From the NCBI GenBank assembly GCA_020248905.1, contig JADCGR010000028.1, positions 1 to 34,971 of the forward strand: a DNA stretch of 34,971 nucleotides, given 5' to 3'. Shown here piece after piece: positions 1 to 34,971 of this stretch (positions are counted from its first letter, which is position 1; the number at the start of each line of letters is the position of its first letter). The stretch is from Curvibacter sp. GTDB lineage: Bacteria; Pseudomonadota; Gammaproteobacteria; Burkholderiales; Burkholderiaceae_C. The notes under the pieces were generated by a model. It was not told where the DNA came from. It was given only the letters and a program-made list of their open reading frames with translations, and did no database searches. Made by a program: the position numbers and the translations under genes.

Positions 1-2
1 GG

Positions 3-166
3 CCGAGAACGATCTACCGGGAACTCATGGCGATGGGGGCAACGCAGGATGTGGCCAAACAGGTGGCGGCAAACTGCCATCGTTGGTGGCGTAACAGCGA
101 CCGGCTCCTCAAGACGACACTCCCATTGCGTACTTTGACCGGCTGGGGGTACCAAGACTGTCCTGA
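3..166 (+). pseudogene. Group II intron maturase, C-terminal remnant, frameshifted
   Basis: This is the C-terminal tail of a group II intron reverse transcriptase/maturase, cut by the window edge. Reading from base 3, the frame gives YRELMAMGA...RRWW-like text (RWWRNSDRLLKTTL), the tail typical of bacterial intron-encoded proteins. The expected ending, IAYFDRLGVPRLS then stop, is present but in the next frame (bases 125-166), so one base appears to be missing near 120-124. This could be a real inactivating deletion or a sequencing error. It lies directly upstream of intron domains V and VI, as expected for this protein. The frameshift is read directly; the family call rests on recall of the tail motif. 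Confidence 0.7.
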
Positions 167-178
167 CCTCAAACTCTC

Positions 179-254
179 GAACCGCCCGGTGCGGACCCGC
201 ATGCCGGGTGGTGTGGCAGGGGTGCCTCCTACAATGGAGGCCCCCTATGCCGAT
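179..254 (+). ncRNA. Group II intron domains V and VI with 3' splice end
   Basis: Bases 181-212 fold as a domain V hairpin: ACCGCCCGG (181-189) pairs with CCGGGTGGT (204-212, one G-U pair). A two-base bulge sits at 202-203, and TGCG (190-193) pairs with CGCA (198-201) around a GACC loop. A CGC triad lies at 183-185. Bases 215-251 fold as domain VI: GGCA/TGCC, GGGG/CCCC and GCCTCC/GGAGGC, with a bulged TA at 246-247. A247 is the likely branch-point adenosine. The intron should end with the AT at 253-254, seven bases after the branch point, as is normal. The 5' part of the intron lies outside the window. Confidence 0.85.
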
Positions 255-354
255 TCTTGGCAGGCGCCCGGTTCAAGGCCCCGCCCAAAAGCCTCACTGC
301 GCCCGCGCCGAGACGGCTTGTGCGTAAGGTCTAGCCAATTCGGTGGGGGATTGC

Positions 355-1179
355 TCAGTCGATCAGAACGCCGTCCGTGTGAAATGGGTGCGGTCCATCA
401 AATGCACCAATCGGTAAGGTGTGTGTAACCAGACCGGACTCATTCGTCCACGCATGGATGCGCAATCCACCAGGTTCGAGATTCCATTGGGATAACGCTC
501 CGGGAGCCATATCCAGTACTACCTGGTGGGCTGGTGCCGGCGAAGTCGAAGCAATGGTGCCACCAAAGCGCACGTCAATCGCGCGGTGCAAATGACCGCA
601 AATGATCCGCTCAACATTCGGATAAAGCGACACGATGCGGGCCATCTCGTCGCGCCCCTGTAGCAGCCCGATCTTGTCCATGTGACCGATGAGGGTGGTG
701 AAGGGTGGGTGATGCATCGCGATGACCACTGGCCGGTTTTTCGCCTTGTCTAGTTCGCTTGACAGCCAGCCTAGGCGTTCGGTGTCGAGGGCGCCATGGC
801 TTTGCCCGCGTACCGAGGTGTCAAGCGCGATCAACTGCAGGTCACCTACGGGCACCGAGTATTGCAAGGGACCCGAAATGTCCAGGTAAGTGTGCTCTGG
901 GAATGTGGCGCGCAGATTGTCGGCATCGTCGTGGTTTCCCGCAAGCAGGAAGTAGGGGCAAGTCAGGCCTGCCAGCAGAGACCGCAGGTGCTCGTATTCC
1001 GCCATGCGTCCAAAGTCCGTCAGGTCGCCAGTGAGTACCAACGCAGTAGGCTGTTGGGGACAACGCGCTATGGTCTCGACGGCCTGTTTGAGGTAAGGCG
1101 CCGTGTCCAGGCGGCCATACGCCTTGCGGCCGGGCTCGCGTATGTGCAGGTCTGTGACCTGGTAAAGGTATGTGCTCAT
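355..1179 (-). CDS. GpdQ/CpdA-like metallophosphoesterase (phosphodiesterase)
   Basis: 274-residue class III metallophosphoesterase that should hydrolyse phosphodiester bonds with a two-metal centre. All five motifs are visible: D10-x-H12, GD52LTD, GN82HD, H156-H157PP and GH196LH198R. Spacing and total length match the Enterobacter glycerophosphodiesterase GpdQ closely; CpdA-type cAMP phosphodiesterases are the main alternative. No signal peptide is seen, so it is probably cytoplasmic. Its ATG overlaps the stop of the ABC ATPase gene by 4 bp (ATGA), which ties it to the importer operon. That suggests it opens a phosphodiester after uptake. The family is secure; the substrate is inferred from context. 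Confidence 0.88.
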   Translation of the reverse strand: MSTYLYQVTDLHIREPGRKAYGRLDTAPYLKQAVETIARCPQQPTALVLTGDLTDFGRMAEYEHLRSLLAGLTCPYFLLAGNHDDADNLRATFPEHTYLDISGPLQYSVPVGDLQLIALDTSVRGQSHGALDTERLGWLSSELDKAKNRPVVIAMHHPPFTTLIGHMDKIGLLQGRDEMARIVSLYPNVERIICGHLHRAIDVRFGGTIASTSPAPAHQVVLDMAPGALSQWNLEPGGLRIHAWTNESGLVTHTLPIGAFDGPHPFHTDGVLID

Positions 1180-2225
1180 GCCGCCTCTGCGCAGGTCAGG
1201 AGTGCGCGCGGCTCGACAGTCAGTGCCACCTCATCGCCAACGCGCAAAGGGCAATCCCTCGTAGTGTCCACCAGCAAGTCGCCCACCTCCAGGGTGGTAA
1301 CGCGCAGGTGCGTGCGGTCGCCGAGGAAGACTCGGTGGCTCACCCGTGCAGCCGACCCAGACGATGCCCTTACCTGGATATCCTCGGGGCGCAGCATCAC
1401 ATGGGCTTGCCCTGCGCCGACGGCAACGGGAAGCCAGAGTCCGCCCAGCCAGATACCACGCGCGCCCGCATCGTCGGTGACCAGCTTTACGGCATTCACC
1501 CTTCCGAGGAAGCTTGCGACGAAGGAGTGACGAGGCGCGCGATAGAGGTCTTCAGCGGTGCCGATCTGCTTTACCTCGCCCGACTGCATCACGGCCAGAC
1601 GATCCGCGATGGACATCGCCTCTTGCTGGTCGTGCGTCACATGGATGGCGGTGATGTGCAGACGGCGCAATAACTCAGCCAGTTCGTCGCGCAGGGATTC
1701 CTTGAGTTTGGCATCAAGTGCGGTCAGCGGTTCGTCCAGCAGCAACACGCGCGGGCGCACCGCGATCGCGCGGGCCAGGGCTACTCGCTGTCGCTGGCCG
1801 CCCGAGAGTTCGGCGGGGCGCTTATGCTCCAGGCCCTCAAGACGTACCAGCTCGATGAGCCCGCCCACGCTGCGACGCACATCGGGCTCCGGCGTACCGC
1901 GTATTCGCAGGCCATAGCCAATGTTGGCCGCCACACTCATCTGCGGAAATAGCGCGTAGTGCTGGAAGACCATTCCGATCCCGCGCTTTTCTACCGGCAC
2001 GTGGGTGACGTCATCATCCCCGAACAGTATGCGCGCGCCCACATCGGGCGTTTCCAGGCCGGCCACTATGCGTAGCAAGGTGGTCTTGCCGCAGCCCGAG
2101 GGTCCGAGGAGTGCGAGCACCTCGCCGGGCTCTATGTCCAGGTCGGTGGGCCGCAGTCCGCGCGTGCCATCGGGATAGGTCTTTGCACATTGGCGGATGG
2201 TAATGGGGGTACGTTCAAGTTCCAT
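1176..2225 (-). CDS. ABC importer ATPase (PotA/FbpC/PhnT-like)
   Basis: 349-residue ATPase of the spermidine/iron/phosphonate importer class. Walker A is GPSGCGKTT (41-49), the signature is LSGGQ (140-144) and Walker B is LLLDEP (about 161-166). The C-terminal 110 residues look like the TOBE-type regulatory domain of this class. I placed the start at 2225 because GGAGA lies just upstream and the protein then begins MELERTPITI. A longer frame to 2411 only adds sequence antisense-like to the permease. The start overlaps the preceding permease gene by 11 bp and its stop overlaps the phosphodiesterase start. It powers the two permeases upstream; the cargo is not readable from the ATPase. Confidence 0.9.
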   Translation of the reverse strand: MELERTPITIRQCAKTYPDGTRGLRPTDLDIEPGEVLALLGPSGCGKTTLLRIVAGLETPDVGARILFGDDDVTHVPVEKRGIGMVFQHYALFPQMSVAANIGYGLRIRGTPEPDVRRSVGGLIELVRLEGLEHKRPAELSGGQRQRVALARAIAVRPRVLLLDEPLTALDAKLKESLRDELAELLRRLHITAIHVTHDQQEAMSIADRLAVMQSGEVKQIGTAEDLYRAPRHSFVASFLGRVNAVKLVTDDAGARGIWLGGLWLPVAVGAGQAHVMLRPEDIQVRASSGSAARVSHRVFLGDRTHLRVTTLEVGDLLVDTTRDCPLRVGDEVALTVEPRALLTCAEAA

Positions 2226-3021
2226 AACGTTTCTCCGCAAGGGACGCGGCCAGTTGGAGCAACCATAGCAGCGGCAGCACGACGACGAGGAAGACCAGCG
2301 TGTAGGCTGAACCGATCTCAATGCGCATCGAGGCGTAGCTGTCGGCCAGGCCAACGGGCAGGGTGCGGGTGAGGGGTGTGTGCAGCATCCACGTGAGGTT
2401 GAACTCGCCAATGGAGAGAGTGAAGACCATCAGCGCGCCGCTCACGATGGCCGGAAACACTGCCGGCACCAGTACCCCCATAAATCGCTGCGCGAACGAG
2501 GCGCCCAGAGTAGATGCGGCCTCCTCGAGCGCGATCAGCTCGCGGCGCCGAAAGGCCGCAGCCACGGTGCGCACCATGAAGGGCAGGGTGAAGACCATGT
2601 GCCCCACCAGCACGAACAGAAAGCTCTGGCGGAATCCGCGCAGCTGCCCGTAGGCAAGGATCAAGGCCAGCGCAGTCGCTAGGCCTGGTACCGCCACGGG
2701 CAATGTCATCAGTTCCTCGAACCAGGCTGTCCAGCGCTGGCGCGACCGGGCCAGCGCGTAGGCGCAGGGCACGCCCAGGACAATGTTCCCGACGACAGCC
2801 GCCGTCGCGATCAGGATTGACGCCATGACGGTCGAACCGTAATTCTCCCAGACCTCGCCCAGCCAGCGCAGGGTGAATCCACTGCGCCAGCCGGTGCTGT
2901 AGTTCTGCATAAGCCCAGCGCTGACCGACAGCAGCACCGGCCCGATCATGAAAACGGCTACCAGCAGAGTCAGGGCCAGCAGGATGGGGGCGCCGCGTCT
3001 AGGAGAGTGTGCGGTGGACAT
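2215..3021 (-). CDS. ABC importer permease 2 (PotC/PhnV-like)
   Basis: 268-residue inner-membrane permease with about six hydrophobic segments. The cytoplasmic EAA loop reads EEAASTLGASFAQRF, the coupling site for the ATPase. The start at 3021 (MSTAHSPRRG) is chosen because the longer frame to 3276 begins with arginine/histidine-rich non-membrane sequence that overlaps the upstream permease. Only 2 bp separate it from that gene's stop (TGACCATG), so translation is probably coupled. It should pair with permease 1 as a heterodimeric channel. Confidence 0.88.
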   Translation of the reverse strand: MSTAHSPRRGAPILLALTLLVAVFMIGPVLLSVSAGLMQNYSTGWRSGFTLRWLGEVWENYGSTVMASILIATAAVVGNIVLGVPCAYALARSRQRWTAWFEELMTLPVAVPGLATALALILAYGQLRGFRQSFLFVLVGHMVFTLPFMVRTVAAAFRRRELIALEEAASTLGASFAQRFMGVLVPAVFPAIVSGALMVFTLSIGEFNLTWMLHTPLTRTLPVGLADSYASMRIEIGSAYTLVFLVVVLPLLWLLQLAASLAEKRYGT

Positions 3022-3023
3022 GG

Positions 3024-3875
3024 TCAGGCTCCCAGTGCAGCGGTACCGCCCAGGCGGCGAGCGAGGGCGAGCGCCGCCCAGGTTACCAGTCCCAGCGTGA
3101 TGGATAGCGAGGCCGCCAGCGCGAAGTTGGCGTAGTTGGTGAACTCGTTGTAGATGGTGATGGGGATTACCTCGAACTTGCTTGCCAGCGTGAAGGCGGT
3201 ACCGAAGGCGCCCATGGCGGTGGCGAATACGATGGCGCCGCATGCCAGTGTGGTGGGTGCGAGCTCGGGCAGCCATACGTCGCGAATGATGTGCCAGCGC
3301 GAGGCACCCAGCGAGCGCGCGGCTTCCTCTAGTGCGCGGTCCATCGCTTCTGCCGCCGCCGCGTAGGAGGCGATGGCACGCGGCAGCGAAAAGTAGAGGT
3401 AGGCCAGGAACAGACCTAGCAGGCCGTAGGCGAAAGTCCAGCGGCCCAGGCCCAGCGAGTCGGCCAGCGTGGCGATTGCGCCTTGCCGCCCCCCGAGCAG
3501 GATGACGAAAAAGCCGATGATCACGCCCGGAAACGAAAGGGGCAGCGTGAGCAGCGAGGTCAGCACGCGCCGCCCGATGAACCGGGTGCGCGCCAGGTAG
3601 ATGCCGACTGCGGCACCTAGCACCAGCGTGAGGGCGGTGACGGCCAGCGACAGCAGTAGGGTGTTAAGCAGGCTGGTGAGGTACTTGGCCTCGGTCAGCA
3701 CGACGAAGTAGGTCTGCCAGCCCTTGTCGGCAGGCAGGGCGATCAGTCGCGCGATCGGTAGCAGCCAGAATGCAGCGAAGAAGGCGACGGCTGGCGCGAT
3801 GCACGCCAACTGCCACCGGGCCTTCGCCGCGCCGGCATAGCCCGCGCGGGCGCTCACGGGCAATGCACCGCTCAC
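3024..3875 (-). CDS. ABC importer permease 1 (PotB/PhnU-like)
   Basis: 283-residue inner-membrane permease with roughly six transmembrane helices and the EAA loop EEAARSLGASRWHIIRDVW. It begins with GTG at 3873-3875, one base after the binding-protein stop codon; AAGGA in the end of that gene is a possible ribosome site. It belongs to the binding-protein-dependent transport family used for polyamines, iron, 2-aminoethylphosphonate and related solutes. Its partners are the genes on either side. Substrate cannot be told from the permease sequence. Confidence 0.88.
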   Translation of the reverse strand: MSGALPVSARAGYAGAAKARWQLACIAPAVAFFAAFWLLPIARLIALPADKGWQTYFVVLTEAKYLTSLLNTLLLSLAVTALTLVLGAAVGIYLARTRFIGRRVLTSLLTLPLSFPGVIIGFFVILLGGRQGAIATLADSLGLGRWTFAYGLLGLFLAYLYFSLPRAIASYAAAAEAMDRALEEAARSLGASRWHIIRDVWLPELAPTTLACGAIVFATAMGAFGTAFTLASKFEVIPITIYNEFTNYANFALAASLSITLGLVTWAALALARRLGGTAALGA

Positions 3876-3876
3876 C

Positions 3877-4887
3877 TTACTGCACTTCCTTCAGATAGCG
3901 GTCGGAGAAGGCCTTCTGCACGTCGGCCATCTTTCCGTAGTCGACAGTGCGCGCGCGGGCGTACTCGCTGGCCGGGAGAAAACGCGATTGCACGTCCTTG
4001 GGGATGGCGCTTGCGCGCACCGGTCGTAGATAGGCGTTGGCCCAGATAGCCTGGCCCTCGTCGGAAAGCACAAAGTCCAGCACCTTGCGGCCGTTGTCCG
4101 CGTTAGGCCCCTTGTTCACGAGGCTCATGACGTAGGGGACGATCAGCGTACCTTCGGCTGGAATCACGAATTCGACGTTGGCCTTGTCCTTGTACTTGGC
4201 GCGGTAGGCGTTGAAGTCGTAATCGAGCAGGATCGCGATCTCTCCCGATAGCACTCGCGCATAGGAGGTCTGTTTTGGAACGATAGGATCATTTTTCATC
4301 AAAGCCTTGAAGTAGTCGATCCCAGGGCCGAAGTTGTCTAGCGTGCCCCCGCGTGCGTGGTTGATGGCGACCGCACCTACGTAGCCTACGAAAGCCGATG
4401 CAGGATCCAGGTAGCCCACCAAACCTTTGTATTCGGGCTTGAGCAGGTCGGCCCAGGAACGAGGAATCGGCTTGCCCTTGAGGGCATCAACGTTGACCAT
4501 GAAGCCCAGGGTGCCCGAGTGGATGGTGAACCAATGGCCCTCAGGGTCCTTTAGGCCATTCGGGATGTCATTCCATGCGGCCGGCTTGTAAGCTGTTACC
4601 ACGCCCTCCTTGCGAGCCTGGATACCGAATGTTACGCCCAGGTATGTGACGTCGGCCACAGGGCTTGCCTTTTCGGCGACCAATTGGGCCAGCGATTGGC
4701 CCGAGTTCTTGTTGTCTGGCGGGACGGTGACGCCGGTTTTGGCCTTGATGGCGCGCAGCTGCGAGCCCCAGTCGGCCCACTCCGGGGGACAGTTGTAGCA
4801 AATGGCGGTTTGGGCCGCTGCTGCGGTGGCGGCAAAGCCCAGGGCCAGTAAGCCGGCCCTCGCGATGGTTCTAAGCTGGGTGAACAT
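3877..4887 (-). CDS. Periplasmic solute-binding protein of the ABC importer
   Basis: 336-residue binding protein with a signal peptide (positively charged MFTQLRTIAR, hydrophobic core, AAAAQ cleavage region near residue 25). The body resembles the cluster D / type 2 periplasmic folds of PotD, AfuA and PhnS proteins: a TYLGVTFGIQA segment, HSGTLGFMVN, and a LSDEGQAIWANAYLRPVR C-terminal motif common in iron and phosphonate binders. TAGGAG sits 7-8 bp before the ATG. It is second in the operon, 20 bp after the LacI-type gene, and should capture the cargo in the periplasm. With a phosphodiesterase at the operon's end, a phosphodiester or phosphonate is a reasonable guess, not a demonstrated one. 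Confidence 0.85.
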   Translation of the reverse strand: MFTQLRTIARAGLLALGFAATAAAAQTAICYNCPPEWADWGSQLRAIKAKTGVTVPPDNKNSGQSLAQLVAEKASPVADVTYLGVTFGIQARKEGVVTAYKPAAWNDIPNGLKDPEGHWFTIHSGTLGFMVNVDALKGKPIPRSWADLLKPEYKGLVGYLDPASAFVGYVGAVAINHARGGTLDNFGPGIDYFKALMKNDPIVPKQTSYARVLSGEIAILLDYDFNAYRAKYKDKANVEFVIPAEGTLIVPYVMSLVNKGPNADNGRKVLDFVLSDEGQAIWANAYLRPVRASAIPKDVQSRFLPASEYARARTVDYGKMADVQKAFSDRYLKEVQ

Positions 4888-4907
4888 GAACTACTCCTAT
4901 GGCAAGG

Positions 4908-5939
4908 TTAGCGGGCCTGAGGTTGGTCCCTTGATGGATAAGCCGCGGGGGCCTGTCCGCACGATTCGCCAGCCCGGAACTGGTGGGCCAGCAACACGCT
5001 CTCGCTTGGCGTCGGCAGTTTGCGTTGCTCGATCGCCTGAACCAGCCACTGCACGCCCAGGTGGCCGGCTTCATGGTTGGGTTGCACGATGGTCGTTAGC
5101 ATCGGCATGGTGTCCAGGCCCAAGGTAATGCCATCGAAGCCCACAATGCTGATGTCCTGTGGCACACGCAGACCCGCCAGTTGTGCCGCGCGCAGACAAC
5201 GAAGGGCCAGTAGGTCGTTGGAACATACGAGAGCGGTAGGTCTTTTGTCAGATTTCAGGTGGGACACTACCGTCTCGACAGCTGACTCCATAAACGGCAC
5301 TTCCAGCAGGCAAGGGCCTTTCATCTGCGCTAGCTTGAGGCCATGCAGAAATCCTTTGTATCGCTGCTGAGCACGGTCCGAGGCGCTCATCGGTCCACTT
5401 ACCATGGTGAGGCGTCGATGCCCCAGTGATACCAAGCGAGCCACTACCTCGGCGACGGCCGTTTCGCTATCGCCGCTGACACAGGGGTGCTTGGGGTGGC
5501 GGTTATAAAGCAGCACGTAGGGCTTGCGGGCGCGCTGCAGCTGGCGCAGCGCCTGCGACGAGTCGGGGTTGGAGACCACCAGCAGAAAGCCGTCAACGCT
5601 TGCCCCCTGCATCAAGGTGACACAGCGTGTTTCTAGCGTCGCGTCGTAGTGGGTGGTCATAGGCAGGATAGCGTACCCGGCAGCATGCGCCGCCTCGGCT
5701 ACGCCCTCTAAACACTCGGCGAACACGGGATTGGTCAGGGTTGGCATCAGAACGCCCACGACTCGACTGCGACTGGTACGTAATGTGCGCGCGCTGGCGT
5801 TGGGGACATAGCCAAGTGTCTTTGCCATGCGGAGCACTCTCTTGCGAGTGTCAGCCCTGACCTGTTGCGGCGCGTTGAATGCGCGAGACACAGTTGCGAC
5901 TGACACCCCGATCTTCTGGGCAACTTGCTGGATATTCAC
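4908..5939 (-). CDS. LacI/GalR-family transcriptional regulator
   Basis: 343-residue repressor. Residues 1-55 hold the LacI helix-turn-helix (MNIQQVAQKIGVSVATVSRAFN) and hinge (GYVPNASARTLRTSRS). The remainder is a periplasmic-binding-like effector domain with the usual VVGVLMPTLTNPVFAECLEG start and a DISIVGFDG segment. It is the first gene of the importer operon, so effector binding probably relieves its own repression together with the transporter and phosphodiesterase. A perfect inverted repeat lies 12 bp upstream of its ATG. The effector is unknown; the transported solute or its breakdown product is the natural candidate. Confidence 0.92.
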   Translation of the reverse strand: MNIQQVAQKIGVSVATVSRAFNAPQQVRADTRKRVLRMAKTLGYVPNASARTLRTSRSRVVGVLMPTLTNPVFAECLEGVAEAAHAAGYAILPMTTHYDATLETRCVTLMQGASVDGFLLVVSNPDSSQALRQLQRARKPYVLLYNRHPKHPCVSGDSETAVAEVVARLVSLGHRRLTMVSGPMSASDRAQQRYKGFLHGLKLAQMKGPCLLEVPFMESAVETVVSHLKSDKRPTALVCSNDLLALRCLRAAQLAGLRVPQDISIVGFDGITLGLDTMPMLTTIVQPNHEAGHLGVQWLVQAIEQRKLPTPSESVLLAHQFRAGESCGQAPAAYPSRDQPQAR

Positions 5940-5951
5940 AGATGACTCACG

Positions 5952-5967
5952 ATGTAATGGATTACAT
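5952..5967. promoter_or_regulatory. LacI-type operator upstream of the importer operon
   Basis: ATGTAATGGATTACAT is a perfect 7-bp inverted repeat around a GG centre. LacI-family operators commonly take the form TGTAA-N-CG-N-TTACA; this site matches the arms and differs in the central pair. A minus-strand TAAAAT (5966-5971), a possible -10 element, overlaps its edge. Its place 12 bp before the regulator's start codon fits autorepression. Confidence 0.75.
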
Positions 5968-6060
5968 TTTACGAGTCTTTATGAAGGCTTGATGACAGCG
6001 ATGACGCGAGTCGTTGACTTGAGCAATCTATTCGGATGATCACTTCTGGACCGCCAACAA

Positions 6061-6087
6061 AAAAGCCCCGCCGATGCGGGGCTTTTT
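6061..6087 (-). terminator. Rho-independent terminator of the TRAP operon
   Basis: AAAAGCCCCGC, loop CGAT, GCGGGGCTTTTTT forms a GC-rich 7-bp core stem flanked by A and T tracts on both sides, so it can act in both directions. It lies downstream of the minus-strand TRAP operon and upstream of the LacI gene, and separates the two units. Confidence 0.88.
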
Positions 6088-6166
6088 TCTTATTGCAAGC
6101 GAAGTTGGGGACGAGCCCGTGACTGTCATCCGCGCGTTCACGCCCAGCGCTGTCCTTCACATCGCC

Positions 6167-6187
6167 CAGCGGGCCTGTCGCCCGCTG
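6167..6187. other. Stem-loop at the 3' end of the TRAP operon
   Basis: CAGCGGGC and GCCCGCTG are a perfect 8-bp inverted repeat around CTGTC, starting 8 bp beyond the stop codon of the small membrane protein gene. It has no T tract, so it looks more like an mRNA-protecting hairpin than a terminator; the true terminator is about 80 bp further on. Confidence 0.55.
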
Positions 6188-6194
6188 AGCGGCC

Positions 6195-6665
6195 TCAATC
6201 CGCTTTGGGCTCGGGCGCGTCTTCTCCGACGCCAAGGGCAAGCTCGCAGAAGCGGGCCAGCACGACCGGATCGCTGGTGTGGAAGACATAGCTGCCACGG
6301 CTGGCCGTCTGCAGGCGCACCCGTGGCGAGATGAGCCAGGCCAGTCCCGGCACGTAAACCACGTGGATGCGTCGCACATCGGCGAGCGCGAGTCGCCGGG
6401 TCCACAGGCCCGCCTGCGTGATGTGCGTCGCGTCCATCCAGGTCCGGGCCATGAGAAGGTGCCAAAAGCTGGCCAGAACCACGGCGGCGGACAGAAGCCC
6501 CAGCAGGATCGCGTCGCGGTCTTGCAGGAGCGCAGGGTGCGAATGCACCGTGCGCCACGCCTGAACCCCGAGAGCCAGGACGATGGCCATCGCGATCATT
6601 CTGAGCAGCAAGGGGTAGGAGGGCCGGGCCCTCGCTGCCTCTGCTCGGGGCTTGCTTTCACTCAT
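6195..6665 (-). CDS. Small two-helix membrane protein, PH-like tail
   Basis: 156 residues, unrecognised. Two hydrophobic segments (about 22-40 and 51-72) are followed by a soluble part with MDATHITQAGLWTRRLALADVRRIHVVY and LISPRVRLQTASRGSYVF. This pattern of two helices, an instruction-like beta-rich tail and an ARR-I motif recalls bacterial PH-domain membrane proteins. Its ATG overlaps the dctM stop (ATGA), so it is translated with the TRAP transporter. A role tied to that transporter is possible, but nothing in the sequence shows one. Confidence 0.75.
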   Translation of the reverse strand: MSESKPRAEAARARPSYPLLLRMIAMAIVLALGVQAWRTVHSHPALLQDRDAILLGLLSAAVVLASFWHLLMARTWMDATHITQAGLWTRRLALADVRRIHVVYVPGLAWLISPRVRLQTASRGSYVFHTSDPVVLARFCELALGVGEDAPEPKAD

Positions 6666-8158
6666 TTGCCGGCAGATGGGGCAGCCTTGAGGTCACGCAG
6701 GAGATCAGCAGTCGGGTCCTGCTTCGAATCGTTGTAGACCTCCTTGTTGGGCGCTTCGATTATTACGTTATCCACATCGAGGTCCACCTTCTTGTCCATG
6801 AAGATCGAGACCGTCTGTGGCACGAAGATCACGACGACGACCAGCACGAGCTGCAGGAATACCCAAGGGATTGCGCCCAGATAGATGTCACGCGAGAGGA
6901 CCCGTTGCGGCAGCGCGCCGGACTTGAAGAGCGTGTCGGAGATGCCTCGCAGGTAGAAGAGCGCGAAGCCGAAGGGCGGATGCATGAAGCTGGTTTGCAT
7001 GTTCACACAGAGCATGACCCCGAACCAGACCAGATCGATGCCCATCTTCGCCGCGACCGGCCCCAGCATGGGAAGGATGATGAAGGCGATTTCGAAGAAG
7101 TCCAGGAAGAAGGCCAGGAAGAAAATGAAGATGTTGACCACGATCAGGAAGCCGATCTGGCCACCCGGCAGGCCGGTCAGCAGGTGCTCGATCCAGAGAC
7201 CGCCGTCCACGCCCTGGAAGACCAGCGAGAACACCCGCGAGCCGATCAGGATGAAGGCCACCATGGCCGTGATGCGCATGGTGCCCGCCATGGCGTCACG
7301 GATCAGGTCCCAGGTCAGGCGCCGATGCAGGGCGGCCAGCACGCAGGCTCCGACCGCGCCCATGGCGCCCGCTTCGGTCGGCGTGGCAATGGCCGTGTTC
7401 ATGCCGGGCAGGCCACCCATGCTGCCCAGCACCGTGAAGATCAGGATGGCGGAGGGGATGATGCCGCGCAGGCACTTGGACCACAGCGCCCAGCCCTGCA
7501 GCGTCCTGGCCTCGGCCGGAATACCTGGCAGGTCATTGGGACGCAGGCGGGTCAGGGTGAAGGTGTAGAGCGCGAAGAGGACGATCTGCAGGACCGAGGG
7601 GCCCCAGGCGCCCTTGTACATGTCGCCCACGGACTGGCCCAACTGATCGGCCATGACGACCAGCACGAGCGAGGGCGGTACAAGCTGGGTGATGGTGCCG
7701 GAGGCGGCCAGCACCCCCGTGGCGTAGCGCATGTTGTAGCCGTAGCGCATCATGACCGGTAGCGAGATCATGGCCATGGCAATGACCTGTCCTGCAACCG
7801 TGCCGGTGATGGCGCCAAGGATGAAGCCCACGAGGATCACGGCATAACCGAGGCCGCCGCGTACGGGCCCAAAGAGCTGACCGATCGAGTCCAGCATGTC
7901 CTCAGCGAGTCCGCACTTCTCCAGGATCGATCCCATGAGGGTGAAGAAAGGAATGGCCAGTAGCAGCTCGTTGGAAAGGATGCCGAAGACGTTGAGCGGC
8001 AGATTGCCCAGGAAGTTGGCCGGGAACCAGCCCATCTGAATGGCGTAGAGGCCACAGAGCAGGCCCAGGGCAGCGAGCGAAAACGCGACCGGGAAACCGA
8101 TCAGCATGATGATGATGAGCCCCAGGAACATCAGGGGCGGGAAAAGTTCGATGCTCAT
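6662..8158 (-). CDS. dctM: TRAP transporter large permease (DctM family)
   Basis: 498-residue integral membrane protein, the ion-coupled channel of a tripartite ATP-independent periplasmic transporter. Hydrophobic helices run from residue 5 to about 455, with family-typical segments such as GFPVAFSLAALGLL, IPFFTLMGSILEKCGLAEDMLDSI, GTVAGQVIAMAMISLPVMMRYGYN and PTEAGAMGAVGA. The C-terminal 45 residues form a charged extension longer than usual for this family. The ATG overlaps the dctQ stop by 4 bp. No dctP binding-protein gene occurs in the window, so the substrate is open (TRAP systems take up C4-dicarboxylates, keto acids, aromatic acids and others). Confidence 0.93.
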   Translation of the reverse strand: MSIELFPPLMFLGLIIIMLIGFPVAFSLAALGLLCGLYAIQMGWFPANFLGNLPLNVFGILSNELLLAIPFFTLMGSILEKCGLAEDMLDSIGQLFGPVRGGLGYAVILVGFILGAITGTVAGQVIAMAMISLPVMMRYGYNMRYATGVLAASGTITQLVPPSLVLVVMADQLGQSVGDMYKGAWGPSVLQIVLFALYTFTLTRLRPNDLPGIPAEARTLQGWALWSKCLRGIIPSAILIFTVLGSMGGLPGMNTAIATPTEAGAMGAVGACVLAALHRRLTWDLIRDAMAGTMRITAMVAFILIGSRVFSLVFQGVDGGLWIEHLLTGLPGGQIGFLIVVNIFIFFLAFFLDFFEIAFIILPMLGPVAAKMGIDLVWFGVMLCVNMQTSFMHPPFGFALFYLRGISDTLFKSGALPQRVLSRDIYLGAIPWVFLQLVLVVVVIFVPQTVSIFMDKKVDLDVDNVIIEAPNKEVYNDSKQDPTADLLRDLKAAPSAGK

Positions 8159-8694
8159 TGCAGGGGCCTCTCGTAGACCAGGTTCATTTCGTAGACGTGG
8201 AGCAGCCAGCCGACGCGCTTGACGATTTCAGACAGACCTTGCAGGAACACCATGGCGAAGCCCAGGGGCAGCGTCAGCACCGCCGGCCAGCGGATGAGAC
8301 CGCCCACGTTCGCCGACATCTCCCCGGAGACATACTTCTCGACGAAGAGCGGAAAGGAGAGGTAAACCATCAAGCCCATCACGGGCAGCAGGAAGAAGAT
8401 CAGACCGAACAGGTCCACATACACCTTGCCGCGTGCGGAAAGCATGCCGTAGAAGATGTCGACCCGGACGTGCTCATTCAGACGCAGGACCAGAGAGGCA
8501 CCGAGCATCACCGCGCAGGCGAAGAGATACCACTGGATCTCAAGCCAAGCATTGGAGCTGATACTCAGGCCGAAGCGCAGGAAGGCGTTGACGCAGCTGA
8601 TCACGCAGGAAAGAACGATGGCCCAGCTGGCGATCACGCCAAACCGGGTGTTGAGGCCGTCGATACGCTCGGCCAGCGTGAGGAGGAGTTTCAT
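8155..8694 (-). CDS. dctQ: TRAP transporter small permease (DctQ family)
   Basis: 179-residue four-helix membrane protein that pairs with DctM. The helices fall near residues 15-40, 48-68, 92-118 and 135-157, and the segment WLEIQWYLFACAVMLGASLVLRLNEHVRVDIFY is typical of DctQ (W..E...Y...V.......L....HV.VD). It is first in the dctQM unit. A terminator lies upstream between it and the kdpE-like gene, so it should have its own promoter in 8695-8772; I could not identify clear hexamers there. Confidence 0.92.
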   Translation of the reverse strand: MKLLLTLAERIDGLNTRFGVIASWAIVLSCVISCVNAFLRFGLSISSNAWLEIQWYLFACAVMLGASLVLRLNEHVRVDIFYGMLSARGKVYVDLFGLIFFLLPVMGLMVYLSFPLFVEKYVSGEMSANVGGLIRWPAVLTLPLGFAMVFLQGLSEIVKRVGWLLHVYEMNLVYERPLQ

Positions 8695-8772
8695 GGTCGG
8701 TGGCCCGCGTCATGCGCGCAGGCAGGGCTGGAAGACGGAGCGAGGATAGAGACCCACCCGTAAATTCAGCGT

Positions 8773-8807
8773 AAAAAACCTGGGCCCTGTGCCTCGTTGG
8801 ACCCGGG
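8773..8807 (-). terminator. Rho-independent terminator after the two-component genes
   Basis: On the minus strand CCCGGGTCC (8807-8799) pairs with GGGCCCAGG (8787-8779), with one mismatch and one wobble, around an 11-base loop, followed by TTTTTT (8778-8773). It begins 12 bp after the response-regulator stop codon and isolates that operon from dctQM. Confidence 0.75.
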
Positions 8808-8819
8808 TCTTCGCCGCGA

Positions 8820-9530
8820 TCAACTGGCCGGCGGGTCCAGCAGGAGCCGGTAGCCGGCCCCCGTCTCGGTAAGCAGGTAGCGCGGCTGAGCGGGATCTGG
8901 CTCCAGTTTCTGGCGCAGCTGCCGCATGTAGATGCGCAGGTAGTGCCCCTGTTCGCTGTGGCCGGGTCCCCAGACTTCCCGCAGCAACTGGCGTGGCGTC
9001 AGCAGCCGCCCGGCGTTCTTCGCCAAGACCGCGAGCAGTCGCCACTCGGTGGCCGTCAGCCGCACGGCCTCGCCGTCGCGCAGAACCGTGCGCTGATCCA
9101 GATCGATCTGTACCGGCCCCATGGTGAGCTGCGAGGTCTGACCATGCAGTGACAGGCCATGGTGACGCAAGGCTACACGGATACGGGCGTGGAGCTCGGA
9201 GACACCGAAGGGCTTGGTAACGTAATCGTCGGCCCCGGCGTCCAGCGCCTCCACCTTTTGCGGCTCCTGCGTGCGGGCCGAGAGCACGAGGATGGGCCGG
9301 CGCGTCCAGGTCCGGATCTGCCGGATCAGGTCCACCCCGTCGCCATCGCCCAGACCGAGGTCGACCAGGAAGAGGTCAGCCTTGCGGTTGGCAGCCAGGG
9401 TGGCGCCTTCGCGTGCTGACCTTGCTTCGACCACCTCGAAGCCCTCGGCTTCCAACGTGGTGCGCAGCAGCTCACGGATTGCCGCCTCGTCGTCGATCAC
9501 CAGCGCCAGCAGGGTGTGGGGCTTAGCCAT
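8820..9530 (-). CDS. kdpE: KdpE-like OmpR-family response regulator
   Basis: 236 residues. A receiver domain (about 1-120) shows the acidic pair in VIDDEAAIRELL, the phosphorylation aspartate in LFLVDLGLGDGDGVDL, and the lysine of DDYVTKPFG. A winged-helix DNA-binding domain (about 130-230) follows, with LTATEWRLLAVLAKNAGRLLTPRQLLREVWG and HYLRIYMRQLRQKLEPDPAQPRYLLTETGAGYRL, the wording typical of KdpE. The start overlaps the kinase stop by 8 bp. No kdpFABC genes lie in the window, so the target may not be potassium uptake. Confidence 0.92.
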   Translation of the reverse strand: MAKPHTLLALVIDDEAAIRELLRTTLEAEGFEVVEARSAREGATLAANRKADLFLVDLGLGDGDGVDLIRQIRTWTRRPILVLSARTQEPQKVEALDAGADDYVTKPFGVSELHARIRVALRHHGLSLHGQTSQLTMGPVQIDLDQRTVLRDGEAVRLTATEWRLLAVLAKNAGRLLTPRQLLREVWGPGHSEQGHYLRIYMRQLRQKLEPDPAQPRYLLTETGAGYRLLLDPPAS

Positions 9531-11505
9531 GCAGGGCTTGCTCCAGGTCGGGGCTGCGCTCAGGCTGGGGCAGCGTCAGCTGGAACACGGCGCCGCCATC
9601 GCTTCGGGCGTCGATACGGCCGCCGTGCAGCTTGGCCACCACCTCGCAGATGGCGAGGCCCAGCCCCGTGCCGGACTTGGCATCGTGGGCCTCGCGGTAG
9701 AACTTGCGAAAGACCTCCTCCTCGCTGCCCGGCTTGAGGCCCGGACCCTGGTCGCGCACGCGCAGCGTCCACCAGCCGGGTTCCACCGCGATCCGAACCT
9801 CGATACGCCCCCCCCGGGGTGAATGCTGTGCTGCATTGAGCAGGAGGTTGGAGAGGGCCTGCGCCATCAGCGTCGCATCACACCAGACCACCTCGGCAGG
9901 GACCAGCTCCAGTTGCAGTTCATGCTGTCTCAGGGCTGCCGCGACCGTGGCCGTTGCATCGTGTACGAGGTCCTCCAACGGGCACCACTCGGTCTGCAGC
10001 CGGACCTGCCCTTCCTGAAGACGCGCCAAGTCCAGCAGATCGCTGGTGAGCGACTGTAGGCGCGTGGCCTGGTCCAGCACGGTCTTCGCCAGCGCATTGC
10101 GTTGCTCCAGGGTGATTCGTTCCTGGCTGAGCACCGCTGACGCGGCGCCGATGATGGCGGTCAGGGGGGTGCGGAAATCATGGGAGATCCCGGCCAGCAG
10201 GGTGTTACGAAGGCGTTCGGTTTCAATCGCAACGGCCGCCTGCTCGCTGCGTCGCGCAAACTGGCAACGCTCGATCGCGATCGCAGCCTGGTTGGCGTAG
10301 GCCTGCAGCAGGTGCTCCTCGCTGGCCCCTAGCTGCAGCACGGCCGGTCCGTCCACCAGCAGCACCCCCAGGGGGGTGCCGCCGACGGAAAGCACAAAAC
10401 CCCGGCTCTCGGGGCCGGTGGGATCGCCGCGCAGCGCATGGGCGGCGCTGAGTCGCGCCTCTGGGTCCGCGTCGTCACGGGGCGGGCGCCCGTCTGCATC
10501 AAGCAGCAGGATGCGGGCGCGTGCGCCGAGGTCACGCTTGATGCTGTTGACCACGGTGTCGACGATCTCATCGAGCGTGAGCGTACGCGCCAGGTTTTGC
10601 GACAACAGGCTCAGCGATTGCGATTGCTGGGCCATGACCATGGCGTGCAGCGCCGTCTGGCGGGACTGCGAGCCCAGCCGGCTGATCGCAATGCCCACGA
10701 TCAGCGTGATGAGGAAGGTGAAGAAGTACTGGGGGTCGGTGGGTTTGAGCGACCAGCGCGGCTCCACAAAGATCCAGTCGAACAGCAGCAGCCCCACGAG
10801 CATGGTGGCGAGGGCGGCCCCCAGTCCGCGCCGGAGCGCGACGTAGAACACGCCCGCCATATAGATGAGGCTCAGGTTGATGGGGTGCAGCCAGGGCGCA
10901 ATCAGCGCGCCTGCCGCCGTGCAAAGCGCCAGAACGCCTGTCACTGTGCCCAGCGTCTGGAGTGTCGCAGCGTCGGCGTCGCGCTGCGCTGGATGCGGCG
11001 CAGGCTTCAAGGCCACGTCACGCCCGGGGCTGGCCAGAATGTGGATTCGCGCGTTCGGCAGCAGGGCGATGAGCGTCTCGGAGAAATCGCTGATCCGCTC
11101 GCCGGTGTCGAGCCAGTAGCGCCGACCCATCGCCAGATTGCCGATCAGTATGTGCGTGGCGCCCATGCTCTGGGCCTGCTGCACGACGGTCAACACGACC
11201 CGGCTGGCCGAGTCGATGTCCAGGCTCAGGCGCAGGACCTCCGCATGCGCCTGCCCAGCGCGCTGCAGGGCCCGGGTGAGGCTGGTACGGATGTCGCGGC
11301 TCGCCTGCCGGGATGCCATCGTTTCCAAGTGAACCACTCTCAAGGGAATGTTCTGGGAGCGACTCATCTGCACCGCCTGTTCGACGAGATCTTCCGCCTG
11401 CCGATCAGCCATGACGCATACCAGCAGCGTGCCGGGGCCCGCAGCGCCGGGCCGGAGCCCGGTTTCCCCCGCTTCGGTGCTTAGTTCTGATGAGAGTCGC
11501 GCCAA
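9523..11505 (-). CDS. kdpD: KdpD-like sensor histidine kinase without the KdpD N-domain
   Basis: About 660 residues from a proposed TTG start at 11505. In order: a Usp-like domain (GTLLVCVMADRQAEDLVEQA to ARIHILAS, about 25-155), four transmembrane helices of the DUF4118 type (about 180-285), a GAF-like region (about 300-420), a dimerisation domain with GISHDFRTPLTAIIG (His442), and a catalytic ATPase domain with NLLLNAAQHS, RVRDQGPGL and GTGLGLAI. Standard KdpD is near 890 residues and begins with a nucleotide-binding KdpD domain; no such GxxPGVGKT region precedes this gene. The start is uncertain: the open frame runs to 11685, but the extra residues look non-coding. It faces away from the puc operon. 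Confidence 0.88.
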   Translation of the reverse strand: MARLSSELSTEAGETGLRPGAAGPGTLLVCVMADRQAEDLVEQAVQMSRSQNIPLRVVHLETMASRQASRDIRTSLTRALQRAGQAHAEVLRLSLDIDSASRVVLTVVQQAQSMGATHILIGNLAMGRRYWLDTGERISDFSETLIALLPNARIHILASPGRDVALKPAPHPAQRDADAATLQTLGTVTGVLALCTAAGALIAPWLHPINLSLIYMAGVFYVALRRGLGAALATMLVGLLLFDWIFVEPRWSLKPTDPQYFFTFLITLIVGIAISRLGSQSRQTALHAMVMAQQSQSLSLLSQNLARTLTLDEIVDTVVNSIKRDLGARARILLLDADGRPPRDDADPEARLSAAHALRGDPTGPESRGFVLSVGGTPLGVLLVDGPAVLQLGASEEHLLQAYANQAAIAIERCQFARRSEQAAVAIETERLRNTLLAGISHDFRTPLTAIIGAASAVLSQERITLEQRNALAKTVLDQATRLQSLTSDLLDLARLQEGQVRLQTEWCPLEDLVHDATATVAAALRQHELQLELVPAEVVWCDATLMAQALSNLLLNAAQHSPRGGRIEVRIAVEPGWWTLRVRDQGPGLKPGSEEEVFRKFYREAHDAKSGTGLGLAICEVVAKLHGGRIDARSDGGAVFQLTLPQPERSPDLEQALHG

Positions 11506-11739
11506 CGTAAGGTGTCCGTTTTCAGGTTGATGCCCGCCAGCTCGGCGACCGGGCGCAGATGAGAGGCAAATGATGAACTGCACTGTAGCCGAGCGGGCGC
11601 GCGGGCCGGGGGAGTAGAACGGGCCCGGGCGGACGGCCCTGATTCGCTGGCTTCTGACCCTTTTGCATGGCAGCCCGGGCCGCAAGCGGCTGGCGGTTTC
11701 GCCGTTTCGTGTCAGAAATGGGACGAAAGTAAATCAAAG

Positions 11740-11768
11740 TTGACATTTAAGAATGTCTACACTAGATT
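11740..11768 (+). promoter_or_regulatory. puc operon promoter (-35/-10)
   Basis: TTGACA (11740-11745), a 17-bp spacer and TAGATT (11763-11768) make a good sigma-70 style promoter about 85 bp before pucB. The region 11506-11739, between it and the kinase start, shows no gene or other clear signal. Confidence 0.7.
11742..11757. promoter_or_regulatory. Second inverted repeat in the puc promoter
   Basis: GACATT, TAAG, AATGTC is a perfect 6-4-6 inverted repeat overlapping the -35 hexamer and the start of the PpsR-type site. It does not fit the TGT-N12-ACA rule by itself and may bind another regulator or be part of a compound PpsR site. Confidence 0.5.
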
Positions 11769-11771
11769 ACA
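11754..11771. promoter_or_regulatory. PpsR/CrtJ-type site over the puc -10
   Basis: TGT (11754-11756), 12 bases, ACA (11769-11771) matches the known PpsR/CrtJ consensus TGT-N12-ACA. It covers the -10 hexamer, the usual position for aerobic repression of photosynthesis genes. No ppsR gene is in the window. Confidence 0.7.
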
Positions 11772-11850
11772 AATCGGCGCAAAGGGTTTGTGCCTTGTCA
11801 GTACCCGCACGCAGGTTTTGCGTGATTGCAACCTTGTCGATGGAGTAACC

Positions 11851-12012
11851 ATGTCATACAAGTCCGATCCCAATAAGGTATGGCCGACTGGGCTCACCGA
11901 ACCGGAAGCTGAAGAACTGCACCGTCACCTGATCCAGGGGACGCAGATTTTCGGCTTCATCGCGGTTCTGGCCCACCTGTTTGCCTACATCTATTCACCC
12001 TGGCTGAAGTAA
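11851..12012 (+). CDS. pucB: LH2 light-harvesting beta polypeptide
   Basis: 53-residue single-pass protein that binds bacteriochlorophyll in the peripheral antenna ring. NKVWPTGLT near the N-terminus, EAEELH and the membrane helix with AH42LFAYIYSPW51L match LH2 beta chains better than LH1 beta. His42 ligates the B850-type pigment and His24 aligns with the His near B800. The residue aligned with the B800-contacting Arg20 of the Rhodoblastus acidophilus chain is Gln32 here. Start chosen at 11851 with GGAG 5 bp upstream; the frame extends further 5' but through promoter sequence. Followed 16 bp later by pucA. Confidence 0.95.
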
Positions 12013-12028
12013 GCGAGAAGGAGACAAC

Positions 12029-12226
12029 ATGATCTACGGAAAAATCTGGTTGGTCGTCAAGCCCACGGTCGGAATCCCGATCTTTCTGGGCGCTGTCGCT
12101 GTGGGTTCCTTTGCCGTGCACGTCGCCCTGCTGACGAACACGACTTGGGTACCCAAGTTCCTGAACGGCAATGCCGTGGCCGTCCAGGCGGCTGAGCCCG
12201 ATGCGGGGGCCGCGAAGAAGAAATAG
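12029..12226 (+). CDS. pucA: LH2 light-harvesting alpha polypeptide, Phe44/Leu45 type
   Basis: 65-residue alpha subunit of the peripheral antenna. It aligns without gaps to LH2 alpha chains: [14 protein letters not shown] at the N-terminus, the ligand His31 in AVHVALL, and TTW40. At positions 44 and 45, where B800-850 proteins have Tyr with Trp or Tyr, this chain has Phe and Leu, the pair found in B800-820 (LH3) complexes. The tail [20 protein letters not shown] is longer than in most LH2 and ends in lysines, like the extended alanine-rich tail of Rubrivivax. GAGAAGGAG provides a strong ribosome site 9 bp upstream. Confidence 0.96.
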
Positions 12227-12234
12227 GCAGTAAC

Positions 12235-12278
12235 CCGGTTCACTCTGCGGACTGAACCGGCACCCCGCAGACACGGGG
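12235..12278 (+). other. Two hairpins between pucA and pucC
   Basis: CCGGTTCA (12235-12242) pairs with TGAACCGG (12253-12260) around 10 bases, and CCCCG (12263-12267) pairs with CGGGG (12274-12278) around CAGACA. They begin 8 bp after the pucA stop and lack a T tract. In purple bacteria such hairpins keep pucBA mRNA abundant relative to pucC; that role here is inferred. Confidence 0.7.
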
Positions 12279-12353
12279 GTCAGGAGCGTCGGGCTCAGAT
12301 CCTCGGTCCATCCGTTTCGCCACGCGTCAACGCACCGAGCTGGACTCGCCGCC

Positions 12354-13799
12354 ATGAAACGCTACAGCTACCAGATCGTTTCCGCCTGGGCCCGTCTTGG
12401 CCCGAGGTTTCTGCCCTTCGCGGATGTGGCCACGCCGGGGGTGCCCCTGCTACGCCTTTTGAGGCTCTCACTTTTTCAGGTCTCTGTCGGCATGGCGATG
12501 GTCTTACTGGTCGGCACGCTCAATCGCGTGATGATCGTCGAACTCCATGTGCCCGCCAGCATCGTGGCTGCCATGGTCGCCCTGCCGATGTTTTATGCCC
12601 CCTTGCGAGCGCTGATCGGTTTCAGGTCCGACACCCACCGGTCTGAACTGGGCTGGCGTCGCGTGCCCTTTATCTGGATGGGCAGCATGATCCAGTTTGG
12701 CGGGCTTGCTGTCATGCCTTTTGCGCTGCTGGTCCTTTCCGGCGGAGGTAACGCCAGCCAGTGGCCCGTGTGGGTCGGCTGGGCGGCGGGGGGGATCGCT
12801 TTTCTGCTCGTCGGTGCCGGGCTGCACACGGTCCAGACGGCCGGCCTTGCCCTCACCACGGACCTCGTTCCCCCCGAGTCGCAGGCTCGCGTAGTCGGCC
12901 TGATGTGCGTGATGCTCCTGCTCGGGACCATCGTCAGTGCACTTCTCTTTGGTGCCTTCCTCGCTGAATTCACGCCGGCGCGTCTGGTCCAGGTCCTCCA
13001 GGCTGCTGCCGTTGCCACCTTGCTTCTCAACGTCCTTGCGCTGTGGAAGCAGGAGACCCGCCGCCCGTCCCGACAGCGGCGGGAGCAGACCGAACCCGTC
13101 CCGAGTTTCCGGCAGGCCTGGCAGTCGCATTTGGCCACGGAGGGCGCGCTGGCGCGGCTGACAGCGATCGCATTGGGCACCCTGGCCTTCGGTATGCAGG
13201 ATGTCCTGCTTGAGCCATACGGCGGACAGGTCCTGGGTATGACGGTCGGCCAGACCACATGGCTTACGGCCGCACTGGCTGCCGGTGGTCTCGCCGGTTT
13301 TTCATGGGCGTCCTACGTTCTCAACAAAAACGCTGAACCGGCGCGCATGGCGTCTTTCGGCGCCATGCTGGGCATACCGGCGTTTTCTGCCGTCATTTAT
13401 GCCGCGAGCAGCCAGTCGGTTGCGCTGTTTGCCTGCGGTGTCGTCCTGATTGGCTTCGGAGCGGGCCTCTTCAGCCACGGCAATCTCACGCTCACCATGG
13501 GACGAGCCGACAAGGAGCAAGCTGGGCTGGCGCTGGGGGCCTGGGGGGCCGTGCAGGCAAGCGCTGCAGGGCTAGGTGTGGCTGCGGGCGGGGTCTTGCG
13601 CGACACGGTAGCGGCCATGGCGGCGAGCGGCATGTTCGGGTCCCGCCATGCCGGAGCCGCTACAGGCTATGTGGTGGTCTATGCCCTTGAGATCTTGCTG
13701 CTGGTGGCGACTGTGGTCGTCATGAGCCCACTCTGTACCGGCCGTCAGGCCCGTCGTCCCTCACCCGGACCCTATGAGGGTCAAGGGGTGGGTCGGTAG
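12354..13799 (+). CDS. pucC: PucC, LH2 assembly factor of the BCD/MFS family
   Basis: 481-residue membrane protein with about 12 helices. PucC-family transporters are needed for assembly of the LH2 antenna, probably by delivering bacteriochlorophyll. Typical features include LRLSLFQVSVGMAMVLLVGTLNRVMIVELHVPA near the N-terminus (residues 37-65), APLRALIGFRSDTHRSELGWRRVPFIWMGS, and the MQDVLLEPYGGQVLGM motif near residue 282. It starts 127 bp after pucA, beyond two hairpins, on the same transcript. The ribosome site is weak (GGA at 11-13 bp), consistent with low expression compared with pucBA. LhaA, the LH1 paralogue, is the alternative, but the position argues for PucC. Confidence 0.95.
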   Translation: MKRYSYQIVSAWARLGPRFLPFADVATPGVPLLRLLRLSLFQVSVGMAMVLLVGTLNRVMIVELHVPASIVAAMVALPMFYAPLRALIGFRSDTHRSELGWRRVPFIWMGSMIQFGGLAVMPFALLVLSGGGNASQWPVWVGWAAGGIAFLLVGAGLHTVQTAGLALTTDLVPPESQARVVGLMCVMLLLGTIVSALLFGAFLAEFTPARLVQVLQAAAVATLLLNVLALWKQETRRPSRQRREQTEPVPSFRQAWQSHLATEGALARLTAIALGTLAFGMQDVLLEPYGGQVLGMTVGQTTWLTAALAAGGLAGFSWASYVLNKNAEPARMASFGAMLGIPAFSAVIYAASSQSVALFACGVVLIGFGAGLFSHGNLTLTMGRADKEQAGLALGAWGAVQASAAGLGVAAGGVLRDTVAAMAASGMFGSRHAGAATGYVVVYALEILLLVATVVVMSPLCTGRQARRPSPGPYEGQGVGR

Positions 13800-13847
13800 A
13801 ATCAATCTGGTTTATTCTTTTCAGTCAGCCGATCAAAGGAGCGTTCC

Positions 13848-13955
13848 ATGAAAGTCCACCAAATCCTCTTCCTGCTTTGGGGTATTGTCTTTGCCTTCTG
13901 GCTGTATCGACAGTTCTCGGAGAACAACAAGCGCAGGGATGAGCAGAACGACTGA
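13848..13955 (+). CDS. 35-residue single-pass membrane protein after pucC
   Basis: MKVHQILFLLWGIVFAFWL followed by a charged tail YRQFSENNKRRDEQND. One transmembrane helix of about 17 residues (4-20) contains two tryptophans and ends at an arginine-bearing, strongly hydrophilic tail. AAAGGAG (13835-13841) lies 6 bp before the ATG, better than the pucC ribosome site, which supports real translation. It is 48 bp downstream of pucC on the same strand. I do not recognise the family. Size and topology resemble the small accessory (gamma-type) helices of some purple bacterial antennae, but cytochrome-oxidase-like accessory peptides look similar. Confidence 0.75.
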   Translation: MKVHQILFLLWGIVFAFWLYRQFSENNKRRDEQND

Positions 13956-13985
13956 AGTTGGCAAGCCGTATCTGCCTGGATCCCT

Positions 13986-14282
13986 TCAGGGGTGGATACG
14001 ATGGTCTTCTGTCTGCTCTTGCGCTGACGCACTCGCGCCTGCGTGACCTCGCGGGCGGCGCTGCAACAGATCGACGAGCGATGTCGTCATCAGGTAGCAG
14101 AAGACGGCGGCGTTGAGCGCGACGATCACGCCCAGCAGCACGCCACCCAGCACCATCCCGAAATCAAAGCCGTACTTCAGCCCGGCGGCTGCAGCCAGGG
14201 CCTTGAGGACCATGGGCAACCAGGCTTGCGCTCTGGTGTCGGTGCCTTCACCGTCCGGGGGTGTACGCGAGGGGATAGACAT
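13986..14282 (-). CDS. Small two-helix membrane protein, unknown
   Basis: 98 residues, unrecognised. Two hydrophobic stretches (about 25-40 and 43-65) contain GLKYGFDFGMVLGGVLLGVIVALNAAVFCYLMTT, a convincing membrane hairpin, between hydrophilic ends. It converges on the small puc-linked gene. The ribosome site is poor, and the second half of the frame is arginine and glutamine rich, so the exact ends are uncertain. A true but weakly supported gene is more likely than chance given the clean hydrophobic pattern. Confidence 0.5.
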   Translation of the reverse strand: MSIPSRTPPDGEGTDTRAQAWLPMVLKALAAAAGLKYGFDFGMVLGGVLLGVIVALNAAVFCYLMTTSLVDLLQRRPRGHAGASASAQEQTEDHRIHP

Positions 14283-14395
14283 GGTGTCTGCGGACTTTCT
14301 GTGTCAAAACGCGATTCTCCACCTCGGCGCCGGCTTGTCCAGTGAGCGTCATACCCGCGACGCGGGCAAGGCTTGCCTCAGCGCTGATATTGCCG

Positions 14396-14810
14396 TCATC
14401 GATCGATGGATGCGCTCCAGCGCTCCTTCCAGCCGGCGCCTTCGGGCTTGCGTTGGTCCCGCTTTGTGGGGCGTCCCTGCGCGATGCTCAGCTCTGGCTC
14501 CGCAGCCAGCCTCCGCTGTTCGGCCGCCGCCTCGCGCGCCAGACAACTGTCTTCGGTCTCCTCATAAAGCAGCTGCGCGACCGGCGCCGGCTCGCTGTGG
14601 CCGCTCAGGCCCGGGACCACCTTGACGCACCACCGGGCTCTAGCGCAAGCTGCTGCGGTCTCCGAGTGTCACGTCTCGCAGGGGTTTGACTGCATGTTCA
14701 GTGTGACCTCAGGCGGCTCTTGTTGATCTCGTCCACAGCCAAGCTGCGGTTCTTGTAAAAGCGCGCGGCCCGGAGGCATTGCCGGTACGCAGGGACTCTG
14801 TCTTGGATTG
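14396..14810 (-). pseudogene. hslR: Decayed Hsp15/RqcP-type S4-domain RNA-binding gene
   Basis: Three frames on the minus strand carry successive pieces of one Hsp15-like protein. From 14778 down to about 14700: LRAARFYKNRSLAVDEINKSRL, the S4 fold start, with the KWLW tryptophans already altered. Then HAVKPLRDVTLGDRSSLR followed by TAG. From about 14620 to 14396: LSGHSEPAPVAQLLYEETEDS, REAAAEQRRLA and GRPTKRDQRK, the conserved C-terminus. At least two frameshifts, an internal stop and a damaged N-terminus mean it cannot make a working protein. Hsp15 normally helps rescue stalled 50S subunits, so an intact copy probably exists elsewhere. The 5' end is approximate; 14283-14395 holds nothing I can name. 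Confidence 0.75.
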
Positions 14811-14850
14811 CACGGTGGGAGGGACATTCAGGCCACTGTACCATTGCCGC

Positions 14851-16323
14851 ATGGAGAAAAAGGACGTGCTGCCGCGAGATGCCCAGAGCATTCTAGAGCT
14901 GGCGGCCCGATCCATGTTCGACCTCTTTGCCAACGCCAGCGAGGGCATGCTGCTGGTGGACCGTAACGGCAGGGTGGTCTGGGTCAACGAACAGTACAAG
15001 AGATTCCTGCCCGCTCTGGGCTACGAGCGGGTGGAGGACTTCGTGGGTCAGCCGGTCTCCAGCGTGGTGCAGAATACCCAGATGCACCGTGTGCTGGAGA
15101 CGGGCGAGCCTATTCTCATCGACTTGCTGAGCAATCGCGCCGGCACCTTTGGCGTGAGTCGCATCCCGCTGCGTGACAGCTCGGGCGAGGTCATTGGCGC
15201 CCTGGGCATCGTGCTCTTCGACCACGCCAAGGCCCATCTGCAACCGCTGATCACCAAGTTCACGGCGCTGCAGCGTGAACTGGACGATGCGCGGCGCGAA
15301 CTCGCCAGCCAGCGCAGCGGGACGCGCCGCGCGAAGTACAGTTTTGCCAGCTTTGTGGGCGGCAGTGCTGCGGTGGTGGAGGTCAAGCGCCTAGCCCGGC
15401 GAGCGGCTCAGTCGGCTAGCCCGGTGCTGCTGCTGGGGGAGACCGGCACAGGCAAGGAGTTGCTGGCGCACGCCATCCACGCTGTGTCCGCGCGCGCCAG
15501 CGGGCCCTTTGTCACGGTCAATATCGCGGCGGTGCCCGACACGCTGCTCGAAGCCGAGTTCTTTGGCGTGGCGCCCGGCGCGTACACTGGCGCAGATCGC
15601 AAGGGGCGCGACGGCAAGCTCAAGCTGGCAGATGGGGGGACGCTTTTCCTCGACGAGATCGGTGACATGCCGCCGGGCCTGCAGGCCAAGCTGCTGCGGG
15701 TCTTTCAGGAGGGCGAGTTCGAGCCCTTGGGTTCGAACCGCCTGATGCGCTTCGAGGCCAAGGTCATTGCTGCCACGTCGCGCGACCTGGGGCAGCTGGT
15801 ACGCGAAGGGCGCTTCCGCGAGGACCTCTATTACCGCCTCAACGTGCTGCCTATCCGTGTGCCACCTCTGCGCGAACGCAGCAGCGATATCGCAGCCCTG
15901 GTCGAGGCCCTGGGCGAGGACATTGCCCAGCGCAGTGGCCTGCCGCAGCCCGAGGTGTCGGCCGATGCGCTGGATCTGCTGGCCGCGCAGCGCTGGCGCG
16001 GCAATGTGCGCGAGCTGCGCAATGTGCTGGAGCAGGCCAGCCTGCTTGGCGACAGCAGCCGCATCGATGGCGCGCGAATCGCCCAAGTGCTGGGCGAGAC
16101 CGGCATCGGGCAGCTGGAAGCGCCCGCGCCTGCGGCCTTGCCGACTCGCCCGATCGGCCCTCTGCGCCCCTTGCCCGAGCAGGTGGCGGAACTGGAGCGC
16201 ACGGCTATTGCCGCAGCCCTCCAAGCCTGTGGCGGCAACAAGGTGGCAGCGGCTCGGATGCTGGGGATTTCGCGTGCCACACTCTATGAAAGGCTGACAG
16301 AGCAGCCCGATTCTCTTGCCTGA
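14851..16323 (+). CDS. Sigma-54-dependent activator, PAS-AAA-Fis
   Basis: 490 residues. A PAS domain (about 20-125, LFANASEGMLLVDRNGRVVWVNEQYKRF) probably senses a ligand. A coiled-coil linker (135-160) leads to the AAA+ domain with Walker A GETGTGKE (196-203), GAYTGA (243-248, a Tyr form of the GAFTGA loop that contacts sigma-54), Walker B GGTLFLDEIGD (262-272) and RFREDLYYRL (321-330). A Fis-type helix-turn-helix (GNKVAAARMLGISRATLYERL) ends it. There is no receiver domain. ATG 14851 keeps the PAS domain whole; an upstream TTG at 14779 would run into the pseudogene. A sigma-54 promoter lies about 100 bp beyond its stop, so it most likely controls the importer that follows. Confidence 0.93.
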   Translation: MEKKDVLPRDAQSILELAARSMFDLFANASEGMLLVDRNGRVVWVNEQYKRFLPALGYERVEDFVGQPVSSVVQNTQMHRVLETGEPILIDLLSNRAGTFGVSRIPLRDSSGEVIGALGIVLFDHAKAHLQPLITKFTALQRELDDARRELASQRSGTRRAKYSFASFVGGSAAVVEVKRLARRAAQSASPVLLLGETGTGKELLAHAIHAVSARASGPFVTVNIAAVPDTLLEAEFFGVAPGAYTGADRKGRDGKLKLADGGTLFLDEIGDMPPGLQAKLLRVFQEGEFEPLGSNRLMRFEAKVIAATSRDLGQLVREGRFREDLYYRLNVLPIRVPPLRERSSDIAALVEALGEDIAQRSGLPQPEVSADALDLLAAQRWRGNVRELRNVLEQASLLGDSSRIDGARIAQVLGETGIGQLEAPAPAALPTRPIGPLRPLPEQVAELERTAIAAALQACGGNKVAAARMLGISRATLYERLTEQPDSLA

Positions 16324-16347
16324 CATTTATGCAAATGCCTTTTGTTA

Positions 16348-16363
16348 AGACACTTACATGTCT
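16348..16363. promoter_or_regulatory. Candidate activator-binding site upstream of the sigma-54 promoter
   Basis: AGACA, 6 bases, TGTCT is a perfect inverted repeat nested in a looser one (AAATGCC near 16334 and GGTCATTT near 16371). It sits about 65-80 bp upstream of the -24 element, the normal place for an enhancer-like site of a sigma-54 activator. Assignment to the adjacent activator is inferred. Confidence 0.5.
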
Positions 16364-16425
16364 GAAATAAGGTCATTTGATTTCGAATCCTTGAATAAAA
16401 TCAATGTAATCAATGACTTGCAAGC

Positions 16426-16441
16426 TGGCATGGCCCCTGCT
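16426..16441 (+). promoter_or_regulatory. Sigma-54 (-24/-12) promoter for the Liv-type operon
   Basis: TGGCATGGCCCCTGCT matches the TGGCAC-N5-TTGC(A/T) consensus with GG and GC exactly 10 bp apart. It lies 38 bp before the binding-protein ATG and directly downstream of the sigma-54 activator gene. Confidence 0.82.
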
Positions 16442-16478
16442 TATCGTTAAAGACAACTACTCTTACGAGGAGACTTTC

Positions 16479-17678
16479 ATGCAACGTCGTCATTGGATCG
16501 TACGCGCAGCCCTAAGTGGCGTCACATTGGCTGCTTTTGGCATGTCGGGCGGAGCTCTGGCCCAGACCAAGGAGATCCGCATTGCGCACATCTACAGCAA
16601 AACCGGCCCCCTTGAGGCTTACGGCAAGCAGACGCAGACCGGGCTGATGATGGGGCTGGACTATGCCACCGGCGGCACCATGTCCGTGGCGGGCAAGAAG
16701 ATCGTCGTGATCGAGAAGGACGACCAGGGCAAGCCTGACCTGGGCAAGAGCCTGCTGGCCGCCGCCTATAGCGACGACAAGGTCGACCTGGCTGTCGGCC
16801 CCACCGCTTCGCCGGTAGCCTTGGCCATGCTGCCCGTGGCCGAGGAGTACAAGAAGATCTTGCTGGTCGAGCCCGCCGTGGCCGATTCCATCACTGGCGA
16901 CCGGTGGAACAAGTACATCTTTCGCACTGGTCGCAACAGCAGCCAGGATGCCATCGCCAATGCCGTGGCCCTGGACAAGGACGGCGTGAGCATCGTCACC
17001 ATGGCGCAGGACTCGGCCTTCGGCAAGGACGGCGTCAAGGCCTTCCGGGAGGCACTCAAGAAGGCCAAGCTCGTGCACGAGGAATACCTGCCACCGGCCA
17101 CCACTGACTTCACTGCGGGCGGCCAGCGCATGATCGACAAGCTCAAGGGACTGCCGGGTCGCAAGGTGATCTTCATCATCTGGGCGGGCGGCAACCCGTT
17201 CAAGATCGCCGACATGGATCTCAAGCGCCACGGCATCGAGATCGCCACGGGCGGCAACATCCTGCCGGCGATGACGGCCTACAAGCAGTTCCCGGGTATG
17301 GAAGGCGCCGCCTACTACTACTTCGGTATCCCTAAGAATCCGGTCAACGAAGCCCTCGTGGCCCGGCACTACAAGGAATTCAAGACCCCGCCGGACTTTT
17401 TCACGGCCGGTGGCTTCAGCGCGGCCATGGCCATCGTGACGGCCCTCAACAAGACCAATGGCGATACCGGCACCAACACGCTGATCAAGACCATGGAGGG
17501 CATGAGCTTCGATACGCCCAAGGGCAAGATGACCTTCCGCAAGGAAGACCACCAGGCCATGCAGAGCATGTACCACTTCAGGATTAAGGTGGACCCGGCG
17601 TTCACCTGGGGCGTGCCCGAGCTCGTGCGCGAGATCAAGGCCGAGGAAATGGCCGTTCCGATCCGCAACACGCGCTGA
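16479..17678 (+). CDS. Periplasmic binding protein of a Liv-type ABC importer
   Basis: 399 residues with a signal peptide (MQRRHWIVRAALSGV, cleavage after ALA near residue 27). The mature part has the type 1 periplasmic fold of LivJ-like proteins: IRIAHIYSKTGPLEAYGKQTQTGL, an N-terminal lobe with VDLAVGPTASPVALAM, and a FFTAGGFSAAMAIVTAL segment in the C-lobe. Such proteins bind branched-chain amino acids, amides, aromatic acids or other organic acids. GAGGAG lies 6 bp before the ATG at 16479; an upstream ATG at 16413 lies before the sigma-54 promoter and is rejected. It is the first gene of an operon with four transport genes and a hydrolase. The ligand is unknown. Confidence 0.92.
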   Translation: MQRRHWIVRAALSGVTLAAFGMSGGALAQTKEIRIAHIYSKTGPLEAYGKQTQTGLMMGLDYATGGTMSVAGKKIVVIEKDDQGKPDLGKSLLAAAYSDDKVDLAVGPTASPVALAMLPVAEEYKKILLVEPAVADSITGDRWNKYIFRTGRNSSQDAIANAVALDKDGVSIVTMAQDSAFGKDGVKAFREALKKAKLVHEEYLPPATTDFTAGGQRMIDKLKGLPGRKVIFIIWAGGNPFKIADMDLKRHGIEIATGGNILPAMTAYKQFPGMEGAAYYYFGIPKNPVNEALVARHYKEFKTPPDFFTAGGFSAAMAIVTALNKTNGDTGTNTLIKTMEGMSFDTPKGKMTFRKEDHQAMQSMYHFRIKVDPAFTWGVPELVREIKAEEMAVPIRNTR

Positions 17679-17693
17679 CGTCCGTCAGGTGTC

Positions 17694-17734
17694 GAGCGTT
17701 GAGCCTTGATCGATACAAGACCCGCTCAACGCTC
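17694..17734 (+). other. Stem-loop after the binding-protein gene
   Basis: GAGCGTTGAGC (17694-17704) can pair with GCTCAACGCTC (17724-17734), 11 bp, around a loop that itself contains CTTG/CAAG. It starts 15 bp after the stop codon. Because the downstream array repeats the 3' arm, several alternative hairpins are possible. Confidence 0.6.
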
Positions 17735-17815
17735 AAACGCTCAACGCTCAACGCTCAACGCTCAACGCTTAACGCTTAACGCTTAACGCTTAACGCTTAA
17801 CGCTTAACGCTCCAA
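17723..17815 (+). repeat. 7-bp tandem repeat array (CGCTCAA / CGCTTAA)
   Basis: Six CGCTCAA units (the second with one extra A) run from 17723 to 17765, then six CGCTTAA units to 17807, then a variant CGCTCCAA. The clean switch from one unit type to the other suggests growth by slippage or unequal exchange. The array is non-coding, between the binding protein and ATPase genes, and ends 25 bp before the next ATG. Confidence 0.95.
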
Positions 17816-17840
17816 CGAGGTGCGCCGAGGGGCACGACAC

Positions 17841-18605
17841 ATGCTGGAAACTCGCGGTCTTACGATACGCTTTGGTGGTCATGTGGCGGTCAACACAGTC
17901 TCTTGCCGTTTCGAGGCGGGCACACTGACGGCTATCGTTGGCCCTAACGGGGCTGGTAAGACCACGTACTTCAACCTGATCTCGGGGCAGCTGCGCGCTA
18001 GCGCAGGGCAGGTACTGCTGGGCGGTCGCGATCTCTCGGCCCTGCCAGCCTCCGCGCGAACGCGAGCCGGCCTGGGCCGGGCTTTCCAGCTGACCAATCT
18101 CTTTCCCAATCTCACCGTACTGGAAAACGTGCGCCTGGCTGTGCAGGCCGCGCTGGACGGTCCGCACCGCCGCGGCCTCAACCTCTGGAGCATTTGGAGC
18201 GACTATGCGCGGCTGACCGAGCGCGCACACGAGATACTGGAATCCGTGGCCATGAGTGCGCAGCAGGATCTGCCCGTGGCTGGCCTGCCGCACGGCGACC
18301 AGCGCAAGTTGGAAGTGGCGCTCTTGATGGCTCTGAACGCGCAGGTCTATATGTTCGACGAACCCACGGCCGGCATGAGTCACGACGAGGCGCCGGTCAT
18401 CCTCGACCTGATCCGCCGGCTCAAGCAGGACAAGCGCAAGACCATCCTGCTGGTGGAGCATAAGATGGACGTAGTGCGCGAGCTGGCCGATCGAATCATC
18501 GTGCTGCACAACGGCACGCTCGTGGCCGACGGCGAACCGGCCGAGGTTATTGCCTCCCCTGTGGTTCAAGAAGCCTATCTCGGTGTGAGCAAGGAGCCGG
18601 CATGA
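17841..18605 (+). CDS. livG: Liv-type ABC importer ATPase 1 (LivG family)
   Basis: 254-residue ATPase. Walker A is GPNGAGKTT (34-42), the Q-loop region AFQLTNLFPNLTVLENV (81-97) is typical of LivG, the signature is the variant LPHGDQRKLE (149-158), and Walker B is YMFDEPTAG (170-178). The LivG-specific insertion (about 105-125) is present. ATG 17841 follows GAGGGG by 8 bp; a GTG at 17820 would add seven residues and is less likely. It overlaps the next gene by 4 bp. With LivF it drives the LivHM channel. Confidence 0.93.
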   Translation: MLETRGLTIRFGGHVAVNTVSCRFEAGTLTAIVGPNGAGKTTYFNLISGQLRASAGQVLLGGRDLSALPASARTRAGLGRAFQLTNLFPNLTVLENVRLAVQAALDGPHRRGLNLWSIWSDYARLTERAHEILESVAMSAQQDLPVAGLPHGDQRKLEVALLMALNAQVYMFDEPTAGMSHDEAPVILDLIRRLKQDKRKTILLVEHKMDVVRELADRIIVLHNGTLVADGEPAEVIASPVVQEAYLGVSKEPA

Positions 18606-19327
18606 GCGATCACCTGCTCACCCTCGAAGGGGTGCACACGCACATTGGGGCGTATCACATCCTCCACGGTGTCGATTTGGCCGTGCCGCGCGGCCAGCTG
18701 ACACTGCTACTTGGCCGCAACGGTGTGGGTAAGACCACGACCCTGCGCACCATCATGGGCCTGTGGCTTGCCTCGCAAGGCCGCATCACCTTCGCCGGTC
18801 AGGACATCACGGCGATGCCCACGCCATCCATTGCAGCGTTGGACATTGCCTACGTGCCCGAGAACATGGGTATCTTCGCCGACCTCACGGTTAAGGAAAA
18901 CATGCTGCTGGCCGCTCGCCAAGCGCGCCGTGCCTGCGAGATCGATGAAGCGCGCCTGCAGTGGATTTTTCAGCTCTTCCCCGCCGTGGAGAAGTTCTGG
19001 AACCACCCGGCCGGCAAGCTGTCGGGCGGCCAGAAGCAGATGCTGGCCGTCTCGCGCGCCATTGTCGAGCCGCGCCGACTGCTCATCGTTGACGAGCCCA
19101 GCAAGGGCCTGGCGCCGGTGATGGTGGACAACATGATCGCTGCCTTTCAGCAGCTCAAGGGCAGTGGCGTGACCCTCCTGCTCGTCGAACAGAACCTGAA
19201 TTTCGCCCAGCGTCTGGGCGACAGCGTGGCCGTGATGGACAACGGGCGGGTGGTCTATGCCGGCAGCATGCAGGCGCTGGCGAGCGACGAAGAACTGCAG
19301 CAGTCGCTGCTCGGGCTGGCGCTATGA
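18602..19327 (+). CDS. livF: Liv-type ABC importer ATPase 2 (LivF family)
   Basis: 241-residue ATPase with Walker A GRNGVGKTT (38-46), the LivF-type segment YVPENMGIFADLTVKENMLLAA, a canonical LSGGQ signature and Walker B LLIVDEPSKGLAP. It starts in the ATGA of the livG stop and ends in the ATGA of the livH start, so the three genes are translationally coupled. It is the second nucleotide-binding subunit of the importer. Confidence 0.94.
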   Translation: MSDHLLTLEGVHTHIGAYHILHGVDLAVPRGQLTLLLGRNGVGKTTTLRTIMGLWLASQGRITFAGQDITAMPTPSIAALDIAYVPENMGIFADLTVKENMLLAARQARRACEIDEARLQWIFQLFPAVEKFWNHPAGKLSGGQKQMLAVSRAIVEPRRLLIVDEPSKGLAPVMVDNMIAAFQQLKGSGVTLLLVEQNLNFAQRLGDSVAVMDNGRVVYAGSMQALASDEELQQSLLGLAL

Positions 19328-20304
19328 ATAAGGACTTCGATGTCAAGCCGCTGCTGCTCGCCCCTGTGCTGGCGCTGGCCGCGCTGCCGCTGATCGGATC
19401 GGGATCCACCTGGCTCACGCTGACCATCGCGGGACTGGCTATGGGCATGATCATCTTCATCATCGCCTCGGGTCTGACCCTGGTCTTTGGCCTTATGGAC
19501 GTGCTCAATTTCGGTCACGGCGTCTTCATCGCACTGGGCGCCTTCGTGGCGACCACCGTGCTGGGCGCCATGGGCGACTGGACCGGCTCGCAGGATCTTT
19601 GGCGCAACCTTGTGGCCGTGCTACCCGCCATGGTGGTGGCCATGCTCGTGGCGGGCGCAGTGGGCCTGGCCTTCGAGCGCTACATCGTTCGGCCGGTCTA
19701 CGGCCAGCACCTCAAGCAGATTCTCATCACCATGGGCGGCATGATCATTGGCGAGGAGCTGATCAAGGTCATTTGGGGGCCGTTGCAGATCGCGCTGCCC
19801 CTTCCTGAGGGCATGCGCGGCGCCGTACTTCTGGGTGACGCCTCCATTGAAAGATACCGCCTGATTGCCGTGGTCGTGGGCCTGGCCGTTTTCGCGGCCC
19901 AGGCCTGGACGCTCTCGCGCACCAAGATCGGCCTGTTGATCCGCGCCGGCGTGCAGGACCGCGAGATGGTTGAGGCTCTGGGCTACCACATTCGTCGGCT
20001 TTTCGTGGGCGTTTTCGTCATGGGCAGCGCGCTGGCTGGTCTGGGCGGCGTGATGTGGGGCTTGTACCAGCAGAACGTCGTGCCGCAGATGGGCGCGCAG
20101 GTCAACGTGCTGATCTTCATCGTCATCATCATCGGAGGCCTGGGCTCCACGGCCGGGGCGCTGATCGGCGCGCTGTTGGTCGGCCTCATGGCCAATTACA
20201 CCGGCTTTCTCTTGCCTAAGGTGGCGCTGTTCTCCAACATAGCGCTCATGGTCGCCATACTGCTTTGGCGTCCGCAAGGTGTTTACCCGGTTGCGAACCG
20301 CTGA
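19324..20304 (+). CDS. livH: Liv-type ABC importer permease 1 (LivH family)
   Basis: 326-residue inner-membrane protein with eight or so helices. The LivH marker GLTLVFGLMDVLNFGHGVFIALGAF (about 51-75) and a late IGGLGSTAGALIGALLVGL segment are both present. About 35 residues longer than typical LivH; the central part (GPLQIALPLPEGMRGAVLLG) carries a periplasmic loop. The last hydrophobic helix ends LLWRPQGVYPVANR. Gene order binding protein-G-F-H-M is one of the standard Liv arrangements. Confidence 0.93.
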   Translation: MNKDFDVKPLLLAPVLALAALPLIGSGSTWLTLTIAGLAMGMIIFIIASGLTLVFGLMDVLNFGHGVFIALGAFVATTVLGAMGDWTGSQDLWRNLVAVLPAMVVAMLVAGAVGLAFERYIVRPVYGQHLKQILITMGGMIIGEELIKVIWGPLQIALPLPEGMRGAVLLGDASIERYRLIAVVVGLAVFAAQAWTLSRTKIGLLIRAGVQDREMVEALGYHIRRLFVGVFVMGSALAGLGGVMWGLYQQNVVPQMGAQVNVLIFIVIIIGGLGSTAGALIGALLVGLMANYTGFLLPKVALFSNIALMVAILLWRPQGVYPVANR

Positions 20305-20314
20305 GGCCAGGACC

Positions 20315-21403
20315 ATGCTGACCCGCCTCATCTCCAACGACCTGCCGCGCAGTCGCATCCTGGCGCTGATCCTGCTGGTCATATTGATTGCGCTTGCCAT
20401 CGCGCCCTTTATCGTGCCTGGCGTCAAGGCGCTCAATGTGGCCGCCAAGGTGCTGATCTTCATCGTGTTGGTCGCTAGCTTCGACCTGCTGCTGGGCTAC
20501 ACCGGCATCGTGAGCTTCGCACACACCATGTTCTTTGGCATCGGGGCCTACGGCATCGCCATTGCCAGTACGCGCCTGGGCGCGAGCTGGGGTGCCTTGG
20601 CAACCGGCCTCGGCCTGGCACTGCTCCTCACGCTGGTGCTGGCCCTGGTGATCGGCCTCTTTTCGCTGCGCGTGCGTGCCATTTTTTTCGCCATGATCAC
20701 GCTGGCCGTGGCGGCCGCCTTCCAGACCCTGGCCTCGCAGATGTCGGACCTCACGGGGGGCGAGGACGGCCTCAGCTTCAAGCTGCCTGCGGTGCTGCAG
20801 CCCAGTTTTGAGTTCTTCGAGGAGCCCGTGTTGGGTGTGATGATCGACGGCAAGTTCCTCAGCTACTACCTGTTGTTTGCCCTAACGCTGCTGTTGCTGT
20901 TGGCCCTGCTGCGCATCGTCAATTCACCCTTTGGCCGGGTGCTTCAGGCCATCCGCGAGAATGAGTTCCGAGCCGAGGCCCTGGGCTATCGCGTCGTGGT
21001 CTACCGCACGCTGTCCAGCGTGATATCGGCGCTGTTTGCCTGCCTGGCCGGCGCCATGCTCGCCGTCTGGCTGCGTTACAACGGGCCCGATACCTCGCTG
21101 TCCTTCGAGATCATGATGGACGTGCTGCTCATCGTCGTCATCGGTGGCATGGGCACGGTCTATGGCTCGGTTATCGGTGCTGTGCTCTTCGTGGTCGCGC
21201 AGAGCTATCTGCAGGACCTGCTGCGCCTGGGCCATGAGGCTGCGGCCGGGCTGCCCGCGCTCGCTGCGCTTCTCTCACCCGATCGCTGGCTGCTCTGGCT
21301 CGGCCTGCTGTTCGTTCTGTCGGTCTATTACTTTCCCACCGGCGTGGTGGGGCGTCTGCGCGCTGCGGCGGCGCGCTCATCCAGGGCTGGCGGTGCACTG
21401 TGA
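20315..21403 (+). CDS. livM: Liv-type ABC importer permease 2 (LivM family)
   Basis: 362-residue membrane protein with the LivM marker LLGYTGIVSFAHTMFFGIGAYG, the LRVRAIFFAMITLAVAAAF segment, and a GGMGTVYGSVIGAVLFV C-terminal motif. I start it at ATG 20315, 10 bp after livH; a frame from 20279 would overlap livH and adds 12 residues. The stop overlaps the hydrolase GTG (GTGA). It forms the channel with LivH. Confidence 0.93.
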   Translation: MLTRLISNDLPRSRILALILLVILIALAIAPFIVPGVKALNVAAKVLIFIVLVASFDLLLGYTGIVSFAHTMFFGIGAYGIAIASTRLGASWGALATGLGLALLLTLVLALVIGLFSLRVRAIFFAMITLAVAAAFQTLASQMSDLTGGEDGLSFKLPAVLQPSFEFFEEPVLGVMIDGKFLSYYLLFALTLLLLLALLRIVNSPFGRVLQAIRENEFRAEALGYRVVVYRTLSSVISALFACLAGAMLAVWLRYNGPDTSLSFEIMMDVLLIVVIGGMGTVYGSVIGAVLFVVAQSYLQDLLRLGHEAAAGLPALAALLSPDRWLLWLGLLFVLSVYYFPTGVVGRLRAAAARSSRAGGAL

Positions 21404-22269
21404 CTCCGGCCTCACAATACCTGTCCTGTGCCGGTCGTGAGATCCACTGTACCGTCTGGGGTGCGAACCAACCGCGCGACGTGATTGCCTGGCACGGCCT
21501 GGCCCGCACAGGGCGTGACATGGATGAGCTCGGGCAGCATCTGGCGGCCCACGGTTACCGCGTGATCTGCCCCGATACCCTAGGGCGTGGCTACAGCCAG
21601 TGGAGCCCCGAGCCCGAGCAGGAGTACTGCCTTGCCTTCTATGCGCGTATCGCGGCCGATCTTTTCGCGCAGCTGGACATCAGGTCGGCACACTGGGTGG
21701 GCACTTCCATGGGCGGGGCCATCGGCACGCTCTGCGCGGCTGGCCTGCAGCAGCCGCAGTTGCGGGGGCGAATCAACAGCCTGGTGCTCAACGATAACGC
21801 ACCCCAGCTGGCTGATGCCGCCATCGCGCGCATCCGCGCCTACGCTGGCAATCCTCCCGTCTCCAACACCCTGAGCGAGCTGGAGGCCTTTTTTCGCGAG
21901 GCTTATCGGCCATTTGGCTGGCTCAGCGACGAGCAGTGGCGCCGCCTGACCGAGACCTCGATGCGCCGCCTGCCGGACGGCCGCGTCACGCCGCACTACG
22001 ACCCGGCCATGGTGCAGCAGTTCGTCAATCACCCGGACGATTACCTGCTGTGGGAGCATTACGATCGCCTCACGCAGCCGGTGCTGTTGCTGCGCGGCGC
22101 CGAGTCTGATCTGGTGCTGCCCGAGGTGGTGGATCGCATGCGGAGTCGGGGACCCGGGCAGGCGGGGCGCCTGCAGGTGATCGAGGTGCCGGGCTGCGGC
22201 CATGCGCCGGCGCTCAATGTGCCGGCGCAACTAGACGCCGTACTGGCTTTCATCCGCGCCTGCGACTGA
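21400..22269 (+). CDS. Alpha/beta-hydrolase in the importer operon
   Basis: 289 residues, alpha/beta-hydrolase fold. The nucleophile elbow is G101-T-S103-M-G-G, the oxyanion region HG at 32-33, and the likely acid and base are Asp237 (RGAESDLVLP) and His268 (PGCGHAP). No signal peptide, so cytoplasmic. It begins with GTG overlapping the livM stop, which makes it part of the importer operon. A natural reading is that it cleaves an ester, lactone or C-C bond in the imported compound. Members of this family include ring-cleavage product hydrolases, lactonases and esterases; the motifs do not separate these. Confidence 0.9.
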   Translation: MTPASQYLSCAGREIHCTVWGANQPRDVIAWHGLARTGRDMDELGQHLAAHGYRVICPDTLGRGYSQWSPEPEQEYCLAFYARIAADLFAQLDIRSAHWVGTSMGGAIGTLCAAGLQQPQLRGRINSLVLNDNAPQLADAAIARIRAYAGNPPVSNTLSELEAFFREAYRPFGWLSDEQWRRLTETSMRRLPDGRVTPHYDPAMVQQFVNHPDDYLLWEHYDRLTQPVLLLRGAESDLVLPEVVDRMRSRGPGQAGRLQVIEVPGCGHAPALNVPAQLDAVLAFIRACD

Positions 22270-22336
22270 GCCCGCGTCCGAGGGTGCGGCGTGAGGCCTT
22301 GGGCAAAATGCCGTCTGTTCCAATTTTGGAGACGTC

Positions 22337-22990
22337 ATGGCATTGAGCATCTACGGCATACAGGCCTCACGCGCGCTGCGCCCCCTGTGGGCCGCGACCG
22401 AACTGGGCCTGGATTTCGAACACGTGCAGACCGATTACCGCGTGGGGGACTCTCGTGCCCCGGATTTCCTAGCGCTCAATCCCAATGGCCACATCCCTGT
22501 GGTGGTCGACCACCGGCCCGAGGGAGAGGTGATCGTTTGGGAAAGCATGGCCTGTGCGCTCTACGTCTCCCGCCAGCACGGTCTGGCCGATGGCCGCAGT
22601 ATTACACCCGCGACGCCGCGCGAGGATGCCGAGGCCCTGCGCTGGTCTTTCTGGGTCACGACCGAGGTGGAGAAGGATGCGCTCAGCGTGCTCATGCACC
22701 GCCTCTCCATGGCGCCCGAGCAACGCAGGCCAGAGCTGGCCGACAAGGCCGAACAGCGACTGCATGTCCCCCTGCGCGTTCTTGAGCAGCATCTCGCGGC
22801 ACAGCAGGCGCGTGGTGAGGCGCATATCGCCGCCGATCGCTTCACCGTGGCCGACCTCTGCGTGGCCAGCGTGCTGCTCTGGGTGCGCGCCGCGCGAGAA
22901 CTGATGGCGAAGTACCCCGTGACCAGTACCTGGCTGTCGGCGTGTCTGGCGCGCCCGGCTTATCAGGCTCTGCGCCCAAAGAGAGACTAG
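22337..22990 (+). CDS. Glutathione S-transferase family protein
   Basis: 217 residues. An N-terminal thioredoxin-like domain (1-82) has SIYGIQASRALRPLWAATELGLDFE, NPNGHIPVVVD with the cis-proline, and the ES pair (WESMA) that contacts glutathione. A helical C-terminal domain ends with FTVADLCVASVLLW, the usual N-capping aspartate motif. GGAG lies 6 bp before ATG. It is 67 bp after the hydrolase gene, so it may be cotranscribed and assist in catabolism or detoxification. Its stop codon overlaps the hemH stop in a CTAG. Confidence 0.9.
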   Translation: MALSIYGIQASRALRPLWAATELGLDFEHVQTDYRVGDSRAPDFLALNPNGHIPVVVDHRPEGEVIVWESMACALYVSRQHGLADGRSITPATPREDAEALRWSFWVTTEVEKDALSVLMHRLSMAPEQRRPELADKAEQRLHVPLRVLEQHLAAQQARGEAHIAADRFTVADLCVASVLLWVRAARELMAKYPVTSTWLSACLARPAYQALRPKRD

Positions 22991-24078
22991 TTCTTCGCCC
23001 CGATCGTCAGCGCTGCAGCACGCGAGGCTGCCAGCGCCTGCGCATCAGGGGCCTGGCGCGTGGGCCAGCCCTGCAGGTGCCGTTCGCACAGACGGCCCAT
23101 GGCCTCGATCCAGGGCGCGCTGTCGTTGAGGCAGGGGATGTAATGGAACTGCTCGCCGCCCGCGTTCAAGAAGGCCTCACGAGCCTCCTGGGCGATCTCC
23201 TCCAGCGTCTCCAGACAGTCGCTGGTGAAGCCGGGGCAGGCCACGTCCACCCGCTTGATGCCGGCCTGGGCCAGTGCGATCAGCGTCGGCTCGGTGTAAG
23301 GCTCCAGCCATTTGGCCTTGCCAAAGCGCGACTGGAAGGTCAGCTGCACCTGTTCGCGCCCCAGCCCCAGCTTTTCCGCCAGCAGGCGTGCGGTCTTGTG
23401 GCACTCGCAGTGGTACGGGTCCCCAAGGTTGAGCGTGCGCTCGGGCACGCCATGGAAGCTCAGCACCAGCTTGTCGGGGCGGCCATGCTCCTGCCAATAG
23501 GCACTGATGCGCGCAGCCAGCGCATCGATGTAGGCTGCGTCGTCGTGGTAACGGTTGATGAAGCGCAGTTCGGGCAGATGGCGCGCCCGGGTCGACCAGC
23601 TCGTGACGGCATCCATCACACTGGCCGTCGTGGTGCCGGAGTACTGCGGGTAGGCCGGCAGAATGAGCACGCGCGTGACACCCTCGGCCTTGAGGGCATC
23701 CATCTCGCTGGCGATCGACGGGTTGCCATAGCGCATGGCGTAGCGCACCGTGACGTGATGCCCCTGCTGCTGCAGCCGGCCCTGCAGGGCCCGGGCCTGG
23801 TAATCGGTCCATACCTTCAGGGGCGAGCCCTCCGGCGTCCAGATGCTGGCGTACTTGGCGGCTGACTTCGCGGGCCGCAGCCGCAGGATGATGCCGTGCA
23901 GGATCAGCCACCAGATCGGTCGGGGGATTTCGACGACTCTCGGGTCGCCGAGGAATTCGGCGAGATAGCGGCGCAGGGCCGCAGGCGTGGGTGCATCTGG
24001 CGTGCCGAGGTTGCAGAACAGGATGGCCGTGCGCGGCGCTTGGCCGTGGACGTAAGCGGGTTCTTGTTGGAAAGCCAT
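22987..24078 (-). CDS. hemH: Ferrochelatase
   Basis: 363 residues. Inserts ferrous iron into protoporphyrin IX, the last step of haem synthesis and the branch away from bacteriochlorophyll. The catalytic His209 sits in VLSFHGVPERT and Glu290 in CPGFTSDCLETLEE; the N-terminal AILFCNLGTPDAPTPAALRRYLAEFL and PLYPQYSG-like PAYPQYSGTTT are family standards. I start at ATG 24078; the open frame runs on to 24324 but enters the divergent gene. An ATG at 24099 would add seven residues. Only 19 bp separate its start from the HAD gene, so its promoter must lie in that gene. Confidence 0.95.
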   Translation of the reverse strand: MAFQQEPAYVHGQAPRTAILFCNLGTPDAPTPAALRRYLAEFLGDPRVVEIPRPIWWLILHGIILRLRPAKSAAKYASIWTPEGSPLKVWTDYQARALQGRLQQQGHHVTVRYAMRYGNPSIASEMDALKAEGVTRVLILPAYPQYSGTTTASVMDAVTSWSTRARHLPELRFINRYHDDAAYIDALAARISAYWQEHGRPDKLVLSFHGVPERTLNLGDPYHCECHKTARLLAEKLGLGREQVQLTFQSRFGKAKWLEPYTEPTLIALAQAGIKRVDVACPGFTSDCLETLEEIAQEAREAFLNAGGEQFHYIPCLNDSAPWIEAMGRLCERHLQGWPTRQAPDAQALAASRAAALTIGAKN

Positions 24079-24097
24079 GCGGTATTCTCGCCGAGCC

Positions 24098-24802
24098 ATG
24101 ACCGTTACGTTGCAACCCGCCCGAATCAAGGCCATTTCCCTGGATCTGGACGACACCCTCTGGCCGATCTGGCCCGTGATCGCCCGCGCCGAGCAGGCTT
24201 TGCAGGATTGGCTGCGTCCCCGCGCGCCCGCCACGTCCGCGTGGCTGGCCAATGCCGAGAATCGCCACGCCGTGCGGCAGGCGCTGCTACAGAGTCGCCC
24301 GGACATCGGCCACGACCTGCGCACCTTGCGCCAGGAACTGATACGCCATGTCCTGCGAGAGCATGCGGAAGACGAGGCGCTGGTGGCACCAGCCTACGAG
24401 GTCTTCATCGCACAGCGCATGCGCGTGGCGCTCTACGACGACGCTCTTCCTGCGTTGGATTGGTTGTCAAAGCGCTTTCCCGTCGTGGCGGTGTCCAATG
24501 GCAATGCCGATGTGCAGCGCGTGGGCCTGGGGTCGTTCTTCCGTGCCAGCCTGAGCGCCCAGGAGTTTGGGGTGGGCAAGCCCGATGCACGCATCTTCCA
24601 TGCCGCAGCGCAGGCCGCCGGGGTGGAGGCGCACGAGGTACTGCATGTGGGTGACGACGCGGCACTGGACGTGGTTGGCGCCCTGCACGCCGGCATGCAG
24701 ACCGTCTGGGTCAACCGCAGCGCTCAGAACTGGCCGCACGCGCCGCACCAGCCGCATGCCACGGTAAACGACATGGCGGCCCTGTGCCGCCTGCTTGGCT
24801 GA
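24098..24802 (+). CDS. HAD-superfamily hydrolase
   Basis: 234 residues. Motif I SLDLDDTLWP (nucleophile Asp16, acid Asp18), motif II VSNGNAD, motif III lysine in GVGKPDARIF and motif IV HVGDDAALDVVGA are all present, with a helical C1 cap between 25 and 95. The family covers small-molecule phosphatases; the DLDDTLW start is common to YigB/5-amino-6-(5-phosphoribitylamino)uracil phosphatase-like proteins, which is a possible role. Start chosen at 24098; a second ATG at 24077 would overlap hemH. No strong ribosome site is visible. Confidence 0.9.
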   Translation: MTVTLQPARIKAISLDLDDTLWPIWPVIARAEQALQDWLRPRAPATSAWLANAENRHAVRQALLQSRPDIGHDLRTLRQELIRHVLREHAEDEALVAPAYEVFIAQRMRVALYDDALPALDWLSKRFPVVAVSNGNADVQRVGLGSFFRASLSAQEFGVGKPDARIFHAAAQAAGVEAHEVLHVGDDAALDVVGALHAGMQTVWVNRSAQNWPHAPHQPHATVNDMAALCRLLG

Positions 24803-24821
24803 CAGCTCCACTGCGGTGGCC

Positions 24822-27248
24822 TCAGCGCGCAGGTTGCAGCACCAGCGTGCTGCGGGTGGCTTTTCTGACGTCTGCCGCGTCTAGGTGCATGGGCTGGTAA
24901 CGTCCGGCGACGTAGTCCCGCACCTGGTCGCTGTAATGCGCATCAAACAACACGCCGCTTTGCCCGATCGGGTTGATGCTCAGGGCCTGGCCCGGTGCGG
25001 CGAAATCAATCAGACGGCGGGTGGAGGGGCCGTAGGTCACCTGCCAGGGCGCCGGCCCGAGGGGCTGGGACAGGTTGTTCGGTATCTCGCGTCCACCGGA
25101 GACCTCCAGCGGACCGATGTTGAACACCCAGTCCAGCGGCTTGATGCGGCCCAGAGGGTGAGCGTGCAGGACCTGATGGTTGCGGCCCCAGGTCCAGCCC
25201 GGCAAGGCAGCGCCTCTTTCCTCGCGCAGGTGTTCCAGCGCGGCCTGCCACGCGCGCTGGACGATGTCGTTGCGGGTCTCTTTCTTCTCGCTGCGACGGT
25301 CGTCCCACCAGGGCGAGAGCGGGTCGGTTGCCAGGCGTGGCAGCGCGTGGTCGATGGCGCGCGTGCGCAGGAGGTTGGCGAACTGCGCCTTGCCCAGTTC
25401 GTCGGCCATGGCGGCGCGAGCGAGCTCGTAGAGGAACTGGTTGAAAAGGGTGGGTGCGATGCTGCCGGCATTGTGGCGGCCGTCCCATTCGGCAAGCTGG
25501 TCAATCAGGGAGCGCTCGACCGGGTCGCGCGCCATTTCCCGCAGCAGGGGCAGCAGGGGGCGCAGCACGCGAGGCCCATAGTCGGTGGTCTCATCGAGCT
25601 GCAGGGCCTGGCTGTGCTGCACGGTCCAGCCCCCGGTGCGGCTGCGCAGCAGCTGGTCAAGCCGGCGGGCCCGGTCGGGCAGGTTGTAGTAGCCGGGCAC
25701 GGGTACACCGCTGCGTGGCACGGGCTGGTGGTTGGCTGACATGATGTAGCCGCGTGCAGGGTTTTCTTCCTGCGGGTTGTCAGCAAAGCGGTAGAAGCCC
25801 GGCTTCTCCGACTCTGCACTGTCGCCGCTGAGGATGAAGCTTGGATTCACCGCCGCTGCGCGCTGCACCAGCCGCGCCGCCGCCCACCAGCCGATGTCGC
25901 CGCTGGCGCTGGCCCACACCACATTGACGCCGGGCGCGTGGATCTTGCTCGCAGCGCTGCGCGCCTTGGCCAGGGTGTCGGCGCGGTTGAGTTCGTAGAA
26001 AGCGTCCAGAACCGGGTTTTCGCTCTCCAGCAAGGTCCACCACAGGGCCACGGGTGACTGCCCCAGGCTGTCGGGGAAGACCTGATGGATCAGCGGTCCG
26101 TGCGGCGAGCGTTGCAGCGTGAGGCTCACGGGCTCGCCGTCCTTGACCTGGATGAGTTCCTCGCGTCGGCGCAGGTCCACCCACTGGCCGCGGTAGGCTA
26201 CCTGCCTGGGGTTGGCCGGGTTGGCCCGCAGTGCCACCAGATCCATGTCGTCGTTCTGGAACATGGTGAGGCTCCAGCCGAAGTCCTGGTTATGGCCCAG
26301 CAGGGCAAACGGATTCAGTCCCAGGAAGTGGCCGTAGAGCTCGAAACCCGGTGCCTTGAGGTGGGCCTCGTACCAGACGGCTGGCAAGGCGAAGCTGATG
26401 TGTGGATCGCCCGCGAGCAGGGGCTTGCCACTGGCCGTGCGCCGCCCCGAGATCGCCCAGGCATTGCTGCCCTCGAACAGGGGTACGCCGGCCAGGCCCA
26501 GCGCCTGCTGGCTGACCTCGGCCACGCGGGCGAGGGCCTGCCAGTCGGCCTGCGCCAGGGGTGCGGGGCCGCGCGACTGCGCCATCGGCCCGACCACACC
26601 CAAAGGGTACCAGTCCAGGTCGAAGACTCGCAGGTAGTCGGGACCCAGCTGGTCTCGCACATAGGTCAGCACGGGCTCGGTACGCAAGCCGGCGGCAAAG
26701 CTGTAAGCCAGGTAGCCTGCCACTGCCAGGGTGTCCACGGCCGTGTAGGGCTGGGGCTGGATGCCGAGCAGGCCGAACTCCAGCGGCAGGGGCCGGGTGT
26801 CCTGGAACTCGTTGATTCCATCGAGATAGGCCTGCAGGGCCTGGCCCGAAGGACCTTTGAAGTCGATACGCTGCACGCTTTCCTCGGCATGGGCGCGCAG
26901 CTCCAGGGTGCGGAACAGGCGGTCGGTATCAACGAGATTGGCCCCCAGGATTTCCGCAAGCTCGCCGCGCGCGAGGCGGCGCATCATCTCCATCTGGAAC
27001 AGACGGTCCTGCGCATGCAAAAAGCCAAGGGCCCGGTAGAGATCGGCCTCGCTCTGCGCCTGTAGATGCGGCACGCCGCGCTCGTCCCAGTTCACCTGTA
27101 CCGGCGCTCGCAGGCCTTCCAGAGCCAGGCTGCCGCTGCGCTGCGGTAGCTTGCTTCGGGCGTGCCAGACGCCGGCAGCAAGGGCAATGGCCGCGACCGT
27201 CAGCAGAACCATGAGCAGCACAAACAGGACTTTGAACAGGCGTTTCAT
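24822..27248 (-). CDS. Penicillin-acylase family amidohydrolase
   Basis: 808 residues, an Ntn-hydrolase precursor. The N-terminus has a charged start and a hydrophobic segment (5-26), so it is exported or anchored facing the periplasm. Residues 40-255 form the alpha-chain region, and the beta chain should begin at Ser261 (EG-SNAWAISG) after autocleavage between Gly260 and Ser261. LAGDPHISFALPAVWYEAHL and GHNQDFGWSLTMF are usual beta-chain segments. Members cleave penicillins, acyl-homoserine lactones or other amides; the substrate is not readable. It lies 49 bp after hpnE on the same strand and may share the hopanoid transcript. Confidence 0.92.
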   Translation of the reverse strand: MKRLFKVLFVLLMVLLTVAAIALAAGVWHARSKLPQRSGSLALEGLRAPVQVNWDERGVPHLQAQSEADLYRALGFLHAQDRLFQMEMMRRLARGELAEILGANLVDTDRLFRTLELRAHAEESVQRIDFKGPSGQALQAYLDGINEFQDTRPLPLEFGLLGIQPQPYTAVDTLAVAGYLAYSFAAGLRTEPVLTYVRDQLGPDYLRVFDLDWYPLGVVGPMAQSRGPAPLAQADWQALARVAEVSQQALGLAGVPLFEGSNAWAISGRRTASGKPLLAGDPHISFALPAVWYEAHLKAPGFELYGHFLGLNPFALLGHNQDFGWSLTMFQNDDMDLVALRANPANPRQVAYRGQWVDLRRREELIQVKDGEPVSLTLQRSPHGPLIHQVFPDSLGQSPVALWWTLLESENPVLDAFYELNRADTLAKARSAASKIHAPGVNVVWASASGDIGWWAAARLVQRAAAVNPSFILSGDSAESEKPGFYRFADNPQEENPARGYIMSANHQPVPRSGVPVPGYYNLPDRARRLDQLLRSRTGGWTVQHSQALQLDETTDYGPRVLRPLLPLLREMARDPVERSLIDQLAEWDGRHNAGSIAPTLFNQFLYELARAAMADELGKAQFANLLRTRAIDHALPRLATDPLSPWWDDRRSEKKETRNDIVQRAWQAALEHLREERGAALPGWTWGRNHQVLHAHPLGRIKPLDWVFNIGPLEVSGGREIPNNLSQPLGPAPWQVTYGPSTRRLIDFAAPGQALSINPIGQSGVLFDAHYSDQVRDYVAGRYQPMHLDAADVRKATRSTLVLQPAR

Positions 27249-27297
27249 CGGGAGCGGTTATTGGCTTCAGCTTAAAGGGAGGCACGGGAGCTTTGTA

Positions 27298-28560
27298 TCA
27301 CTGCCCGACGGCCCGGGCCGCTGAGAGCCCGCTGCGCACCGCGCCCTCCAGCGTGGCCGGGTAGGGCCCGGCAAGGTAGTCACCGCAGGCCAGCAGGCCC
27401 GGTGCGATGCGCTGCGGCGGTCGCTGCAGGCCCGGGGTGCAGGCAAAGGTTGCGCGCTTCTCAACCACAGTCTGCACGGCCTGCAGATCCAGGCGCAGCT
27501 GCGCCTGGGCCTGGCGCAGGACTTGCGCCTCCAGGAGTTCGCGTTCGCCGCTGCTGGAGCTGATGACAAAAGCCAGCAGACCGGGAGTCGCGCCCAGCTG
27601 TCCCCGGTCGAAGGCGAACTGCGCCGGCTGCTCCAGGCTCTGGCGCAGCGCGAGCATGGGTGCCGACAGTCGGGCACCTGGTGCCCAGGCATAAACGGTG
27701 GTGATGGCTTCGAAGGACAGCGCGGCGGACGTGGCGGACCATTGTGGGTTGACGGTGGCTGCCAGGCGGGCCGCTTCTGTCGAGGTGCAGGCCAGCACAA
27801 CGGCGTCAAAGTCCTGTCCGTCGAGTTGCCAGCCGCTCTGGTGCGCCTGGAGGCTCGTGATGCGCACGCCGCAGTGCAGCTTAACTCCTCGTGCCTGCAG
27901 CCAGCGATGGGCCGCTTGCGGGAAGAGGGCGCCAAGATCAGTGCGCGGCAGCAGTAGCTGCGAGCCCCCACGCACGGCGAACAGGGCATCGTGCAGCACC
28001 CGCAGGAAGACCTGCGCGCTGGCTCGGCCAGCCGGCGTGTTGAGCGCGGAGACACAGAGCGGCTCGATCAGCTCGGCCTGAACGCGCGGGCCGAGGCGGG
28101 CGCAGAGTTCCGCCACGCTCAGAGTGTCGGCGCATTTGAAGCCTGCGAGCTTCCAGCCTGTCGCGGCGCGTAGCAGGCCCAGACGCTCGCCAAGCGGCCA
28201 GGCGTCGTTGCGCAGGATACCGGCCAGCACGTCCAGGGGGACTGGCAGATCTGGCAAACGCAGGCCGGCGTCGGACTGGTCGGGGAACCGCAGGGTCAGC
28301 GGCAGGCGCTGAAGTGAGGCCTCGAGGTCGACGCCCACCTGTTGCATGAGACGCAAGGATTCGGTGTAGGCGCCGATGAGGATGTGCTGGCCGTTGTCGA
28401 CAGTGACCTTGCTGCCGTCGGGCAGCTCGATACCCAGCCCTCGGGCCCGGCCGCCCGCTGTGCGCGCGGACTCAAAGACCGTGAGCTGATGGCCGCCTTC
28501 GACGGCCTGCACGGCGGCAGCCAGGCCGGCCCAGCCGGCGCCGACGACGGCTAGCTTCAT
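27298..28560 (-). CDS. hpnE: Hydroxysqualene dehydroxylase
   Basis: 420 residues. Flavin amine oxidase-type fold with the FAD site VVGAGWAGLAAA (5-16), an acidic end at residue 33, and GGRARG (about 40-45). The C-terminus has LLACGDYLAGPYPATLEGAVRSGLSAA, the second FAD contact. It takes the last step, hydroxysqualene to squalene, in the HpnCDE route. The start at 28560 (MKLAVVGAGW) gives the normal length; extra residues to 28620 are not homologous. It is third in hpnC-hpnD-hpnE, 79 bp after hpnD. Confidence 0.93.
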   Translation of the reverse strand: MKLAVVGAGWAGLAAAVQAVEGGHQLTVFESARTAGGRARGLGIELPDGSKVTVDNGQHILIGAYTESLRLMQQVGVDLEASLQRLPLTLRFPDQSDAGLRLPDLPVPLDVLAGILRNDAWPLGERLGLLRAATGWKLAGFKCADTLSVAELCARLGPRVQAELIEPLCVSALNTPAGRASAQVFLRVLHDALFAVRGGSQLLLPRTDLGALFPQAAHRWLQARGVKLHCGVRITSLQAHQSGWQLDGQDFDAVVLACTSTEAARLAATVNPQWSATSAALSFEAITTVYAWAPGARLSAPMLALRQSLEQPAQFAFDRGQLGATPGLLAFVISSSSGERELLEAQVLRQAQAQLRLDLQAVQTVVEKRATFACTPGLQRPPQRIAPGLLACGDYLAGPYPATLEGAVRSGLSAARAVGQ

Positions 28561-28639
28561 TCGACCACCGCCGGCCCGTCGCAAAGCGCAAAGGCCACCG
28601 TAAGGGACGGGGCAGCGCAAGAAGTCACAGGCGTCGGGG

Positions 28640-29482
28640 TCATAGCTTCCCCAGCGCCTGTACCCTCCAAGCCAGCCAAAGCTTGCGCAAGGGCGTCAGG
28701 CTGGTGTGCTGATGCAGCACCTGGAAGCCATCGCGCTCAATCTCACGCAGCAGCGTGCGGTAGATGCTGGCCATCATCAGTCCCGGCTTCTGGGCACGCC
28801 GGTCGCTTGCGGGCAGCAGGGCGAGGGCTTCGTCGTAAAGCTGGTACGCGCGCCGGGCCTGGAAGGCCATCAGGGCCGTGAAGCGATCCGAGTACTGTCG
28901 GCTCAGGATTTCGTGAGCCTTGACGTGGAACTGCTGCAGCTCGTTGACCGGAAGGTAGATGCGGCCGCGCAGCGCGTCCTCACCCACGTCGCGGATGATA
29001 TTGGTGAGTTGGAAGGCCAGGCCCAGGGTGTGCGCATAGCGGGTGGTGGCCTCTTCGGTCTGACCGAAGATGCGCGCGGCAACCTCGCCCACGATGCCGG
29101 CCACTAGGTGGCAGTAGCGCTGCAGGCCGGGGTAGTCCAAGTAGCGCGTCTGCTGCAGGTCCATCTGGCAGCCCTCGATCACCGCATGCAGGTGGCGCGC
29201 CTCGATGCCGTAAGCCTGCACGTGGGGCATCAGAGCTTGCAGCACGGGGTGGCCGGGCTGGCCTGCCCAAGCGCGTTCGACCTCGGCCTGCCACCAGGCC
29301 AGCTTGGCCTGTGCGACGCCGGGGTCAGAGACCTCGTCGACCACATCGTCGACTTCGCGGCAGAAGGCATAGAACGCCGTGATGGCCGCGCGCCTAGGCC
29401 TGGGCAGGAAGAGGAAGGCGTAGTAAAAGCTGCTGCCGGAGGCGGCGGCCTTGTCCTGGACGTATTGCTCGGGTGTGCTCAT
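28640..29482 (-). CDS. hpnD: Presqualene diphosphate synthase
   Basis: 280 residues, trans-isoprenyl diphosphate synthase (squalene/phytoene synthase) fold. The two aspartate-rich motifs are REVDDVVDE (about 43-51) and NIIRDVGEDALRGRIYLP (about 176-193). It joins two farnesyl diphosphates to presqualene diphosphate. The HpnD type is favoured over phytoene synthase by position between hpnC and hpnE. The start at 29482 (MSTPEQYVQDK) is preferred to one at 29524. It follows hpnC by 25 bp. Confidence 0.93.
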   Translation of the reverse strand: MSTPEQYVQDKAAASGSSFYYAFLFLPRPRRAAITAFYAFCREVDDVVDEVSDPGVAQAKLAWWQAEVERAWAGQPGHPVLQALMPHVQAYGIEARHLHAVIEGCQMDLQQTRYLDYPGLQRYCHLVAGIVGEVAARIFGQTEEATTRYAHTLGLAFQLTNIIRDVGEDALRGRIYLPVNELQQFHVKAHEILSRQYSDRFTALMAFQARRAYQLYDEALALLPASDRRAQKPGLMMASIYRTLLREIERDGFQVLHQHTSLTPLRKLWLAWRVQALGKL

Positions 29483-29507
29483 GGTGCTCGCGTGTACCGT
29501 CCGATTG

Positions 29508-30362
29508 TCACATCCACACTGCAAGCCAGATCATTCGCGGAGCGTCCACGGCACGTACAGTGGGACGGTGCTGCAGGGTGTTGTAGCCCAGGGCCTCGAT
29601 CCGGTCGAGGATGCGCAGCCCCCCCTGCACCACGAGGCGCAATTCCCAGCCCGCGCGGCCCGGAACGCGGTGCACGAGCGGCGCGCCTTCCAGCATCAGG
29701 GCTCTGGCCCAGTGCACCTGCTCGGCCAGCAGAGCCCGCAGTGCCGGGGTGGGTCGCAGGGCCACGATGTCCGCCCGGGTCACACCGTGGGCAGCACCGT
29801 CTGCGGCGTTCAGGTAGTGGCGGCCGCGCGGGACGTCGCGGCTCAGGTCCTGCCAGAAGTTGATCAGTTGCAGCGCGCTGCAGATGGCATCGCTCTGGCG
29901 CAGGGCAGTGGCGTCCTGGACGCCGTAGAGATGCAGCAGCAGGCGGCCCACGGGGTTGGCCGAGCGGCGGCAGTAATCCAGCAGCTCGGCGCGGTCGGCA
30001 TAGCCCTCGTGATCACGCGTCTTGCGCACGTCCTGGGCGAAGGCATCCAGCAGGTCGTCCAGCAGGTGCATCGGGAGCCGGAACGCGCCCAACTGCACAC
30101 CAAGGGGCTCGAACACTTCCGGCCAGCGCCCGCTGTGTGACTGCCCCAGACCGACCGCCAGCAGGTCGGCACGGTAGCTGGCCAACTCGTCCAGACGCCG
30201 GTCAGCCGTGGCTTCACCCTCGTCGGCTATGTCGTCCGCACTACGCGCAAAGTGATAGATCGCGGCGATGGGCGCACGCAGCGCAGGCGGGCACAGCCAG
30301 GAAGCGACCGGAAAATTCTCGTAATGCGTGACCGGCGCGGGGGTTGGGACGGGTAGGTTCAC
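29508..30362 (-). CDS. hpnC: Hydroxysqualene synthase
   Basis: 284 residues, squalene/phytoene synthase fold. HYENFPVASWLCPP at the start is characteristic of HpnC; the metal-binding motifs are RSADDIADEGEA and NFWQDLSRDVPRGRHYLN. It converts presqualene diphosphate to hydroxysqualene. It starts with GTG at 30362; in-frame upstream sequence reaches a stop without another ATG, GTG or TTG. AAGGAG lies unusually far upstream with a small hairpin between. It opens the hpnCDE operon and is divergent from the efflux genes. Confidence 0.93.
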   Translation of the reverse strand: MNLPVPTPAPVTHYENFPVASWLCPPALRAPIAAIYHFARSADDIADEGEATADRRLDELASYRADLLAVGLGQSHSGRWPEVFEPLGVQLGAFRLPMHLLDDLLDAFAQDVRKTRDHEGYADRAELLDYCRRSANPVGRLLLHLYGVQDATALRQSDAICSALQLINFWQDLSRDVPRGRHYLNAADGAAHGVTRADIVALRPTPALRALLAEQVHWARALMLEGAPLVHRVPGRAGWELRLVVQGGLRILDRIEALGYNTLQHRPTVRAVDAPRMIWLAVWM

Positions 30363-30386
30363 GCAGGGGATTTTCCCCCTCCTTGA
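30363..30386 (-). promoter_or_regulatory. Shine-Dalgarno plus hairpin in the hpnC leader
   Basis: On the minus strand AAGGAG is followed by GGGGA-AAA-TCCCC, a 5-bp hairpin, then TGC and the GTG start. Linear spacing is too long for efficient initiation, but a folded hairpin would bring the ribosome site close to the start codon. Confidence 0.45.
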
Positions 30387-30411
30387 CAGAACACGGGTTT
30401 TTTCCTAGATT
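30383..30411 (+). promoter_or_regulatory. Efflux operon promoter
   Basis: TTGACA (30383-30388), 17 bp, TAGATT (30406-30411): the same two hexamers and spacing as the puc promoter. The adaptor ATG is about 50 bp further on. Confidence 0.7.
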
Positions 30412-30431
30412 AATGACCAGTTGGTTATTAA
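30410..30431. promoter_or_regulatory. TetR-type operator at the efflux promoter
   Basis: A 22-bp near-perfect palindrome with arms TTAATGACCA and TGGTTATTAA (9 of 10 pairs match) around GT. It overlaps the end of the -10 and the expected transcription start. TetR/AcrR-family repressors bind such ACCA...TGGT palindromes in front of RND pumps. No such regulator gene is in the window. Confidence 0.7.
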
Positions 30432-30461
30432 TTCCCCCAGCCCACTGCAAGGATCGCGTCC

Positions 30462-31634
30462 ATGTCCAAACAAACTCTCCTGCGCGTGCCAGCTTTGCCG
30501 CGCATCGCGCTGCTCCTCCCCATGGTCGTTCTCCTGGTGGCGTGTAGCCGGCAGGCGCCGCTGGAAGAACCGGTTCGCGCCGTCAAGGTCATAACCTTGC
30601 GCAGCGGTACCCTGGACACTCGTCAGGAGTTCTCCGGCGAGGTGCGGCCGCGCGTGGAGTCGCGGCTGGGTTTCCGGGTGGCTGGCAAGTTGGTGAGCCG
30701 GGAGGTCGAACTGGGCCAGCGCGTCAAGGCTGGCCAAGTGCTGGCGCGTCTTGATCCGCAGGACTACCGGCTTGCGGCCGACGCGGCCCAGGCCCAGCTA
30801 GCCGCAGCCCTCACCAACCGCGACCTGGCGGCGGCGGACTACAAGCGTTTCAAGGAGCTGCGTGAGCAGAACTTCATCAGCGGCGCCGAACTGGAGCGGC
30901 GCGAAGCCACACTGAAGGCCGCGCAGGCCCAGGTGGATCAGGCGCAGGCCCAGTTGACGTCCCAGCGCAACCAAGGCAGCTACACAGCCCTTCTGGCAGA
31001 TACCGCAGGCGTGGTGACGGCCATCGAGGCCGAAAGCGGCCAGGTGGTCAGCGCGGGGCAGCCGGTCGTGCGTCTGGCGCAGGATGGCGGGCGTGACGCC
31101 GTGTTTGCGGTGTCGGAAGACCAACTGGGGCTGATACGAGATGGCAGCGCGGTGGAAGTGCGGGTCTGGCCGGGGCAGACCCGGCTGGCGGGCAAGGTGC
31201 GCGAGGTGTCGGCCAGCGCCGATCCTGTGACCCGCACCTATCAGATCAAGGTGGGCCTAGAGGGACGCGAGCTACCCCCCCTGGGAGCAACCGTGACGGT
31301 GCAGGCCGGAGCCAAGAGCGGGGGTCGCTCGGGCGTGATCAAGCTGCCCACCAGCGCCTTGCGCCAGGACGGCCAGGCCACGGCGGTTTGGGTGCTTGAT
31401 CCCGCGACCATGACCGTCTCGTCCCAGAAGGTACAGATCGCCACTGCCGATGGCAACGAGGCCGTCGTGGCGAGCGGGCTGCAGGAGGGTCAGCAGGTGG
31501 TCACGGCTGGGGTGCATGTGTTGGCGCCGGGACAGAAGGTCATGTTGTGGCGCGAGAAGACTGCGCAGAGCCTCAGCAGTGCGCCGCAGACCCCGTTGGG
31601 CGCCACGTCGGTGATGCCTGGCCAAGCGAAGTGA
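30462..31634 (+). CDS. RND efflux periplasmic adaptor (membrane fusion lipoprotein)
   Basis: 390 residues. Lipoprotein signal: LLVAC28 follows a hydrophobic run, so it is lipid-anchored. The two lipoyl half-motifs are FRVAGKLVSREVELGQRVKAGQVLARLD (about 67-94) and DTAGVVTAIEAESGQVVSAGQPVVRL, with an alpha-helical hairpin between (about 105-175). Beta-barrel and membrane-proximal parts follow. It bridges the pump to an outer-membrane channel. AAGGA 8 bp before ATG. The pump gene starts 7 bp after its stop; no outer-membrane factor is seen in the window. Confidence 0.93.
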   Translation: MSKQTLLRVPALPRIALLLPMVVLLVACSRQAPLEEPVRAVKVITLRSGTLDTRQEFSGEVRPRVESRLGFRVAGKLVSREVELGQRVKAGQVLARLDPQDYRLAADAAQAQLAAALTNRDLAAADYKRFKELREQNFISGAELERREATLKAAQAQVDQAQAQLTSQRNQGSYTALLADTAGVVTAIEAESGQVVSAGQPVVRLAQDGGRDAVFAVSEDQLGLIRDGSAVEVRVWPGQTRLAGKVREVSASADPVTRTYQIKVGLEGRELPPLGATVTVQAGAKSGGRSGVIKLPTSALRQDGQATAVWVLDPATMTVSSQKVQIATADGNEAVVASGLQEGQQVVTAGVHVLAPGQKVMLWREKTAQSLSSAPQTPLGATSVMPGQAK

Positions 31635-31641
31635 GGCGCGT

Positions 31642-34600
31642 ATGAACCACAAGGAATCCGCCTCGGGCTTTAACCTTTCCCGGTGGGCCATTGACCACCC
31701 GGCGCTGACGCGCTACCTGCTCATCGCCCTGATGGTGCTGGGCTTTGCCGCCTATTTCCAGCTCGGGCAGGACGAAGACCCGCCCTTCACCTTCCGCGCG
31801 ATGGTGCTGCGCACTTACTGGCCGGGTGCCACGGCGCAGCAGGTCGCCGAGCAGGTGACTGACAAGATCGAGCGCACGCTGCAGGAAGTGCCCGGAGCGG
31901 ACAAGATCCGCAGCTACTCCAAGCCGGGCGAATCCCAAATCATCTTCCAGCTCAAGGACTCGACCCGGGCGGCTGATGTGTCGGGAACCTGGTACACGGT
32001 ACGCAAGAAGGTGGGCGATATGCGCGGCACACTGCCGTCCGGAATCCAGGGGCCCTTCTTCAACGACGAGTTCGGTGATGTCTACGGCGTGATCTATGCG
32101 CTGCAAGCCGACGGGTTCACCGATGCCGAGCTCAAGGTTGTCGCTGACGACGTGCGGCAGCGCCTCTTGCACGTGCCCGATGTGGCCAAGGTCGAGCTCT
32201 TTGGCGTGCAGGACGAGAAGCTCTACATCGAGATCTCCCAGAAGCGGCTGGCTCAGTTGGGTCTGGACATGAACCAGGTGCTCGCCCAGCTCGGCCAGCA
32301 GAACGCCGTGGAGAGCGCGGGCGCCGTGCAGACGCCAATCGATGTTGTGCAGGTGCGCGTGGCAGGCCAGTTCGAGGCTGTGGACCAGTTGCGGGCCATG
32401 CCCATCCGCGGCAGCACGGGCAACCAGCTGCGTCTGGGTGATATCTCGGTGATCAAGCGTGGCTACGTGGACCCCTCCGTCATCAAGGTGCGCCATCAGG
32501 GCCAGCAGGTGATCGCCCTCGGCATCTCCATGTCCAAGGGTGGCGACATCATCGCGCTGGGTAAATCGCTCGTAAGCGCGACGCAACAGATCAGGAAGAC
32601 GCTGCCCGCAGGGCTCGAGCTGGTCCAGCTGCAGGACCAGCCGCGCGCCGTGGCCACGTCAGTCAACGAGTTCGTCGGCGTGCTAATGGAGGCGGTAGCC
32701 ATCGTGCTCATCGTAAGTTTCATCAGCCTTGGTTTGCACCAGCGCCAGAACTCACAGCACCTGCCACTGTGGAAGCGCTACTACGTGGACATGCGCCCCG
32801 GTCTGGTGGTGGGTATCACGATCCCCCTGGTGCTGGCCCTGACCTTTCTGGGCATGTACTACTGGGGCATTGGTCTTCACAAGATCTCGCTGGGCTCGCT
32901 CATCATCGCGCTGGGCCTGCTGGTAGACGACGCCATCATTGCCGTGGAGATGATGGTGCGCAAGATGGAGGAGGGCTATGACAAGGTACGTGCTGCGACC
33001 TTTGCCTACGACATTACCGCCATGCCCATGCTCACCGGCACGCTGATCACGGCGGTCGGATTCCTGCCCATCGGGATGGCCAAGTCATCTGTCGGCGAGT
33101 ACACCTTCGCCATCTTCGGCGTTACGTCGCTGGCGCTCGTACTGAGCTGGGTCGTTTCCGTGTACTTCGTGCCCTATCTGGGCAGGATTCTGCTCAAAGC
33201 GCAGCCGCACCATGCGACGTCGCGGGTCGCTGTAGCCGCCGACGAACCGCACGAACATTTCGACACCCCTTTCTACAACCGCTTCCGCAAGGCGGTGGAC
33301 TGGTGCGTCGAGTATCGCTGGCTCACCATCGGTGCCACGGTGCTGACGTTTGCTTTGGGTATCGCCGGCATGGGCAAGGTGCAGCAGCAGTTCTTCCCGG
33401 ATTCGAGCCGGCCCGAGATTGTGGTGGATCTGTGGTTCCCGGAAGGTACATCCTTCTCGGCCAACGAGGCCGAGACCCGGCGCGTTGAGCAGCGGCTGAT
33501 GGGGGAGGCTGGCGTCAACTCCGTGAGCACCTGGGTGGGCTCGGGTGTGCCGCGCTTTTACCTGCCGCTGGACCAGGTCTTCCCGCAGACCAATGTCTCG
33601 CAGCTCATCGTGCTACCCGTAGACCTGAAGACCCGCGAGAGCCTGCGCATTGCCTTGCCAGCGCTGCTGGCCCAGGAGTTCCCCGAGGTGCGTGGCCGCG
33701 TGAGGCTCCTGCCCAACGGCCCCCCCGTGCCCTACCCTGTGCAGTTCCGCGTGGTGGGCAGCGATCCGGCGGTGATCCGCGCGCGGGCCGATGAGGTCAA
33801 GGAGGTCATGCGCGCAAGCCCGAACACCCGCGGCGTCAATGACAACTGGAATGAATCCGTCAAGGTACTGCGGCTGGAGATTGAGCAGGCAAAGGCGCGT
33901 GCCCTGGGCGTGAGCAGCCAGTCCATCGCCCAGGCGGCTCGCACCTTGCTGGCTGGCCAGACGGTCGGCCAGTTCCGCGAGGGCGACAAACTGATCGACA
34001 TCGTGTTGCGCCAGCCTCTGGACGAGCGCAATGCAATTTCCGACCTTGGCAACGCATATCTGCCCACCGCCTCCGGCCGATCAATTCCCCTGACACAGAT
34101 CGCCAAGCCCGTTCTCACCTGGGAGCCGGGGGTCATGTGGCGCGAGAACCGAGAGTACGCCATCACTGTGCAGAGCGATGCCATCGAAGGCATGCAGGGC
34201 GCGACGATTACGGCCCAGCTACTGCCGGAATTGCGCAAGCTGGAGGCTCGCTGGCATGCCGCCGGTCTGACCGGCTACCACCTGGAAGTGGCCGGCGCGG
34301 TGGAAGAGAGCAGCAAGGGGCAGGGCTCGATTGCGGCCGGTGTGCCCATCATGCTGTTCCTGACCTTCACGCTGCTAATGCTGCAGCTGCAGAGCTTCAG
34401 CCGCGCGATGCTTGTCTTCCTGACCGGTCCGCTGGGGCTGGCCGGCGTGGCCGGTGCGCTGTTGTTGCTCAACAGGCCTTTTGGCTTCGTGGCCTTGCTG
34501 GGCGTGATCGCCCTGATGGGCATGATCCAGCGCAACTCCGTGATTCTGATCGACCAGATTGAGCAGGATCGCGCCCAAGGCGTTGCCGCATGGGACGCGA

Positions 34601-34818
34601 TTGTGGAATCTACGGTGCGCCGCCTGCGCCCCATCGTGCTGACCGCTGCTGCGGCCGTGCTGGCCATGATTCCCCTGTCGCGCTCGGTTTTCTGGGGGCC
34701 GATGGCTGTGGCGATCATGGGAGGACTGATTGTCGCCACCATCCTGACACTGCTCGCCCTTCCCGCCATGTACGCCGCATGGTTTCGCGTGAAACGCGAA
34801 ACACCGGCGTTGTCATGA
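31642..34818 (+). CDS. RND efflux pump, inner-membrane transporter
   Basis: 1058 residues, HAE1-type hydrophobic/amphiphilic exporter. Twelve helices with the usual two large periplasmic loops (about 45-340 and 570-880). TM4 carries the proton-relay pair in GLLVDDAIIAVEMMVRK (about 424-440). The internal repeat is visible in LLGVIALMGMIQRNSVILIDQIEQ in the second half. GAGG lies just before the ATG. It is cotranscribed with the adaptor. The last 14 codons (AWFRVKRETPALS and stop) lie inside the 78-bp repeat, so its C-terminus may have been altered by the repeat's arrival or duplication. Confidence 0.95.
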   Translation: MNHKESASGFNLSRWAIDHPALTRYLLIALMVLGFAAYFQLGQDEDPPFTFRAMVLRTYWPGATAQQVAEQVTDKIERTLQEVPGADKIRSYSKPGESQIIFQLKDSTRAADVSGTWYTVRKKVGDMRGTLPSGIQGPFFNDEFGDVYGVIYALQADGFTDAELKVVADDVRQRLLHVPDVAKVELFGVQDEKLYIEISQKRLAQLGLDMNQVLAQLGQQNAVESAGAVQTPIDVVQVRVAGQFEAVDQLRAMPIRGSTGNQLRLGDISVIKRGYVDPSVIKVRHQGQQVIALGISMSKGGDIIALGKSLVSATQQIRKTLPAGLELVQLQDQPRAVATSVNEFVGVLMEAVAIVLIVSFISLGLHQRQNSQHLPLWKRYYVDMRPGLVVGITIPLVLALTFLGMYYWGIGLHKISLGSLIIALGLLVDDAIIAVEMMVRKMEEGYDKVRAATFAYDITAMPMLTGTLITAVGFLPIGMAKSSVGEYTFAIFGVTSLALVLSWVVSVYFVPYLGRILLKAQPHHATSRVAVAADEPHEHFDTPFYNRFRKAVDWCVEYRWLTIGATVLTFALGIAGMGKVQQQFFPDSSRPEIVVDLWFPEGTSFSANEAETRRVEQRLMGEAGVNSVSTWVGSGVPRFYLPLDQVFPQTNVSQLIVLPVDLKTRESLRIALPALLAQEFPEVRGRVRLLPNGPPVPYPVQFRVVGSDPAVIRARADEVKEVMRASPNTRGVNDNWNESVKVLRLEIEQAKARALGVSSQSIAQAARTLLAGQTVGQFREGDKLIDIVLRQPLDERNAISDLGNAYLPTASGRSIPLTQIAKPVLTWEPGVMWRENREYAITVQSDAIEGMQGATITAQLLPELRKLEARWHAAGLTGYHLEVAGAVEESSKGQGSIAAGVPIMLFLTFTLLMLQLQSFSRAMLVFLTGPLGLAGVAGALLLLNRPFGFVALLGVIALMGMIQRNSVILIDQIEQDRAQGVAAWDAIVESTVRRLRPIVLTAAAAVLAMIPLSRSVFWGPMAVAIMGGLIVATILTLLALPAMYAAWFRVKRETPALS

Positions 34819-34971
34819 TTCCGCCCCGAGGGGCTGGTGCGAAGCACCGGGTCCGCATGGTTTCGCGTGAAACGCGAAACACCGGCGTTGTCATGATTCC
34901 GCCCCGAGGGGCTGGTGCGAAGCACCGGGTCCGCATGGTTTCGCGTGAAACGCGAAACACCGGCGTTGTCA
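34775..34971 (+). repeat. 78-bp tandem repeat, three copies, last truncated
   Basis: A unit of 78 bp recurs starting at 34775, 34853 and 34931; the third is cut by the window end. Identity between copies is complete over what can be compared. Each holds GTTTCGCG/CGCGAAAC around TGAAA, GGTGC/GCACC around GAA, and CCCC/GGGG. Copy 1 overlaps the pump's last codons, and each later copy repeats AWFRVKRETPALS-stop. Because 78 is a multiple of three, one minus-strand frame stays open, but this is repeat sequence, not a gene. Confidence 0.93.

Follow-up and report, generated by a model that had tools for sequence, protein, structure and literature searches.

We found that the window, by which we mean the whole stretch of 34,971 nucleotides analysed here, carries three puc genes in the order pucB, pucA and pucC, whose products fall into the Pfam families LHC, LHC and PUCC, respectively (Table 1). 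A histidine kinase with a DUF4118 domain, which we take to be KdpD-like, lies upstream of the operon, a sigma-54 regulator and an amino-acid-type ABC transporter lie downstream, and none of the 18 other open reading frames scanned in the window is a photosynthesis gene. Despite its place in a puc operon, PucB is matched by the NCBIfam model NF040862, an equivalog for the LH1 beta chain (PufB), with 64.5 bits against a cut-off of 61.

Table 1. Genes, codons and upstream elements of the puc operon (window coordinates)
Feature	Position	Strand	Basis or remark
pucB, LH2 beta chain, 53 aa	11851..12012	+	Pfam LHC; best PDB match R. palustris LH2 beta 7zdi
pucA, LH2 alpha chain, 65 aa	12029..12226	+	translation, PDB alignment, Pfam
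codon Ser27	12107..12109	+	read from sequence
codon Val41	12149..12151	+	read from sequence
codons Phe44-Leu45	12158..12163	+	Tyr/Trp or Tyr/Tyr in 850 nm forms
pucC, LH2 assembly factor, PUCC family	12354..13799	+	Pfam PUCC 3.7e-145
sigma-70-like promoter TTGACA-17-TAGATT	11740..11768	+	consensus scan, 10/12 positions; both PpsR/CrtJ-like sites overlap
PpsR/CrtJ-like site TGTCTACACTAGATTACA (TGT-N12-ACA)	11754..11771	+	motif match
degenerate distal PpsR/CrtJ-like site AGT-N12-ACA	11728..11745	+	one mismatch; 26 bp upstream of the 11754..11771 site

The motif TGT-N12-ACA, which we take to be a PpsR/CrtJ site, occurs 8 times in the window against 4.5 expected, a weak signal when taken alone. 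Upstream of pucB, at least one perfect copy was found in 63 of the 76 loci, compared to 5.3 expected from first-order resampling of each upstream stretch, and two perfect copies spaced 26 bp apart were found in 33 of the 76. As judged from these upstream motifs, the puc operon of the window is probably under PpsR/CrtJ-type control.

Antenna genes of the genome and tuning residues of PucA

The genome is a draft of 3.22 Mb in 65 contigs and is 99.87% complete. Four matches to PF00556 exceed the cut-off, namely the puf pair on one contig (C25) and the puc pair of the window on another (C21), while a fifth is sub-threshold (15.3 versus 23 bits). A profile search with PucA likewise returned a single PucA. 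The pair described in the original prediction as the only one in the window thus has no second copy elsewhere in the draft, which makes this ring the exclusive peripheral antenna among the genes found and supports the suggestion that it is the main form rather than a low-light variant. A near-identical PucA copy collapsed during assembly could be hidden in the draft; it would be expected to be of the same type. The puf contig also carries bchC, bchY, bchZ and pufC, and two further PUCC-family genes are located on contig C57. With bchC and pufC on a contig other than that of pucBA, the genome differs from 13 of the 80 named loci, in which bchC or pufC lies close to pucBA (L042, L044, L045, L049, L064, L069, L076, L084-L087, L109 and L118; flanks of at most 6 kb, many shorter). 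A puc operon inside the photosynthesis cluster is therefore not confined to Rfx. antarcticus and Limnohabitans.

Translation of pucA, with the codons rechecked, gives His31, Trp40, Val41, Pro42, Lys43, Phe44 and Leu45. Using phmmer, we aligned PucA with the solved LH2 alpha chains 7ze3, 8z81, 7zdi, 7pbw and 7ze8 and found all five alignments to be ungapped up to residue 52, with gaps only after residue 52 (8z81) or after residue 58 (7zdi). Residues 44 and 45 are therefore not displaced by any indel: we looked for one and found none, and the Phe44/Leu45 pair originally read from an ungapped alignment is confirmed.

The complex is an LH2-type antenna, having LHC-domain alpha and beta chains, the His31 ligand and an alpha chain that is nearer to LH2 than to LH1. 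Most of the 11 best PDB matches of PucA are named as alphas of the B800 type (LH2/LH3), and chains named LH1 alpha score only at E 0.52 or worse. The top match by E-value is R. palustris PucD (7ze3; 31/52 identical), which has V41, K43, F44 and N46 in common with the window PucA and whose beta chain is near-identical to PucB at the C-terminus. By percent identity it is on par with 8z81 (28/46 identical), which carries Tyr41, Phe44 and Phe45. The chain of Rbl. acidophilus 7050 LH3 (1ijd) has Tyr41, Phe44 and Leu45, a chain named B800/820 (9dwz) has Phe41-Phe44-Gln45, and a further PDB chain (9lt4) is named B800/814.

With Phe44 and Leu45, PucA has no Tyr or Trp donor at alpha 44/45, as in LH3, but the one C3-acetyl bond that remains in 1ijd, from alpha Tyr41, has no counterpart because residue 41 is Val. 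The absence of a donor at all of alpha 41, 44 and 45 agrees with the LH4/PucD type instead: Val41, Phe44 and Leu45 leave PucA without the three alpha side chains that bond the B850 C3-acetyl groups in those nonameric rings for which the literature tabulates such bonds.

Distribution and history of the residue-44/45 state

Of the 26 genomes searched in the genus, 5 gave a PucA match and 21 gave none; because all five carry Phe44/Leu45, the pair in the window is more than chance. The pair was found in 7 of the 22 PucA-bearing genomes of the family sample (399 genomes), the remainder being Tyr/Tyr with Leu41 (8), Phe/Phe (2), Tyr/Trp (2), Phe/Val (1), Tyr/Leu (1) and Tyr/Tyr with Tyr41 (1). In the order sample, PucA is present in 30 of 399 genomes, 24 with Phe44/Leu45, 5 with another state and 1 unread, and 29 of the 30 have a single PucA match. 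The phylum sample gave 12 PucA-bearing genomes out of 398, 7 of them with Phe44/Leu45. The family and order samples were searched with an alignment rich in Phe44/Leu45 (A1) at E 1e-5. These three samples provide a fairer frequency than our set of 106 distinct alphas, in which 81 with Phe44/Leu45 is an overstatement since the set was drawn mostly from the best 80 of 407 matches to such an alignment. Collectively, Phe44/Leu45 is not rare among puc-bearing relatives.

Of the 81 distinct Phe44/Leu45 alphas outside family f95, taken mostly from the best 80 of the 407 matches, 76 have Val at residue 41, 4 have Phe, 1 has Ile and none has Tyr. Family f95, which we take to be Rhodobacteraceae because one of its alphas (L213) is identical to that of Rba. 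sphaeroides (chain 7pbw) over 48 residues, has a PucA match in 25 of 198 genomes, 21 with Ser27-Val41-Phe44-Leu45 and 4 with Tyr44. No plasmid record with PucA was found at the E-values searched. Two loci (L166 and L167) encode a PucA with Tyr44/His45 and Ile41, a pair not met in the literature examined, in which His45 might be a bond donor.

The B800-binding Arg(-10) position of PucB is Gln in the window and in most relatives examined. Among the 76 of 81 pairs with Ser27-Val41-Phe44-Leu45, again mostly from the best 80 of 407 matches, it is Gln in 73, Arg in 2 and Leu in 1. This Gln is not tied to Phe44/Leu45, since the Tyr/Tyr forms mostly have it too. In Rba. sphaeroides, beta Arg30 is reported to be an acetyl donor to B800 and to account for about 10 nm of shift (PMC8775250). 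Given Gln at this position, a slight shift of B800 itself is possible.

On a PucC tree of 93 rows, the Phe44/Leu45 label requires 12 changes, at least 8 of which are forced by well supported branches, and the row nearest to the window (L049, support 99) is Tyr44/Leu45. The 8 independent pairs differing at residue 44 show Val41 together with Phe44 in 4-6 cases and never the reverse (sign test, median p 0.03, at most 0.125); pooling Val and Ile gives a median p of 0.06, with one opposing pair in a few pairings. Adding 32 rows, 31 of them from f95, sets the alphaproteobacterial rows apart (support 98) and brings the changes at residue 44 to 17 overall. In these trees each distinct alpha is represented once, by a row with 250 or more aligned PucC residues, and L041 and L069 (28-32% identity, probably a paralogue) are omitted. 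The trees come from quick searches and are unrooted, hence they do not separate gain from loss of Phe44/Leu45. A tree of PucA only (44 columns) was mostly unresolved and we draw no conclusion from it. Differences at these positions also occur within genera: Tyr/Tyr and Phe/Phe are both found in g127 (L132-L135), and Phe/Tyr and Phe/Leu are found in g170 (L170/L171) with near-identical PucC.

Hydrogen bonds and the predicted ring band

A comparison of structures across nine LH2 pairs associates two acetyl bonds with about 850 nm, one with about 825 nm and none with about 800 nm (PMC9618040). The LH3 of Rbl. acidophilus 7050 (about 820 nm) counts as a one-bond complex, Tyr41 being bonded to an acetyl group (PMC9618040, PMC9897067). 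The PucD-LH2 of R. palustris has no acetyl bonds and absorbs at 803-804 nm (PMC9618040, PMC5783997); the single band of LH2 made of PucD only lies at 804 nm (PMC5783997). A 2025 review describes a constitutive, single-band LH4 as the sole peripheral antenna of Roseobacter-type aerobic phototrophs (PMC12654162). In the same review, D. shibae, R. litoralis and R. mahoneyensis are tabulated at 804-806 nm, Roseicyclus elongatum with a shoulder at 850 nm and the antenna of Limnohabitans planktonicus at 799/813 nm. The LH4 passage of that review ascribes F44L45 to "they", a pronoun that may extend to other species. In the complex of Roseobacter denitrificans, the B800 and B850 bands are reported to overlap at 800 nm (PMC5313593), while for river isolates the source gives bands at 800-850 nm and, in the part available, no residues (PMC5017807).

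Without the two donors at 44/45, the ring should absorb at well under 850 nm, and this part of the original prediction is well founded. Its equation of Phe44/Leu45 with an 820 nm LH3 is not: the same pair is found in a complex near 820 nm that has the Tyr41 bond and, according to the review, in LH4 at 804-806 nm. The equation left out residue 41, which is Val in the window, and the best-scoring solved relative is the 803-804 nm PucD-LH2. We therefore favour, as somewhat likelier to be right than wrong, the reading that, in a phototrophic bacterium of the Burkholderiales, pucBAC encodes the sole LH2-type peripheral ring and that the band of this ring is at about 800-816 nm. With no acetyl bond, the acetyl groups would be able to leave the ring plane, which would raise the site energies of the coupled ring and place its band at about 800-816 nm, merged with or just beside B800. 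The resulting spectrum would resemble that of LH4 or of the Limnohabitans planktonicus antenna (799/813 nm). Energy would flow downhill from the ring to LH1 with little back-transfer, and the ring, as the sole one, would be the chief peripheral antenna whatever the light level. Blue-shifting of LH2 is reported to slow energy transfer to LH1 and back, and the suggested effect is that excitation gathers in the cores in low light (PMC8775250).

A band near 805 nm finds its strongest evidence in the Ser27-Val41-Phe44-Leu45 pattern in 21 of 25 genomes of f95 together with the 804-806 nm LH4 of the review. We infer the link from Val41 to 804-813 nm by analogy, presuming Val41 in the named Roseobacter-type species. 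Against a band at 800-816 nm are the ambiguous F44L45 sentence and the Roseicyclus elongatum shoulder, as well as the Phe44/Phe45 chain 8z81 and several observations that favour a longer wavelength. The Tyr44Phe/Tyr45Leu mutant of Rba. sphaeroides absorbs at 826 nm (PMC9618040, PMC8775250) in a background of Ser27 and Leu41, the latter no donor either; the band of Rfx. antarcticus, a species with Phe44/Phe45, is at 819 nm (PMC5374385); the antenna that Pseudohaliea rubra makes constitutively absorbs at 804/821 nm (PMC3679898); and 9dwz is named B800/820 without having Tyr41. Under this alternative, which is the one originally put forward, a B800-820/826 antenna at 817-830 nm, the loss of the 44/45 bonds acts alone and a bond from Ser27 to the C13-1 keto group, or packing, halts any further shift. 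Ser27 of Rba. sphaeroides does bond this keto group of B850, but Ser27Ala in the wild type leaves the band in place (PMC9618040, PMC8775250). In addition, the Tyr41 bond of the 820 nm complex of Rbl. acidophilus 7050 is absent in the window, the Roseobacter-group F44L45 LH4 lies at 804-806 nm (PMC12654162), and Gln45 of 9dwz is a possible donor; if it is none, this chain implies that an 820 form can do without Tyr41. We consider such an antenna possible, with a sizeable minority chance.

A band near 850 nm despite Phe44/Leu45 would call for another acetyl donor (beta Trp, beta Tyr or alpha Lys43) or for an LH1-like complex, to which the NCBIfam placement of PucB could point. In P. molischianum, and to a weak extent in M. 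purpuratum, a beta Trp is reported to bond the acetyl group (PMC9618040), and a Trp rotamer is able to tune the ring of Gemmatimonas by tens of nm (PMC12817894). However, PucD has no acetyl bonds while having Lys43 and the near-identical beta C-terminus, which makes beta Trp and Lys43 unlikely donors here, and PucA is LH2-type, with LH1 alpha chains far down among its matches, so that we regard this alternative as improbable. Less probable still, to the point of being hardly credible, is a silent remnant operon in an organism that lives on LH1 only. The 21 genomes of the genus that have no PucA match speak for such loss, but pucB, pucA, pucC, the promoter and the PpsR/CrtJ-like sites are intact, the genome has kept its photosynthesis genes and the residues are conserved in relatives.

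More broadly, we tentatively propose, at somewhat short of even chances, that residue 41 acts as a third switch of the spectrum in Phe44/Leu45 antennas, with Tyr41 giving about 820 nm and Val41 giving about 800-816 nm, that blue-shifted-only antennas with Val41/Phe44/Leu45 became standard in aerobic phototrophs separately in Burkholderiales and Rhodobacteraceae, and that residue 44 has switched repeatedly. We found no survey of residue 41 or of Phe44/Leu45 across Burkholderiales in the open-access literature. The spectral form of LH2 is often read from residues 44/45, and the window is a reason to read residue 41 too. Water absorbs less near 800-815 nm than near 850 nm, so that a blue-shifted antenna may suit planktonic phototrophs to their niche; a similar argument has been published for the 816 nm ring of Gemmatimonas.

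Comparison with known antennas

The pattern of the window PucA is common in related freshwater bacteria and is closer to that of antennas absorbing near 805 nm than to the classic 820 nm form. The LH3 of Rbl. acidophilus 7050 (1ijd) has the same Phe44/Leu45 but differs in having Tyr41 as acetyl donor and Ala27 where the window has Val41 and Ser27; moreover, its species makes LH2 as well and uses this LH3 as a variant for low light or low temperature. The PucD-LH2 of R. palustris (LH4-type, 7ze3) is like the window in Val41, Lys43, Phe44 and Asn46 and in having no side-chain donor to the acetyl groups, whereas it has Met45 and Val27 instead of Leu45 and Ser27. It also includes a gamma subunit, belongs to a species with five pucBA pairs and, in the deletion strain, is produced in low light only.

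Among Betaproteobacteria, Rfx. antarcticus (819 nm, LH3-only) and L. planktonicus (799/813 nm) also have a blue-shifted peripheral antenna; no locus named L. planktonicus is among the best 80 of the 407 matches. Rfx. antarcticus has a single puc operon with Phe44/Phe45 instead of Phe44/Leu45, and in both species puc lies within the photosynthesis gene cluster, whereas the puc operon of the window is on a separate contig. The Roseobacter-type LH4 ("High-800 LH2") is found in another class than the window. As we interpret the passage of the review (PMC12654162), this LH4 is an exclusive, constitutive antenna with F44/L45, and the genome studied here likewise has F44/L45 in the one PucA found in its draft.
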